Source: an uncultured Pseudomonadota bacterium
GTDB lineage: Bacteria > Pseudomonadota > Gammaproteobacteria > Steroidobacterales > Woeseiaceae
Assembly: GCA_913055625.1 (NCBI GenBank)
Contig: CAJXJW010000006.1
Location: 124,001-188,000 of the forward strand
Direction: 5' to 3'
Length of the DNA stretch: 64,000 bases
Made by a program: the position numbers and the translations under genes. The notes under the pieces are model-generated. The model did not search any database, had not been told where the DNA came from, and worked only from the letters and a program-made list of their open reading frames with translations. Shown here one piece after another: positions 1 to 64,000 of this stretch. How positions within the stretch are numbered: position 1 is the stretch's first letter; the number at the start of each line of letters is the position of its first letter.

Positions 1-1
1 C

Positions 2-1552
2 CTGCGACTGGCGGCCGGCGGTGTGGCACTGTCGGGCTTTGCGCGCCTGGCTTACGGCGCCACGCCCGACAGCCCGGTCGTAAGGACGAATGCGGGCGCG
101 GTTCGCGGCTTCGTCGACGACGGGATCCGGGTCTTCCGCGGCATTCGCTACGGCGCCGACACCGCGCCCCGGCGTTTTCGCCCGCCCCTGGCGCCGCGGC
201 CCTGGGACGGCGTTGTCGACGCGCTGGACTACGGAGCGTCCTGTCCCCAGTCACGCGAGGACGTGGTCAGCGAGGACTGCCTGTTCCTGAACGTCTGGAC
301 ACCCGGCGTCGACGATGGCCGGAAGCGTCCGGTGATGTTCTACATTCACGGCGGTGCCTATTCGAGCGGGTCCGGTTCGAGCCCGTGGTACGACGGGCGG
401 GCGCTGGCACGGCGCGGCGACGTCGTCGTCGTCACGGTAAACCACCGTCTCAATGCGTTCGGTTACCTGTACCTGCAGCGCTTCGCCGACGAGCGCTATG
501 CGGATTCCGGGAACTGCGGGCAGCTCGATCTCGTGCTGGCGCTCAAGTGGGTGCGCGACAATATCGCGGCCTTCGGCGGAGACCCGGACCGCGTTCTCGC
601 GTTCGGCCAATCCGGTGGCGGTGCGAAGGTCGCGACGATGATGGCGATGCCGGCGGCGGCCGGGCTGTTCCAGCGCGCCGCGAGCATGAGCGGGCAGCAG
701 GTGACGGCATCCGGCCCGGGCAATGCGACGGAGCGGACCTTGGCCTATCTCGACGCAGTCGGCGTCGCCCCGTCGGATATCGGCACGCTGGCGACGCTGC
801 CGGCCGATCGCCTGGTCGCGGGATTGTCCGCGCGCGACCCGGTGCTGCCCTACGGGTCGGTGTATTTCGGTCCCGTGCTGGACATGCGCTCGCTGCGGCG
901 CCACCCCTTTTATCCCGACGCCGCGCCTCAGTCCGCCGGGATACCGATGATCCTCGGCAACACGCACGACGAAACGCGCGCGTTCCTGCGCGGCGAAGAG
1001 TACGAAGACCTCACGTGGGACGAACTGCCCGACCTGCTGATCCCGAACATGCGGGTCGACATCCGTCCCGAGTTCGTCGTCGCCGAGTACCGCAGGCTGT
1101 TCCCGTCACTGTCGCCGACACAGGTCTTCTTCAAGGCGACGACGGCAGCGCGCTCCTGGCGCTCGGCGATCATCGAGGCGGAGGAAAGGGCGAAGCAGGG
1201 CGGTGACAACACTTACGTGTACCAGCTCGACTTCGGCAGCCCCGAGGAGCCCGAAATGGGCGCGCCGCACACGTTCGACATTCCGCTGGTCTTCGGCACG
1301 CTGGGCGCACCGCGCACGATCACGGGCACGGGGCCGGAAGCGCGTGCCGTGTCCGCGATGATGAGTGACGCGTTCATCCGCTTTGCGCGCGACGGCGTTC
1401 CTGGCAGCGACGCCATGCCCGCCTGGAAGCCCTACACGCTGCCGAATCGCGAGACGATGGTCATCGACCTTCCGCCGCGCATGGAGAACGATCCGCGCGG
1501 TGCCGAGCGACGATTGTTCGCGACCGTACCCTATGTCCAGCCCGGAACCTGA
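2..1552 (+). CDS. Carboxylesterase type B, exported, 5' end cut by window edge
   Basis: Serine esterase of the carboxylesterase-B/PnbA type (alpha/beta hydrolase), probably removing ester side groups from polysaccharide fragments. Numbering from the GTG at 23, the family signature EDCLFLNVWTP is at about 84-94, the oxyanion loop HGGAYSSG at about 109-116, and the nucleophile elbow FGQSGGG puts the catalytic Ser at about 197. The frame stays open to base 2 and reads a hydrophobic, Ala/Gly-rich stretch (LRLAAGGVALSGFARLAYG), so the GTG at 23 is probably internal to a signal peptide that begins before the window; neighbours carry Tat signals. It is followed after 12 bases by a GH43 gene, so the two are likely co-transcribed. 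The natural substrate cannot be read from sequence. Confidence 0.85.
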   Translation: MRLAAGGVALSGFARLAYGATPDSPVVRTNAGAVRGFVDDGIRVFRGIRYGADTAPRRFRPPLAPRPWDGVVDALDYGASCPQSREDVVSEDCLFLNVWTPGVDDGRKRPVMFYIHGGAYSSGSGSSPWYDGRALARRGDVVVVTVNHRLNAFGYLYLQRFADERYADSGNCGQLDLVLALKWVRDNIAAFGGDPDRVLAFGQSGGGAKVATMMAMPAAAGLFQRAASMSGQQVTASGPGNATERTLAYLDAVGVAPSDIGTLATLPADRLVAGLSARDPVLPYGSVYFGPVLDMRSLRRHPFYPDAAPQSAGIPMILGNTHDETRAFLRGEEYEDLTWDELPDLLIPNMRVDIRPEFVVAEYRRLFPSLSPTQVFFKATTAARSWRSAIIEAEERAKQGGDNTYVYQLDFGSPEEPEMGAPHTFDIPLVFGTLGAPRTITGTGPEARAVSAMMSDAFIRFARDGVPGSDAMPAWKPYTLPNRETMVIDLPPRMENDPRGAERRLFATVPYVQPGT

Positions 1553-1564
1553 CCGGAGAAGGCC

Positions 1565-3229
1565 ATGCCTCACGAGATCGACAGGCGCACCAGCCTGAAA
1601 TTGCTGCTTGGAGCGGGCGCCGGTGTCGTCGCGGCGCCGCTGCTGCCGGCCCCGGCCCTGGGGCAGGGGTCCCGTGCCACGTCGTCGCTCGACCCGTTTG
1701 CCGACATGCAATGGGGTCGAACGTTCGAAGGCCAGCGTCGTGCGGATCTCGGCGACGGCACGTTCCTCAATCCCGTCTTTGCGGGGGACCGACCCGACCC
1801 GACGATTTTCCGGGATGGCGATACCTACTACCTGACGTTCTCGAGCTTCGATGCTTACCCGGGCATCGTCATCTGGAAGAGCGTCGATCTCGTGAACTGG
1901 GAGCCGGTCACCGCGGCGCTCAGGACGCCTGTCGGTTCCGTGTGGGCACCCGAACTTCTGAAACATGACGGGCGCTACTACTGCTATATCCCGGCACGCT
2001 TCCCGGAGTACCGGTCCATCTACGTCATCCACGCGGACCGTATCGAAGGACCCTGGTCCGAGCCGATCGATCTCGGACTGCATCGCCACATCGACCCGGG
2101 CCATGCGGTCGGCGAGGATGGGCGGCGCTGGCTGTTCCTGTCCGGCGGCGACCGCGTGGCGCTTGCCGACGACGGCCTGTCGCTGGCGGGTGAGGTCGAG
2201 CACGTCTACGACCCCTGGCGCTACCCGTCGGACTGGGTCGTCGAGACGTTTGCGCCGGAAGGACCGAAGATCGTTCGGCGCGGCGAGTACTACTACATGG
2301 TCACCGCCGTCGGCGGCACCGCGGGTCCGCCGACCGGGCACATGGTAATCATGGCACGTTCGCGATCCATCGACGGGCCGTGGGAGAACGACCCGAACAA
2401 CCCGGTAATCAAGACTGAATCGGCCGCGGAGAAGTGGTGGTCACGCGGCCATGCAACGCTGTTCACGGACCCGGACGACCGCTGGTGGATGATCTACCAC
2501 GGCTACGAAAACGGATACTGGACGCTCGGCCGCCAGGCGTTGCTCGAGCCGGTGCGCTGGAATGACGACGGTTGGCTGGAACCGCTCGGCGGCGACCTGT
2601 CGAAGCCGATCGCGAAGCCGGTCGACGCCGGCCCACGCCCGCACGGCCAGCCGTTGTCGGACGACTTCTCGACGGATCGTTTCGGACTGCAGTGGTCGTT
2701 CTACGACCCGGCCCCGGACGAGCGCGAACGCCTGACGCGGCGCGACGGCGGCATGCTGCTGCGCGGGAAAGGCAGGACGCCCGGCGACAGCTCGCCGCTG
2801 ACCTGCATCGTCGGCGACCAGTCCTACGAGATCGAGGTCGGCGTGGAAGTGGACGACCGCACCGAGGCCGGGCTGCTGCTCTTCTACAACCGGCGCCTGT
2901 ACGCCGGGCTCGGACTGGGGCCGAAAGGACTGATGATGCATCGCTACGGGCTGCAGCGGCTTCGCGGAACGCCGCCGGGGCAACGTGACGACGCCGGTGC
3001 GGCGATTCCGCGCCGCATGCGCATACGTATGACGAACCATCGCAACATCCTGACCATCTACACGAGCGTCGACGACGGCAGGACCTGGGAAAAGTTCGAC
3101 GTGCAAATGGAAGTCTCGGGCTATCATCACAACGTGGCCTACGATTTCCTCAGCCTGCGACCGGGTCTCTACGCCGCGGGCAGCGGCGTCGCGCGGTTTA
3201 CGGACTTCACCTACAAGGGGAGCATGTAA
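1565..3229 (+). CDS. Glycoside hydrolase family 43, Tat-exported (beta-xylosidase/arabinofuranosidase type)
   Basis: Five-bladed propeller glycosidase, 554 aa, likely acting on xylan or arabinoxylan oligosaccharides in the periplasm or outside. The N-terminus RRTSLKLLLGAGAG is a typical twin-arginine signal. NPVFAGDRPDPTIFRDG at about 69-85 holds the GH43 catalytic base Asp78; the propeller continues to about residue 355. A C-terminal beta-sandwich from about 365 (DDFSTDRFGLQWSFYDP) resembles the accessory domain of GH43 beta-xylosidases. The stop overlaps the next start by one base (TAATG), indicating translational coupling to the downstream esterase. GH43 covers xylosidase, arabinofuranosidase and arabinanase activities, so the exact specificity is open. 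Confidence 0.88.
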   Translation: MPHEIDRRTSLKLLLGAGAGVVAAPLLPAPALGQGSRATSSLDPFADMQWGRTFEGQRRADLGDGTFLNPVFAGDRPDPTIFRDGDTYYLTFSSFDAYPGIVIWKSVDLVNWEPVTAALRTPVGSVWAPELLKHDGRYYCYIPARFPEYRSIYVIHADRIEGPWSEPIDLGLHRHIDPGHAVGEDGRRWLFLSGGDRVALADDGLSLAGEVEHVYDPWRYPSDWVVETFAPEGPKIVRRGEYYYMVTAVGGTAGPPTGHMVIMARSRSIDGPWENDPNNPVIKTESAAEKWWSRGHATLFTDPDDRWWMIYHGYENGYWTLGRQALLEPVRWNDDGWLEPLGGDLSKPIAKPVDAGPRPHGQPLSDDFSTDRFGLQWSFYDPAPDERERLTRRDGGMLLRGKGRTPGDSSPLTCIVGDQSYEIEVGVEVDDRTEAGLLLFYNRRLYAGLGLGPKGLMMHRYGLQRLRGTPPGQRDDAGAAIPRRMRIRMTNHRNILTIYTSVDDGRTWEKFDVQMEVSGYHHNVAYDFLSLRPGLYAAGSGVARFTDFTYKGSM

Positions 3230-4233
3230 TGCTGAATCGACGGAGCCTGCTTCTGGGAGCGGCCGCTGCGGTCACGACATCGAGCGTGCGGGCACAGACG
3301 CCGGCGCCCGGTGCCGACACGGTGGTGGCGCCGGACCTGCTGCAGCCGTCCGCCACGATAGACCTGTGGCCCGGCGGTGCGCCGGGCATGGCCGACCCCG
3401 CGCCGGTCGAAATCGTCAATGAGCGGAGCACCGACCCGACCTATGCCGATCGCGCCGTGTCCGGCATCGCCGTGCCGCGCATGGTCGTGTTCCGGCCGCC
3501 CGAGCCGAACGGCGCGGCCATCGTCCTGACGCCGGGCGGTGGGTACAAGAACATCGTCATCGACAAGGAAGGCCACGAACTCGCACGCTGGCTCGCGGCG
3601 CGCGGCGTCACGGTGTTCGTGCTGTATTACCGGCTGCCGGGCGAGGGCTGGTCGGATCGTGCGAACGTCGCGCTCGCGGACGCGCAGCGCGCTATGCGAC
3701 TGGTTCGCCGGCACGCCGCCGACTACGAGGTCGATCCGGACCGTGTCGGCGCCATGGGATTCTCCGCGGGCGGGCACGTCTGCGCTGACCTTGCTGCGCG
3801 CTTCGAATCCGCGGTTTATCGGCCCGTGGACGATGCCGACCGTCTGAGCGCGCGGCCGACGCTGGCCGCCCCGATCTACCCGGTCATTTCGATGTCCGCG
3901 CCGCTGGCTCACGCCGGCTCGCGCTCGAACCTGCTGGGCGACAGCCCTTCGCCAGCGGACGAGGAAGCGCATTCACCGCACCGCAACGTACCGGAGGGTG
4001 CGCCGCCGCACTTCCTGCTGCACGCGGAGGACGACGGTGCCGTGCCGGTGGCGAATTCACTGGCATTGCGTGCGGCGCTGGTGCAGCGTGGAGTACCCGT
4101 GGAGACGCATCTGTTCGCCCATGGTGGCCACGGGTTCGGGCTGCGCTATACGGCCGGCAAGCCGGTCGCAGCGTGGCCCTCATTATTCCTGGAGTTCGCG
4201 AAGAGCGTCGGCCTGCTTCTTCGGCCGGCCTGA
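3229..4233 (+). CDS. Exported alpha/beta-hydrolase esterase (acetylxylan/feruloyl esterase-like)
   Basis: Alpha/beta hydrolase of the BD-FAE/Axe group, 334 aa, which commonly remove acetyl or feruloyl groups from xylan. The N-terminus MLNRRSLLLGAAAAVTTSSVRA looks like a Tat signal. LTPGGGYKN at about 100-108 is the oxyanion region, GFSAGG gives nucleophile Ser179, the acid is probably Asp268 or Asp269 in HAEDDGAVPV, and the His is His301 in GGHGFG. It is last in an apparent operon with the upstream GH43 and carboxylesterase, which supports de-esterification of hemicellulose. Substrate assignment is inferred from context. Confidence 0.82.
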   Translation: MLNRRSLLLGAAAAVTTSSVRAQTPAPGADTVVAPDLLQPSATIDLWPGGAPGMADPAPVEIVNERSTDPTYADRAVSGIAVPRMVVFRPPEPNGAAIVLTPGGGYKNIVIDKEGHELARWLAARGVTVFVLYYRLPGEGWSDRANVALADAQRAMRLVRRHAADYEVDPDRVGAMGFSAGGHVCADLAARFESAVYRPVDDADRLSARPTLAAPIYPVISMSAPLAHAGSRSNLLGDSPSPADEEAHSPHRNVPEGAPPHFLLHAEDDGAVPVANSLALRAALVQRGVPVETHLFAHGGHGFGLRYTAGKPVAAWPSLFLEFAKSVGLLLRPA

Positions 4234-4251
4234 CCCGCTAACGGCGCGACA

Positions 4252-5088
4252 CTAGACGGGCGCTGCGGCGCTCAGCGTGCAGCGGAGTTCGCCGTCAGGG
4301 CCGAAATCCAGTGTACTGGACTGGCCGGGCGCGACATCGTGAATGCCGGTCGTTTGTCCCGTTGCGATGACGTCTCCGGCGCGCAGCGGCCGGCCGCGTC
4401 GAGCCGCGAGTTCCAGCAGGAACTGCACAGAGCGCACGAAGCCGCCGGTCAGGTTGAAAGCGCCGCCGCTCCCGACCGCGTCGCCCTCGACGAACGTCTT
4501 GCAATGCATGCTGTCCAGCGGCCGGGATTGCCATTCCTTGATCGACGGGCCGACGATGAGACCCGCATTGTTGCCGAAGTCGGACACGACGACCGTCGGA
4601 CCGAGCTCGTTGATGGTCGCCAGCGGGCTGCTCGCGATCTCCAGGCCGATGCGCAGGTCGCGGATCATGCCGGCTGCCTCTTCGGTCGTCCACGTGAGCT
4701 TGTCCGGCGGGGCATCCCGGCCGATGACGGCGATGTACTCGGCCTCGATGGCGGCGAAGCCGCCGTCGAACACCGGCATGGACAGGGCATCGCCGTTGCT
4801 GACTTCGTGAATGGTGGGGGTGAATATCGGCCCGGCCAGGCGGTCGATGCCGAAATGGTCTTCGACGTTCGGCGGGATCCGGCCGACTTTCCAGCCGCCG
4901 ATATCCTGGGGCCAGAGTTCGATGGCCATGTCCTGGATGCGGTACGCCGTATCGAGATCGTCGGGTATTGCGCCGGGGTAGTCTTCGAGCGGCTGGCACG
5001 CCTTCCGCGCGGCCACGAACGTCGCCGCGATCTCCCCGAGGTCCTTGCCGGGTGCGGTTGCACCGCCGCTGGTCGAATTGACAGTCAT
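4252..5088 (-). CDS. 2-keto-4-pentenoate hydratase family protein (MhpD-like)
   Basis: Member of the fumarylacetoacetase/MhpD hydratase fold, 278 aa. The family's acid hydratase features are visible: IGGWKVGR near residue 63, FDGGFAAIEAEYIAVIG near 107-123, and FNLTGG with ATGQTTGIHDVAPG near the C-terminus. The frame runs open further upstream, but the ATG at 5088 gives the usual length and follows a promoter-like sequence by about 35 bases. Known relatives add or remove water on 2-keto acids in aromatic degradation; no aromatic pathway genes are present here. It shares an operator-like motif with the uronate operon, so a role on a 2-keto-3-deoxy sugar acid is possible. That is inference. 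Confidence 0.78.
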   Translation of the reverse strand: MTVNSTSGGATAPGKDLGEIAATFVAARKACQPLEDYPGAIPDDLDTAYRIQDMAIELWPQDIGGWKVGRIPPNVEDHFGIDRLAGPIFTPTIHEVSNGDALSMPVFDGGFAAIEAEYIAVIGRDAPPDKLTWTTEEAAGMIRDLRIGLEIASSPLATINELGPTVVVSDFGNNAGLIVGPSIKEWQSRPLDSMHCKTFVEGDAVGSGGAFNLTGGFVRSVQFLLELAARRGRPLRAGDVIATGQTTGIHDVAPGQSSTLDFGPDGELRCTLSAAAPV

Positions 5089-5129
5089 TCCGTGGGACGC
5101 CCCCCGCGTCGTTGATAGCGTGACGGCGC

Positions 5130-5158
5130 ATTGTAACGGGTTTGCGGTGAGTTGGAAA
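5130..5158 (-). promoter_or_regulatory. Candidate sigma70 promoter of the hydratase gene
   Basis: On the minus strand a -35-like TTTCCA (5158-5153) and a -10 TACAAT (5135-5130, five of six consensus bases) are separated by 17 bases. The start codon lies about 42 bases downstream of the -10. The -35 is embedded in the operator-like motif at 5153-5167, as expected for repression by a LacI-type protein. Confidence 0.5.
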
Positions 5159-5167
5159 CCGGTGTCA
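5153..5167 (-). promoter_or_regulatory. Candidate LacI-family operator, copy 1
   Basis: On the minus strand the sequence TGACACCGGTTTCCA has the central CG and partial dyad symmetry of LacI-family operators. A near-identical 15-mer, TGACACCGGTTACCA, lies upstream of kduI. The two copies flank the LacI-type gene at 5442, which is the obvious candidate regulator. It overlaps the -35 of the hydratase promoter. Confidence 0.55.
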
Positions 5168-5441
5168 TTTTTCGGCGGGGGCGCGTGTCCCCGTGATGTC
5201 CCCTGGCAAAATCTGCCGGAATTCAGGGATTTGCTCTGACGTTCGCGGCCTCGGGCGGGGCCGGCCTCGCTGCGAAGGACGTGAGGGCAGCGCCGCGGCG
5301 CGCATCGCGGGGCACCGTATGCGGGGCCGGTAGCGCCCGAGATGACATCGTTGGACATGTCCGGGGCCGGGCGGGCTAGAATAGTCCCCATAACAACGAC
5401 GAGGCCGGGTCGACCAGTGCGATGACCGGCCGGGACACACG
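5168..5441. other. Intergenic region upstream of lacI-type gene
   Basis: This is the rest of the 353-base gap between the divergent hydratase and LacI-type genes. It holds a -10-like TAGAAT at 5377-5382 and a perfect 10-bp palindrome GGACATGTCC at 5353-5362, both suitably placed for transcription of the regulator, but no convincing -35 at normal spacing. No open frame here resembles a protein, and no RNA gene or repeat was seen. Confidence 0.5.
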
Positions 5442-6542
5442 ATGGCCGACGACAAACCCGATCCCGCCAAGCCCGAGATGTCCCGCGGGGACACCGTGTC
5501 CGCCGGCGCGGCCAACGGGCGCCGCGTCAAGCTCACGATCACGGATATCGCGAAGATGGCCGGCGTCTCGAAGAAGACGGTCTCCCGCGTCATCAACCAC
5601 TCGGGCCTGGTTCGCGACGAAACGCGCGAGCGGATCATGAAGATCGTCGAGGAGCATGGCTACCAGCCCGACCCGCAGGCGAGGGCGCTCGCGCTGCGGC
5701 GCTCGACGCTGATCGCGCTGATCTCCAACCAGCCGAATCCCCAGTACATCGTGGATATCCAGGGCGGCATCCTCACCGGAATGGCGGGAACGCCGTACCA
5801 GCTCGTCATCCGGCCCTGCGACCGGTCGTCGCCGACACTGCACGACGATATCTGCGACATCGTCCAGCACCAGAAGCTGTTCGGCGTCATCCTGACGCCG
5901 TCCATTTCCGAGGACGACGAGCTGATCGGTCGGTTGCGCCAGATCGGCTGTCCGTACGTGCGCATCGCGGCCGTGTCGCTGGACACGCCGGAGAACATGA
6001 TCGAAACGCACGACTATGTCGGCGCGGCGGAGGCGGCGCGCCACATTGCGTCGCTGGGGCACACGCGGATCGCGCACATCCACGGCCCGGACACGTTCCT
6101 GTCCGCGGCGGAGCGCCTGCGCGGCTTCCGTGTCGGTCTCGCCGAGTACGGCATGAAGATCGAGCCGCAGTACCTGATGAAAGGCGGGTACACGTTCGAG
6201 TCGGGCATGGAATGCGGGAAGCAGCTCCTGGCGCTCGACGTACCGCCGACCGCGGTATTCGCGGGCAACGACGAAATGGCCGTCGGCGTCTACCAGGCCG
6301 TGCGCCAGGCGGGGCTGCGGGTGCCCGACGACCTCTCGATTGTCGGTTTCGACGATTCACCGATTGCGACCCGTATATGGCCAAAATTGACCACGGTTCG
6401 CCTGCCCATCGTCCAGATGGGGCGCATCGCCGCGGAACTGCTGATCTCCAATCACGACCGGATGGCGATGCAGCCGCCGGCCGCGACCTCGGTCATGCCG
6501 AGCCTCGTCGTGCGCGAGTCGGCCGCGGCCCCCCGCGCCTGA
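5442..6542 (+). CDS. LacI-family transcriptional regulator (probable uronate regulon repressor)
   Basis: DNA-binding regulator, 366 aa. After a polar 28-residue lead, the LacI helix-turn-helix [22 protein letters not shown] occupies about 31-52, followed by the hinge-helix region and a periplasmic-binding-protein-like sensor domain (about 90-355) ending in [19 protein letters not shown]. It lies between the hydratase gene and the kduI operon, and similar operator motifs sit upstream of both, so it probably controls them in response to a uronate intermediate such as KDG. That ligand is inferred from family precedent (KdgR/UxuR-type LacI proteins). Confidence 0.88.
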
Positions 6543-6582
6543 ACGGCGCCGAAGTGGCCGCAAACTCGCCTTTAATATCGCA

Positions 6583-6600
6583 TTGACACCGGTTACCATA
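6583..6600 (+). promoter_or_regulatory. Candidate LacI-family operator, copy 2, upstream of kduI
   Basis: TTGACACCGGTTACCATA contains the 15-mer TGACACCGGTTACCA, which differs by one base from the copy at 5153-5167. It ends 27 bases before the kduI start region. Outer positions keep dyad symmetry (TTG and CAT-like arms about an ACCGGT core). It likely represses the eight-gene uronate operon when bound. Confidence 0.55.
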
Positions 6601-6626
6601 CCGGGCCACACCCACTTTCGGGCCAC

Positions 6627-7472
6627 GTGATGTTCCAGAAGACCTACCAGGCCACGCACCCGTCGATGATCGACGGGATCGACAACGAGAGGCTGCGCGA
6701 CCTCTATCTCGTCGGGGCGATGTTCGCCGCCGATGAAGTCCGCCTCAACTACACGCACAACGAGCGCATGGTTGTCGGCGGTGCTGCGCCCGTATCGCAG
6801 ACCGTGCGCCTGCCGGACCAGGAGGCCCCGGTCGCCGGCGCGCCGTTCCTCGAGCGGCGCGAACTCGGCATCGTGAATACCGGCGCGGGTGCCGGCAAGG
6901 TGACCGTCGACGGCGAGGCCTTCGACATGGCGCCACGCGACGGGCTCTATGTGCCGATGGGCAGCAAGGACGTCACGTTCGCAAGCGACGACGCCGCGAA
7001 CCCCGCACGATTCTACCTCGCGTCGACGCCGGCGCACGCGCGCTTCGAGTTGAAAAAACTGTCGGTCAAGGATGCCGTGCCGCTGAAGCTGGGGTCGCTC
7101 GAAACGTCGAACGACCGCACGATCTACCAGTACATCGTGCCGGAAACCTGCCGCTCGGCGCAGCTGCTGCTGGGGCTGACGATCCTCAACCCGGGCAGTG
7201 TATGGAACACCATGCCGCCGCACCTGCACGACCGCCGTTCCGAGATCTATTTCTACTTCGAACTCGGCGAGAACGAGCGCGTGTTTCACTTCATGGGTGA
7301 GCCCGATGCGATGCGCCACATCGTCGTTCACGACTCCGAGGCGGTTATCTCGCCGCCGTGGTCGATTCACATGGGCGCCGGCAACAGCAACTATTCATTC
7401 ATCTGGGCGATGGGTGGCGAGAATCTCGACTACAAGGACATGAACGTCCTCGACATCTGTCAACTCAAATAA
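6627..7472 (+). CDS. kduI: 5-keto-4-deoxyuronate isomerase
   Basis: 4-deoxy-L-threo-5-hexosulose-uronate ketol-isomerase, cytoplasmic, converting the linear form of unsaturated uronates from pectin or other lyase products to 3-deoxy-D-glycero-2,5-hexodiulosonate. Full-length cupin-fold match of 280-281 aa. Counting from the ATG at 6630, the metal ligands of the family are visible as His198, His200 and Glu205 in HLHDRRSE and His247 in SIHMGAGN. Either GTG 6627 or ATG 6630 may initiate. It is the first gene of an operon with kduD, uxaC, a TRAP transporter, uxuB and uxaA. No polysaccharide lyase that would make its substrate is in the window. Confidence 0.95.
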
Positions 7473-7510
7473 TCAGGACGGGCGCATCCGTGCCCGCGCA
7501 GGGGGACTGC

Positions 7511-8272
7511 ATGGCAATTGATCTCTTCAGGCTCGACGGCAAGGTGGCCGTCGTCACCGGCGCTAACACCGGCCTCGGCCAGGCGATGGCCGTGGCGCTC
7601 GCAAACGCGGGCGCGGACGTCGCGCTCGTCGGGCGATCCGCGCCGACCGAGACGGAAAAGCGCATCAGCGAGGCCGGGACACGTTCCTGCACCGTCTTCG
7701 CCGACCTGTCGACGACGGAACCCGTCGAACGCATCGTCGCGGAGACGCGCGAGGCACTCGGGCCGCCCGATATCCTCGTCAACAACGCCGGTATCATCCG
7801 CCGCGCCGACGCGCTGGATTTCAGCGAGGACGACTGGGACGCCGTGCTCGCGACGAATCTCAAAGTGCCGTTCTTCCTTGCTCAGGCGGTCGCTCGCGAC
7901 CTCGTGGACAGCGCGCGCCGCGGCAAGATCATCAACGTGGCATCGCTCCTGTCGTTCCAGGGCGGCATTCGCGTCGCGTCCTACACGTCGAGCAAGAGCG
8001 GGCTTGCCGGCCTGACTCGGCTGCTGGCGAACGAGTGGGCCGGGCGTGGCATCAACGTCAACGGCATCGTCCCGGGCTACTTCGCGACGAACAACACCGA
8101 GGCGCTGCGCAACGACGCCGAGCGGAATCGCGATATACTGGCGCGTATTCCGGCCGGCCGCTGGGGTGACCCCGGCGACCTCGGGGGTGCAGCGGTCTAC
8201 CTCGCGTCGGCCGCCTCTGACTATGTGCATGGCGCGCTGCTGCCCGTGGATGGCGGATGGCTCGCGCGCTGA
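7511..8272 (+). CDS. kduD: 2-dehydro-3-deoxy-D-gluconate 5-dehydrogenase
   Basis: Short-chain dehydrogenase, 253 aa, that reduces the KduI product to 2-keto-3-deoxygluconate (KDG). The nucleotide-binding TGANTGLG is at 16-23, NNAG at 91-94, and the catalytic Ser145, Tyr158 and Lys162 (SYTSSK) are intact. The frame is open upstream into kduI, but the ATG at 7511 starts the conserved MAIDLFRLDGKVAVVTG sequence. It sits directly behind kduI and overlaps the next gene. Confidence 0.93.
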   Translation: MAIDLFRLDGKVAVVTGANTGLGQAMAVALANAGADVALVGRSAPTETEKRISEAGTRSCTVFADLSTTEPVERIVAETREALGPPDILVNNAGIIRRADALDFSEDDWDAVLATNLKVPFFLAQAVARDLVDSARRGKIINVASLLSFQGGIRVASYTSSKSGLAGLTRLLANEWAGRGINVNGIVPGYFATNNTEALRNDAERNRDILARIPAGRWGDPGDLGGAAVYLASAASDYVHGALLPVDGGWLAR

Positions 8273-9726
8273 GCGGGAGCCCGTCCGAACCGTGCGTAGC
8301 GACATTGAGTAACTTGCACCCGGACAGGCTGTTCCCGGCGGACCCGGGCGTTCGCGGCATCGCGCGCGGCCTGTATGCGCAGATTCGCGACCTGCCGATC
8401 ATCAGCCCTCACGGGCATACGGACCCCGCGTGGTTTGCCGCGAACGAAGCGTTCGGCAACGCCGCCGACCTCCTGCTGACGCCCGATCACTACCTGTTCC
8501 GGATGCTGGTCAGCCAGGGCGTGTCGCTCGATGACCTGGGCGTGCCGCGCGCCGACGGCAGCCGGCCCGACGGCGATCCCCGAGAGTGGTGGCGGACGTT
8601 CGCCGCGCACTACAGCCTGTTCGCGGCGACGCCGTCCAGAATGTGGCTGGACTGGGTATTCGAGGAAGTCTTCGAACTCCGGGAAACGCTGTCGGCGGCC
8701 AATGCCGACGCGTTCTACGACGTCATCGGCGAAAAACTGGCACAGCCGGCGTTTCGGCCGCGCGCATTGTTCGAGCGATTCAACATCGAACTCCTCGCGA
8801 CGACGGAGTCGCCGCTCGACGACCTTCGCCACCACCAGGCCATACGCGACAGTGGCTGGAAGGGCCGCGTGGTCACCGCCTACCGTCCCGATCCCGTCGT
8901 GGACCCCGAGTTCGCGGGTTTCGCCGACAACGTCGCGCGACTCGGCGAACTGGCCGGCGAGGATACGTCGACCTGGAAGGGCTACCTGGCGGCGCACCGC
9001 GCGCGCCGCGCGTTCTTCATGGCGGCGGGCGCAACGTCGACGGACCATGGCCACCCGACCTGCCGCACCGCCGACCTGTCGGCAGCGGAGGCGGAGCGGC
9101 TGTTCCGGCGTGTCCTCGAGCCCGGCGTAGCCGCGGAGGATGCGGAGTTGTTTCGCGCGCAGATGCTGACCGAGATGGCGGCGATGAGCCTGGACGACGG
9201 GCTGGTCATGCAGATTCACCCGGGGTCGTGCCGCAACCATTCCGCCTGGGTGTACGACCGTTACGGACGCGACAAGGGCTTCGATATCCCGATGCGCACC
9301 GACTACGTGCAGGCGTTGCGGCCGTTGCTCGGCAGGCATGGCATGGACCCGCGGCTCGACATCATCCTGTTTACGCTCGACGAAAGCGCTTACAGCCGGG
9401 AACTGGCGCCATTGGCCGGCGCGTACCCGTGCCTGAAACTGGGGCCGGCCTGGTGGTTCCACGATTCGCCAAACGGAATGCGGCGATTCCGTGACCTGAC
9501 CACGGAGACCGCCGGTTTTTTCAACACGGTCGGCTTCAACGACGACACGCGCGCGTTCCTGTCGATCCCGGCGCGGCACGACGTCGCCCGCCGGGTCGAT
9601 TGTGCGTTCCTCGCCGGCCTCGTTGCCGAGCATCGCCTGCCGGAAGACGAGGCGCACTCGATCGCGAAGAGCCTGGCCTACGACCTGCCGAAGCAGGCGT
9701 ACAAGCTGGAGGCCACTGCATGCTGA
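8257..9726 (+). CDS. uxaC: Uronate isomerase
   Basis: Amidohydrolase-superfamily isomerase converting D-glucuronate to D-fructuronate and D-galacturonate to D-tagaturonate. The metal-binding PHGHTDPAWFA motif near residue 51 replaces the HCHLPP of the E. coli enzyme; LKLGPAWWFHDSPNGMRRF and a conserved C-terminal helix complete the family pattern. As drawn (489 aa) the ATG overlaps kduD by 16 bases; a TTG at 8305 just before LSNLHPDRLFPADP is an alternative start. It provides the entry step for glucuronate freed from xylan by GH67. The stop overlaps the TRAP binding-protein gene by 7 bases. Confidence 0.93.
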   Translation: MARALSGSPSEPCVATLSNLHPDRLFPADPGVRGIARGLYAQIRDLPIISPHGHTDPAWFAANEAFGNAADLLLTPDHYLFRMLVSQGVSLDDLGVPRADGSRPDGDPREWWRTFAAHYSLFAATPSRMWLDWVFEEVFELRETLSAANADAFYDVIGEKLAQPAFRPRALFERFNIELLATTESPLDDLRHHQAIRDSGWKGRVVTAYRPDPVVDPEFAGFADNVARLGELAGEDTSTWKGYLAAHRARRAFFMAAGATSTDHGHPTCRTADLSAAEAERLFRRVLEPGVAAEDAELFRAQMLTEMAAMSLDDGLVMQIHPGSCRNHSAWVYDRYGRDKGFDIPMRTDYVQALRPLLGRHGMDPRLDIILFTLDESAYSRELAPLAGAYPCLKLGPAWWFHDSPNGMRRFRDLTTETAGFFNTVGFNDDTRAFLSIPARHDVARRVDCAFLAGLVAEHRLPEDEAHSIAKSLAYDLPKQAYKLEATAC

Positions 9727-10718
9727 CGCGACGCCAGATGCTGCTCGCCCCGTTGCTGCTGTCTGCCTGCGGCCGGCGCGACGGTCCCCGGCCGCTGTTT
9801 GCCGCGGACGCCCACCCCGACGAGTACCCGACGGTACAGGCGCTGTACGCCATCGACCGCCTGCTGGATGAGCGGACGAACGGCGAGATGCGTCTGCGGG
9901 TGTACGCGGGGGGGCAGATGGGTGCGGAAAAGGACACGCTGGAGATCACGATCTTCGGCGGGCTGGACCTGAACCGCGTCAACCTGGCGCCACTGAACTC
10001 GATCGTGCCCGAAACGGTGGTGCTCGCGCTGCCGTTCCTGTTCGAGTCGATTGCGCACGCCCGCCGCGTTTTTGACGGTGAGCCCGGCCGCCGCATACTC
10101 GAAAGGATGACGCCGCACGGGCTCAAAGGGCTGTGCTACTACGACTCCGGCGCGCGGTCGTTCTACAACACCCAGCGACCGATCCGGACACCCGATGACC
10201 TGCGCGGCCTCAAGATCCGGGTGCAGAACTCGGACATCTACGTGGCGATGGTACAGGCATTGGGCGCAAACCCGACCCCGATACCGTACGGCGAGGTCTA
10301 CCAGGCGCTGATCCAGGGCGTCGTGGACGGCGCCGAGAACAACTGGCCCTCGTACGAGAGTTCCCGGCACTTCGAGGTTGCGAAACATTACAGCCTGACA
10401 CGGCACGTGATGGCGCCGGAAGTTCTCGTCGCGTCGACACGCAGCTGGGACAAGATGACGGTCGAGGAGCAGGACACCCTGCTCGCCGCCGCGCGGGACT
10501 CGGTGCCCATCATGCGCGCAACCTGGGACAAGCGAGTGGCCGACTCCCGCAAGCGCGTCCTGGCGGCCGACGTGCAGCTCGTCGACGATGTCGAGCACAG
10601 TGCGTTTGCCGCCCTCATGCGCCCGGTGTGGGACCAGTTCGTCACGACGCCGGAGATGCAGGACCTCGTGGACTCGATCCGGTCGCTGGGGCAGGGGGAG
10701 AAGAATGACGACGACTGA
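9720..10718 (+). CDS. TRAP transporter solute-binding protein, DctP family (probable uronate binding)
   Basis: Periplasmic receptor, 332 aa, for a tripartite ATP-independent transporter. The N-terminus TRRQMLLAPLLLSAC combines a twin-arginine with a lipobox, so it is likely a lipoprotein, perhaps Tat-exported. The body carries the DctP pattern: YAGGQMGAEKDTLE, LKIRVQNSDIYVAMVQALGA and YGEVYQALIQGVVDGAENN. Position inside the uronate operon, between uxaC and uxuB and next to both membrane subunits, points to glucuronate/galacturonate as ligand (inference). The ATG at 9720 sits in the end of uxaC. Confidence 0.9.
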   Translation: MLTRRQMLLAPLLLSACGRRDGPRPLFAADAHPDEYPTVQALYAIDRLLDERTNGEMRLRVYAGGQMGAEKDTLEITIFGGLDLNRVNLAPLNSIVPETVVLALPFLFESIAHARRVFDGEPGRRILERMTPHGLKGLCYYDSGARSFYNTQRPIRTPDDLRGLKIRVQNSDIYVAMVQALGANPTPIPYGEVYQALIQGVVDGAENNWPSYESSRHFEVAKHYSLTRHVMAPEVLVASTRSWDKMTVEEQDTLLAAARDSVPIMRATWDKRVADSRKRVLAADVQLVDDVEHSAFAALMRPVWDQFVTTPEMQDLVDSIRSLGQGEKNDDD

Positions 10719-11208
10719 GCGCCCGACGGGCTTCAGCGCGCACACCAGTCGCCTGGTGCGCTGGTTTGCCTGCATCGGCCTGTTGATCATGACGGCCATC
10801 ATCGGCTGGCAGGTGTTCGCGCGCTATGTTCTCAACGCGAGCCCGGCATGGGCCGAGCAGGCTGCGCTGTTGCTGATGATCTGGTACGTGATGTTCGCGG
10901 CTGCGGCCGGCGTTCGCGAAGGGTTCCACATTCGCATCGGCGTCATCGAGAACGCGTTGCCGGCGCGGCTCCAGCGCATCGTTCGTTCACTGGGACACGC
11001 GCTCGTGGGGCTGTTCGGCGTGGCGATGGTCGTTTGGGGCGCGGAACTGGTCGGCGCGACCTGGGAACACGACATTCCGACACTGGGGCTGCCGCGCGGC
11101 GTGGCGTACGTACCGATGCCGCTGTCGGGCCTGCTGATCGCGCTGTTCTCGGTCGAGCACATCATCGCGACCTGGCGCGGCAGGGAGGTGCGCGACGCAT
11201 GGAACTAG
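10705..11208 (+). CDS. TRAP transporter small permease, DctQ family
   Basis: Small integral membrane subunit, 167 aa, with four predicted transmembrane helices (about 18-40, 48-70, 88-110, 130-152) and the family motif WQVFARYVLNASPAWAEQAALLLMIW. It bridges the DctP receptor and DctM channel in the inner membrane. The start overlaps dctP by 14 bases and its end overlaps dctM by 10 bases, so the three subunits are translated as a coupled set. Confidence 0.92.
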   Translation: MTTTERPTGFSAHTSRLVRWFACIGLLIMTAIIGWQVFARYVLNASPAWAEQAALLLMIWYVMFAAAAGVREGFHIRIGVIENALPARLQRIVRSLGHALVGLFGVAMVVWGAELVGATWEHDIPTLGLPRGVAYVPMPLSGLLIALFSVEHIIATWRGREVRDAWN

Positions 11209-12479
11209 GATTCCTGATCGGACTGCTGCTGTTCCTGCTCGTCATCGGCGTGCCGGTGGCGTTTGCGCTCGGCATTGCCTCTCTGGCGACATTCCTGATG
11301 CTCGACATCCCGCTCGTCGTCGCGTTCCAGCGCATGGCGGCGGGCATGAACGTCTTTGCACTGATGGCGATCCCCTTCTTCGTCTTCGCGGGCGACCTGA
11401 TGCACCGGGCGGGTATCGCGGAACGACTCATCCGCGTGGCGGATGCCGCGTTCGGCCGCATGCGCGGCGGCCTCGGCCAGGTCGATGTCGGCGCGTCGAT
11501 GTTGTTCGGCGCGGTATCGGGCTCCGCGATCGCGAGCGTGTCGGGCATTGGTTCCTCGCTGGTACCGATGATGCGGGACAAGGGCTACGATGCCGACTAC
11601 GCGGTCAACGTTTCGGTGACGTCCGCGATCACGGGCCTCCTGATACCGCCGTCGCACAACATGATCATCTACGCCGCGGCCGCAGGCGTCAGTATCTCGC
11701 TGGCCGACCTGTTCCTCGCGGGTATCGTGCCGGGCGTACTGACCGGCCTGCTGCTCATGCTGGTGGCCTGGGTCGTGGCCGTGAAGCGGAATTACCCGCG
11801 CGGTGCCTTCCCCGGCTTCCGCGCGTTCTTCGCGGCGTTCGCCGGTGCGCTGCCCGGCCTGATTGCGGCAGCCATCATCGTCGTCGGCGTGCTGTCCGGC
11901 GTCTTCACGCCGACGGAATCGTCCGGCATCGCCGTCATCTACACGCTGATCGTGGCGATCTTCGTGTATCGCTCTCTCGGCTGGACGCGTTTCGTGCAGG
12001 CGACGACGGCCGCAGTACGGACGACCGCGATGGTCATGATCATCATCGGCGCGGCCGCGGCGTTCGGCTGGCTCCTCGCGCTGCTGCAGGCGCCTGCACA
12101 GCTCGCCGACCTGCTGAAGAGCATCACCGAGAACCCGTTGCTGCTGCTGTTGTTGATTAACCTCGTATTGCTGCTGCTCGGCACGTTCATGGACATGGCG
12201 CCGCTGATCATCATCACGACGCCGATCTTCCTGCCCATGGCGCAGGAACTCGGGATGGACCCGGTGCAGTTCGGGATCATGCTACTGCTCAACCTCGGCA
12301 TCGGCCTCGTGACGCCGCCCGTCGGCTCCGTGCTGTTCGTCGGCTGCGCGGTCGGCAACATCCCGATCGAGCGCACGGTGCGCACGATCTGGCCGTTCTA
12401 CCTGGCCATGATCGTGTCGCTGGCCCTGATCATTTACGTGCCCGCCATTTCGCTGTGGCTACCGAGCCTGTTTCACTGA
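11199..12479 (+). CDS. TRAP transporter large permease, DctM family
   Basis: Sodium-coupled translocating subunit, 426 aa, with about 12 hydrophobic segments. Typical DctM sequences are present: FFVFAGDLMHRAGIAERL, GAVSGSAIASVSGIGS, GLLIPPSHNMIIYA and LGIGLVTPPVGSVLFVG. It works with the two preceding gene products to import probable uronates. The ATG at 11199 follows a GGAGG-like sequence within the small-subunit gene. The following uxuB gene starts inside its last codons. Confidence 0.94.
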   Translation: MELGFLIGLLLFLLVIGVPVAFALGIASLATFLMLDIPLVVAFQRMAAGMNVFALMAIPFFVFAGDLMHRAGIAERLIRVADAAFGRMRGGLGQVDVGASMLFGAVSGSAIASVSGIGSSLVPMMRDKGYDADYAVNVSVTSAITGLLIPPSHNMIIYAAAAGVSISLADLFLAGIVPGVLTGLLLMLVAWVVAVKRNYPRGAFPGFRAFFAAFAGALPGLIAAAIIVVGVLSGVFTPTESSGIAVIYTLIVAIFVYRSLGWTRFVQATTAAVRTTAMVMIIIGAAAAFGWLLALLQAPAQLADLLKSITENPLLLLLLINLVLLLLGTFMDMAPLIIITTPIFLPMAQELGMDPVQFGIMLLLNLGIGLVTPPVGSVLFVGCAVGNIPIERTVRTIWPFYLAMIVSLALIIYVPAISLWLPSLFH

Positions 12480-13963
12480 CGCAACCGCGACTGGGCCCGG
12501 CATCGCTGGACGCGCTCGACGCGCGCGTGCAGCGGCCGTCCTACGATCGCGCGACGGTCGGCTGCGGCATCGTGCATCTCGGTGTCGGGGCGTTCATGCG
12601 CGCGCACGTTGCGGTATATTGCGACGACGTGCTCCGGACCGGCGACGACTGGGGGATTGCCGGCGTCAGCCTGCGCAGGCCGGACGTCAGCCGGCAGCTC
12701 GCCCCGCAGGACTGCCTGTACACGGTCCGCATCGGCGCTGAATCGTCGGAGTACCGCCTGGTCGGATCGCTGCGGTCCATCGCCGTCGCGCCGGAGGACC
12801 CGGGGGCGACGGTCGACAGCCTCGCGTCGCCATCGACACGCGTCGTAACGATCACGGTCACCGAGAAGGGCTATTGCATCGATCCACACCGGGGCGGACT
12901 GGCGGCGGAGCACCCGGATATCGTCCACGACCTCGCTCATCCCGCCGAGCCGCGCAGTCTCGTTGGCCTGCTGTACGCGGCATGCCGCCAACGGCGCGAC
13001 CGCAGTGCGGGCGGCATTACGGTGCTCTCCTGCGACAATCTGCCATCGAACGGCGCGTTGCTGCGCCGCGCGGTTCTCGACTTCGCATCGCTGTCCGGCG
13101 GGGAACTCGGCGGATGGATCGAACGCAACGTCGCTTTCCCGTCCAGCATGATCGACCGTATCGTACCGGCGACGACGCCGGATGACATCGCGCAGGCTGC
13201 GTCGGAGACCGGGGTGGTGGACGAGGCGCTAGTCTGCACCGAGCCGTTCACGCAGTGGGTTATCGAGGATCAATTTGCGCGCGGACGTCCCCGTTGGGAA
13301 GACGCGGGCGCTCTGCTCGTGCCGGACGTCGCACCCTACGAGGCGGCAAAGCTCCGGTTGCTCAACGGCGCTCACTCCACGCTGGCGTACCTCGGGTACC
13401 TCGCCGGCTACCAGTACGTGCACGAGGTCATGGGTGACGCGGTGCTGTCCAGCTTCGTCGAGCGTATGATGGTCCATGAGATTTCACCGGTTACGCAAGA
13501 GCCGGCGGGCATGGAACACCGCGTGTACATCGCGCAGTTGCTCGAGCGCTTTCGCAATCCGTCGCTGCGGCACCGCACCTGGCAGATCGCCATGGACGGT
13601 TCACAGAAATTGCCGCAGCGGCTGCTGGCCTCCATCGGTGATCAGCGCGGGTCCGCGGGGCACGACGACGGGCTGTGCATCGCGGTCGCCGCGTGGATGC
13701 GCTACGTGCTCGGTACGGACGAGGAGGGCGGGCGCATCGACGTCAGTGACCCGCTCGCGGACACGTTCGCACAGATCGCCGCCGACTGCGGGGACGACAA
13801 TGCTGCTATCGTGGCGCGCTTTCTCGACATCGGCAGTGTCTTTCCTGTCGATCTCGCCGGCGACACGGCGTTTGCCGGGACGCTCGTGCGGCGCCTGGCT
13901 GAACTGAGACAATTCGGTGCGCGCGAAACCGCGCGCCGGTTCCTGGAGAATGAATCGACATGA
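12455..13963 (+). CDS. uxuB: Fructuronate reductase (D-mannonate oxidoreductase)
   Basis: Polyol-type long-chain dehydrogenase, 502 aa, reducing D-fructuronate to D-mannonate with NADH. HLGVGAFMRAH marks the nucleotide-binding N-terminus; VTEKGYC, SCDNLPSNG, MIDRIVPATTP, CTEPFTQWVIEDQF, KLRLLNGAHS and WQIAMDGSQKLPQRLL follow the E. coli UxuB sequence closely, favouring UxuB over the related tagaturonate reductase UxaB. It starts at GTG 12455, overlapping dctM by 25 bases, and its end forms an ATGA overlap with uxaA. Its product is the substrate of the ManD enzyme encoded at 29.1-30.3 kb. Confidence 0.92.
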   Translation: MATEPVSLTQPRLGPASLDALDARVQRPSYDRATVGCGIVHLGVGAFMRAHVAVYCDDVLRTGDDWGIAGVSLRRPDVSRQLAPQDCLYTVRIGAESSEYRLVGSLRSIAVAPEDPGATVDSLASPSTRVVTITVTEKGYCIDPHRGGLAAEHPDIVHDLAHPAEPRSLVGLLYAACRQRRDRSAGGITVLSCDNLPSNGALLRRAVLDFASLSGGELGGWIERNVAFPSSMIDRIVPATTPDDIAQAASETGVVDEALVCTEPFTQWVIEDQFARGRPRWEDAGALLVPDVAPYEAAKLRLLNGAHSTLAYLGYLAGYQYVHEVMGDAVLSSFVERMMVHEISPVTQEPAGMEHRVYIAQLLERFRNPSLRHRTWQIAMDGSQKLPQRLLASIGDQRGSAGHDDGLCIAVAAWMRYVLGTDEEGGRIDVSDPLADTFAQIAADCGDDNAAIVARFLDIGSVFPVDLAGDTAFAGTLVRRLAELRQFGARETARRFLENEST

Positions 13964-15465
13964 CGGCGCCCCGCCTGATACGCCTTCGCGACGAAGACAA
14001 CGTCGCCATCGTCCTGGCCGATATCGCGCCGGGCGAAACACTCGACGGCGGCGTGACGTCTGCCGAGGCGATCCCGCGCGGACACAAGATCGCGCTCGCG
14101 CCGATTTCGAAGGGCGATGCGATCCGAAAGCTCGGACAGACGATCGGCATGGCGAGCGCCCACATTGTGCCGGGCGCCCACGTGCACGTGCACAACATCG
14201 ACGCGAGCGAAAGCCCGCAGGCCGTCGCGACCGGCAGCAGCGCGTTTCCGGAGACGCCGGGCCGGCAGGTCTTTTCCGGCTACCGCCGGGCCGACGGACG
14301 CGTCGGTACCCGCAACTGCATCGGCGTCGTCGCCACCGTGAATTGTTCCGCGACGGTCGTCCGCGAGATCGTCGCGCGCTCGCGCGCGGCGCTGCCGGGC
14401 GACAGCCGCGTCGACGCGATCGTTCCAATCACGCACGCGACGGGCTGCGGCATGGCGTCCGGCGGAACCGGTATTCGTTTGTTGCAGCGGACATTGCGCG
14501 GCTTCATCGAGCACCCGAATTTCGCGGGTGTCATCGTGGTTGGCCTCGGCTGTGAGGGCAACGACCTCGCGTCCCTGCTCGAGGGTATTCCGACCGGCGG
14601 CGACGAACGTGTACGTGCGCTGTCCATCCAGCAGACCGGAGGCACGCGCGCGACCATCGAGGAGGGCTGCCGCCAGGTCGCTGAACTGGCGGAACTCGCG
14701 AACTCGGCGGAACGTGAAGACGTTCCGGTGTCGGCACTGACGCTGGGCCTGCAGTGCGGAGGTTCCGATGCGTTCTCGGCGGTAACCGCAAACCCGGCTC
14801 TCGGCTATGCCGCGGATCTGCTGGTCAAAGCCGGCGGCACGGTGATCCTCGCCGAAACGCCCGAGATACACGGCGCCGAAGGACTCCTGCTGCACCGCGC
14901 CACCAGCGGCGACGTGGCCGATGCGCTGAAGGCGCGCATTGCCTGGTGGCAGGACTACGTCGCACGCAACGACGCCAGCCTCAACAACAATCCCTCGCCG
15001 GGCAACATGGCGGGCGGCATCTCGACGATCTACGAGAAGTCGCTGGGCGCGGTCGCGAAGGGCGGTACGTCGCCGCTCGAGGGCGTGTTCGACTACGGGC
15101 AGCGCATCGACCGGCACGGCTTCGTCTTTATGGACAGTCCGGGCTACGACCCCTGTTCCGTAACGGGAGAGATCGCTTCCGGCGCGACGCTCGTGTGTTT
15201 CACGACCGGCCGCGGGTCCGTTTTCGGGGCGAAGCCGGTGCCGTCCGTGAAGCTCGCGACGAATTCGGCGATGGCGCAGCACATGATGGATGACATCGAC
15301 TTCGACTGCGGCCGGATCCTGGGCGGGGAGTTGGACCTCGCGGAAGCCGGCCGGCGCATCTACGACCTGCTTCTCGATGTGGCGAGTGGTACGGAAAGCG
15401 CCAGCGAGCGCAACGGTCTCGGCGACTTCGAGTTCGTACCCTGGCAGATCGGCGCGGTCCTGTAG
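13960..15465 (+). CDS. uxaA: Altronate dehydratase
   Basis: UxaA/GarD-type dehydratase, 501 aa, converting D-altronate to KDG in galacturonate breakdown. An N-terminal SAF-like domain (about 1-90, with HVHVHNI) is followed by the catalytic domain: GYRRADGRVGTRN, HATGCGMA, GLGCEGND, LQCGGSDAFSA and VTGEIASGATLVCFTTGRGS. It is last in the operon. The tagaturonate reductase needed to supply altronate is not in the window, so either it is elsewhere or UxuB is promiscuous. Confidence 0.93.
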   Translation: MTAPRLIRLRDEDNVAIVLADIAPGETLDGGVTSAEAIPRGHKIALAPISKGDAIRKLGQTIGMASAHIVPGAHVHVHNIDASESPQAVATGSSAFPETPGRQVFSGYRRADGRVGTRNCIGVVATVNCSATVVREIVARSRAALPGDSRVDAIVPITHATGCGMASGGTGIRLLQRTLRGFIEHPNFAGVIVVGLGCEGNDLASLLEGIPTGGDERVRALSIQQTGGTRATIEEGCRQVAELAELANSAEREDVPVSALTLGLQCGGSDAFSAVTANPALGYAADLLVKAGGTVILAETPEIHGAEGLLLHRATSGDVADALKARIAWWQDYVARNDASLNNNPSPGNMAGGISTIYEKSLGAVAKGGTSPLEGVFDYGQRIDRHGFVFMDSPGYDPCSVTGEIASGATLVCFTTGRGSVFGAKPVPSVKLATNSAMAQHMMDDIDFDCGRILGGELDLAEAGRRIYDLLLDVASGTESASERNGLGDFEFVPWQIGAVL

Positions 15466-15469
15466 CGTA

Positions 15470-15487
15470 GCGGCTGCGATCAGCCGC
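15470..15487. terminator. Stem-loop between convergent uxaA and hexR
   Basis: GCGGCTG and CAGCCGC form a perfect 7-bp stem around a CGAT loop in the 14-base gap between the two stop codons. It could serve as a bidirectional terminator, although no T-run follows on either strand. Confidence 0.45.
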
Positions 15488-16304
15488 GCTGCAGCGCATC
15501 CTTCGAGCGCCGCAGCCGGTCGACGGCGGCGTCGCCCATCGCCAGCGCGAGCGCGACCTGCAACGCATCGAGCAGTGCGAGCTGGGCCAGTCGCGAACTC
15601 ATCGGCGTGTACACGTTCGTATCTTCCGGCGCATGGCACGGCAGCAGGAAGCGGGCTGCGTCGGCAAGCGGCGTGCCGGGCTCCGTCAGAGCGACGGTGC
15701 AGGCGCCACGTTCGCCGGCGGTCGCTGCGGCGCGGGCGAGTTCCGCCCAGCGGCCAGAATGTGACGTGACGAGGAAAACGTCACCGGGTTCGGCGATCGC
15801 AGCATACTGCAGGATCGACGGTGAATCGGTGAGCGCGGTGCAGGGCAAGCCGAGCCGGAAGAACTTGTGCGACGCGTCGGCGGCCACGTGGCCTGACGCC
15901 CCCAACCCGGCGAACACGATCTGACGCGCGCGGGCCAGTGCATCGACCACGGCCTGGACCGGCATCGACGCGACCTGGGCACGGATTGCGAACAGTGCCT
16001 GGATGGACGCATCGACAACCTTGGTTGCGGCGTCGACCGGCGCATCGTCCGGCTGGACGTGATGATGCACGTAGGTGGCAGGGCGGCTGAGCGCCTCGGT
16101 CATCCGCGGCGCAAAGTCGCGGAAGCCGCGCAGTCCGAAGCGCCGACAGAAGCGGATGACGGTCGGCTCGCTGCTGCCGCTGGCCGCGGCGAGCTCGGCG
16201 AGACGCATGCGCGCAGCCCGGCGAGGGTGCTCGAGCACCCAGTCGGCGACGCGCCGCTCGGCCGGGCCGAGCGTTCCCCGACGCTGGGCGATCAGGTCCA
16301 GCAT
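15480..16304 (-). CDS. hexR: HexR-type RpiR-family transcriptional regulator
   Basis: Regulator of central carbon genes, 274 aa. An N-terminal RpiR helix-turn-helix (LAELAAASGSSEPTVIRFCRRFGL, about 37-60) is joined to a SIS sugar-isomerase domain (about 125-265; GLGASGHVAADASHKFFRLG, SHSGRWAELARAA) which in HexR senses KDPG. It is divergent from zwf-pgl-edd, the classic HexR target. One operator-like 15-mer overlaps its own start codon, implying autorepression and a very short or absent 5' leader. The N-terminus MLDLIAQRRGTLGPAERRVA matches the HexR family start, so a later start is unlikely. Confidence 0.88.
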   Translation of the reverse strand: MLDLIAQRRGTLGPAERRVADWVLEHPRRAARMRLAELAAASGSSEPTVIRFCRRFGLRGFRDFAPRMTEALSRPATYVHHHVQPDDAPVDAATKVVDASIQALFAIRAQVASMPVQAVVDALARARQIVFAGLGASGHVAADASHKFFRLGLPCTALTDSPSILQYAAIAEPGDVFLVTSHSGRWAELARAAATAGERGACTVALTEPGTPLADAARFLLPCHAPEDTNVYTPMSSRLAQLALLDALQVALALAMGDAAVDRLRRSKDALQRG

Positions 16305-16318
16305 GTAGGAAAATTACA
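16304..16318. promoter_or_regulatory. Candidate HexR operator 1
   Basis: TGTAGGAAAATTACA has TGTA and TACA arms separated by 7 bases, the spacing of the TGTAAT-TTT-ATTACA-type HexR boxes described in gammaproteobacteria. It overlaps the hexR start codon. Confidence 0.6.
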
Positions 16319-16366
16319 GAAATATGACAGGAATCGCGGCAAAGACTTGGCAAACCGTCGTCGAGA

Positions 16367-16381
16367 TGTAGTAAACTTACA
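16367..16381. promoter_or_regulatory. Candidate HexR operator 2
   Basis: TGTAGTAAACTTACA has the same TGTA-N7-TACA structure as operator 1 and ends 20 bases before zwf. It begins 63 bp after operator 1, about six DNA turns. A -35-like TTGGCA at 16347-16352 lies just upstream, so the box would cover the zwf -10 region. Confidence 0.65.
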
Positions 16382-16401
16382 CAAACTCCAGGAAACTGTC
16401 C

Positions 16402-17874
16402 ATGGCCAAACTCGTTCCCGTCCAGGTCTTCGACCTGATCATCTTCGGCGGCACCGGCGACCTGTCGATGCGCAAGCTGCTGCCGGCGCTGTATCACCGC
16501 GACCGGGACGGCCAGGTCATCGAGGACAGCCGCGTCATCGCGGTCGGCCGCGGCGACATGAGCCAGCAGGAGTACCTCAACATGGTGGAGGCGGCGCTGC
16601 GCGCCAATCTCGCGGACGGGGACTTCGACGAGGAAACCTGGCGGTCGTTCGCAAAGCGCCTGACCTACGTGAAGGCCGACGCACTGAACCACAACGAATG
16701 GCAACACCTGGGTGAGGTGCTGGGCGGTTTCGAGGACCGGGTCCGCGTCGCGTACCTGGCGACCGCGCCGAGCCTTTTCGGCCCGATCGCGGCCGGTTTT
16801 CGCGCGAACAACCTGATCACGGAGACCAGCCGCATCGTGCTCGAAAAGCCGGTCGGCACCGACTATGCCTCGGCGTGGAAGATCAACGAGGAAGTCGGCG
16901 CATGCTTCAGCGAAAGCCAGATTTTCCGCATCGATCATTACCTCGGAAAGGAGACGGTGCAGAACCTGCTCGCGCTCCGATTCGGCAATTCGCTGTTCGA
17001 GCCACTCTGGCGGCGCGGCTCGGTCGATCACGTCCAGATCACCGTCGCCGAGGAACTCGGCGTCGGCGGGCGGGTGGAGTTCTACGATCGCATCGGCGCC
17101 TTGCGCGACATGGTTCAGAACCACCTGCTACAGCTCGTCTGTCTCACGGCGATCGAGGCCCCGTCGAGCCTCGACCAGGAAGCCGTGCGCGATGAGAAGA
17201 TCAAGGTGCTGCGTGCGCTGCGCCCGATCGAGGGCGACAGCGTGCGCACGCGGACCGTGCGCGGCCAGTACGCGGCCGGCGCGATTCACGGCACGCCGGT
17301 GCCGGGCTACCTCGACGAGCTCGGCGGCAAGGCGAGCCGCACCGAGACCTTCGTCGCGATCAAGGCGGAAATCGAGAACTGGCGCTGGTCGAACGTGCCG
17401 TTCTACCTGCGGACCGGCAAGCGCCTGAAGACCAAGCACTCCGAGATCGTCATCCAGTTCCAGGATGTGCCGCACTCGATCTTTCCCGAGCAGGAGTACA
17501 ACGTGAAGCCGAACCGGCTGACGATCAAGCTGCAGCCCGACGAGGGCGTCAAGCTGTTCGTCATGGCGAAGGAGCCCGGGCCGGGCGGGTTCGACCTGCG
17601 CCCGGTATCGCTCGACCTGAGCTTCGAGGAGACGTTCGGCATTCGTTACCCGGACGCCTATGAGCGGCTGCTGATGGAAGTATTGCGCGGCAACCCGGCC
17701 CTCTTCATGCGACGTGACGAAGTCGAAGCGGCGTGGGAGTGGGTGGACACGATCATTGCGGGCTGGGAGGCGACGCAGACGAAGGTCGAGTCCTACGTTG
17801 CCGGCTCCTGGGGGCCAACGGCGTCGTCCTTCCTGCTCGACCGGGACGGCCGTGAGTGGCTGCCGGAGAACTGA
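16402..17874 (+). CDS. zwf: Glucose-6-phosphate 1-dehydrogenase
   Basis: Oxidises glucose 6-phosphate to 6-phosphogluconolactone with NAD(P)+. Full length at 490 aa. The cofactor loop FGGTGDLSMRKL is at about 15-26, EKPVGTD at about 149-155, and the active-site signature RIDHYLGKE at 176-184. ATG 16402 follows an AGGAAACTG ribosome-binding sequence. It heads a zwf-pgl-edd operon under two HexR-like boxes and feeds the Entner-Doudoroff route. Confidence 0.96.
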   Translation: MAKLVPVQVFDLIIFGGTGDLSMRKLLPALYHRDRDGQVIEDSRVIAVGRGDMSQQEYLNMVEAALRANLADGDFDEETWRSFAKRLTYVKADALNHNEWQHLGEVLGGFEDRVRVAYLATAPSLFGPIAAGFRANNLITETSRIVLEKPVGTDYASAWKINEEVGACFSESQIFRIDHYLGKETVQNLLALRFGNSLFEPLWRRGSVDHVQITVAEELGVGGRVEFYDRIGALRDMVQNHLLQLVCLTAIEAPSSLDQEAVRDEKIKVLRALRPIEGDSVRTRTVRGQYAAGAIHGTPVPGYLDELGGKASRTETFVAIKAEIENWRWSNVPFYLRTGKRLKTKHSEIVIQFQDVPHSIFPEQEYNVKPNRLTIKLQPDEGVKLFVMAKEPGPGGFDLRPVSLDLSFEETFGIRYPDAYERLLMEVLRGNPALFMRRDEVEAAWEWVDTIIAGWEATQTKVESYVAGSWGPTASSFLLDRDGREWLPEN

Positions 17875-17879
17875 GGGCC

Positions 17880-18563
17880 GTGGAGTATTTATTTGCATCC
17901 CGTGACGAGGCGTCGCAGGCGGCTGCGCGGTTCATCGCCGACCAACTGCGCGAGCAACTCGCGTCAGCCGACGAGACGGCGCTGGTCGTGAGCGGCGGCT
18001 CGTCGCCCGTCCGGTGCTTCGACGCGCTCAGCGGGACCGCGCTTCCCTGGGGCCGCGTTCGCGTGTTGCTCAGTGACGAGCGCTGGGTATCGCCGGACAG
18101 CGCCGACAGCAACGAGCGGCTCCTGCGTGAACACCTGCTGGTCGGCGCGGCCGGCGAGGCGAGCCTGCTGCCGATTTTTGACGACGGCAGCGACCCTGCA
18201 TCACGTTGCGAAGACCTGCAGTTCGTGTTCGCCGACGTGCCGCGGCCACGCGCCTGCGCGCTGCTCGGAATGGGCGCCGACGGCCACTTCGCGTCGCTGT
18301 TTCCCGACGCGCCGAATCTCGCGCGCGGCCTGGATCCCGAGGGCCGCAGCGCGTTCATTCCGGTCGCGACGGCGGCCAGCCCGCACCCGCGTATCAGCAT
18401 GACGTTGCCGGCGCTGCTCGATAGCAAGGCGGTATTGTTGTTGATGTTCGGCAAGGAAAAGCGGGCCGTGTACGAGGCGGCCATGGCCGAGGATTCGACG
18501 CTGCCCGTCGCGCACCTGCTGCGCCAGTCGCAAACACCGGTACACGTATTCTGGGCCGAGTAG
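17880..18563 (+). CDS. pgl: 6-phosphogluconolactonase
   Basis: Hydrolyses 6-phosphogluconolactone to 6-phosphogluconate; DevB/NagB-like fold, 227 aa. VVSGGSSPVRCFDAL, VLLSDERWVSPDSADSNERLL and LLGMGADGHFASLFPDA are family signatures. The start is taken at GTG 17880, 5 bases after the zwf stop; an in-frame GTG at 17856 inside zwf would add 8 residues. It lies between zwf and edd as in many gammaproteobacteria. Confidence 0.92.
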   Translation: MEYLFASRDEASQAAARFIADQLREQLASADETALVVSGGSSPVRCFDALSGTALPWGRVRVLLSDERWVSPDSADSNERLLREHLLVGAAGEASLLPIFDDGSDPASRCEDLQFVFADVPRPRACALLGMGADGHFASLFPDAPNLARGLDPEGRSAFIPVATAASPHPRISMTLPALLDSKAVLLLMFGKEKRAVYEAAMAEDSTLPVAHLLRQSQTPVHVFWAE

Positions 18564-18578
18564 CCCACAGGATTTTTC

Positions 18579-20390
18579 ATGAACCCGACCGTAGATAAAG
18601 TCACCGACCGCATACGCCGGCGCAGTGCGTCGTCCCGGGGCGACTACCTGGAGCGCGTGCAGGCGGCGGCCAGTATCAGCCCCCACCGAACGTCGCTGTC
18701 CTGCAGCAACCTTGCCCACGGCATGGCGGCGTGCGGGCACGGGGAGAAGTCTTCGCTGTCCGGCAGTGTGGTACCCAACATCGGCATCGTGTCCGCGTAC
18801 AACGACATGCTCAGTGCGCACCAGCCGTTCGAAACCTACCCGGCGGCGATCAAGCGCGCGGCGGCGGAGAACGGCGCGGTGGCACAATTCGCCGGTGGCG
18901 TGCCCGCGATGTGCGACGGCGTGACGCAGGGGCAGGACGGCATGGACCTGTCGCTGTTCAGCCGCGATGTCATCGCGTTGTCGACCGCGGTTGCCCTGTC
19001 GCACAACATGTTCGATGCGGCACTGTGCCTCGGCATCTGCGACAAGATCGTGCCCGGGCTCATGATCGGGGCTCTCTCCTTCGGACACCTTCCGGTGGTG
19101 TTCGTGCCGGCCGGTCCGATGGTGTCGGGCCTGCCGAACAAGGAGAAAGCGCGCATCCGCGAAGAATACGCGGCGGGCAACATCGGCCGGGATGAACTGC
19201 TTGCCGCGGAGTCCGCGTCCTATCACTCGCCCGGAACCTGCACGTTCTACGGCACCGCAAACAGCAACCAGATGCTCATGGAGTTCATGGGCATGCAGCT
19301 GCCCGGCGGCTCGTTTGTCAATCCGGGCACGCCGCTGCGGGAAAAGCTCACCGAGGAGGCTGTGCGTGCCGCGTTGCGCATCACGAACCCGGGCGACGAC
19401 TGTATGCCGATCGCGGACATCATCGACGAGAAGGCTATCGTAAACGGCATCGTTGGCCTGCTGTCCACGGGTGGGTCGACAAACCACACGATGCACCTCG
19501 TGGCGATGGCGCGCAGCGCGGGGATCATCGTCAACTGGGACGATTTCGCGGAACTGTCGTCGGTCGTGCCTCTCATGGCCCGCGTCTACCCGAACGGTAC
19601 CGCCGACGTGAATCATTTCCATGCTGCCGGCGGGCTCGGCTTCATGATCCGCGAACTGATCGCGGCCGGCCTGCTGCACAGCGACGTCAACACGATCCTG
19701 GGCCCGGGGCTGGAACGCTACTGCGTCGAGCCGGTGCTCGACGACGGCGTCCTCGCGTTTCGTCCGGCGCAGGAAGCGTCGCTCGACACGAACATACTGC
19801 GCGGCGCGCGGGATCCGTTCGATGCCGAGGGCGGGCTGCGGGTCGTGGACGGCAACGTCGGCCGCGCCATCGTCAAGACGTCCGCCGTTCGCGAGGAGCG
19901 GCAGCGTATCGTCGCGCCGGCACGTGTTTTCCTGAGCCAGCAAGCCTTCACCGAAGCCTTCAACGAGGGAAGCCTGGAACAGGACTTCGTCGCCGTGTTG
20001 CCGGCACAGGGCCCCGGTGCGATCGGCATGCCGGAGCTGCACAAGCTCACTCCGTATCTCGGCGTCCTGCAGAACCGCGGCCACAAGGTCGCGTTGCTGA
20101 CCGACGGCCGTATGTCCGGCGCGTCGGGCTCCGTGCTCGCCGCAATCCAGGTGACGCCGGAGGCCGTGAAGGGCGGCGTCATCGGCAAGATTTGCGACGG
20201 GGACATCGTCACGATCGACGCCGATGCCGGAATCGTGACCGTGGAGAGCGAGGACGATCCGGCCACGCGGCCGTCGCCCGAATTCGACCTCGCCCCCAGT
20301 CACCGCGGCATGGGTCGCGACCTGTTCGGCGCGTTCCGCCGCGAAGTCAGCGGCGCGGAAGAGGGCGCGTTCGTCCTGGCGCGGCCGTGA
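18579..20390 (+). CDS. edd: Phosphogluconate dehydratase
   Basis: Iron-sulfur dehydratase of the IlvD/Edd family, 603 aa, turning 6-phosphogluconate into 2-keto-3-deoxy-6-phosphogluconate (KDPG). The signatures [14 protein letters not shown] and [13 protein letters not shown] are present, along with [15 protein letters not shown] and the [15 protein letters not shown] stretch. Length and ends match the family. It follows pgl by 15 bases. The KDPG aldolase gene eda, often next, is not here; a LacI-type regulator follows instead. Confidence 0.96.
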
Positions 20391-20502
20391 TGGTCGACCC
20401 CGGGGGCGCGTAAAATGCCTGCTGTTCCCGGATTTCGACGTTCGCGGCTTGGCGTCGCGGCCCCGGTCGCGCAATAATCGCCCGGATGGGGACAGCAGTT
20501 CG

Positions 20503-21558
20503 ATGAAGAAGCCCGGTTCGGCGCGACGGCAGCATGCCCGAGCAACGATCAACGACGTGGCCGAACGCGCCGGCGTGTCGCCGATGACGGTGTCACGGGT
20601 CATCAATGGCGAAGGCAACGTCCGGGCGTCGACCCGCGAATCCGTCAATCTCGCCATCGAGGCGCTGGGGTACCTGCCGAACAAGGCGGCCCGCAGCCTG
20701 GCGAGCGCGAGCCAGATCCAGATCGGGCTCATCTACGACAACCCCAGCAGTTCCTTCCTCAGCGCGATGCTGCTTGGCGTGCTCGAGCAGGCGCGCCAGA
20801 GCGACACCCAGATCGTCGTCGTCGAATGCGACAACGAGGCGCAGGGCATCGAGGCGATTCGGAACATGGTGCGAAGCGGCATGGACGGGATCATCCTGTC
20901 ACCACCGCTGGCCGATTCCGAGTACGTGCTGCAACTGCTGCAGGACAGCGACATCCTCGCCGTCACGATCGGGACGCAGCACGTCGATCACGAGGTGCTG
21001 TCGGTGCAGATCGACGACTACCGGGCGGGTTTCGAAATGACCGAACACATTATCGGGCTCGGGCACCGGCGCATCGGCTTCATCGCCGGCAACCCGGCGC
21101 AGCAGTCTAGCGGTCTGCGTCTCGCCGGCTACCGCGACGCGCTGGCACAGGCCGGCATCGACGTCGACGAGCGCCTGATCGCTCAGGGTTACTTCACGTA
21201 TCGCTCCGGGCTCGACGCGGCGGAGCAACTCCTCGCGCTCGAGCCCAGGCCAACCGCGATCTTCGCCAGCAACGACGACATGGCGGCGGCAACCGTTGCA
21301 TCAGCACACCGCCATCACATCGAGATCCCGGAGGAACTCACCGTGTGCGGTGTCGATGACACGTTGCTCGCGACGACGATCTGGCCGGAGATCACCACGA
21401 TCCGCCAACCGATCGTCGACATGTCGCACACGGCGATCGAGATGCTGGAGAAGGCGATTCGTGCCAAGCGCGCGGGGATGGCGTCGGAAAGCACACACCT
21501 GACCGTCGACTTCCGCCTCGTCAAGCGGGACAGCGACGGCCCCCCGCCGTCGGTCTAA
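20503..21558 (+). CDS. LacI-family transcriptional regulator (candidate xylan/xylose regulator)
   Basis: 351-aa repressor or activator with helix-turn-helix ATINDVAERAGVSPMTVSRVIN at about 14-35 and a sugar-binding sensor domain (about 70-345; ending near VCGVDDTLLATTIWPEITTIRQP). The ATG at 20503 is preferred over upstream in-frame starts because it directly precedes the DNA-binding domain. It is convergent with the end of the xylose/xylan operon and may be the protein that binds the palindrome at 30519-30536; alternatively it may act on the upstream edd operon. The ligand is unknown. Confidence 0.87.
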   Translation: MKKPGSARRQHARATINDVAERAGVSPMTVSRVINGEGNVRASTRESVNLAIEALGYLPNKAARSLASASQIQIGLIYDNPSSSFLSAMLLGVLEQARQSDTQIVVVECDNEAQGIEAIRNMVRSGMDGIILSPPLADSEYVLQLLQDSDILAVTIGTQHVDHEVLSVQIDDYRAGFEMTEHIIGLGHRRIGFIAGNPAQQSSGLRLAGYRDALAQAGIDVDERLIAQGYFTYRSGLDAAEQLLALEPRPTAIFASNDDMAAATVASAHRHHIEIPEELTVCGVDDTLLATTIWPEITTIRQPIVDMSHTAIEMLEKAIRAKRAGMASESTHLTVDFRLVKRDSDGPPPSV

Positions 21559-21579
21559 CGCCGCGCCCGTAGCAATCGG

Positions 21580-24276
21580 CTAGCGGTCCCGATCGCCTTC
21601 ACGCCGCGCGTGCAGGCCCAGCGTGGTGCCGACGAAGCCGCCGGCAGCGGCAGTCGTCAGTACGCGCGGATCCATGCCGTCCTGTACGATAACGTCTTTC
21701 CCGTCCGGCGTTCGAAACCCCGCGGTCAGCGACTCAGTGTCGCCGCGCAGCCAGAGTTCCAGGGACCTGGCGGGGGCATCGGTGTGCCGCTCGGCGATAC
21801 GCTCCGGTGCGCCGCCGGCGGCGCGTTCTATGAATACCGTGCTGCCGGTGGCGGTGCGTTGCAGGCCAATGAAGATATGATGCGTCTCGTTCTGGAAAGC
21901 GACCAGGCCCGCGGCTACGCCGGGCGCGAGCGACGCGCCGAGGCGAGTCGACGCTTCGAAATGCTGGTGCTGCAGGCGCCGCCCGATGTAGGCGGGCTGT
22001 TGCTGCGAGGCCATTGAATAGGGCTGAGCGACCATTTCGAGGCGGCCGTCGCCGCTCTTCAGCCAGGGTGCCACGACGCGCCGCAAGAGTGACCAGTGTG
22101 CATCAAGTTGTTGCGCATCGAATTCGTCGCGCCAGGTGACGTTCCCGGTCAGCGTGCCGCTGCCGGCAGCCTCCGGCAGGCCGGCCGGCCGACGGGGCTG
22201 ATAGGGAACCGGTGCCCCCGGCGGCAGGACAACCGGCCAGCCGTTCTCCCAGTAGACCGGGAGCGCGAACGTCTCGCGCCCGGTCGCGTAGTAATCGACG
22301 TCCCACGCGCGCGTACCGAGAAATACCGACCACCAGTCCCCTTGCGGTGTCTGTACAAAGTCGGCGTGGCCGGCCGACGTGACGGGGTTCGTGCGATCTG
22401 CGGGCAGGTCGCGCTGCGTCAGTATCGGATTGTCGTCCCAGGCGACGAACGGGTCCGTCAGCCGGCGGGCGCGGAACACCACTTCCGAGTGATTGCCGCC
22501 CGTCCCGCCCTCGGCGCAGATGAGGTAGTACCACCCGTTGTGCCGGAACAGGTGCGGGCCTTCGACCCAGATCGGCTCGCGCGCGGGGTCGCTTCCGCCA
22601 TCCACGAGCAGGCGCCGCGATCCGGGCACGACGGCCCCGGCCTCGAGGTCGAGTTCCCAGAGCCATATGGCACGATGGCCGTCGTAACGTGGCGCGCCCG
22701 GGGGCGGGCCGTTGTGCGCGAGCCAGGCGCGCCCGTCTTCGTCGAAAAACAAATCGGGGTCGATGCCGTCGACCTCCGGCAGCCAGACCGGGTCGGACCA
22801 GGGCCCGGCGGGGTCGCCGGCCGTTACGTAGAAATTCCCGCCGGCGTCGACGGCCGTCGTGGCCAGGTAGTACGTGCCGTCATGATGGCGCAGCGTCGGG
22901 GCGAAGATGCCCCGGGACACGCCGAGGCCGGCGAAGTCGGCCTGTTCGGGGCGGGTGAGCGCGTGGCCGATCAGCGTCCAGTCGACGATGTTTCGGCTGT
23001 GCGAAATCGGGACTCCAGGCAGGTACGCGAACGACGAGTTCGCCATGTAGTAATCGTCACCGACGCGCGCGATGCTCGGGTCGGGAAAGAAACCGGCAGC
23101 CACCGGGTTCTGGAAATGGCCATCGGGCAGCGCCTCGAAAATCTCGTCGCGGCCGCGGTATTCGAAGCTATCGAACACGGCCACCGGCCCGGCCGTGCCG
23201 AGGCCCTCCGCCAGTCCCGCCAGCGCCGGCTTGGGCGAGAAGTCGGCGTTGAACAACAGCGGCCAGTCGCGTCGATCGCGGAATCCGGGTATCCAGCTGT
23301 CGCCGTCCGTGATGCCCCAGACGGTGATCCCGCCGCGCTGTGCGGGCGGCACGACTTCCCGGTAGGCCCGCGCAATTTCGGCATATCTTAATCTTTGTAA
23401 ATCAGCAACTTCGATCGTTAATCTCGACAGACCCTCATCACGGTTCACGGAGATGTCGAGTTCCGAGATGCGCACTTTCAGGCCGCGCGCCACCACCTTC
23501 GCGAAGGCCTGGCGGATCGCGTCGGCGGGCGGATGGTCGGCGTCGATGTGCATCTGGAAGCCGATGCCGTCGATCGGCACGCCGCGCTCGAGAAAGTCGT
23601 CGGCCATTGCCAGCACCCGGTCGAGCTTGTGCGAGCCGTGTTTGCCGGAGATGTCGTAGTCGTTGTAGTACAGGTCGGCGTCCGGGTCGGCGGCGCGTGC
23701 CGTCCGGAACGCCTGCTCGATGTAGTCGGGGCCGATGCGCCGGTACCAGACCGTGTCCCGGTAGTCGCTCGGGTCGTCGTCCGTGAAGGCCTCGTTGACG
23801 ACGTCCCAGCTTGCCAGCCGCCCGGCGAAGTGACCGGCGACGCCGGTGACGTGATTCGCGAGGATGGCCTCGACATTCTCGCGGTCGCCTTCAAGCACGT
23901 TCATCCATTCCGGCGACTGGTTGTGCCAGACGAGCGCATGGCCGTGAACGACGAGTCCCTGCTGCCGCGCCCATCCGACGAGGACGTCGGCATCGTCGAA
24001 TGCGAAGCGGTCGGGAGCGGGGTGGAGGTAGGCCATCTTCATCGCGTTCTCGGCGGTGATGCTGCTGAAGTACGTCGAGACGATGGCCCGCCGCTCCGGG
24101 CTGCCGAGCAGGCTGTTCGGCCAGGGATCGGCCGGAACGGCGACCCCTACCGGAAAGCCGGCGTCGACCAGCGCGTCCGCTGGCAATTCTTCCCCGAGCA
24201 CCACCGGGTTGTCGGCGGGCGTGCAGCCGGCAAACGCCAGGGCGGCGCAGGGCAGGAGAGTGCGCAGGAACGACAC
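21580..24276 (-). CDS. Bifunctional GH10 endo-xylanase / GH43 glycosidase lipoprotein
   Basis: A single 898-aa polypeptide carrying two xylan-active modules. Residues 1-18 (SFLRTLLPCAALAFAGC) form a lipoprotein signal with the modified Cys at 18. A GH10 domain spans about 38-360: HGHALVWHNQ, acid/base Glu162 in WDVVNEAF and nucleophile Glu272 in ISELDIS. A GH43 propeller follows from about 388, with catalytic base Asp399 in GFFPDPSIARVGDDYY, and a beta-sandwich C-terminal domain typical of GH43 xylosidases runs from about 690. The frame is open far upstream, but the GTG at 24276, 7 bases after galM's stop, starts the signal peptide. It would cut xylan and trim the products at the membrane surface. 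Confidence 0.9.
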   Translation of the reverse strand: MSFLRTLLPCAALAFAGCTPADNPVVLGEELPADALVDAGFPVGVAVPADPWPNSLLGSPERRAIVSTYFSSITAENAMKMAYLHPAPDRFAFDDADVLVGWARQQGLVVHGHALVWHNQSPEWMNVLEGDRENVEAILANHVTGVAGHFAGRLASWDVVNEAFTDDDPSDYRDTVWYRRIGPDYIEQAFRTARAADPDADLYYNDYDISGKHGSHKLDRVLAMADDFLERGVPIDGIGFQMHIDADHPPADAIRQAFAKVVARGLKVRISELDISVNRDEGLSRLTIEVADLQRLRYAEIARAYREVVPPAQRGGITVWGITDGDSWIPGFRDRRDWPLLFNADFSPKPALAGLAEGLGTAGPVAVFDSFEYRGRDEIFEALPDGHFQNPVAAGFFPDPSIARVGDDYYMANSSFAYLPGVPISHSRNIVDWTLIGHALTRPEQADFAGLGVSRGIFAPTLRHHDGTYYLATTAVDAGGNFYVTAGDPAGPWSDPVWLPEVDGIDPDLFFDEDGRAWLAHNGPPPGAPRYDGHRAIWLWELDLEAGAVVPGSRRLLVDGGSDPAREPIWVEGPHLFRHNGWYYLICAEGGTGGNHSEVVFRARRLTDPFVAWDDNPILTQRDLPADRTNPVTSAGHADFVQTPQGDWWSVFLGTRAWDVDYYATGRETFALPVYWENGWPVVLPPGAPVPYQPRRPAGLPEAAGSGTLTGNVTWRDEFDAQQLDAHWSLLRRVVAPWLKSGDGRLEMVAQPYSMASQQQPAYIGRRLQHQHFEASTRLGASLAPGVAAGLVAFQNETHHIFIGLQRTATGSTVFIERAAGGAPERIAERHTDAPARSLELWLRGDTESLTAGFRTPDGKDVIVQDGMDPRVLTTAAAGGFVGTTLGLHARREGDRDR

Positions 24277-24283
24277 GGCGGCG

Positions 24284-25288
24284 TCAGCGAGCGAGGAACC
24301 GGAACGAGGTCGTCTCGCGCCAGGTCTGACCCGGACCCAGCCGCGTCGACGGGAACGCGGGCTGGTTCGGGGTGTCGGGGAAGTACTGGGTCTCGAGGCA
24401 CAAGCCCGCATAGGGTGCGAACGGGGCCGCAAGGAACTGCCCGGTGTAGAGCTGGATCCCGGGGCAGCTCGTGTGCACGGCCAGTTCGAGGTCGCCGTCC
24501 GGTGACAGCAACGTCGCGGCCGGTGAATCGCCGGACAGCACGTAGTTGAAGTCCGCGCCGCGGGCGGCGCGCAGCCTTGCATCCCGACCCTCGACGAGAT
24601 CGCGCACGGCTTTCGGCGTCCGCAAGTCGAGTTCGCTGCCGGCCAGCGGCAGGACCGCGCCCGTCGGCAGGGACGCCCCGTCCAACTCGGTGTAGTGGCC
24701 CGCATTGATGGCGATGCGGTGATCGAGCACGTCGCGGGCTCCCGCGCCGAGATTGAAGTATGCGTGGTTCGTCAGGTTGACGTGCGTCGTGCGGTCGGTG
24801 GTGACCGCGTAGCGTATGTCGAGTTCGCGATCATCCGACCAGTCGAACTGCACCCGGGCATCGACGTTGCCCGGATAGCCCTGGTCGCCGTCGCTCGACC
24901 GCAGGCGATACGCGACCTGCTTCTGACCAGCCCCGGGCTCGATGTTCCAGCGGCGGGTATGGAAGCCGTCCGGGCCACCGTGCAATTGGTGAGGGCCTTC
25001 ATTTCGTGCAAGCGTTACGCGCTCGCCGTCGAGTTCGAACGTGCTGTTGCGAATGCGGTTGGCAAAACGCCCGATCGTGCCGCCGAGGAAGTAGCGATCC
25101 TCCAGGAAGTCGCGGGCATCGGGGTAGGAGAGAATGACGTCGCGGGGTCCGTCGTCGAGCTGCAGGCGCATCGACGCGATTCGTGCCCCGGCATCCAGCA
25201 GCACGACTTCGTCGCCGCGACGGTTGACGAGCCGGTGTGCCGACACGGTGGCCGGGGAGGATGCAGCGCCGGTCCGCGCCCGGATCAT
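24284..25288 (-). CDS. galM: Aldose 1-epimerase (mutarotase)
   Basis: Interconverts alpha and beta anomers of free sugars, here probably xylose or glucose released by glycosidases; 334 aa. Family motifs are [31 protein letters not shown], the catalytic His in [11 protein letters not shown] and the catalytic Glu in [18 protein letters not shown]. There is no clear signal peptide, so it is likely cytoplasmic. Its start overlaps tal's stop (ATGA). Confidence 0.92.
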
Positions 25289-26244
25289 CCGAGTGCGGCC
25301 AGGGTCTCGATCAGGCGTCGCTCGTCCGAGTAGAAGTTACGTATGCCCTCGGAGAGCTTGTCGGTGGCCATCGCGTCTTCGTTCATCTGCCACAGGAACG
25401 CCGTCTCGTCGAGTGCCTGCCGGTCGTCCGCGTCGCCCGGCGCGCTGGCGTCGAGCGCGCGCTCCAGCGGCCCTTCGTCCGCCTCGAGTTCTGCGAGCAG
25501 CTGCGGGCTGATCGTAAGCCGGTCGCAACCGGCGAGCGCGGTCACCTGGCCGGCGTTGCGGAAACTCGCGCCCATCACGATCGTGTCGTAACCGTGCGTC
25601 TTGTAGTAGTTGAAGATCCGGGTGACGGACAGCACGCCCGGGTCTTCCAGCGGCGGGAAACTCTCGCGGCCGGTCTTCGCCTTGTACCAGTCGAAGATGC
25701 GGCCGACGAACGGCGAGATCAGCGTGACGCCGGCATCGGCACAGGCAACGGCCTGGGCGAAGCCGAACAGCAGGGTGAGGTTGCACTGGATGCCTTCGCG
25801 CTCGAGCAACCGGGCAGCCTCGATCCCGGCCCACGTGGATGCCGTCTTGATGAGGACGCGATCGGCGCCGACGCCGGCATCCGCGTACAGCGCGATGATG
25901 CGCCGCGCGGCCTCGACGATCGCGTCGCGGTCGAACGACACGCGCGCGCTGACCTCGGTCGAGACCCGGCCCGGAATGTGCTGCAGAATCTCGCATCCGA
26001 CCGCGACCGCCAGGCGCTCCGAGGCCTGCGAGAGACGCGTTTCGGCGTCCGACGACGACGTCGCGGCGGCGGCGAGCGCGTCCCGCACGAGCGGCTCGTA
26101 GCCTGGTAACGCGGCTGCCTTGAGAAGCAGCGACGGGTTCGTCGTGGCGTCGACCGGCCCGTAGGCCTTGATCGCGTCGAGGTCGCCCGTGTCGGCAACG
26201 ACCGTCGTCATTTGCCGTAGCTGGTCCAGCTTGTTTGTCGGCAT
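25285..26244 (-). CDS. tal: Transaldolase
   Basis: TalB-type class I transaldolase, 319 aa, of the non-oxidative pentose phosphate pathway, handling carbon from xylulose 5-phosphate. The Schiff-base Lys133 is in [25 protein letters not shown] at 32-43 and the [17 protein letters not shown] phosphate-binding stretch are conserved. The start ATG shares one base with the xylA stop (TAATG), so upstream in-frame starts within xylA are not used. Confidence 0.94.
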
Positions 26245-27590
26245 TATTTCGTCCGGAAGATGTAATCGTTGATCAGGTTCTCGACCCATTCCTGCTTGCC
26301 GCTGCGCTTCTCCGGCTCGCCGTTCGCCTGTGCGAGGTCGCGCAGGTCAGCGAGGCCGAGCTTGCCGTTCTCGAAGTCGCGGCCCTTGCCGCTGTCGAAG
26401 CTCGCGTAGCGTTGCTTGCGGAATTCCGCCAGGGGCGAATTCTCGAGGATGTTGGCGGCAACCAGCAACCCGCGGGCGAACGTGTCCATGCCGCCGATGT
26501 GCGCCGTGAACAGGTCCTCGGGGTCGGTGGACTCGCGGCGGACCTTCGCGTCGAAGTTCAGCCCGCCGTTCTTGAAGCCACCGTCCGAGAGCACGACCAG
26601 CATCGCCTGCACCGTGTCGTAGAGGTCGGTCGGGAACTGGTCCGTATCCCACCCGTTCTGCGGGTTGCCGCGGTTCGCGTCGATCGAGCCGAGAAGGCCG
26701 GCGTCCGCGGCCATCTGCAGTTCGTGGGCGAAGGAATGGCCCGCGAGCGTCGCGTGGTTCGCTTCGATATTGATCTTGAAATCGTCGGCGAGGCCGTGTT
26801 CGCGCAGGAAGCCCGCAACCGTCTGCGCGTCGACGTCGTACTGGTGGTACATCGGTTCCATCGGCTTCGGCTCGATGAGGAACGTGCCGTCGAAACCGAT
26901 TGATCGGCCGTAGTCACGGGCCATGCCGAGGAAGCGGCCCATATGCTCGAGCTCGCGCTTGGCGTCCGTATTGAAGAGGCAGGCATAGCCTTCGCGACCG
27001 CCCCAGAAGACGTAGTTCCGGCCGCCGAGCGCGACGGTCGCGTCCAGCGCGGCCTTGACCTGCGCCGCCGCGTGCGTGACGACGTTGAAGTCCGGGTTCG
27101 TCGATGCGCCGTTCATGTAACGCGGGTGGGAGAACACGTTCGCGGTTCCCCACAGCAGCTTCATGCCCGTCGACTTCTGGCGCTCGCCCGCGAGGTCGAC
27201 GAGATGCTGCAGCCATTTTTCACTCTCGGCGACGGACGCGCCCTCCGGCGCAAGGTCGCGATCGTGAAAACACCAGAATGGCACGCCGAGCTTGGTGAAG
27301 AACTCGAACGCGGCATCGAGCTTGTCTTCGGCCGCGGCAACCGGATCGGATTTGACCTTCCAGGGGTACTGCCGGGTGCCCGGCCCGAACGGGTCGCCGC
27401 CGTCGGCGCAGAACGTATGCCAGTAGCAGACCGCGAACCGCAGGTGCTCCTCCATCGTCTTGCCCGCTACGACCCGGCCGGCATCGTAGGCCTTGAAGGC
27501 CAATGGGTTGTCGGACTCCGGGCCTTCGTAGGCGATTGTCGGGATGCCCGGGAAATACTCCCGGGTACCAATGTGCGGCTTGGCGCTCAT
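26244..27590 (-). CDS. xylA: Xylose isomerase
   Basis: Converts D-xylose to D-xylulose; class II enzyme of 448 aa. The catalytic His109 lies in WCFHDRD, and the metal-binding signatures [38 protein letters not shown] and [15 protein letters not shown] are intact. The ATG at 27590 follows a GGAG ribosome-binding sequence and matches the family N-terminus; a longer in-frame extension reaching into xylB is spurious. It lies 13 bases downstream of xylB and is coupled to tal. Confidence 0.96.
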
Positions 27591-27603
27591 GTGTCTGGCT
27601 CCG

Positions 27604-29121
27604 TTATGTCTGGAATCGGGATGCCACGTCGTCCACGGCGCGGCGGTAGTCAGCATAGATATCGGTATAGCGGCCGGCCGTGGCCGGGTCGGGCGTGCGG
27701 CAGGCTGCCGGGCGCGGGCTCAGGTGCCGTTCCGTGATGGCAGCCAGCGTCGTGTCGGCGCCGCTGGCGCGTTCGTGGATCCACAGGGCCTGCAGTGCGG
27801 CGCCGAAGGACGCGCCCTCGTCCTGTTCCAGCAGCGTTACCGGCAGGTCGCAGACGTCGGCGACGATCTGGCACCAGGCGGCACTGTTGGAGCCGCCGCC
27901 GGTCAGGACGATCTCGGCGGCGTCGAGACCGAGCCTCTGCAGTTCGTCGAGACCGAAGCGCATGCCGAAGGTCGCGCCCTCGACGGTGGCCCGTAGCAAG
28001 TGCCCGGTCTTGCAATTGTGTGCGCGCAGCCCGTGGATACTCGCGCTGGCCGACGGAAGGTTCGGCGTGCGCTCGCCGCTGAAGAAGGGCAGGACGATGA
28101 GGCCTTCCGCGCCGGCCGGCACGCCGCCGATCGTTGCGTCGAAGTCAGCCGTGCTAACGTCCAGTGGCGCGCGCATCAGTTCCGTGGCGAACGTGCAATT
28201 CATCGTGCAGAGCAGTGGCAGCCAGCCGCCCGTGGACGAGCAGAACGCCGCAATGTTGCCGCCCTCGTCGATCACCGGCGCGTCCGCGTAGGCGAACAGC
28301 GTGCCGGACGTGCCGAGGCTCATCGTCAGCTTGCCGGGAGTGACGTTGCCGGTGCCGATGGCGGCCATCATGTTGTCGCCGCCGCCCGGTGCGACGGGAA
28401 TGCCGGCCGGGATTCCGAAGCGGCGGCTGCATTCGTCCGTCACGGTCCCCACGACGGTATCGGGCTCGACGAGCCGCGGCAGCCGGGACGCGAGGTCGCC
28501 GTCCGGGTCGACGGCCCGCAGCATGTCCGGCGACCAGCGGCGCGCGCGCACGTCGAGCAGGCCGGTGCCCGACGCGTCGCCGAATTCCATGGCGACCTCG
28601 CCGGTCAATACGAAGTTCAGGTAGTCATGCGGCAGCATCACGTGCGCCATGCGCCGGTAACGCTCCGGATCCTGTTTCCGGAACCACAGTATCTTCGACG
28701 CTGTGTAGCCGACCATCACCGGGTTGCCGGCGATCTCGATGCAGCGTTCGCGTCCACCGGCGGCGTCCATGATCTCGTCTGCTTCGGCCTGTGTCGACGT
28801 GTCGCACCAGAGTTTCACCGGGACCAGTACGTCGCCGTCTTCGCCGACCGCAACGAATCCGTGCTGCTGCCCGGAAACGCCGACGGCGCGGGCGGACGCA
28901 CGAACATTCTCCGGCACCTTGTCGAGCGCGGCACTCAGCGCGGCAAGCCACCAGTCTGCTTCCTGCTCGGCCGTTCCGCGCTCGTCGCGGCGGACGTCGA
29001 GCGGTGCCGACGCGGACGCCGCAATCCGGCGCGCCGCAAAGTCGTAGAAAACGACCTTCAGGCTCTGGGTGCCGAGGTCGATGCCGAGTACCGTCTGCAG
29101 ATGCGCCATGTCGGTCGTCAC
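27604..29121 (-). CDS. xylB: Xylulokinase
   Basis: FGGY-family kinase, 505 aa, phosphorylating D-xylulose. The N-terminal phosphate motif [25 protein letters not shown], the mid-protein [14 protein letters not shown] and C-terminal [20 protein letters not shown] are characteristic. The ATG at 29121 overlaps manD's stop (ATGA); an ATG four codons later is an alternative. It lies second in the six-gene operon. Confidence 0.95.
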
Positions 29122-30329
29122 CAGTCGAACATCGTCCCGTCCTCCAGGCGATTCACCGGGAGGTAGGCGCGTTCATAGGGATACTTCGCCGCGAGCGCGA
29201 GGTCGATGTCGACACCGAGGCCGGGTTCATTGCCCGGGTGCAGCATGCCGTCGTCGAACGAATACGCGTGCGGGAACACCGCGTCCGTCTCGGCCGTGTG
29301 CCGCATGTATTCCTGGATGCCGAAGTTCGGGATGGAGAGGTCGAAGTGCAGCGCGGCCGCCATCGTGACGGGCGACAGGTCCGTCGCGCCGTGGCAGCCG
29401 GTGCGGATGCGGTGCAGGTCGGCGAGCGCGGCGATACGGCGCAGGTGGGTGATGCCGCCGGCATGCACGACCGTCGCGCGGATGTAGTCGATCAGCTGCT
29501 CCTCGATGAGCTGCCGGCAATCCCAGATCGAATTGAAGATCTCCCCGACAGCGAGCGGCGTCGTCGTGTGCTGCCGGATCAGGCGAAAGTTGTCCTGGTT
29601 CTCGGCCGGGCAGGCGTCTTCCATCCAGAACGGGCGGAACGGCTCCAGGTCCTTGCCGAGACGCCCGGCCTCGATCGGCGTCAGGCGATGGTGCACGTCG
29701 TGCAGCAGGTGCACGTCCCAGCCCAGCGCCTCGCGCGCCGCCGCGAACAACGGCGGCACCGAGCGCAGGTATTTCTCGGTGGACCAGGCGTTGACCGGTG
29801 GCAGGCCCTTCTCGGCCGGCTCGTACGCGAACTTCTCCTTCGCGACACCGTAGGTCGACGGCAGTCCCGGCACGCCCGACTGGATACGGATCGCGCGATA
29901 GCCCTCGCGCGCGAAGCCTCGCGCGTGTTCGACCGTCTCTTCGATCGTCTCCCCGCTCGCGTGGCAATAGACGAGAACGCCCTCGCGGCATGCGCCGCCC
30001 AGCAGCTGGTACAGCGGCAGTCCCGCCAGTTTCGCCTTGATGTCCCAGAGCGCGACGTCGACGGCGGCGATCGCGCTCATCGTGACCGGTCCCCGCCGCC
30101 AGTAGGCGCCGCGGTACAGGTATTGCCAGGTGTCCTCGATGCGGTGCGCGTCGCGGCCGATGAGGCAGGGGATGACGTGGTCCTCGAGATAGCTCGCGAC
30201 CGCCCGTTCGCGGCCGTTCAGCGTCGCGTCGCCGACGCCGGTCACCCCGTCGTCGGTGACGAGGCGCAACGTGACGAAATTACGACCCGGGCAGGTCGTA
30301 ATGACTTCCGCTTCGACGATTCTGGGCAT
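29118..30329 (-). CDS. manD: D-mannonate dehydratase, enolase superfamily
   Basis: Mg-dependent dehydratase, 403 aa, converting D-mannonate to KDG. The sequence follows the characterised ManD proteins closely: [87 protein letters not shown] and the C-terminal LEDGTMFDW. This is the RspA-type enzyme, not the unrelated UxuA. ATG 30329 is chosen over an upstream frame extension because the conserved region begins there. It heads the xylose operon, linking glucuronate side-chain use to xylose use. Confidence 0.93.
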
Positions 30330-30623
30330 CAGCCGGGCCCTGCCGCGCCGCATCGGGGCGATCGGAGGTAACCCGGGTCGGCGGACGGCCCGGTGCAGTG
30401 GCGCATTGTTTCCCCTGTATGGTCACGGTATCGCGGCCGCGTCGAGTCGCGCGGCTCGCGCCGTGCCGGTATTTCACCACACCGGCAGAAAAATCCCCCC
30501 GGGGGACTGACATTCGGGTATGGTAGCGCTACCATATGCCGACGGGGGGGACCTGTCAATGCAAACGATGACGGCGGGCCGCTGCGCTCGCCGCGAACTT
30601 CAGCGCCGGCAGGGCGTGTCGGG
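30330..30623. other. Divergent control region between manD operon and GH67 operon
   Basis: 294 bases without a convincing gene. It carries the 18-bp palindrome described separately, a run of seven G at 30542-30548 and a six-plus-five C/G stretch near 30495-30506. Promoters for both operons should be here, but no pair of hexamers at standard spacing is persuasive. Confidence 0.5.
30519..30536. promoter_or_regulatory. Perfect 18-bp palindrome, candidate LacI/XylR-type operator
   Basis: TATGGTAGCGCTACCATA is identical to its own reverse complement. Its core TGGTAGCGCTACCA resembles the xylan/xylose boxes reported for LacI-family XylR in Xanthomonas. It lies 88 bases before the GH67 start and 190 before manD, so one bound regulator could control both operons. 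Confidence 0.75.
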
Positions 30624-32759
30624 ATGAAATCGTCCTGGACGGGCGTCGCGCTCGCGTGCCTGCTGGCGCTGTCGGCGCCCGCTTTCGCCGAGGACGGCTA
30701 CGATCTCTGGCTGCGCGTGCCGGGCGTCGCCGACCCGGCCTTGCCGGTGCGCGCGATCGTCGGGTCGGAGGCACCGTCACCGATTCTCCGTTCCGCGATC
30801 GACGAGCTGCGCGATGGCATCGGCGCGGCCTACGGTGCCGCGATTCCCGAGGCGGAACGCATCGCGGACGACTCGCTCGTCATCGGCACGCCGGCGCAGT
30901 TGCCGGCCGTCGGCGACCTCGACCTGCCGCTCGCCGGCCTCGGCGACGAGGGTTATGTCATTCGCCGTGCGCCCATCGACGGGAAGTCCGCGATCGTCAT
31001 CGCGGCCAACGATGACCGCGGCCTGCTGTACGGCGCCTTCGCGCTGCTGCGGCACCTGCGCACGACGGGCGGGCTCGACGGTATCGACCGCACGGAGCGG
31101 CCGGCCGTGGCGTTGCGGCTGCTGAATCACTGGGACAATCCGGACGGGCACGTCGAGCGCGGCTATGCGGGCCGCTCCATCTGGGACTGGTGGCGGCTGC
31201 CGGGTCACGTGGATCCGCGTTATACCGACTATGCGCGCGCGAACGCGTCCATCGGCATCAACGGCGCGGTGCTGAACAACGTCAACGCCCGGGCCGACAT
31301 GCTCACGCGACGTTACATCGCGAAGACCGCGGCGATCGCCGACGTATTGCGGCCGTGGGGCATGCGCGTCTACCTGTCCGCACGTTTCAGCGCGCCGATC
31401 GACATCGGCGGTCTCGACACAGCGGATCCCCTCGATCCCCGCGTGCGCGCCTGGTGGGCCGGCAAGGCCGACGAGATCTACGCGGCGATCCCGGACTTCG
31501 GCGGCTTCCTCGTCAAGGCGAACTCGGAGGGGCAGCCGGGTCCTCAGGACTACGACCGCACGCATGCCGACGGCGCGAACATGCTGGCCGACGCGCTGGC
31601 GCCGCACGGCGGCGTCGTGATGTGGCGTGCCTTCGTGTACTCGGACGTGAACCCGGAGGATCGCGTCAAGCAGGCCTACAGCGAGTTCGTGCCGCTCGAC
31701 GGTTCGTTTCGCGACAACGTGCTCGTGCAGGCGAAGAACGGGCCGCTCGATTTCCAGCCGCGCGAACCGTTTCATCCGCTGTTCGGCGCGATGCCGGACA
31801 CGCCGCTGATGATGGAGTTCCAGGTGACCCAGGAGTACCTGGGATTCTCCACGCACCTCGTCTACCTCGGCGCCTTGTGGGAAGAAGTCCTCGACGCCGA
31901 TACGCGCGTTCGCGGCGAAGGTTCGCAGGTGAGCGACGTCATCGACGGCTCCCTGCATGACTACGCGCTCACCGGCATCGCCGGTGTCGCGAACATCGGG
32001 TCCGATCGGGACTGGAGTGGGTCAATCTTCGGCCAGTCGAACTGGTACGCACTCGGCCGCCTGGCATGGAACCCGGATCTCTCCGCGCGTGACGTCGCGA
32101 AAGAGTGGCTCGCGCAGACGTTCACGCGCGACCCGGCGTTCGTCGAGCCCGTCGCCGACATGATGATGCAGTCGCGAGAGGCGGTCGTGAACTACATGAC
32201 CCCGCTGGGGCTGACGCACATCATGGGCACCGGTCATCACTACGGACCGGCACCGTGGATCGACGACCTGTCGCGGCCGGAGTGGAACCCGTACTACTAC
32301 CACCGCGCGACGCGCGGCGCCGTCGGGTTCGATCGTACTGCCCGAGGCAGCGATGCCGTGTCGCAGTATGCACCGCCACTCGCGCGCGCCTGGGGAAATC
32401 CGGCGACGACCGAAGACGAGTACCTCCTCTGGTTTCACCGTCTGTCATGGGACTACCGGATGCGTTCCGGCCGCACGTTGTGGGAGGAACTCGTCGCCCG
32501 TTACGACCTCGGCGTCGCGCAGGTCGCCGACATGCAGGCGACGTGGGCAGCGCTCGGCGACTATGTCGATGCGGATCGATTCAAGAAGGTGTCCGATTAC
32601 CTCGCGATCCAGCGCGCCGAGGCCCGTTGGTGGCGGGACGCTTGTATCGCGTACTTCGGCGACGTCTCGAACCGGCCGCTGCCCGAGGGCGTGGAACCGC
32701 CGGCGAAATCATTGGAGTACTACCGGGGGCTGGCGTTTCCGTACGCTCCCGGCAATTGA
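30624..32759 (+). CDS. GH67 alpha-glucuronidase, exported
   Basis: Removes (methyl)glucuronic acid from the non-reducing end of xylo-oligosaccharides; 711 aa. MKSSWTGVALACLLALSAPAFA is a Sec signal peptide, so action is periplasmic or membrane-associated. Catalytic features include GGFLVKANSEGQPGPQDY with Glu302, VQAKNGPLDFQPREPFHPLFG and MMEFQVTQEYLGF; HWDNPDGHVERGYAGRSIWDW near the N-terminal third is a family signature. The frame opens 77 codons earlier, but ATG 30624 begins the signal peptide. It starts a three-gene plus-strand operon with a sugar porter and xylanase. Confidence 0.93.
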   Translation: MKSSWTGVALACLLALSAPAFAEDGYDLWLRVPGVADPALPVRAIVGSEAPSPILRSAIDELRDGIGAAYGAAIPEAERIADDSLVIGTPAQLPAVGDLDLPLAGLGDEGYVIRRAPIDGKSAIVIAANDDRGLLYGAFALLRHLRTTGGLDGIDRTERPAVALRLLNHWDNPDGHVERGYAGRSIWDWWRLPGHVDPRYTDYARANASIGINGAVLNNVNARADMLTRRYIAKTAAIADVLRPWGMRVYLSARFSAPIDIGGLDTADPLDPRVRAWWAGKADEIYAAIPDFGGFLVKANSEGQPGPQDYDRTHADGANMLADALAPHGGVVMWRAFVYSDVNPEDRVKQAYSEFVPLDGSFRDNVLVQAKNGPLDFQPREPFHPLFGAMPDTPLMMEFQVTQEYLGFSTHLVYLGALWEEVLDADTRVRGEGSQVSDVIDGSLHDYALTGIAGVANIGSDRDWSGSIFGQSNWYALGRLAWNPDLSARDVAKEWLAQTFTRDPAFVEPVADMMMQSREAVVNYMTPLGLTHIMGTGHHYGPAPWIDDLSRPEWNPYYYHRATRGAVGFDRTARGSDAVSQYAPPLARAWGNPATTEDEYLLWFHRLSWDYRMRSGRTLWEELVARYDLGVAQVADMQATWAALGDYVDADRFKKVSDYLAIQRAEARWWRDACIAYFGDVSNRPLPEGVEPPAKSLEYYRGLAFPYAPGN

Positions 32760-32777
32760 GGGGAACATCAACCAGGA

Positions 32778-34199
32778 ATGGGTGCACACATGCAAGAACA
32801 ACAATCGGGGGCAAACACGCCGTACATCATCCTGATCAGCATTGTCGCCACGATAGGCGGCTTCCTGTTCGGGTACGACTCCGGCGTCATCAACGGGACC
32901 GTGGACGGGCTGCAGATCGCGTTCGACTCGGACAGTATCGGTACCGGGTTCAACGTCGCATCGATGTTGCTCGGCTGCGCGGCCGGCGCATTCTTTGCCG
33001 GGCGCCTGGCCGATGGCTACGGGCGCCGCAACATCATGCGGGTCGCAGCGGTCTTCTTCATCATCAGCGCATGGGGATCCGGCGTCGCGGGTAGTTCGCT
33101 GGAGTTCGTCATCTACCGCGTACTGGGAGGATTGGCGGTCGGCGCAGCGAGCGTACTCGCGCCTGCGTACATCAGCGAGGTGGCGCCGGCCCGCTACCGT
33201 GGCGCACTCACGACGGTGCAGCAGGTCGCGATTATCTGCGGCATCAACGCGGCGTTCGTCAGCAACTTCTTCCTGGCGCGTTCCGCCGGGTCGTCCACGA
33301 CGGAATTCTGGATGGGCTTCGAGGCCTGGCGCTGGATGTTCTGGATGGAACTGATTCCTGCCGGACTGTTCCTGGTGCTGCTGTTCGCGATCCCCGAGAG
33401 CCCGCGCTTCCTCGTCATCAAGCGCCGCCGCGAAGAAGCGGCCGCGGTACTGCGCAGGCTCTTCGGCGCCGTCGTCGCGCAGCAGAAGGTCGACGAGATC
33501 GACGCGTCGCTCGCATCCGACCACCACAAGCCGAAACTCGCCGACCTCGTGGACAAGTCGACCGGCCGGATCCGCAAACTCGTGTGGCTCGGCATCGGCC
33601 TGGCGACGTTCCAGCAGCTCGTGGGTATCAACGTCGTGTTTTATTACGGCGCCGTGCTGTGGCAATCGGTCGGCTTCACCGAGAGCGACGCGCTGCTGAT
33701 CAACGTCATCAGCGGATCGATCAGCATCGGCGCAGTCGCGATCGCGCTGGTGCTCATCGACCGCATCGGGCGCAAGCCGATCCTCGTGATCGGCTCCGTC
33801 GGCATGACGATCACGCTGGCCGTCCTGGTCGTCGCGTTCCTGAACGCGACGCGGGCGGCCGACGGCTCGCTCAGCCTCGAGGGCAACTGGGGCGCGGTCG
33901 CGCTGGTCGCGGCGAACGCGTACGTCGCGTTCTTCAACTTCTCGTGGGGACCGGTGATGTGGGTCATGCTGGGCGAGATGTTCCCGAACCAGATTCGTGG
34001 AGCCGGGCTTGCCGTGAGCGGATTCGCTCAATGGATGGCAAATTTCGGTATCACCATGACGTTCCCGATCATGTTGACGTCCATAGGGCTCGGCGGCGCC
34101 TACGGCTTCTACACGCTGTGCGCGTTCATCTCTATCTTTTTCGTCGTCAGGATGGCGCACGAGACCCGTGGTGTTGAACTCGAGGACATGCAGGGCTGA
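32778..34199 (+). CDS. MFS sugar porter (XylE/galactose-proton symporter type)
   Basis: Inner-membrane sugar:H+ symporter, about 473 aa with 12 predicted helices. Sugar-porter signatures are GGFLFGYDSGVINGT, GRLADGYGRRN, PAYISEVAPARYRGAL, AIPESPRFLV, QQLVGINVVFYYG and DRIGRKPILVIG. Lying between GH67 and a xylanase, it probably imports xylose or short xylo-oligosaccharides. ATG 32778 follows AGGA; a second ATG four codons on is also possible. Confidence 0.9.
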   Translation: MGAHMQEQQSGANTPYIILISIVATIGGFLFGYDSGVINGTVDGLQIAFDSDSIGTGFNVASMLLGCAAGAFFAGRLADGYGRRNIMRVAAVFFIISAWGSGVAGSSLEFVIYRVLGGLAVGAASVLAPAYISEVAPARYRGALTTVQQVAIICGINAAFVSNFFLARSAGSSTTEFWMGFEAWRWMFWMELIPAGLFLVLLFAIPESPRFLVIKRRREEAAAVLRRLFGAVVAQQKVDEIDASLASDHHKPKLADLVDKSTGRIRKLVWLGIGLATFQQLVGINVVFYYGAVLWQSVGFTESDALLINVISGSISIGAVAIALVLIDRIGRKPILVIGSVGMTITLAVLVVAFLNATRAADGSLSLEGNWGAVALVAANAYVAFFNFSWGPVMWVMLGEMFPNQIRGAGLAVSGFAQWMANFGITMTFPIMLTSIGLGGAYGFYTLCAFISIFFVVRMAHETRGVELEDMQG

Positions 34200-34209
34200 C
34201 GGTATCGCC

Positions 34210-35403
34210 GTGGCGCCGCGCATCGCGCGGTGCCGCGGCGCGTTCCTCGCCCTCGTCTTCGCCGCCGCGGCGTGGAGCTGCAGCAGTGGCGGGGGTGGGG
34301 GCGGCGGCTCAGGCCAACCGCCACCGGACGTCGGCGGCAGCGGGGGCGGACCGCCGTCTCCGGCAGTGCCGAACCTGTACGCGCTTGCACCTGGCGGGAT
34401 GCCCGTCGGTGTTGCGGTACCGGCCGGCAATTTCGCGAACAGCCTGCTCGGCAGTGTCGCGCGCCAGCAGGTGGTCGACGCGCATTTCAGCCAGTTGACA
34501 GCCGAGAACATCATGAAGCCGTCGTTCCTCCAGCCGGCCGAGGGCACGTTTGATTTCGCTGACGCCGACGAACTGGCCGCCTATGCCGAGGCACGCGGCA
34601 TGACGATGCACGGCCATACGCTCCTTTGGCACGAGCAGCTGCCAGCCTGGATGGAAACCTTTCAGGGCGATGCAGCGGACTGGGCGTCAATGATGTCCGG
34701 GCACGTCGGCACGGTGGCCGCGCATTTCGCGGGTAATGCCACGCTCGTCAGTTGGGACGTCGTCAACGAGGTGTTCTCCGACTCGGACGCGGACGGCGAC
34801 GGGCTCCACGACATGCGCGACACGCTGTGGCTTGCGAACATCGGTCCCGGCTACGTCGCAACTGCCTTTCGAACAGCCGCGGCGGCGGACCCTGACGCGG
34901 ACCTGTATTACAACGACTACAACCTGTCCGGCGTGCCGGCGAAGCTCGCGGCGGTCCTCGATATGGTCGGCGCATTCCGCAACGACCCGGACCCCGTGCC
35001 GATCGACGGGATCGGTTTCCAGATGCACGTCAGCCTGGCGTGGCCGGAGATCGGGCAGGTGAGGTCGGCCTTTGCCGCCGCCGCGGCGACAGGCTTGAAG
35101 GTGAAGATCAGCGAGCTCGACATCACGGTGAACACGGACGGCAACGGGGCGTCGCTCGGCATGACCGAGTTGACGCCGGCCGTCGCGGACCAGCAGCGTG
35201 CGCGCTTTGAAGCCATTGTGCGCGCGTACCTGGACGAAGTGCCGGCGCCTCAGCGCGGCGGCATTACGGTCTGGGGCATCGCCGACGTCGACAGCTGGCG
35301 GCGCACCTACAACAGCAACGAGTGGCCGCTGCTGTTCGACGACGCGTTCGCGGCAAAACCGGCGTTGACCGGCTTCGCCGACGGGCTGCGCGCCATGCCG
35401 TGA
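34210..35403 (+). CDS. GH10 endo-1,4-beta-xylanase, lipoprotein
   Basis: Endo-xylanase, 397 aa. A hydrophobic leader ending AAAAWSC suggests a lipoprotein (Cys24), followed by a Gly/Pro-rich linker (about 27-52) and a GH10 barrel: HGHTLLWHEQ, acid/base Glu187 in SWDVVNEVF and nucleophile Glu302 in ISELDIT. GTG 34210, 10 bases after the porter's stop, is the likely start because it begins the leader. It shares architecture with the GH10 half of the fusion enzyme at 21.6-24.3 kb and is probably a paralogue. Confidence 0.9.
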   Translation: MAPRIARCRGAFLALVFAAAAWSCSSGGGGGGGSGQPPPDVGGSGGGPPSPAVPNLYALAPGGMPVGVAVPAGNFANSLLGSVARQQVVDAHFSQLTAENIMKPSFLQPAEGTFDFADADELAAYAEARGMTMHGHTLLWHEQLPAWMETFQGDAADWASMMSGHVGTVAAHFAGNATLVSWDVVNEVFSDSDADGDGLHDMRDTLWLANIGPGYVATAFRTAAAADPDADLYYNDYNLSGVPAKLAAVLDMVGAFRNDPDPVPIDGIGFQMHVSLAWPEIGQVRSAFAAAAATGLKVKISELDITVNTDGNGASLGMTELTPAVADQQRARFEAIVRAYLDEVPAPQRGGITVWGIADVDSWRRTYNSNEWPLLFDDAFAAKPALTGFADGLRAMP

Positions 35404-35415
35404 TGCGACGCGCTT

Positions 35416-37821
35416 TCAGGTACCCTGCGCGGCTGCCACGGGGGGCACGCCGGCCGCGGCTGCGGGCAAGACGACGCTGACCCGGTAGTGATGCCCGGCA
35501 ACGATGTCCGGCACGATTGGCTCCGACAACTCGCGGCCGTCGCATAGCATCGCCGTCACGGCGCAATCGGTGCTGCGCTCGTAGCTGACGGTGAACGTAG
35601 CGCCGCGAAACCGGCGCGTAACGGCCGCACGCTGCCACTCGGACGGGAGCGCCGGCCGGATGGCGAGCCCGTTGATCGTCCCCTGCAGTCCGAACAGCCG
35701 CTCGATGACGATGCGGTAGAGCCAACTCGCGGCCCCGGTATTGAACAATTGGCTGGAGCGGCCGGCCGTCTCGGGGTACTGCCGCCACGCGCCGCGGTAA
35801 TAGTTTGGCACGAACACCGGCAGTTGCCCGCGGCGAACGTAGTCGTCCGCGTCGGGGCCGGGGATGGCGCGCTGCAACTGGGCCCAGGCCGCATCCGCGT
35901 CGCCACACTCGTACAGCGCCGCGATATGGAACGCCGCCGCGTGGTTGTAGACGGATCCGTTCTCCGCCGTTCCGGGGAACTTCTGCGTCAGGCGGCCGAT
36001 GTCATCGCGCATCGCGGTGTAGGCGGGGGCCAGCATCTGCAACCCGTAGGGCGTGTCGAGCCAGGCGTCGACGGCACGGCGTATCCGGGCCGCCTGCCGG
36101 GGCGTGGCGACGCCGGACAGGATCGCCCAGCTCTGCGGGTTCAGGTAGATCCGGCCCTCGTCGTCGTCGGCGACGCCGAACAAGCGGCCGGCATCGGTGA
36201 TGCCGCGCGCGAACCAGTCGCCATCCCAAAGGTGCGCCTGTGCGGCGGCCGCGAGTTCGTCCGCGTACGCGATGAACGTCGACGCTTCCTCATCGTCGAC
36301 GGCGACGAGGATGCCGGCCCACAGGCGGCACGCGTGCGCGGTCGCAATCGTGAGCCATCCCGAGACGCCGCGGCCGTCGGGACCGACCATGTTCATCGGG
36401 TCGCACCAGTCACCCTGGTCGATCAGCGACAGTCCGCGCGCATCCCGGTTGCGCAGCAGCCAGTGTACGGCTTGGGACACGGCACTGCGGACATTCCCGA
36501 ACGGCGAGCCCTCTACGGTCTCATCGAGCACGTCGATGTCGCCGGTCTCGTCGACGTAGGCCTGCAGGAAAACCGGCAGCCACACCGCGTGATCCGTGTG
36601 CGGCACCTGGTTGATGTATTTCAGCTCGCTGTCGTCGCTCAGCCGGATGCCTTCGGGCAGGCGCCCGTCAGCGTGTTGCCGCGACAGCGTATTGAAGAGG
36701 ACCCGGCGTGCCGAGGCCGGCTCGACGTAGACCGTCCCCATGCCATCCTGCAGGTAGTTGCGTGTCTGCGGATCGGTCGTGAACCGGTTTGCGCTGCCGT
36801 GATACCACACCTGGCGGGGCAGCCAGCGATTCACGAAGCGGTCGAAGTGCGTGTTCGGTGTTTGCGCGTGCAGGCAAGGGACGCCGCGCCGCAGGAACGC
36901 GCGGTAGTCGTCGGCGGCTGCGTCGAACGCGCCCGGTGCGAGCCAGGTGGTGCGCGCCGCGGCGATGTCGGTGCGATCGCGCGCCGGCCCGAACAACAGC
37001 CGGACGCGGCGGCTGTCGCCGGCCTGCAGTGACCAGCGGTACTGCAGGACCGCCGCCGGCGTTTCGTAGCGCGCCGCGCCGTTCGCCAGCAAGGGGCGCT
37101 CGGTCCCGGCGGGGCGTACCAGGCCGCCATGGCCTTCAAACGCCGCGGCCGACGCCTCCCAGGCGTCCGGCGGTTCGTCGTGCAACAGGAACGTCCGGTC
37201 CTTCAATTGGCTGACGGCCCGGTACTCCGACAGCTTCTGGTACGGCGTGATCGACGACGCGACGATTGCGCCGAGTTCGGCGTCGTACTCGGCGGATTGG
37301 TTCATCCAGCTCATGTAGCCGATCGTGAAGCACGGGTACAGGCTGATGTTGCGCGCACGCGATGATTCGTTCGTGACGGTGACGGTCCACAGCTCTATCG
37401 CATCGTCCGCGGGAATGCGGAGCTCGAGGTCGACGCGAATACCATCGCGCTCGACCGACCACGACAACGCGTCCTCGGCGACGGTGAATCGAAACCGGTC
37501 CGGCTCGACCCGGGTGGGCGCCCAGGGTGCCGACCACAACGCGCCGCTGTCGTCGTCCCGGACGTACACGAAGCGGCCGGGGTGGTGATCGTAGTACGGC
37601 TGCTCCGGCTGCATGAACGTGGTCTGCTCGAGCACCGGGGCTCGCGAGTATTTCGCCGGCTCGGGCTGCAGATGCTGCGCGGTGACATAGCCGCGGCAGT
37701 TCACCTGGACCAGCAGCTGCGGGTTCCACAGGAAGCCGCCGGCGGTCGGCAGCGCGACCGGGCTGTCGAGGTGCACCCGGCCCTCCGCGTCGACGACGAC
37801 GTGCTCAGGCGCGTTCGCCAC
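35416..37821 (-). CDS. GH94 phosphorylase, probable cellobionic acid or cellobiose phosphorylase
   Basis: Inverting phosphorylase, 801 aa, without a signal peptide, hence cytoplasmic. An N-terminal beta-sandwich (about 20-270) precedes an (alpha/alpha)6 barrel. The catalytic Asp is about residue 471 in DQGDWCDPMNMVGPDGRGVSGW; YLQDGMGTVYVEP and KFPGTAENGSVYNHAAAFH are further GH94 features. Family members split beta-linked disaccharides with phosphate to glucose 1-phosphate. Pairing with a GPH symporter and neighbouring GH3 enzyme supports cello-oligosaccharide or cellobionate use, but chitobiose and laminaribiose enzymes are in the same family. It overlaps the symporter gene by 17 bases. Confidence 0.82.
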   Translation of the reverse strand: MANAPEHVVVDAEGRVHLDSPVALPTAGGFLWNPQLLVQVNCRGYVTAQHLQPEPAKYSRAPVLEQTTFMQPEQPYYDHHPGRFVYVRDDDSGALWSAPWAPTRVEPDRFRFTVAEDALSWSVERDGIRVDLELRIPADDAIELWTVTVTNESSRARNISLYPCFTIGYMSWMNQSAEYDAELGAIVASSITPYQKLSEYRAVSQLKDRTFLLHDEPPDAWEASAAAFEGHGGLVRPAGTERPLLANGAARYETPAAVLQYRWSLQAGDSRRVRLLFGPARDRTDIAAARTTWLAPGAFDAAADDYRAFLRRGVPCLHAQTPNTHFDRFVNRWLPRQVWYHGSANRFTTDPQTRNYLQDGMGTVYVEPASARRVLFNTLSRQHADGRLPEGIRLSDDSELKYINQVPHTDHAVWLPVFLQAYVDETGDIDVLDETVEGSPFGNVRSAVSQAVHWLLRNRDARGLSLIDQGDWCDPMNMVGPDGRGVSGWLTIATAHACRLWAGILVAVDDEEASTFIAYADELAAAAQAHLWDGDWFARGITDAGRLFGVADDDEGRIYLNPQSWAILSGVATPRQAARIRRAVDAWLDTPYGLQMLAPAYTAMRDDIGRLTQKFPGTAENGSVYNHAAAFHIAALYECGDADAAWAQLQRAIPGPDADDYVRRGQLPVFVPNYYRGAWRQYPETAGRSSQLFNTGAASWLYRIVIERLFGLQGTINGLAIRPALPSEWQRAAVTRRFRGATFTVSYERSTDCAVTAMLCDGRELSEPIVPDIVAGHHYRVSVVLPAAAAGVPPVAAAQGT

Positions 37822-39190
37822 GGTCCAGTGCCTCCTGGATGTCAGCGAGCTGCGCGCCGGTCAGCCCGTAGTAGCGGGTCACGAGCACCGCCGCCAGGGC
37901 GAACAGCCCGGGAATGACGGTCTGCAGCAGCGCGATGCCGGTTTCCGACGCGCCCGTCTGGGCCTCGTTGGCGACGTAGCCGATCGCGGCCAGCACCCAA
38001 AGCATCGCTGCGGACCCGAGTGAACCACCGAGTTTTTGCGCGAACGTGGCGGCCGAGAACGTCATTGCCGTCGCGCGGCGACCCGTCTTCCACTCGTTGT
38101 AGTCGGCAGTGTCTGCGTACATCGACCACGTCAGCGGCGACTTGGGTCCGAGCGCGAGGCTGATCAGGATGTTGAGCGCAAAGATCGCCCAGATCATCTC
38201 CTTCGGCACGAAGTAGAACAGGACCGACGCGACACCGACGATGCTCATCAGGATCATCAGCAATTTCGCCTTGTCGACGAAACGCGTCAGAACCGGCGCG
38301 AGCACTGCCCCGGCGGCGTAGGCGAGCATCTGGCACAGCAGGTAGGCCGGGAGCAGGTCGGCGCGTTCGAGGTAGTAGGTGAAGTAGTAATACGCACTGC
38401 CGGCCCGCATCGTGATCGTGATCATGATGACCATGGCCAGCACGAACAGGATCAGCCACGGCCGGTTGTGAGACAGGTCGCGGATGTCCTCCAGGGGATT
38501 CGTGCGCTGCGCCGGCGGCGGGGCAATGCGCTCGCGCGTGGACACGAACGCGATGAAGAAGATCACCGCTGCGGCGAGGCCGTAAAGCGCCATCGTCAGC
38601 TGCCAGCCGCGGGTCGGGTCCCCGTCACCGAAGAACCCGACGAGGGGCAGCGTGTAGTAGTTGACGAAGGCGCCGCCGCTGAATGCGAACAGGAAGCGCA
38701 TGCTGATCAACGTGGTGCGCTCCTGGCTGCGGGACGTCATCACGCCGGACAACGCCGAGTACGGCGTGTTCAGAATCGTGTACATCACCATCATCAGCGT
38801 GTAGGTTCCGTAGGCCCACCACAGTTTTCCTGCCTCGTCGAGGTCGGGGGTCGTGAACGTCAGCACGGCGGCGCCGGCCATCGGCAGGCCGGCGAACAAC
38901 AGGTAGGGGCGAAACTTGCCGAAGCGGGTCCGGGTACGATCGGCGACCGCACCCATGGCGGGGTCGGTGAAGGCGTCCACGATCTTCGTGATGGCCAGCA
39001 TCGTCCCGGCCGCAGCCGCGGAGATGCCGAAGACGTCGGTATAGAAAGCCGCGAGGAACGACGCCATCGTCGTCCAGTACAGGTTGAAGCCGAAGTCCCC
39101 GGCGCCGTAGCCGAGCTTTTCCGACCACTTCAGCCGGACCTGCCGGGAGCCGGTGGTGTCGCCGGCGATCGCGTTGCCGTCTTCTGCCAT
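37805..39190 (-). CDS. GPH-family sugar:cation symporter (MelB-like)
   Basis: Glycoside-pentoside-hexuronide:cation symporter, 461 aa and about 12 helices. The family entry motif EKLGYGAGDFGFNLYW is at about 24-39, followed by IVDAFTDPAMGAVADRTRTRFGKFRPY and the late SMYADTADYNEWKTGRRAT. It precedes and overlaps the GH94 gene, so it likely brings in the disaccharide that GH94 cleaves. The start ATG has a run of eight A directly before it and no Shine-Dalgarno sequence. Confidence 0.9.
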   Translation of the reverse strand: MAEDGNAIAGDTTGSRQVRLKWSEKLGYGAGDFGFNLYWTTMASFLAAFYTDVFGISAAAAGTMLAITKIVDAFTDPAMGAVADRTRTRFGKFRPYLLFAGLPMAGAAVLTFTTPDLDEAGKLWWAYGTYTLMMVMYTILNTPYSALSGVMTSRSQERTTLISMRFLFAFSGGAFVNYYTLPLVGFFGDGDPTRGWQLTMALYGLAAAVIFFIAFVSTRERIAPPPAQRTNPLEDIRDLSHNRPWLILFVLAMVIMITITMRAGSAYYYFTYYLERADLLPAYLLCQMLAYAAGAVLAPVLTRFVDKAKLLMILMSIVGVASVLFYFVPKEMIWAIFALNILISLALGPKSPLTWSMYADTADYNEWKTGRRATAMTFSAATFAQKLGGSLGSAAMLWVLAAIGYVANEAQTGASETGIALLQTVIPGLFALAAVLVTRYYGLTGAQLADIQEALDRGERA

Positions 39191-39339
39191 GTTTTTTTTG
39201 CGTTCCGATCTGCGCTATTCTTGGGCGTGCGCGGGAATGACAACGCGCGACATCGAATCGGGAGAGTAGCCCGGATTGCCGCGATTTGCACGTCGATGGT
39301 GCACGCCGCGGCCGCCAGGCCCCCAGGGGGACACACGCT

Positions 39340-41895
39340 TTGAATCTAACGACCAGGCACCGCGCACTGTGCGCCGCCGGACTGCTCGCGCTCGCCGCGT
39401 GCCAGCCGGCCACCGAAGATACCGCTTCCGGCAACGTTACGCCGGCCTCGACGCCGGCTCTCGACGACGGCCGGATTCACCCGGAGTCCTGGCCCGCCCA
39501 GGCGCCCGTCATGCTGCGCGATCCGGCGATGGAGGCCCGCATCACCGAACTGCTCGGGCGCATGACGCTCGAGGAAAAGGTCGGCCAGGTCATCCAGGCT
39601 GATATCGCGTTCGTCACGCCGGACGAGGTGCGCGACTACAACCTCGGGTCGGTACTCAATGGCGGCGGTTCGGCGCCCGGCGGCGACAATCGCACGACAC
39701 CGGACAAGTGGCTCGCGCTCGCTGACGCGTTCTGGGACGCGTCGACGGACACGAGCGACGGCGGCGTCGGCATCCCGACGATCTGGGGTACTGACGCGGT
39801 GCACGGCCACAGCAACATCCTCGGCGCAACTATCTTTCCACACAACATCGGGCTCGGAATGGCGAACGACCCGGACCTGATGTATCGCATCGGGCGCGTC
39901 ACCGCGCTGGAAATGCTGGCGACCGGGCTCGACTGGACGTTTGCGCCGACGATTGCAGTGGTGCGCAATGACCGCTGGGGCCGCACTTACGAGAGTTACT
40001 CCGAGGATCCGCGCATCGTCGCCGCGTATGCGCCGCGCATCGTCGAGGGCATACAGGGGCGTTTCGGCAGCGACGAGTTCCTTGCCGAGGGCCGCATGCT
40101 CGCGACCGCGAAACACTTCGCGGGCGACGGAGGCACCACGGACGGCATCGACCAGGGTGACACTACCGTCTCCGAGGCCGAGTTCCGTGACGTGCAGGCC
40201 GCGGGCTACCCGCCGGCCGTGCGCGCCGGGGTGCAGGCGGTGATGGCGTCCTTCAACAGCTATCACGGCCGCAAGATGCACGGGCACAAGGAAATGCTCA
40301 CTGACGTTCTCGTGGGCCGCATGGGTTTCGACGGGCTCGTCGTCGGCGACTGGAACGGCCACGGCCAGGTGAAAGGCTGCACGAACACGTCCTGCGCGGC
40401 ATCGTTCAATGCGGGGCTGGACCTCTTCATGGCGCCGGACAGCTGGAAGGGCCTGTACGAGTCGATGCTCGAACAGGTCCGTTCGGGAGAAATAACGATG
40501 GCGCGTCTCGACGAGGCCGTCGGCCGTATCCTGCGCGTGAAGATTCGCGCGGGGGTTTTCGATGCGGGCCGCCCGTCGTCGCGGCCGAATGCCGGCAATT
40601 TCGACCTGCTGGCCGCGGACGAGCATCGCGCCGTCGCGCGGGAAGCGGTTCGCAAGTCGCTCGTACTGCTCAAGAACGATGACGGCCTCCTGCCGTTGTC
40701 GCCGACGCTCGACATACTCGTGGCCGGCGACGGCGCGAACAGCATCGGCAAGCAGTGCGGCGGCTGGACGCTCAACTGGCAGGGTACGGACAACCTCAAC
40801 GAGCACTTTCCGAACGGCACGTCGATCTTCCAGGGCTTCGTCGACGCGGTCGCGAACGCCGGCGGCAGTGTCACGCTCAGCGAATCCGGCGATTACGAGT
40901 CGCCGCCCGACGTCGCGGTCGTCGTGTTCGGCGAGGATCCCTACGCCGAGTTCCAGGGGGACCGGCCCAACGTCGACTACGATTCGGACGACGGGCTCGC
41001 GCTGTTGCGACGTTACCGCGATGCCGGCATTCCGACCGTCGCCGTGTTCCTCTCGGGCCGGCCGATGTGGGTGAACCCGGAGATCAATGCCGCGGATGCC
41101 TTCGTCGCCGCCTGGCTGCCGGGTACGGAAGGTGCCGGCATCGCCGACGTGCTAGTTGCCGGTGCGGACGGCAAGGCGCGCTACGACTTCGCCGGGCGGC
41201 TGTCGTTCTCGTGGCCGAAACGCGCGACGCAGGCGGCTCTGAACGTGGGTGATGCGGACTACGATCCGCTGTTCGCCTATGGCTACGGCCTGACTTACGG
41301 CGATGACGGCAACCTGGCCGCGTTGCCGGAAGACTCGGGTCTTGCGGCGGGCAGCGATTCGCCGCGCGGCGCCTTCGTGGCATTCGGCGACCCGGCCGGA
41401 CAGTGGGGCATGATTCTGCGCGATGCGGGCGGAGACACCCGTATCGGGGACTCGCGCGGGTCCAGCGCCTCGGGCAACCTGGCCGCGCAGCCGGCGGATC
41501 GCGAGGTGCAGGAAGACTCCGTGCTGCTGACGTGGAGCGGGCCGGCAAGCGTGCTCGTCGAGGGCCAGCCGACCGACTTCGAACGCGAGTCGAACGGCGA
41601 CATGGCCATCGAACTCGTCTATCGCGTTGCGCGCTGGAGCGGCGGTACTGCCTCGCTGTCCGTCGCGGACGGCGGCAATCACAGCGGGTCGATCGACGTC
41701 GCCGGCGCCTTCGAAGCACAGGCGGGCGGCGACTGGCGGACCGGTCTCGTGAAACTTTCCTGCTTCGCGGAGAAGGGTGTCGATATGTCGAACGTCGTAT
41801 CGCCCGTCGTCATCGCGGCGGATGCCGGCCTCGCACTGCAGCTCGCGTCCGCGCGCATCGTCGCGAATCCGGGCGACGCAGGGTGCGCGTTGTAG
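39340..41895 (+). CDS. GH3 beta-glucosidase/exo-beta-glucanase, lipoprotein
   Basis: Exo-acting glucosidase, 851 aa. The leader ending LLALAAC is a lipobox (Cys about 20). GH3 N-domain: RMTLEEKVGQV, KHFAGDGGTTDGIDQGDT and the nucleophile Asp337 in GFDGLVVGDWNGH; the second domain has REAVRKSLVLLKND and QCGGWTLNWQG. A C-terminal domain of about 150 residues follows, as in ExoP-type enzymes. The start is TTG 39340, nine bases after AGGGGG; ATG/GTG options upstream lack the leader. It is divergent from the GPH/GH94 pair and probably supplies or competes for the same cello-oligosaccharides. Confidence 0.9.
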   Translation: MNLTTRHRALCAAGLLALAACQPATEDTASGNVTPASTPALDDGRIHPESWPAQAPVMLRDPAMEARITELLGRMTLEEKVGQVIQADIAFVTPDEVRDYNLGSVLNGGGSAPGGDNRTTPDKWLALADAFWDASTDTSDGGVGIPTIWGTDAVHGHSNILGATIFPHNIGLGMANDPDLMYRIGRVTALEMLATGLDWTFAPTIAVVRNDRWGRTYESYSEDPRIVAAYAPRIVEGIQGRFGSDEFLAEGRMLATAKHFAGDGGTTDGIDQGDTTVSEAEFRDVQAAGYPPAVRAGVQAVMASFNSYHGRKMHGHKEMLTDVLVGRMGFDGLVVGDWNGHGQVKGCTNTSCAASFNAGLDLFMAPDSWKGLYESMLEQVRSGEITMARLDEAVGRILRVKIRAGVFDAGRPSSRPNAGNFDLLAADEHRAVAREAVRKSLVLLKNDDGLLPLSPTLDILVAGDGANSIGKQCGGWTLNWQGTDNLNEHFPNGTSIFQGFVDAVANAGGSVTLSESGDYESPPDVAVVVFGEDPYAEFQGDRPNVDYDSDDGLALLRRYRDAGIPTVAVFLSGRPMWVNPEINAADAFVAAWLPGTEGAGIADVLVAGADGKARYDFAGRLSFSWPKRATQAALNVGDADYDPLFAYGYGLTYGDDGNLAALPEDSGLAAGSDSPRGAFVAFGDPAGQWGMILRDAGGDTRIGDSRGSSASGNLAAQPADREVQEDSVLLTWSGPASVLVEGQPTDFERESNGDMAIELVYRVARWSGGTASLSVADGGNHSGSIDVAGAFEAQAGGDWRTGLVKLSCFAEKGVDMSNVVSPVVIAADAGLALQLASARIVANPGDAGCAL

Positions 41896-41898
41896 GAA

Positions 41899-42948
41899 TC
41901 AGTCGGGCGATGCGGGGGCGGCGGTCGACGCGCGGGTAACCAGCTCGGCGTCGACGACGCGAGCGACGTTGTCGGTCTCGTTGCCTCGCAGCCGCTGTAT
42001 CAGCAGGGTTGCAGCCAGCGATGCCATCTCGCGCAGGGGCTGGCGTATCGTGGTCAGCGCCGGCCAGATCTGGCCGGCGAGCGGTATGTCATCGAAGCCG
42101 GCGACGGAGAGTTCTTTCGGGAGCGAAACGCCGGACTCGTGCGCGATCGCCATGACGCCGGCGGCCATGTGGTCGTTTGCGCAGAAGACGGCCGTCGGGC
42201 GTGGCGACTGCTGCAGCAACCGCCTTCCGCAATCGATGCCGGACTGGAAGATGTTCTCGCCCTGTACAACGAAACCGTCGATGACGTCGACAGAATTCGC
42301 CTGCATGCCCTCCAGGAATCCCTGGTAGCGCCGGGACATGGCCTTGTGGTCCGGGTGCCCTCGGACGAAGGCGATTCGCCGGTGGCCGAGCGCCGCGAGG
42401 TACGAGACCATCGAGGCCGAGACTTCGCGGTCATTCGTGCCGACAGACCATTCGCCGGACGCCGTCGTCATGCCCGAGATGGTGACGTACGGCATGTTGC
42501 CGGTGTCGAGCAGATGGCGCACAGCCGGCAGGTCGGATACCGGCGGCACCAGTAGCAGGCCGTCCACTTTGGACCCGGTGACCAGCTCAGCGATCTCCTC
42601 GGCGATGTCCGGGCTCCGGTAGTCACAGGGATGTATCAGCAGGTCGTAGTGCTCGCTGCGGCAGGCGTCCAGCGCGCCGTTCTGGATGCTGTTGATGTAA
42701 CTCGAATTCGCGTTGTAGATCAGGCCGAGGTTGTAGCTGCGCCGGCTTGCGAGCATGCGTCCCGGCGAGTTCGGCCGGTACCGCAGGTCGGTGATCGCAC
42801 GCTCGACCCGGTCCCGGGTCTCCTGGCGTACCTTGGGTTCGCGATTGATGACGCGCGACACTGTCTTGATCGACACGCCGGCGCGTTCCGCGACATCGGC
42901 GATCGTGGACTTGCGCAGTTCGCCGCGTTCGCGTGCCGTCACGGGCAC
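41899..42948 (-). CDS. LacI-family transcriptional regulator (candidate beta-glucoside regulator)
   Basis: 349 aa with helix-turn-helix [23 protein letters not shown] at about 13-35 and a sugar-binding domain to about 335 (ending VAGFDDIPLAGQIWPALTTIRQPL). It converges on the GH3 gene, four bases apart, and its position suggests control of the GH3 and GPH/GH94 genes. No convincing operator was found in the 149-base divergent region between those operons. It may be co-transcribed with the oxidoreductase upstream. Confidence 0.87.
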   Translation of the reverse strand: MPVTARERGELRKSTIADVAERAGVSIKTVSRVINREPKVRQETRDRVERAITDLRYRPNSPGRMLASRRSYNLGLIYNANSSYINSIQNGALDACRSEHYDLLIHPCDYRSPDIAEEIAELVTGSKVDGLLLVPPVSDLPAVRHLLDTGNMPYVTISGMTTASGEWSVGTNDREVSASMVSYLAALGHRRIAFVRGHPDHKAMSRRYQGFLEGMQANSVDVIDGFVVQGENIFQSGIDCGRRLLQQSPRPTAVFCANDHMAAGVMAIAHESGVSLPKELSVAGFDDIPLAGQIWPALTTIRQPLREMASLAATLLIQRLRGNETDNVARVVDAELVTRASTAAPASPD

Positions 42949-43012
42949 GGCCCTCCGGGTCGTGAGAGCTGGGGTGCCACCGCGCTCGGCCTCGCGATCA
43001 CTTTGGGCTCAC

Positions 43013-44125
43013 TCAGGCGTCTCTTGTGGCCGCCTGCCACACCGCATCGAGCAAGTGCTGCGTGCGCTCACTGGCCAGCATCCATTGCTCGCGCAGACTG
43101 TCGTCGGCCGCCGCGTGGGCGAAATCGTCGAACATCGCCGCCGCGGCCGGTTGTGGAGCGGCCTCCGAGAGTTGTTCCGTCGAACCGAGGCCGCCTTTCC
43201 GATACCGAAAGTGACTTTCGCCCGGCGGCGGCAGCACGAAATCGTCGGCGTACACGGCTCCGTCCGGGCCGGTGAGACGGAGGTCCATCGTAAGCGCGCC
43301 GGACTCGAAGCCGCAATTGAAGCTCGAGACGGCATCGTGGTCGAATCGCAGCATGCCGACAGCACTGCTCACGGCGCCGGTTTCCGGGTGACGGCGTGCG
43401 TAGACGGTCACGTCCCGCAGCGCGATGTCCGGCGGCAGGAACTCGGTGATGGCCCGCATGTTGTACCAGCCGGCATCTCCGATCGCGCCCATCGGCTCCA
43501 GGTCTGGCCGCAAGCGGATGTTCGTGGGATCGTCCAGGCGAAACTGGAACGTCGTGTCCAGAACGATCGGCCGTCCGAGGCGATTCAGCGCGTAGTCGCG
43601 AATCGTGGCCGTGCGCGGGTGGTGCACGAAATGCGTACCGTCCATGAACGCAACGTCATGTTCGCGGCATGCCGAGGCAATGCGGCGGACGGATTCCGCG
43701 CTGGCGAACGGTTTCTCCGCCAGGACATGCTTGCCATTTCGCGCGGCGGCGATGCTGATCTCTTCCCTAACGCTGGTCGGCGTCGCGACGTACACCGCAT
43801 CAATCGCGTCCGATGCCAGCATCCGGCCCCAGTCGTCGAACGTCGCGGGCACTCCGTGAGCTGCCGCGAACTCCTTCGCGGAACTCATGCGCCGGCTGGA
43901 TACAGCGGCAGTGTCCGCCAATGTCGCCTGCTGCAGCATCGGCGCCATCCTGTTCGCGATGCCGCCGGTGCCGACGATGCCCCAGCGCAGTGTGGATGGT
44001 CTTTCAGTCATGGCAGCTCCCGTTCGTGACGACATCAGTCCGCCCAGCATCAGCGCGGCACCGCCGGCGCCGATCAGGCGTCGGCGGCCGACGTCGACAG
44101 GGTCGCGTGTCATTTTTCCAGGCAT
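43013..44125 (-). CDS. Tat-exported Gfo/Idh/MocA-family oxidoreductase
   Basis: NAD(P)-dependent sugar oxidoreductase, 370 aa. GRRRLIGAGGAALMLGG near residues 13-29 is a twin-arginine signal, so it is folded with cofactor and exported, as for glucose-fructose oxidoreductase. The Rossmann motif LRWGIVGTGGIANRM starts at about 46; the family EKPFA motif with its Lys follows at about 136-140. A C-terminal beta-sheet substrate domain completes the fold. It sits 79 bases downstream of glgX and 64 upstream of the LacI gene. The substrate is unknown; aldose oxidation to an aldonate (for example to cellobionate) would suit the nearby GH94, but this is conjecture. Confidence 0.85.
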   Translation of the reverse strand: MPGKMTRDPVDVGRRRLIGAGGAALMLGGLMSSRTGAAMTERPSTLRWGIVGTGGIANRMAPMLQQATLADTAAVSSRRMSSAKEFAAAHGVPATFDDWGRMLASDAIDAVYVATPTSVREEISIAAARNGKHVLAEKPFASAESVRRIASACREHDVAFMDGTHFVHHPRTATIRDYALNRLGRPIVLDTTFQFRLDDPTNIRLRPDLEPMGAIGDAGWYNMRAITEFLPPDIALRDVTVYARRHPETGAVSSAVGMLRFDHDAVSSFNCGFESGALTMDLRLTGPDGAVYADDFVLPPPGESHFRYRKGGLGSTEQLSEAAPQPAAAAMFDDFAHAAADDSLREQWMLASERTQHLLDAVWQAATRDA

Positions 44126-44204
44126 GGCTTCTTCCCCCGGGCTGGACGCGTGGATTGCCCAAGCATACGCGACCGCGCGGGGTCTTCACCACCGGGGCAG
44201 GCAA

Positions 44205-46232
44205 TCAGCCGACGTCGGGCCCGGCCCCCGCCGCGCAGATCGTGATCGCCATGCCGGCAACGCTGATCGCGCGGCCCGCCTCATCCATGCCGGTGTCGCC
44301 GCTCGTGAACAACAGGCGCCAGGGGCCGTCTGCCTGCGCCGACAGGTCGAACAGCAGCGGCTCGGTCCACGCATTCAGTAGAACCGCGATGCCGGAGAAT
44401 CCCTCGGCGCCATTGCGCGTCAGCAGCATCCCGAACGCGTGTCCGAAGTCCCAGTCTTCGGTGCTGCGCACCTGGCCGTTCGGGTTGATCCATTGCAGAG
44501 TGATCCTTGTTCCGTCGTCATCGATTCTTTCGCCGTGAACATAGTGGTCCAGCCGCAGCAGCGGGTGGTGACGGCGAATCCGGATGAGCCGGCGCACGGA
44601 CGCCAGGAAATCCGGGTCTGCGTCCAGCGCCTTCCAGTTCAGCCAACCGGTGGGGTTGTCCTGCGCATAGGCATTGTTGTTGCCGGACTGGCTGTTGCCG
44701 AACTCGTCCCCGGCGAGCAGGAACGGCGTGCCCTGCGAACACAGCAGCGTCGCGAGCATGTTCAGGCGTTGTCGGCGTCGCATGAGATTGACGGTCGCGT
44801 CGCTCGTCGGTCCTTCGACGCCGTAGTTGCGACTGAAGTTATGATGATGCCCGTCGCGGTTGTTTTCGCCATTCGCGCGGTTGTGCCGGTGCTCGTAGGC
44901 CACCACGTCCGCCAGCGTGAACCCGTCGTGGCTCGTCACCTTGTTCACGCAGGCATGCGGTGGCCGCCCGCCGGCTTCGAACAACTCGGCCGACCCGTGC
45001 ATGCGCCTGGCGAGTTCGCCGCTCAGCTTCTCGTCGCCGCGCCAGAAACGGCGCGTCGCATCGCGGAATTTGTCGTTCAGCTCCGCCCAGGGGGTGTGAA
45101 ACTGACCAAGCTGGTAGCCACCGGGGCCGGGGTCCCAGGGCTCGGCAACCAGCCTGGCATCGCGCAGCAGGCGGTTGTTCGCGATCGATGCCAGCAGCGG
45201 ATGATCACTGCTGAATCCGTGCGCGTGCCGCCCGAGCACGGTCGCGAGATCGAAACGAAATCCGTCCACCTCGAGGTCACGATGCCAGTGGATCAGGCTG
45301 TCGAGTACCAGCTTCTGCACGACCGGGCTGTCCGCATTGATCGTATTGCCGCATCCGGTGTCGTCGACATACCGGGACTTGCGATCGGGCCGCAGCCGGT
45401 AATAGGCCTCGTTGTCGATGCCGCGGAAGGACAGGCAAGGACCGTCCTGGTTGCCTTCGCCGGTATGGTTGTACACGACATCCAGGATGACCTCGAGGCC
45501 CGCATCGTGGATCGCGCGGACCATCTCCAGGAACTCGGTGACCGGGTCGACGCGGGCGAACCGCGCCATCGGCGCGAAAAAGCCGATCGTGTTGTAGCCC
45601 CAGAAGTTGCGCAGGCGGCGCCTGACGAGGTGATGCTCGTCGATGAAAGCGTGCACAGGGAGGAACTCGATCGACGTGACGCCGAGGGACCGGATGTGTT
45701 GCAGGACCTCCGCGTTGCGCATGCCGGCAAAGCGTCCGCGATCCATCTCGGGCACGGCCTCGTGCAGCATCGTGAAGCCGCGGAGGTTGGTCTCGTAAAA
45801 AATCGCCTCACCCCAGGGCACGGAATTCCGGCGCGCGTTGCCCGGCAGGATATCGCGAACCACGCCGTGCGGTACGAACGGCGCCGAGTCCGCGCGATGG
45901 CGCGCGACGACCGAGGGATGCCACCGGAATTCGCCCGCCAACTGGCGGGCGTAGGGATCGATCAGCAGTTTCGCCGGATTGCACCAGAGCCCGTTCTCGG
46001 GTGACCAGGGCCCGTGCACGCGGTAACCGTAGTGCTGCCCGTCGGCGAGGCCGCGTGCGAAACCGTGCCACACGTCGCCGGTCCGGGCCGGGAGATCGTG
46101 CCGGGCCGTTTCGGCGCCGTGGCGATCGAACAGGCACAGCTCGACCCGTTCCGCGATCGATGAATGCAATGCGAAATTGACGCCGTCGCGGGATACCGTG
46201 GCGCCGAGTGGCGCGGGATTGCCGTCGTCCAT
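44205..46232 (-). CDS. glgX: Glycogen debranching enzyme
   Basis: GH13 isoamylase-type enzyme, 675 aa, cleaving alpha-1,6 branches of phosphorylase limit dextrin. A CBM48-like N-terminus (about 5-100) precedes the barrel; DVVYNHTGEGNQDGP, GFRFDLATVLGR with the nucleophile Asp, VAEPWDPGPGGYQLGQF with the acid Glu and VTSHDGFTLADVVAY are the catalytic regions. It is the last glycogen gene, joined to glgP by a one-base TGATG overlap. Confidence 0.95.
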   Translation of the reverse strand: MDDGNPAPLGATVSRDGVNFALHSSIAERVELCLFDRHGAETARHDLPARTGDVWHGFARGLADGQHYGYRVHGPWSPENGLWCNPAKLLIDPYARQLAGEFRWHPSVVARHRADSAPFVPHGVVRDILPGNARRNSVPWGEAIFYETNLRGFTMLHEAVPEMDRGRFAGMRNAEVLQHIRSLGVTSIEFLPVHAFIDEHHLVRRRLRNFWGYNTIGFFAPMARFARVDPVTEFLEMVRAIHDAGLEVILDVVYNHTGEGNQDGPCLSFRGIDNEAYYRLRPDRKSRYVDDTGCGNTINADSPVVQKLVLDSLIHWHRDLEVDGFRFDLATVLGRHAHGFSSDHPLLASIANNRLLRDARLVAEPWDPGPGGYQLGQFHTPWAELNDKFRDATRRFWRGDEKLSGELARRMHGSAELFEAGGRPPHACVNKVTSHDGFTLADVVAYEHRHNRANGENNRDGHHHNFSRNYGVEGPTSDATVNLMRRRQRLNMLATLLCSQGTPFLLAGDEFGNSQSGNNNAYAQDNPTGWLNWKALDADPDFLASVRRLIRIRRHHPLLRLDHYVHGERIDDDGTRITLQWINPNGQVRSTEDWDFGHAFGMLLTRNGAEGFSGIAVLLNAWTEPLLFDLSAQADGPWRLLFTSGDTGMDEAGRAISVAGMAITICAAGAGPDVG

Positions 46233-48739
46233 CAGCGTCCGGGCAGTCGTACCGGATCGAGTCGCCAGATGTCGTCGTTGTAGTCCCGCATCGTCCGGTC
46301 GGTGGAGAAGCGTCCCGAGGCCGCGGAGTTCAGTATGCTCATGCGTGTCCAGGCCGTCGTGTCGCGCCAGGTCGCATCGGCACGGCGCTGCGCATCCACG
46401 AAACTCCGGAAATCCGCGGCGGTCATCCAGGGATCGGCCGGCTCGAGCACCGCCTGGATCACGGCGTCGAGAATGCCCGGCTCGAAGCGATTGAAGTGGC
46501 CGCTGCGCAGCAGTTCGATGACACGCTTGAACTCGTCGTCGGCCTCGATGATCGACGCCGGGTCGTAGTGATTCCGGAGTTCCTGGATTTCCTCGACGGT
46601 CAGACCGAACAGGAAGAAGTTTTCCGCGCCGACGGCTTCCCGGATCTCGACATTCGCGCCGTCGAGCGTCCCGATCGTAATCGCGCCGTTCATCATGAAC
46701 TTCATGTTGCCCGTGCCGGACGCTTCCTTGCCGGCCGTCGAGATCTGCTCGGACAGGTCCGCGGCCGGGCAGATGAGTTCCATCGCGGACACGTTGTAGT
46801 CCGGGTAGAACACCAGGCGCAGCCGTTCATCCATCGCCGGGTCCGCATTGATGACGCGGGCAATGTTGTTGATGCACTTGATGATGTTCTTGGCCATGAC
46901 GTAGCCGGGTGCCGCCTTGCCGCCAATGATGATGGCGCGCGGCGAGACGTCGTCGCCTTCGCCATGGCGAATGCGATCGTACAGGTGGACGGCGTGCAGG
47001 ACGTTCAGCAGCTGCCGCTTGTACTCGTGAATGCGCTTGACCTGCACGTCGAACATCATGTGCGTCGGCACTGCGATGCCCGTCTTTTCCTCGATGTCAC
47101 GCGCCAGTCGCACCTTGTTGGCGAGCTTTGCATGACGCCATTCGCTCTGAAACGACGCGTCGTCCGCGTGCGGCCGCAGTTTCTCGAGTTGCTCGAGTTC
47201 GGTGATCCAGCCGTCACCGATCCGGCCGGAAATGAGTTTCGACAGCGTCGGGTTGCAGGCCGCGAGCCAGCGGCGCTGCGTGACGCCGTTCGTCTTATTG
47301 TTGAACTTCCCGGGCCAGCATTCGGCGAAATCCCGGAACAGCCCTTCGCGCAACAGCCGCGAGTGCAGTTCAGCGACGCCGTTGACAGAGAAGCTGCCGG
47401 CGATGGCGAGGTAGGCCATGCGCACCATCGGCTCGGATCCTTCCTGGATCAGCGACATGCGGCGAATGCGATCGTTGTCGCCGGGCCAGCGATTGCTGAT
47501 CTCCGCGATGAACCGCGCATTGATCTCGTAGATGATGTCGAGGATCCGCGGCAACAGGCGCCGGAACATCGACACGGGCCACATCTCCAGGGCCTCGGGC
47601 AGGAGGGTGTGATTCGTGTAGGCCATCGTCCGCGACGTGATCGACCACGCGTCGTCCCATTCGAAACCGTGCTCGTCGATCAACAACCGCATCAGTTCGG
47701 GCACCGCAACGGCCGGGTGGGTATCGTTCAGCTGGAAGCAGTTCTTGTCCGCGAACGTCGAGAAATCGTCGCCGTGCTGGTGCTGCCAGAAGCGGAGGAG
47801 GTCCTGAAGCGATGCCGAGGCCAGGAAGTACTGCTGTCGGAGGCGCAGTTCCTGGCCGTTCTCGGTCGCGGCATTCGGGTACAGCACCATCGTGATGTTC
47901 TCGGCGGCGTTCTTTGACGCGACCGCGTCCGCGTAGCTGCCGGCGTTGAATTCCTCGAGGTCGAATTCGTCCGTGGCCGCGGCGGACCACAGACGCAAGG
48001 TATTGACGATTTCGTTGCGGTATCCGGGAACGGGAACGTCGAACGGAATGGCGAGGACATCGTTCGTGTCGACCCAGCGATAGCGCGTGCGCTGGTTCAT
48101 GTCGCGGTAGGACTCCGTGTGGCCACCGAACTTCACGGTCTGCGCGAACTCGATCCGCTCGATTTCCCACGGGAAGCCCTCGCGCAGCCAGGCATCCGGT
48201 TCCTCGACCTGGAACCCGTTCCGGATGCGCTGGTGAAACATGCCGTAGCGGTACCGGATGCCGTAGCCGATGACCGGCAGCGACAGCGTCGCGCAACTGT
48301 CGAGGAAGCAGGCCGCGAGCCGCCCAAGACCGCCGTTGCCGAGGCCGGCATCCCACTCGCGCGCATAGACGTCCTCGAGACTGATGCCGAGGCGGCTCAG
48401 CGCCTCGCCCGTCTCGCCCTCGATGCCGAGGTTGAGCAGCGCGTTGCGGAGGAGACGCCCCATCAGGAACTCGAGCGACAGGTAGGCAACGCGGCGATTA
48501 TCGTCGCGCTCGATCGCCATGCGCGTGCGGGCCCAGCGCTCCATCAGGCGGTCGCGGGCGGCGAACACGACGGACTGGTACAGGAACGGGGAGCGCGTCT
48601 GGATCGTCCGGCGTCCGAGCATGCGGCCGAAGTAATGTGTGAAGTCGTGGAGTATTGCATCCGCGGTCATCGGCAGGTTCGGCGCCTGCAGCAGTTCGAT
48701 GTCGCCGACCCCGGATTGCGTGTTCGTCTTGGCAGCCAT
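46232..48739 (-). CDS. glgP: Glycogen phosphorylase
   Basis: PLP-dependent GT35 enzyme, 835 aa, releasing glucose 1-phosphate from glycogen. EFLMGRLLRNALLNLG, NDTHPAVAVPELMRLLID, and the PLP-lysine region EASGTGNMKFMMNGAITIGTLDGANVE are conserved, with the usual Ser replaced by Gly in the GTSNMK-type motif. Full family length. It is preceded by glgB with a 15-base gap. Confidence 0.96.
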   Translation of the reverse strand: MAAKTNTQSGVGDIELLQAPNLPMTADAILHDFTHYFGRMLGRRTIQTRSPFLYQSVVFAARDRLMERWARTRMAIERDDNRRVAYLSLEFLMGRLLRNALLNLGIEGETGEALSRLGISLEDVYAREWDAGLGNGGLGRLAACFLDSCATLSLPVIGYGIRYRYGMFHQRIRNGFQVEEPDAWLREGFPWEIERIEFAQTVKFGGHTESYRDMNQRTRYRWVDTNDVLAIPFDVPVPGYRNEIVNTLRLWSAAATDEFDLEEFNAGSYADAVASKNAAENITMVLYPNAATENGQELRLRQQYFLASASLQDLLRFWQHQHGDDFSTFADKNCFQLNDTHPAVAVPELMRLLIDEHGFEWDDAWSITSRTMAYTNHTLLPEALEMWPVSMFRRLLPRILDIIYEINARFIAEISNRWPGDNDRIRRMSLIQEGSEPMVRMAYLAIAGSFSVNGVAELHSRLLREGLFRDFAECWPGKFNNKTNGVTQRRWLAACNPTLSKLISGRIGDGWITELEQLEKLRPHADDASFQSEWRHAKLANKVRLARDIEEKTGIAVPTHMMFDVQVKRIHEYKRQLLNVLHAVHLYDRIRHGEGDDVSPRAIIIGGKAAPGYVMAKNIIKCINNIARVINADPAMDERLRLVFYPDYNVSAMELICPAADLSEQISTAGKEASGTGNMKFMMNGAITIGTLDGANVEIREAVGAENFFLFGLTVEEIQELRNHYDPASIIEADDEFKRVIELLRSGHFNRFEPGILDAVIQAVLEPADPWMTAADFRSFVDAQRRADATWRDTTAWTRMSILNSAASGRFSTDRTMRDYNDDIWRLDPVRLPGR

Positions 48740-48754
48740 GTGTTCTCCGCGCGG

Positions 48755-50914
48755 TCAGTCTTGCCGGCGCAATATGAGGGTGGACAGCGGTGGCAGCTCG
48801 ATCACCAACGAGGAGGGGCGTCCGTGTGCGGGCACCGGCTCCGCCTCCTGCGGCTCGTTCGTAACGCCGCTGCCACCGTAGCGAAGGTCATCCGAGTTCA
48901 GTGCTTCGATGAACCGTCCGCTGCCCGGTACGCCAATTCTAAACGCGGATCGGACCACCGGTGTAAGGTTTGTCACGCACACGACGTAATCTCCACTCGT
49001 GTCGCGCCGCAGCCACGAGAAACAGCTGCTGTCGCGGTCGTTCCAGTCTATCCACTCGAACCCCGCGGGCGCGAAGTCGATGCAATGCAGGGCCGGCGTG
49101 CACCGATAGAGTGCGTTCAAGTCCGCGATCCAGTCCCGTATTCCGCGATGCGAAGGGTATTCGAGCAGGTGCCAGTCCAGCGAACGATCGTGATTCCATT
49201 CGTCGCGCGGCGCGAGTTCGCTGCCCATGAACAGAAGCTTCTTGCCCGGGTGCCCGTACATGAAGCCCAGGTAGGCGCGAAGGTTTGCGAATTGCTGCCA
49301 GTCGTCGCCCGGCATGCGCCCGAGTAGCGAGCGCTTGCCGTGCACGACCTCGTCGTGCGACAAGGGCAGGACGAAATTCTCGTTGAACGCGTACACCAGG
49401 CCGAACGTCATCTTGTCGTGATGGTACTTCCGGTGTACCGGGTCCTCGCTCATGTACCGCAGCGTGTCGTTCATCCACCCCATGTTCCACTTGTACGTAA
49501 ATCCCAGGCCGCCGCTGTCGGTGGGACGGGACACGCCGGGCCAGGCGGTTGATTCTTCCGCGTGCGATTGCGCCCGGTTTGCGTGAATTTCCGCGTTCAG
49601 CTTCTTGAGAAACTCGACGGCCTCGAGGTGTTCGTTCCCGCCGTACTGGTTCGGCACCCATTCGCCGTCTTCCCGTGAATAGTCGAGATACAGCATGGAT
49701 GCCACCGCGTCGACCCTCAGTGCGTCGACATGGAACTCATTAATCCAGTACAGCGCGCTGCCGATGAGGTAGTTGACGACTTCGCGGCGGCCGAAGTTGA
49801 AGATGAGGGTACCCCAGTCTGCGTGCGCCCCCTTGCGCGGGTCCTCGTGCTCGTAGAGCGCCGTGCCGTCGAAGCGCGAAAGGCCGTGTTCGTCGCGGGG
49901 GAAGTGCGCCGGTACCCAGTCGACGATCACGCCGATGCCGGCGGCATGCAGGCGGTCGACGAGATGCCGGAAGTCGTCCGGTGAACCGAAACGGCAGGTT
50001 GGCGCGAACAGGCCGATCGGCTGGTAGCCCCAGGACCCGTCGAACGGGTGCTCCGTGACGGGCAGGAACTCGACGTGCGTGAAGCCCATGCCGGAGACGT
50101 GCTCGACCAGCTCGTCCGCGAGTTCCCGGTACGTCAGGTACGCGTTGCCGTCCTTCCTGCGCCAGGACCCCAGGTGCACCTCGTAGACACTCATCGGGCG
50201 GTCGAGCGCTGGCACGGTGCCGCGCGCCGACTGCCACTCTTCGTCGCTCCAGGCGTAGCGGCTTCGGTAGACGATCGATGCGTTGCCGGGCGGCGGTTCG
50301 AATGCCTGGCCATACGGGTCCGACTTGAGGGGCAGCAGCCGGCCCTGCCGGTCGAGCAGCTCGAACTTGTAGGCATCGCCGGGGCAGACGCCGGGAATGA
50401 AGATCTCCCAGATGCCGTTGCCGTGGTGCAAGCGCATGACGTGCCGTCGACCGTCCCAGTCATTGAAGCTGCCGACGACGCTCGCACGAGAGGCGTTCGG
50501 AGCCCAGACCGAGAATCGAACCCCGTCAACGCCCATGACCGTCAGGCAATGGGCGCCGAGCTTGCGGTACACCTGCCGGTCCGTGCCTTCGCCCAGCAGG
50601 TACAGGTCCACGTCGCTTAGCGTCGTCGGGAAACGGTAACAGTCCTCGAGGACCACCGCGTCGCCGCCGCGGCTGGTGATGCGCAGTCGATAGTGACGCT
50701 TGCGCGGCGGCAGCGGGCCCGCAAACAGGCCGGCCGCGTGGATCCGGCGCAGGGAGCCGAGCGAATCGTCGTCGGTATCGACGAGTTCGACGCGCGCTGC
50801 CCACGGCAGGAATGCACGCACGACGCGCCGGCCGTTTTCGCGGTGAGGTCCCAGGATCGAGAACGGGTCGTCGTGGCGGCCCTCGACAAGGGCTTCGATG
50901 TCAGCCGAGTCCAT
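48755..50914 (-). CDS. glgB: 1,4-alpha-glucan branching enzyme
   Basis: GH13 branching enzyme, 719 aa, forming alpha-1,6 branches. N-terminal [24 protein letters not shown] and a CBM48 domain are followed by the barrel: [28 protein letters not shown] with the nucleophile Asp, and [12 protein letters not shown] with the acid Glu; [21 protein letters not shown] is also conserved. The frame is open 62 codons further, but ATG 50914 matches the family start and overlaps glgA by 14 bases. Confidence 0.95.
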
Positions 50915-52463
50915 ACAGGTTCCGCAGGTAGTTGCGCGCCGCATCCCGCCACGGGAACCGGGTGCGGCTGGCAGCCGCCCGGATGCGGTCGAACGCGCCG
51001 GCGTCATCGTCACGTAACGCCACCGCGTCGGCCGTGCAATCGACGAACGCGCCGGCCTGCCGGGCTGGATCGGCGCCCGCGAAGACGAATCCGGTCTCAA
51101 GGTGCTTCACGGTGTCCCGGAGGCCGCCGACCCCGTGCACGACGCACGGTTGGCCGGCACGCATCGCAAGCATCTGGCTGATGCCGCAGGGTTCGAAGCT
51201 CGACGGCATCAGGAACAGGTCGCCCGACGCGTACAGGGCGTCGCCGGCCGCCTCGGAGTAACCCCGCAGGAACAGCAGCTTTCGATGCCTCGTCGCGATT
51301 CGCGCGAGCTCTGCCTCGTAGCGTGTATCGCCACTGCCGAGCAGAATGAGCAGCGCGTCATCGGGCAGGCGATCGAGTAGGGCAGCGAGCGCCGGCCGGC
51401 CCGACGGGGTGCGCGTGAACATCAGTCGCATCTTCTGGTCGACGATGCGGCCGACACTCGTCAGCAGATGCCGCGGCCTGTCGTCACCGAGACGCTTGAG
51501 CCGGTTCCTGGCCAGCGCGTGCATCCGGGCAATGACCGGGTCCCGGTCCCGCTGCTGCCAGTCGGCCAGCGCTGCGTCCAGGAGCCTGCGCAGCTCGTGC
51601 CACGGGGGGGCGGCCGCGGTCGCGGCCGGGTAGTTGCACCCGTTCAGGATGCCGATGAGCGTCCCGTCCCGCTCCCGCTGCTTCAGGTCCTCCTCGAGAC
51701 CCTCGCCGCCGATGAAGCCGGCGGACGGGTCGCTCGGACGACAAATTTCGCGCGCATAGGACGGTGAGACCGTGTTGATGCGATCGCACAGGCGAATGGC
51801 GGCCGCCATCGGGTTGAATACGTGCGGGAACGCGGGGTCCGATACGCCGGCGGTCGTGTAACGCAGCGTCGGAAACCAGGCGTGCAACGACGAAGCGTCG
51901 TCACGCAGCGGCCGCTGGCCCTGGTACGCAAGATTGTGAATTGTGAAGACGGTCGGGATGCGCGCGAGCCGCATGTAGCGGGCATCAAAACGACGCAACA
52001 CGGCGAGGACGCCGCTGTGCCAGTCGTGCAGGTGCAGCACGGCCGGATCCTGCGGGCGCGTGATGACCCAACTCGCGACGGCGGCGCAGAAGAATGCGAA
52101 CTTGTTGGCGTCCGTCGCGTAGGGGTGTTCATCGCCGTCGCCGTGGTACACCACGCCCGGCACCGTCGGTGCGAGAACACGATGATCGATGACCAGGCAG
52201 CGAACGTCACGTGGAGCGACGGGCACTTCGTACACCCGCGCGCGGTAGCGCCGGCCGCGAAACACCGTTGCGACGATTTCCAGGGGGCGGGCGCCGGGAA
52301 GCCGGTGCAACGTGCCGTACGACGGTGTCAATATCGTAGCGCGGGCGCCTTCCGCGGCGACCGCAGCGGGGAGGTCGCGGATGACGTCGGCGACGCCCCC
52401 GACCTTGGCGCCGGGCAGGAGGCCGTTCTCGGCGGCGACGAATATCGTTTCGGGCTGACTGAT
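50901..52463 (-). CDS. glgA: Glycogen synthase, apparent ATC start codon
   Basis: GT5 ADP-glucose:glycogen glucosyltransferase, about 520 aa. The conserved N-terminus [20 protein letters not shown] (ADP-glucose-binding KVGG motif) and ILTPSYGTL are in frame, and the C-terminal [14 protein letters not shown] is intact. Between the in-frame glgC stop (52484-52482) and the KVGG motif there is no ATG, GTG or TTG. The first conventional start, TTG 52331, would delete about 44 residues including KVGG. ATC at 52463-52461 lies 7 bases after a GGAAGG Shine-Dalgarno and would give [14 protein letters not shown], the expected family start. A point mutation, sequencing error or true non-canonical start are all possible. 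Confidence 0.85.
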
Positions 52464-52481
52464 AAGCGTACCTTCCGGGAA

Positions 52482-53765
52482 TCAGCGCGTGAAATGCATC
52501 TTCTGCCCGAGCATATCGGGCGTCACGAGGGTGATACCGCGATCCGTGACCCGGAAACCGCGTCTGCGATCCTCGTCCTTGTCCACGCCGATGACGGAGC
52601 CGGCGGACAGTTTGCACCCGCGGTCGATGATCGCCCGTGAAACTTGCGAATGTTCGCCCACGTCGCAATCGGGCAGCACGACAGCGTCGTCGATCTTGCT
52701 GTAGGAGTGCACCTGGCAGCGCGAGAAGATCAGCGAATTGCGCACGCTGGCCCCGGAGATCACGCAATCTCCGGACACCATAGACTGGATCGCCTCACCG
52801 CGGCGCCCCGGCTCGTCGAAAACGAACTTGGCCGGCGCCGATTGCCACTGGTGGGTGAATATCGGCCACTGGCGGTCGTAGATGTTGAGCTGAGGCGTCA
52901 CGGACACGAGCTCCATGTTGGCTTCCCAATAGGCGTCGAGCGTCCCGACGTCGCGCCAGTAAGCCTGGCTGCCGGTCTGCGGATCCCGGAACGGGTAGGC
53001 GTAGACGCGGTAGCCCTTGAGGATCGAGGGAATGATGTTCTTGCCGAAATCATGTTGCGTCCCGGGCGTGTCGGCGTCCTTGATGACCTGCTCGTAGAGA
53101 AACTCGGTGTTGAACACGTAGTTGCCCATCGAGCCCAGGCAAATGCCGGGCTTGCCGGGAATGGAGTTCGGCTTTTCCGGCTTCTCGTCGAACGCGACGA
53201 TTCTTCCTTCGGCGTTGACGGTCATGACGCCGAGTTGGCCGGCCGCTTCCTCGACGGGCACCTCGATGCAGCAGATCGTCATGTCGGCCCCGGTTTCGCT
53301 GTGAGCCGCGAGGAACGGACCGTAGTCCATCTTGTAGATATGGTCGCCTGCGAGAATCAGCACCTGCTTCGGCTCGTGCGTTCGAATAATGTCGAGGTTC
53401 TGGTACACGGCGTCTGCAGTGCCCCGATACCATTCGCCGCCCACGCGCTGCGAGGCGGGAAGGACTTCCACGAACTCGTGGCGCGAGGCGCGGAACCATG
53501 ACCAGCCGTGCACGATATGCCGGATCAGGGAATGCGCCTTGTACTGGGTGAGAACGGCGATCCGGCGAATGCCGGAGTTGACGCAATTCGACAGCGGGAA
53601 ATCGATGATGCGAAACTTGCCGCCGAAGTGCAGGGCCGGCTTGGCGCGCCAGTTCGTCAGCTCGTGCAACCGGCTGCCCTTGCCGCCAGCGAGAATCAGG
53701 GCGAGGGTTTCGCGGGTCAACCGGCTTACGAAACGTCCGTCATCTCCCTGGGCCTGTTCAGCCAT
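52482..53765 (-). CDS. glgC: Glucose-1-phosphate adenylyltransferase
   Basis: ADP-glucose pyrophosphorylase, 427 aa, the committed step of glycogen synthesis. [24 protein letters not shown] is the nucleotide-binding and allosteric N-terminal region; [32 protein letters not shown] and [15 protein letters not shown] follow, and a left-handed beta-helix ends the protein. ATG 53765 has a GGGAGG ribosome-binding site 7 bases upstream, preferred over an ATG at 53807. It overlaps malQ by 8 bases. Its stop is in the same reading frame as glgA. Confidence 0.95.
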
Positions 53766-55299
53766 CGGCAACCTCCCGGCCTGTCCGGCCTGTGATGTCT
53801 GCGACATTGTCGCAAAGTTCGTCGTCGATTTGTGACTCTAGTGCACGCCAGCACCAGTTGTCGCCACCGCGGCCCGGCGTGTTCATGCGTGCGTCGGAAC
53901 CCAGTTCGAGCAGGTCCTGCAGCGGCACGACGGCCAGGCGCGCGTTGCTGGCGAACGCCGCGTGCACGAAATCGGCCACCACCGTCTCCGCGGAGCCGCC
54001 GGTCAGCGCAAGAGCCGCCGCCTGTGTTTCGCGAATCGCCACTTCGTCACGCGTGTCCGCGCCGGTACCGTGGAACCACCCGAGTGTCGTGTCATTGTCG
54101 TGCGTGCCCGTATAGCACACGCAGTTTTCGAGCATGTTGCCGTACACGAATTCGGGATCGCTCACGGCGAACTGCAGGACGACCATGCCGGGCAGCTGCT
54201 GCCGGTCCCGCAGATCCTCGACCTCGTGCGTGATGATGCCGAGGTCCTCCGCGACGATCGGCAGCCCGCCCAGTGACTCGCGCAGGGCGTCGAAGAGCGC
54301 GTCGCCGGGGCCGGGTTCCCAGCGGCCCGAACGCGCGGTGTCGGCCCCGGCGGGGACCGCCCAGTACGACTCGAAACCGCGAAAGTGGTCGATCCTCACC
54401 ACGTCGGCAAGCCGGAGTGATGCCCGGACGCGCTCGATCCACCACGCGTAACCGCTGTCGGCGTGTGCCGCCCAGTCGTACAGCGGGTTGCCCCAGAGCT
54501 GCCCGTCGGCGCTGAAATAGTCGGGCGGCACGCCGGCTACCGCGTCGGGGCGGCCGTCCGCGTCCAGTCGGAGCAGGTCGCGCGCGGACCAGGCATCGGC
54601 GCTGTCGAGCGCCACGTAGATCGGCAGGTCGCCGAGCAGTCGAACCCCCGCATCGTGGCAATGCGCTCGCAACCGCCGCCATTGCCGGTCGAAGAAAAAC
54701 TGCAGGATGCGGATGCTGGTCAGGGCGTCCGCGTTGCGTGCGGCGACGTGCTGCAACGCGCGCGGATTCCGGCGCGTGAACGCGTCGTCCCAGTCGGGCC
54801 AGGCACGGCCCCCGTGCAGCGATTTCAGGACGCGGAACAAGGCGTAGTCGTTGAGCCAGGACGCGCCGTGCTCGTCCTGGAACTGCTCGAATTCGGCGAG
54901 CAGCGCGCTGCCGGCCCGCGTGGCGAACCGCGTGGCGGCGCTCGCCAGCAGCTTCGACTTGAGCGGAATGAGCCGGTCGTAGTCGACACGCCCGGCGGGC
55001 AGCCGGCGCAGTTCGTCCAGGTCCGGGCCTGACAGGAGTCCGAGTTCCCCGAGTTCGTCGGGCGCGATCAGCATCTCGTTGCCGGCAAATGACGACAGCG
55101 GCTGGTACGGGGAATTGCCGTAACCGGTCGGACCGAGCGGCAGCAGCTGCCAAACGCCGAGGCGCATACCGCGCAGGGCGTCGACGAAACGGTGTGCGCC
55201 GGCACCGAGGTCGCCAATGCCGAACGGGCCGGGCAGCGAGCTTATGTGAAGTCCGACGCCGGCGGTCCGGGGTCCTGGCAGAGCAGATGGCCGTCTCAT
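53758..55299 (-). CDS. malQ: 4-alpha-glucanotransferase (amylomaltase)
   Basis: GH77 enzyme, 513 aa, transferring maltodextrin segments between alpha-1,4-glucans, recycling short chains from glycogen. [62 protein letters not shown] with the nucleophile Asp, and [10 protein letters not shown] with the acid Glu are present. ATG 55299 is chosen because conserved sequence begins shortly after it; the open frame continues 35 codons upstream without similarity. It is the first gene of the glycogen operon. Confidence 0.94.
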
Positions 55300-55490
55300 G
55301 GGCGGTGGGCGAGGGCGTCGAGCATCGTGCGGCTGGTTCCAGGGGCAGGGGTTGCCTGTCGCGTTCGGGGCGTGCTTTGGCGTCAGGTGCGTCCGGCCTG
55401 TCACTGCTTCCGTGGCGTCGGTCGACTATCAAGTAACATGCCTGCGCAGGACCGGCAAGCCCGCGCGGGAAGCCGGCCACGCCGGGCCGA

Positions 55491-55518
55491 TTGACGCGGG
55501 CGCTGGCCCGCGTAAGAT
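55491..55518 (+). promoter_or_regulatory. Candidate sigma70 promoter for the orphan gene at 55566
   Basis: TTGACG (55491-55496) and TAAGAT (55513-55518) with a 16-base spacer lie 48 bases before the start codon. The spacer contains an inverted repeat CGGGC/GCCCG. Confidence 0.5.
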
Positions 55519-55565
55519 TCGCATCCGTTTTCGTGTGCATCGGGTCTCCTGGAGGGTCGTTCAAC

Positions 55566-56378
55566 GTGCGCGATATCAAGTCCCCGGCGAACTTTCATCG
55601 CCACCTGCCGTGTTTGTACGTCACCCGGAGCCACCGGTCGGCCGGGTTGACGGCTGCTTTCCTCGGGCTGTTCGCGTCCGGCATCGTGTCCGGGCTCGAC
55701 ACGGCGCGCATGCGCCTGCCGGACGGCTTTGGCGGGGCGGAACACCGGCTCGAATTCGACGGCTTTGGCGGCCACAACAAGGGCCGTTACGCCATCGGCG
55801 CCTATTCGGGTGAGTTTACGCGCAGCGAATCGCGGCTCGGAATCTTCGACCCGCTGTACGCGTCCAACTCGGGGAAGTCGACGTTTACGTTCCTGCGGGC
55901 GAACGCGGCGTCGCCGATCGAGGCGAGCTGCGAGTTCCGGAAGAAGAGCGTGACAGTCGGCATCGTCACGTTCGACCCGAAGAAAATGCACGTCAATTGC
56001 GACTTCCGGCAGGAAGCGCGGCCGGTCGGTCTGCGTTTCGGTCTCGGCCAGCCGAAACCGGCAAACATGAAGGAGCGCTTGCTCGCGCGCTCGGCGCGTC
56101 GCGGCGAAGCGCTGATCGACGATCGCTATTACACGATCGAGTCGGTTCATCATTACGCCGGGTCGAAGCTGTCGTCGCAATCGCCGGTGGGCTACACGAT
56201 TGCCATTGATTCGCGCGTCGTCGGCGCACTGGAACTGACGGACTGGAATCCGGGCGGATACCTGGAACCGGACCTGGGTGACGAGATACGCGAGGACCTG
56301 CTCATCGTGATGCTCGCGCTGGCCGTGATTCGCGATCCCGCGAACTCCGTACTGGAGGACCAGGCAGACCTCGACTGA
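55566..56378 (+). CDS. Hypothetical protein with N-terminal hydrophobic segment
   Basis: Not recognised. 270 aa from GTG 55566, which lies 10 bases after a GGAGG; the frame is open further upstream. A hydrophobic stretch AGLTAAFLGLFASGIVSGL at about 28-46 could be a membrane anchor. The rest is rich in Gly, Phe and short beta-like segments (LEFDGFGGHNKGRYAIGAYSGEF, KKSVTVGIVTFDPKKMHVNCDF) and ends in a helical LLIVMLALAVIRDPANSV. Two Cys are spaced in the middle. It has its own promoter candidate and stands alone between the glycogen operon and an SMP-30-like gene. Codon use resembles the neighbours, so it is likely real. Confidence 0.7.
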   Translation: MRDIKSPANFHRHLPCLYVTRSHRSAGLTAAFLGLFASGIVSGLDTARMRLPDGFGGAEHRLEFDGFGGHNKGRYAIGAYSGEFTRSESRLGIFDPLYASNSGKSTFTFLRANAASPIEASCEFRKKSVTVGIVTFDPKKMHVNCDFRQEARPVGLRFGLGQPKPANMKERLLARSARRGEALIDDRYYTIESVHHYAGSKLSSQSPVGYTIAIDSRVVGALELTDWNPGGYLEPDLGDEIREDLLIVMLALAVIRDPANSVLEDQADLD

Positions 56379-56485
56379 TGCCGTGGCGCGGCGTCCTGCC
56401 ACGCGTGCGCGAGGCGTCGATTGGCAGGCCGGGGTGGCTTCGACTAATCTTGTCCGGGTACCTGCGAAGAAGCGAGGAAGTACCG

Positions 56486-57328
56486 ATGGTGATGCGTTCC
56501 CTGATTGTTCTTGCTGCCCTGCTGCTGCCACTGGCGGCGACCGCGGAGGAGGCCATGCTGCAGAAGGCCTGGGTGACGGCGGCGGAACTGCGCGTGCCGG
56601 AATCCGTGCGCTACGATGCGGAGCGGAAGGTGCTATACGTGTCGAACATCGCGGGGACGGAACCCTGGGCTGACGATGGCAACGGCTCCATCGCCAAGGT
56701 CGGGCTTGACGGCACGGTCATCGACGCAGAATGGGTGACGGGGCTGAACGGCCCGAAAGGAATGGACATTCGGGGTGAGCAGCTTCTCGTAACGGATATC
56801 GACGATGTCGTCACGATAGATATTCCCAGTGGCGCGATCGTCGATCGTGTCACGGTGCCGGGCGCCATGAAGGTCAACGATCTCAGTATCTCTGACGACG
56901 GCACGGTCTACGTCACCGACTCGGGGCTGCACCGTATCCAGGCCTGGGACGGCGACTCGTTCGAGACGGTGGTCGAGGGCCTGACGGCGCTCAATGGCGT
57001 CCTTTACAGCCAGGGCGAGTTGCTGTTTGTGGCGGACGGCGGCCTGCACTCGGTGCAGGGCGATGGCCTGTACACCACGATAGCCACCGGTATGGAGGGG
57101 CGTGTCGACGGCGTGGAGCGAGTGGACGACGACACCTGGCTGGTGTCGTGCTGGCAGGGAACCGTGTATATCGTCCGGCGCGACGGCAGCATTCGGTTGC
57201 TCCTGGACGGCCGGCCCGACGAGACGAGCGCGGCGGACCTCGGCTACGACCCGGTCAACCGGGTCGCCTATTTCCCGGGCTTCTGGAAAAACAACGTCGC
57301 GGCATACCGCCTCGTGACCGGGGACTGA
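56486..57328 (+). CDS. Exported SMP-30/gluconolactonase-like beta-propeller protein
   Basis: 280 aa with a Sec signal peptide (MVMRSLIVLAALLLPLAATA). Repeated propeller blades such as GPKGMDIRGEQLLVTDIDDVVTID, VNDLSISDDGTVYVTDSGLHRIQAWD and LNGVLYSQGELLFVADGGL resemble SMP-30/gluconolactonase or NHL-type proteins. ATG 56486 follows GAGGAAG and starts the signal peptide. A periplasmic lactonase acting on sugar lactones is conceivable in this sugar-oxidation neighbourhood, but metal ligands were not verified. Confidence 0.75.
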   Translation: MVMRSLIVLAALLLPLAATAEEAMLQKAWVTAAELRVPESVRYDAERKVLYVSNIAGTEPWADDGNGSIAKVGLDGTVIDAEWVTGLNGPKGMDIRGEQLLVTDIDDVVTIDIPSGAIVDRVTVPGAMKVNDLSISDDGTVYVTDSGLHRIQAWDGDSFETVVEGLTALNGVLYSQGELLFVADGGLHSVQGDGLYTTIATGMEGRVDGVERVDDDTWLVSCWQGTVYIVRRDGSIRLLLDGRPDETSAADLGYDPVNRVAYFPGFWKNNVAAYRLVTGD

Positions 57329-57340
57329 CAGCCGGCAGCG

Positions 57341-58396
57341 CTAGGGCTCGACGAGCCGGCCCTCTCCGTGGCTTCTGAATGCGGCGTCAATAATCCGCAT
57401 GACTCGCACGCCGTCGTCGGCGGTTACCGGTTCGGGCCCGTCGTGTGCGATCGCGTCGTACATGCCCTCGTAGAATGCCGCGTAGTTGCCACGCGGCGCC
57501 GACACTGAGTCGGCGTCGGGCGCCTCACTGCCCGTGATCAGCCGGCCCTCGGCACCGGCGGGCTCGACGCCGTAGCCGTCGTCGCCGGGTGCAATGCCGC
57601 GCTGCAGCTGCGACTCCTGGACGTCGGCGCGCCGCTTGAAGAAGCACCCGTTCCTGCCGAACAGGCTGTATTCCGGCAGCGGTTCGCGGAAAAAGTAGCC
57701 GCCCCGAACGTGAACGCGCTTGTCCACGTAGCGCAGCAGGATGTCGAAGTAGTCGTCAACGCGGGAATGTTCGCGCGTGATCGCGATGTCGGCGAAAACG
57801 CCTTCAGGCATGCCGAACAGCACGAGCGCCTGGTCGATGACGTGCGGACCGAGATCCTTGACGATGCCGGATCCCGAGCTGGGTTCTTCCTTGTGCAGTT
57901 TCGGGCTGAGCCCCGGATCGTAGCGGCAATAGCCGAGATTGGCTTCGACGATGCTGCCGAGGCGGCCGCTTTCGTGGACCTTGCGCACGGACTGGAAGTC
58001 GCTGTCCCAGCGTCGGTTCTGGAACACGGCGAGTTTCAGATTCCGACGGGCGGCCAGGTCGCGCAGCTCCCGTGCTTCGGTCGCATCGCCGGCGAAGGCC
58101 TTTTCGACCACGACGTGCTTGCCGTGTTCCAGGGCCTGCCTCGCATAGTCGTAGTGTGTCAGCGTCGGCGTGTTGACGACGACGAGCTGGATTGCGGGGT
58201 CCCCGAGCACGTCGTCCAGCGACGCGTAACTGCGTGCGCTCGGATAGTGCTCACCGATCGATTGCCGCGAGCGTTCCCAGGAGCCGGCGAGCCGAAAGCC
58301 CGGATGGGCTTCGATGAAGGGGGCGTGGAATACCCGGCCCGACATGCCGAACGACAGCAATGCCGTATTGATGACGGAGGAGTGCAGTTCAGCCAT
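57341..58396 (-). CDS. Gfo/Idh/MocA-family oxidoreductase
   Basis: Cytoplasmic NAD(P)-dependent oxidoreductase, 351 aa, without a signal peptide. The N-terminal INTALLSFGMSGRVFHAPFI is the nucleotide-binding loop in the form seen in YdgJ/YhhX-like members; HVVVEKAFAGDATEARELRDLA has the family Lys, and GSGIVKDLGPHVIDQALVLFG is the conserved substrate-domain signature with a His. It is convergent with the SMP-30-like gene. The substrate is probably a sugar, inositol or sugar lactone; this cannot be settled from sequence. Confidence 0.85.
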   Translation of the reverse strand: MAELHSSVINTALLSFGMSGRVFHAPFIEAHPGFRLAGSWERSRQSIGEHYPSARSYASLDDVLGDPAIQLVVVNTPTLTHYDYARQALEHGKHVVVEKAFAGDATEARELRDLAARRNLKLAVFQNRRWDSDFQSVRKVHESGRLGSIVEANLGYCRYDPGLSPKLHKEEPSSGSGIVKDLGPHVIDQALVLFGMPEGVFADIAITREHSRVDDYFDILLRYVDKRVHVRGGYFFREPLPEYSLFGRNGCFFKRRADVQESQLQRGIAPGDDGYGVEPAGAEGRLITGSEAPDADSVSAPRGNYAAFYEGMYDAIAHDGPEPVTADDGVRVMRIIDAAFRSHGEGRLVEP

Positions 58397-58582
58397 GGCG
58401 GTGAGGGCTCCGAGTCGCGATGGAAGACGGCGCAGCTGGCGCCTTGGGGGAACTTAGCAAGTTTGGCCGCCGGATGTCAGATTCGGCGGGCGCGAGCAGT
58501 GGCGCCCATGCTGATCGAAAACGGACGCAGGCGTCGGCAGGGCGCTACTCGGGTGCCGGTCTTGCGGGATCTTGCGACTGGC

Positions 58583-60571
58583 CTACTGGGCGTTCTTGCG
58601 GACCGCTTTCGAGAAGCGACTCTCCGTCCCGCTTGCGTTGTACGCCGTGACCACGAATTCGTAGGACTCGGGTGTCAGGTTCTCGATTACCGCGCTCGTA
58701 GCTCCAGCGCTCTCGACGGCCTGCGAGTTTGTATGTACGCCCGATTCCCGGCCCCAATAGACGCGGAAGCCCGCCAGGTCCGTCAATGGCGTTCCGTCCT
58801 CGTTCTCCGTGGGCGGCGTCCACACGATCGTCGCCGACGCAGACCCTGTCGGCGTCTCCGTTACGTCGATCGAAAAGGCCTGAAGGCTTGCCCTGTCGGT
58901 ACCGTCACTGACCGAAATCGCGATGCCCGGATACATTCCGATATCCTGGGGTTCAGGCGTTCCGGAGAGCGTCCCATTGCTTTTGTCGAAGCTTGCCCAT
59001 GCAGGCAGGTTACTGACGGAGAACGCCAGGGGATCTCCGTCGGCATCGCTTGCTTGCGGCTTGAAGAGGTACGTGCTGTAGACGGCAATGCTGCGGGACG
59101 GAATGCCGGAAATCTCGGGCGCCGTGTTGTCCCGGGTGACCGTGACGGTGAAGGGGCCGAGCCGGCTTTGCTCCTTGCCGTCGTCTGCCTCGATGATAAT
59201 GCCGGCGTAGGCGCCGCTGTGGCTGTCGTTCGGCGTGCCCCAGATCCGCCCGGTCTTGCTGTCGAACTGTGTCCAGCTCGGCTTGTTCTCGACGCGGAAG
59301 GTGATCGGGTCACCGTCGGGGTCGCTGGAATTCGGCAGAAACTCCCAGGCGCTGCCGGGTCTGGCAGTCCTGTCGGGTGTACCGAAGATGCGTGGGGCGC
59401 GGTTCGAGTCCGGACCGTCGTTGTCGCTGCCCGCGGCGATCACGTTTACCGTTTCGACCATCGAGTCGTCGCCGACCGCCAATTTCGATATCGCATTGTT
59501 GAGGGCGCCCCGATAGTCGTCGGGCAACAATGACCGCACGAAGTTTGCAGGTGTGCCCTCATCCAGCCTGCTCGTCACTTGTGCCAGGTTGCTGATTCGT
59601 GTCTCGCCACTGACGGCGAATGCTGCGGACAAGCCGATGCCGGCTTGCGCAATCATCTCGCGAGTGATCGGCAGATCGTCAAGGCCCGGGTCCGCTTTCG
59701 CCGGCGACACCTGCTCGATCGCCAACCGCATCGCGTCCGAGGCGTCTACTCCGTTCACGTGCAGTTCATTGGCCATGCTCTCGAGCAGCACCTGGGCGCT
59801 CACGACCAGAGCGACGGCCGAGGTGCGCGGGTCTGTACGTGTCCCGCCTAGTCCGTCGAGAACGTCGTCGACAAGATCGGCACCCAGCGCTGCTATTACC
59901 TGGTCACCGCTGCTGGACCAGCTCGCGTCGTTCAATCGGTCACGTGTTCGGCGTACGATCTCGGCGAGCGTCTCCGACGCCTTGATGATTTCGGCAACAT
60001 TTGTCTCGTTGATGGGCGATGCCTGCGGGCCGGGCTCGACCAGCGTAGTGAGGCCGCTGTTCATCGCCGAAACTGCAATGTCTTCAGCAACGCGGATGTT
60101 GTCACGGTTCAGCCCGCCGTTCATGCTGCTCGCGATCTCGAATGCGAGCGTCGTGAACGGATTGACGTTGGCCGTTGCCTTGTCCTGGTGAATGCGAACG
60201 ACACCGCGTAGCGTAAAGTCGGGAGACGTATCGGTAACAATATCCGTACCGCCAGTCGCCGTGATGATCAGCGGGTACTTGTCGGCCGAGATCTTTAGCA
60301 GGTCGATGCTGTAGTCGCCATTGACGTCGCTCTCGAGTTCAGCGAGTACATCACCCTTGACGCTGACTATCCGGATGTCTGCGTTGGCCAGGGGGCCGTC
60401 ACCGACACTGCCCGAGATGGAGATGTCGCGGATCTTGTAGCCCGCAAACGTCGTGTCGTCGTCCTCTTCGCTTTCGCTGCCCAGGCAGCCAGCCAGCGCG
60501 AGCACTATCGCTGGAACTGCAATCCGCCTTGTGGTCGACCCGAAACGTCTGGACCGAAGAAATCCTTTCAT
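58583..60571 (-). CDS. Surface lipoprotein with Ig-like (He_PIG/cadherin-like) and Fn3 domains
   Basis: 662-aa secreted protein of unknown role. MKGFLRSRRFGSTTRRIAVPAIVLALAGC is a lipoprotein leader (LAGC), followed by an acidic EEDDD spacer. Residues about 45-115 look like a carboxypeptidase-regulatory or Ig-like domain; the middle 120-370 is helical. Two putative Ig domains with the DPDGDPITF / DADGDPLAF motif and GxxxGTP ends occupy about 385-575, and an Fn3-like domain (SASATIVWTPPTENEDGTPL to YNASGTESRFS) ends the protein. ATG 60571 follows GGAG. A c-di-GMP riboswitch lies about 160 bases upstream, pointing to a role in adhesion, matrix or lifestyle switching. Confidence 0.82.
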   Translation of the reverse strand: MKGFLRSRRFGSTTRRIAVPAIVLALAGCLGSESEEDDDTTFAGYKIRDISISGSVGDGPLANADIRIVSVKGDVLAELESDVNGDYSIDLLKISADKYPLIITATGGTDIVTDTSPDFTLRGVVRIHQDKATANVNPFTTLAFEIASSMNGGLNRDNIRVAEDIAVSAMNSGLTTLVEPGPQASPINETNVAEIIKASETLAEIVRRTRDRLNDASWSSSGDQVIAALGADLVDDVLDGLGGTRTDPRTSAVALVVSAQVLLESMANELHVNGVDASDAMRLAIEQVSPAKADPGLDDLPITREMIAQAGIGLSAAFAVSGETRISNLAQVTSRLDEGTPANFVRSLLPDDYRGALNNAISKLAVGDDSMVETVNVIAAGSDNDGPDSNRAPRIFGTPDRTARPGSAWEFLPNSSDPDGDPITFRVENKPSWTQFDSKTGRIWGTPNDSHSGAYAGIIIEADDGKEQSRLGPFTVTVTRDNTAPEISGIPSRSIAVYSTYLFKPQASDADGDPLAFSVSNLPAWASFDKSNGTLSGTPEPQDIGMYPGIAISVSDGTDRASLQAFSIDVTETPTGSASATIVWTPPTENEDGTPLTDLAGFRVYWGRESGVHTNSQAVESAGATSAVIENLTPESYEFVVTAYNASGTESRFSKAVRKNAQ

Positions 60572-60673
60572 CAATGGCTCCTGCCTGTATCCCGGCAGCA
60601 AGCCAATCGAATTGCATCTCTCGATGTCTTTGGAAGATGGTTGGCGCGCCCGAGGCGCGTTACGCGGCAGGTG

Positions 60674-60731
60674 AAAAAGCGCGACTGGATTCTGCGAAAT
60701 GTCCCTACTCGCTGACTTCCGTTGTCGCTTT
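60674..60731 (-). terminator. Candidate terminator / expression platform of the riboswitch
   Basis: Directly after the riboswitch on the minus strand, AAAGCGAC (60731-60724) can pair with GTC and GCTTT of GTCGCGCTTTTT (60685-60674) leaving a two-base bulge, followed by a five-T run. A smaller GCGA/TCGC hairpin fits in the long loop. This would suit transcription termination control, but the loop is long and it is only a candidate. Confidence 0.35.
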
Positions 60732-60820
60732 CGAACCGGCAACCCCGCTATCGGTAGGCAGATGCCCTTAGACCGGAGGTTTTGCGTCCCAACCTTTCGA
60801 TTGGTTTGCCCTTATCAGTC
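60731..60820 (-). promoter_or_regulatory. Cyclic-di-GMP-I (GEMM-I) riboswitch
   Basis: On the minus strand the conserved GEMM-I core is present in order: GGGCAAACC (60811-60803); a hairpin CCAATC-GAAA-GGTTGG with GNRA tetraloop (60804-60789); GGGACGCAAA (60790-60781); ACCTCCGGTCTAA with tetraloop-receptor CTAA (60780-60768); a short GGC/GCC-closed hairpin; and TACCGATAGCGGGGTTGCCGG (60756-60736), which pairs back with AACCTCCGGT. This matches the Vibrio cholerae Vc2 aptamer architecture. It lies in the 5' leader of the Ig-like lipoprotein gene starting at 60571 and should make that gene responsive to c-di-GMP. Whether binding turns it on or off is not clear. Confidence 0.93.
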
Positions 60821-61209
60821 CCGAATCAGGTCTGTGTGCTCCTTAAATCTGTCCGTGAATGGCTGTGTTCGCCGTTTGCCGAAGCTGCGAATCGGCCCGC
60901 TTTGGTAGTACGCATTGGTGCAAGCGGTTTAGGTGCAATGTCCGTGACGGCAGATCTTATTTCTGTGAACGAAGTCTCATTCCCGCTATTGTGCCGGTTG
61001 GCTTCGCCGCTTCCCGTCGCTGTCGCTGCGCGTTAATGCCGGCAGGGCATCGGTGCCCATGAGTTTGACATAACGTCAGTCGAGCGGCAGTTGGCCAGCG
61101 CCAGCCTGCAGATTGGCGGGCGCGGACTATACTCAAGAAGTTCACGTAAGCAATCGCGTGACATTGCAGAAGAACAACAAGCGGGTTCATCCCGCGCGGG
61201 GAGGGGCTG
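60821..61209. other. Intergenic region between riboswitch and sulfatase gene
   Basis: 389 bases with lower GC than the genes around it and no credible open frame. A -10-like TATACT at 61128-61133 lies 77 bases before the sulfatase start. A small hairpin GGGCA-TCGG-TGCCC is at 61045-61058. The promoter of the riboswitch transcript should be near its left part, but no clear hexamer pair was seen. Confidence 0.5.
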
Positions 61210-63756
61210 ATGGCGGACTTCCGTAACCTGATGCTATTGCCGTTCGCGGCCGTGGCGCTTCTTTGCTTGCCGACTACGCTGCTCGGCCAGTCGTTTGTCG
61301 CCTCCGGCGATACCTACACGAAGGACAAGGATCCGGGCGAGAATTTCGGGGGCCAGGCGACCGTCCGGGTGCAGCGGTGGTCTGACATCACAGGGTTCGT
61401 CCGGTTCAATCTCGACGGTTACTCCGGATCCGTGGCGGAATCCGCGGTACTCGAACTCGCGGTCGACTCGGTGAAACGCAATGGATCGGTCAGCGTGCAC
61501 CGGATCACGAGTACGTGGAGTGAGCAAGCACTGACGGCCGCCACTCGGCCATCACTCGGTCCGCCGATGGCGACTTTTGCAGTGTCGGCAAATGACGAAC
61601 ACCGGTCGCTGCAGGTAGATATCACGGCACTCTTTAACCAGCTGGTCGCGAATCCCGCAAGTAACCACGGTATTGCGCTGGTGCCTGGGAACGTAAACGC
61701 CTGGTTCGAGAGCCGAGAAAGCGGCGCGCCAATGCGCATTGTGGTGTCAACGAGCGGTGGAGGCCAGCCCCCGGGCAACGGCGAGACCCTGGCTGCCCAT
61801 CGGGATGCGTACACCAAGAGTAGCGAAGCCGCACGCAACTTTGGCGCGGATGCACTGGTCCGTGTGCAGAAGTGGTCCGACATTACGGGTTTTCTCGACT
61901 TTGACTTCGCGTCGGTGTCCTCGGGCCCGGTCGGCAATGCGACGCTCACGCTGTCTGTCGACAAGGTGATCAAGGAAGGTCACATCGACGTGCATCGAGT
62001 GACCGGATCGTGGCAAGAGTACGGCATTTCGCAATCCAACCGGCCGTCCCTGAGCGAACCGGTTGCCAGTTTCCAGGTGCGTTTCGGCGACGCCGGAAAC
62101 CGGGTCGCCGTGGATGTGACGCAGCTCGTCAACGAGATTCTTGCGATTCCGGCTCAAAGCCATGGGATAGCGCTCTCGACATCGACGGGGAATGCCTGGT
62201 TCCCAAGCAAGGAGGGTGGCACGCCGGCACTGCTCAGCCTTGGAGCCGGTACCGGGAACCCGCCGCCGCCACCACCACCGCCACCACCACCGCCACCGCC
62301 ACCGCCGCCACCCTCGGGCAATCTGCCCAACGTCGTTTTCTTCCTCGCCGACGACATGGGCTGGGGCGATGTTGGTACGTACAATTCGGCGTCGGCCATT
62401 TCAACGCCGAACCTTGATCGACTCGCGAGCGAAGGCACGTGGTTCTTTGATGCACACTCTACCGCGGCAAAATGTGCACCCTCCCGATACAGCGCGATCA
62501 CCGGCAACTACCAGTGGCGTGGTCGAAACGACTGGGGGCAGTGGAACTACAAGGGCGGTTCGCAGATCAAGTCCGGGCAGGACACCCTTGGCGATCTGCT
62601 ACAACGTGCCGGCTATCGCACGGCAGTCATTGGCAAGTGGCACCTGGGCGGAAACTTTCGCCGCAAGGGGTCGAACAACTACGCACTGGCAAGTACGCCG
62701 GACGCAGAAGTCGACTTCGCTCGCTCTTTCGTTGATGGCCCCACGCAACGCGGCTTCGACTATTCCTTCACCGCATTGCGAGGGATCCAGACCTGGCCGT
62801 ACGCATACTTCCGCAATGACAACCTCGTCGGTAGTGCGTCGCAAATGGGTGTCCTTTCAAAAGGTCGATACGGCCGCTCGGAGATCCCGCGAGACGGTAT
62901 CGGCATGCCTTACTGGGACAGCAGCAAGGTGGGGCCGGATCTTATCGATGAGGCCATCGGCTTTATCGACGACCATGTATCGACACATGGCGCCAGCACA
63001 CCGTTTTTCCTGTTCTACTCGTCACAGTCCGCTCACGGCCCGTACACGCCACCGGCAAACATGCGCGGCATACCGGTCGAGGGAGAGTCGGGAATCAACC
63101 GCCACACGGACATGATCTACGAGATAGACGTGGCACTCGGGCTATTGCTGGAGACGCTGGAGCACCAGGGCATCGCCAGTGACACGATCGTGGTCTTTGC
63201 GAGCGACAATGGCGGCCTGCCGAATGAGCTACACCGCGGGCACGATTCAGTGGGTGGCTTGCGGGGCAAGAAGGGCCAGATCTACGAGGGAGGGCACCGC
63301 GTGCCATTGATCTTCCGGTGGGGCAACGGTACGGCCGGTGGGTCGGTCGTACGTCCCGGGCGTCGGACCGACCAACTTGCGTCGCTGTCCGACGTACCTG
63401 CCACGGTCGCAGGATTGATCGGGATCAGCGTGCCGTCCGGGCAGGCGCTCGACAGCTACGACTTGTCGCCGGTGCTCAGGGGCCAGCAACCCGAGGGAAC
63501 TCCGATCCGACGTTCGCTGGTCATGCAGGCGGACCAGGCGGAGAACTCGGATGCAGTTCCGCTGCACTTTGCGGTGCGTGACGGGAACTGGAAACTGGTC
63601 TTCGACGAGCAGGAGCGCCCGGTGGAACTCTACAATGTCGGTAACGACCTCGCAGAATCCAACAACCGGATAGATGATGCCGGTCAGGCGTCCAGGGTCG
63701 CTGGAATGCAGTCCCTGCTGCGCCAGATCGTAGACTCCGCCCGCAGCGCGCCCTGA
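61210..63756 (+). CDS. S1 sulfatase with two CBM96/DNRLRE-like domains and a polyproline linker
   Basis: Exported 848-aa multidomain enzyme. A signal peptide ends near LLGQS (about 27). Two related beta-sandwich repeats follow (about 28-180 and 190-345), each opening with a DTYTKDKDPGENFGG or DAYTKSSEAARNFGA motif and containing VRVQ-WSDITGF; these resemble DNRLRE/CBM96 carbohydrate-binding modules. A linker of 18 consecutive prolines (351-368) leads to a type I sulfatase domain: NVVFFLADDMGWGDVG, Cys422 in the CAPSR formylglycine motif, GKWHLGG and FASDNGG. It needs a formylglycine-generating enzyme, not seen here. The substrate is probably a sulfated polysaccharide. Confidence 0.9.
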   Translation: MADFRNLMLLPFAAVALLCLPTTLLGQSFVASGDTYTKDKDPGENFGGQATVRVQRWSDITGFVRFNLDGYSGSVAESAVLELAVDSVKRNGSVSVHRITSTWSEQALTAATRPSLGPPMATFAVSANDEHRSLQVDITALFNQLVANPASNHGIALVPGNVNAWFESRESGAPMRIVVSTSGGGQPPGNGETLAAHRDAYTKSSEAARNFGADALVRVQKWSDITGFLDFDFASVSSGPVGNATLTLSVDKVIKEGHIDVHRVTGSWQEYGISQSNRPSLSEPVASFQVRFGDAGNRVAVDVTQLVNEILAIPAQSHGIALSTSTGNAWFPSKEGGTPALLSLGAGTGNPPPPPPPPPPPPPPPPPPSGNLPNVVFFLADDMGWGDVGTYNSASAISTPNLDRLASEGTWFFDAHSTAAKCAPSRYSAITGNYQWRGRNDWGQWNYKGGSQIKSGQDTLGDLLQRAGYRTAVIGKWHLGGNFRRKGSNNYALASTPDAEVDFARSFVDGPTQRGFDYSFTALRGIQTWPYAYFRNDNLVGSASQMGVLSKGRYGRSEIPRDGIGMPYWDSSKVGPDLIDEAIGFIDDHVSTHGASTPFFLFYSSQSAHGPYTPPANMRGIPVEGESGINRHTDMIYEIDVALGLLLETLEHQGIASDTIVVFASDNGGLPNELHRGHDSVGGLRGKKGQIYEGGHRVPLIFRWGNGTAGGSVVRPGRRTDQLASLSDVPATVAGLIGISVPSGQALDSYDLSPVLRGQQPEGTPIRRSLVMQADQAENSDAVPLHFAVRDGNWKLVFDEQERPVELYNVGNDLAESNNRIDDAGQASRVAGMQSLLRQIVDSARSAP
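62260..62313 (+). repeat. CCG/CCA triplet tract encoding 18 prolines
   Basis: Eighteen successive proline codons (nine CCG, eight CCA and one CCC) form the linker between the binding modules and the sulfatase domain. Such a tract could vary in length by slippage without changing the frame. Confidence 0.85.
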
Positions 63757-63759
63757 TAC

Positions 63760-63780
63760 GGGGATGGCGCCATGCTCCCC
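63760..63780. terminator. Candidate stem-loop between convergent genes
   Basis: GGGG...CCCC with an inner ATG/CAT pairing lies just after the sulfatase stop and before the stop of the right-edge minus-strand gene. No T-run follows, so this is weak. Confidence 0.3.
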
Positions 63781-63789
63781 ATTACCCTG

Positions 63790-63999
63790 TCAGCGTACGC
63801 CGGTCGGGGCATTGGGGCGTGTATTCGCGTTGTCGTCCTGCCCGGCATCCGCGCGCACGAGCTCTACCATGTGAACCGTCAGTTGCGTTTCAGTCGTGAG
63901 GGTGATGTCCGCACCGGAACCCGTTGCGAAGCTGCCGGAGTCGATGGGGAACTCGACGGTCTTCCAGGTCCCGCTCGCGCCGCCCCGGAATGAACGACT
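63790..63999 (-). CDS. C-terminal end of a gene entering from the right edge
   Basis: On the minus strand a frame open from the window edge reads 69 residues to a TGA at 63792-63790. The sequence (GGASGTWKTVEFPIDSGSF, GADITLTTETQLTVHMVELV) has the alternating pattern of a beta-sandwich and ends in a polar tail, as at the C-terminus of a secreted or carbohydrate-binding protein. A 73-codon open frame on the plus strand over the same bases looks much less protein-like. It is partial, so function cannot be assigned. Confidence 0.5.
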   Translation of the reverse strand, partial: SRSFRGGASGTWKTVEFPIDSGSFATGSGADITLTTETQLTVHMVELVRADAGQDDNANTRPNAPTGVR

Positions 64000-64000
64000 A

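Follow-up and report, generated by a model that had tools for sequence, protein, structure and literature searches.

The minus strand of a 64,000-nucleotide stretch of an uncultured Woeseiaceae genome (G000:C6:124001-188000, hereafter the window) carries a c-di-GMP-I riboswitch aptamer in the 5′ leader of a gene for a predicted lipoprotein, and we consider it moderately probable that this canonical riboswitch acts as a translational OFF switch of the Vc2 kind on a cadherin-like/Fn3 surface lipoprotein. Its expression platform is probably translational, with a distinctive competing strand. The Woeseiaceae are common uncultured bacteria of marine sediments. Neither the c-di-GMP-I aptamer class nor its use in controlling translation is new; among the open-access papers searched we found no work joining riboswitch, c-di-GMP and putative Ig domain, none joining GEMM, riboswitch, c-di-GMP-I and fibronectin type III, and none naming Woeseiaceae together with a riboswitch. 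In PMC11477304, the words c-di-GMP riboswitch, lipoprotein and cadherin are used for other things.

The aptamer and its lipoprotein gene

The aptamer is 86 nt long and sits 163 nt before the lipoprotein ATG (Table 1). The covariance search against RF01051 that the initial annotation had proposed gave 77.9 bits against a curated cut-off of 35 bits, so the score is not low, and the match covers model positions 1-87 of 87. The complete GEMM-I core claimed in that annotation is indeed present, with every named piece on the minus strand: a P2 hairpin with a GAAA loop, GGGACGCAAA, a P3 arm and GCGGGGUUGCC. The span originally given for the feature, 60674-60820, contains the aptamer, but about 60 nt of it are a hairpin and U run downstream of the aptamer. 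Our own model R1, of which the window sequence is a part, scored the aptamer at 91.1 bits. The full-length covariance match, the conserved core and the predicted surface-protein gene downstream are shared with c-di-GMP-I (GEMM-I) riboswitches of RF01051; what differs is the target, a lipoprotein family of the Woeseiaceae and their relatives.

A cmscan of the whole window returned a single match above gathering, which was to the variant family RF03167, c-di-GMP-I-GGC (60819-60734, minus strand; 68.1 bits against a gathering threshold of 59 bits; E 5.7e-14; model positions 1-80 of 80), with one lower-ranked clan match omitted. We take the GGC of this label to denote the bases at the three pocket positions, and the pocket bases of the c-di-GMP form to be G20, A47 and C92 in Vc2 numbering. 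The window has GGGC, GACGC-A-AA and GCC, which, matched to that numbering by eye, are the pocket bases of the c-di-GMP form. G20 is the selectivity position according to PMC9262584, and the c-di-GMP-I-GGC label is listed in PMC12452182. Although the window match to RF03167 lies above gathering, the cmscan alignment places an A after GACGC where the model has a conserved G, so the G required at the variant position is absent. All 30 aligned aptamers share this A (the one in the window plus 29 from the same genome and relatives), which makes the window aptamer an ordinary member of the c-di-GMP-I type. The GGC ligand variant was rejected on the basis of this A and of the higher RF01051 score (77.9 vs. 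68.1 bits). Judged by its sequence, the aptamer is real and canonical and the Rfam clan label RF03167 is misleading; the window leader is predicted to bind c-di-GMP.

The initial annotation had also placed the aptamer in the leader of a lipoprotein gene with putative Ig and Fn3 domains, and this was borne out by Pfam matches to He_PIG (E 2.5e-18, 66.7 bits, cut-off 24) and fn3 (E 5.3e-6, 27 bits, cut-off 25). The signal peptide and lipobox were assigned by eye, and all 10 aligned homologues share the lipobox Cys29. For the N-terminal region (about 47-383), Pfam gave just sub-threshold matches to bMG3 and carboxypeptidase-regulatory-like domains. A profile search against solved structures found the adhesin SraP (4m03, E 3.2e-9), matched in its cadherin-like part, and, more weakly, dystroglycan. 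The predicted structure had a mean pLDDT of 78.9 and a pTM of 0.53, and the matches listed in a fold search were mainly Ig, Fn3 and cadherin chains together with SraP, with low TM-scores. At this pTM the domain arrangement in the model is uncertain, and we therefore do not claim a function from the fold matches. The number of repeats varies among homologues, from a single He_PIG-like repeat with Fn3 up to several. The lipoprotein may be surface-exposed and may have an adhesive or matrix function.

The initial annotation had put the gene beside a polysaccharide locus, which requires correction. In the minus-strand block at about 46-55 kb, Pfam identified a phosphorylase, GlgB, a GT5 starch synthase, a nucleotidyl transferase (GlgC-like by context) and GH77, and this content indicates glycogen/alpha-glucan metabolism, not surface polysaccharide. 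The gene at 61210-63756, divergent from the lipoprotein gene, encodes CBM96 repeats and a sulfatase domain (Pfam). CBM96 modules were also seen in a He_PIG/Fn3 protein (L187:7752-9443) whose gene is convergent with an aptamer-bearing family gene. Their presence in this protein and in the divergent sulfatase of the window hints at a carbohydrate-related role.

Table 1. Features of the lipoprotein gene and its leader, in window coordinates.
Feature	Position	Strand	Basis and remarks
Predicted lipoprotein, 662 aa	58583..60571	-	Reading frame, ATG at 60571; lipobox LAGC, beta/alpha N-terminal region, two He_PIG stretches, C-terminal Fn3
Predicted Shine-Dalgarno-masking hairpin UCGAU-U-GGCUU-G-CUGCC / GGCAG-GAGCC-AUUGA	60571..60610	-	15 pairs, from fold
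Shine-Dalgarno AGGAG within the hairpin	60578..60582	-	Fold
Anti-aptamer element UUCGAUUGGCUUGC	60598..60611	-	13 of 14 bases within the 5′-arm span of the Shine-Dalgarno hairpin
Intervening hairpin, then U run (possible terminator)	60675..60733	-	Stem -16.9 kcal/mol, z -2.09
c-di-GMP-I aptamer (G000:C6:184735-184820)	60735..60820	-	RF01051 77.9 bits; RF03167 68.1 bits at 60734-60819; R1 91.1 bits
Aptamer strand GCAAACCAAUCGAA, complementary to 60598-60611	60796..60809	-	13 of 14 pairs

Aptamers and lipoprotein genes in related genomes

RF01051 was present in 128 of 149 genomes, the window's own counted, and lipoprotein matches occurred in 77 of the 149. The pairing of this riboswitch class with the lipoprotein family, claimed initially for the window, recurs in relatives: an aptamer lies upstream in all 17 loci L035-L051, which are the best-scoring full-length-class matches among the loci examined, each with a full-length homologue and the window's own included. 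A wider survey covered 116 aptamers (115 distinct; 34 plus 82 found in 80 further stretches, with L010, identical to the second hit of L165, counted twice). These were a selection from the best-scoring RF01051 matches listed, so that the proportions are not a census. A family member lay within 1500 nt downstream of 39 of them; membership was called anywhere within this distance, and 5 of the 77 aptamers assigned no family member had less than 500 nt of sequence downstream. Among the named loci reached by the protein profile, 14 of 41 had an aptamer, several of the 41 sharing contigs with the G loci and many others being distant or N-terminal-only relatives. In the window's genome, three of five aptamers precede lipoprotein-family genes, and a full-length paralogue (L186:812-2758) has neither an aptamer in the 811 nt upstream nor the hairpin motif described below.

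The survey also placed aptamers before other gene classes. The largest class accounts for 40/116 (L001:1501-1587, L020, L021, L022 and others). Its inspected member, L020, is an M23 peptidase, which raises the possibility that c-di-GMP governs cleavage of the cell wall; in L001 the aptamer at 1501-1587 is followed by what we take to be a SecA-like frame. A further class follows nine of the 116 aptamers; the member inspected, L004:152-1492 from the window's own genome, is a FAD-binding/ALO-type oxidase. Another four aptamers (L018:290-1480, L123, L126 and L166) stand before a class of which L018 was inspected and combines AAA ATPase and FHA domains. Tandem c-di-GMP-I aptamers were found before family genes in L063:810-1143, L056:984-1271, L052, L054 and L146.

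A predicted hairpin at the ribosome site and its antisense strand

The window leader is predicted to form a hairpin that masks the Shine-Dalgarno sequence and lies 124-164 nt downstream of the aptamer; its core (60576-60604) alone folds at -15.5 kcal/mol. A hairpin directly before the ATG recurs in the family with the near consensus GGUUUGCCCGCCUG-loop-ACAGGCAGGAGCAAACC-AUG, in which the Shine-Dalgarno GGAG stands in the 3′ arm. Twenty-six leaders were aligned, taken from 33 with an antisense rank of ≤12/300 (31 unique); left out were two of L048, L056, L076 (hairpin not shared) and L061, a near-copy of L157. In this alignment 81.8% of cells were paired, compared with a shuffle mean of 78.0% (0 of 500 shuffles reached the observed value) and 27-47% in slid versions. 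The covariation score was 0.185 vs. 0.144 in shuffles, with 1 of 500 reaching it, and pairs with change on both sides were not clearly above shuffles (67/500). RNAalifold kept just four hairpin pairs from the same alignment, none with both-sided change, perhaps owing to indels in the 3′ arm, and consequently it was the hand-drawn structure that was counted.

In its 5′ arm the hairpin carries a complement of the aptamer GCAAACC, which in many members extends into P2. The GCAAACCAAUCGAA/UUCGAUUGGCUUGC duplex of the window was calculated at -19.3 kcal/mol, a value equaled by 1 of 300 dinucleotide shuffles. Across the family, complementarity at p≤0.01 was found in 25 of 62 leaders (23/57 without repeated leaders) and missed in the other 37; in the full-length class it was found in 13 of 18. 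The 62 remain from 64 leaders, 39 taken from the survey and 25 through the protein search, once a start codon and a leader of at least 55 nt were required; L146:1308 and L185 were dropped, and five of the 62 repeat another leader. Two controls were scored at the same threshold: among leaders of other genes under an aptamer 4 of 68 reached it, and among homologues lacking an aptamer, scored with a generic core, 1 of 28 did.

Pairing each leader with its own aptamer was then compared with permuted pairs, in all cases uncorrected for kinship. No permutation out of 20000 matched the own pairs among the 57 leaders unselected for complementarity, while within the 18 full-length leaders the effect was modest (655/20000). 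The 31-leader permutation (0/20000) and the 26-leader tests of the hairpin, the P2 extension and the fold ensemble used leaders chosen by their own complementarity, and their results are therefore favored; the P2 extension alone gave 24/20000 in these 26. The pairings of the hairpin and of the anti-aptamer helix overlap on one leader strand, which makes the two mutually exclusive, and hairpin and complementarity co-occur with the aptamer in relatives.

For the window leader, the unconstrained minimum-energy fold of a 280-nt RNA contained the anti-aptamer helix, whereas that of a 261-nt RNA contained the Shine-Dalgarno hairpin without the helix, and the outcome thus depends on the site at which the RNA is cut. 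In the free ensemble the anti-aptamer helix had a probability of 0.19 and the hairpin 0.775, which rose to 0.945 with the native aptamer fixed. When the bound state was represented by omitting the aptamer from the fold, hairpin use in the window went from 0.82 to 0.94; only a small shift is thus predicted for the window. With the anti-aptamer helix forced, the Shine-Dalgarno bases still paired elsewhere (unpaired 0.05-0.20). In the 26 class leaders, omission of the aptamer raised mean hairpin use from 0.34 to 0.60, with an increase in 23 of the 26; in 23 other family leaders it went from 0.27 to 0.38 and rose in 14. Free Shine-Dalgarno fell from 0.52 to 0.35 in the class leaders and from 0.36 to 0.13 in the others, and lowered access alone is consequently not specific to the class.

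Proposed switching and its alternatives

Under the model that we favor, the leader element UUCGAUUGGCUUGC would pair with the aptamer strand GCAAACCAAUCGAA at low c-di-GMP. Formation of this anti-aptamer helix would block the hairpin before the ATG, and ribosomes would load (ON). With c-di-GMP bound, the aptamer strand would be held in its native fold, and the freed leader element would serve as the 5′ arm of the hairpin burying AGGAG, up to the A of AUG, with translation blocked as the result (OFF). The direction of switching is one that we infer from the fold models.

This arrangement can be set beside two known switches. According to PMC7371385, Vc2 lies before tfoY in Vibrio cholerae and restricts translation when bound, and it is thus like the window in having a c-di-GMP-I aptamer and the OFF behavior proposed here. 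The P1 element of Vc2 is said in PMC9262584 to play the key role in switching, whereas the competing strand here appears to involve GCAAACC and the 5′ strand of P2, a contrast drawn against descriptions of Vc2. PMC4933901 describes Bc2 of Bacillus thuringiensis as a c-di-GMP-I ON switch on the collagen adhesin Cap that is transcriptional and works by antitermination. Bc2 resembles the window in that the gene under the c-di-GMP-I riboswitch encodes a surface adhesin (here a predicted surface protein), but the window switch looks translational and OFF.

A transcriptional switch, in which bound ligand would let the hairpin at 60675-60733 form as a terminator (OFF) and the free leader would act as antiterminator through the aptamer 3′ strand, is in our estimate unlikely. 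The initial annotation had suggested a terminator directly after the aptamer, and a stem of -16.9 kcal/mol with a U run does exist there. Complementarity of the GUUG...CAAC type between the aptamer 3′ strand and this stem was noted by eye, and PMC9262584 describes a transcriptional OFF switch in Cd1 of C. difficile. The stem is weak, however (z just -2.09, with 6 of 200 shuffles equally good), its U run lies partly within the stem, the hairpin was not among the sites of a consensus terminator scan, and a T5 run occurs in just 5 of 62 family leaders. On the z value, the scan and the leader count, a terminator as the main platform was demoted to a rival. The leaders suggest instead that the Shine-Dalgarno-masking hairpin, and not a terminator, is the recurring platform element in many of them.

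The opposite direction, with ligand freeing the Shine-Dalgarno or preventing termination so that a presumed adhesin would go up with c-di-GMP, agrees with biological expectation for an adhesin and has a precedent in Bc2 and its collagen adhesin (PMC4933901). We nevertheless hold an ON switch to be distinctly improbable. The leader element competes with the ligand-binding strand of the aptamer, and a bound aptamer should therefore favor the masking hairpin; 23 of the 26 class leaders predict the direction opposite to ON, although Shine-Dalgarno access drops in other family leaders too. That the aptamer has no ligand-dependent effect on the lipoprotein gene, being a remnant or an RNA-stability element alone, would be compatible with a window hairpin that dominates both modeled states and with ligand binding being a prediction from sequence. 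The full-length match, the conserved core and the same arrangement in all 17 of the loci L035-L051 speak against it, and we rate it as very improbable.

These results tie one RNA class to a predicted surface lipoprotein family whose cadherin-like repeats number from one to several, and the expression-platform model gives named strands that are open to mutation and compensation. For the Woeseiaceae we advance, tentatively and with somewhat less than even confidence, that a c-di-GMP-I riboswitch may be the standard controller of modular cadherin-like/Fn3 lipoproteins, in which the 5′ arm of the Shine-Dalgarno hairpin is antisense to the GCAAACC-P2 strand and the ribosome site would be released by invading the ligand pocket, not P1. 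If true, such lipoproteins would be surface factors that are turned off, not on, by c-di-GMP.
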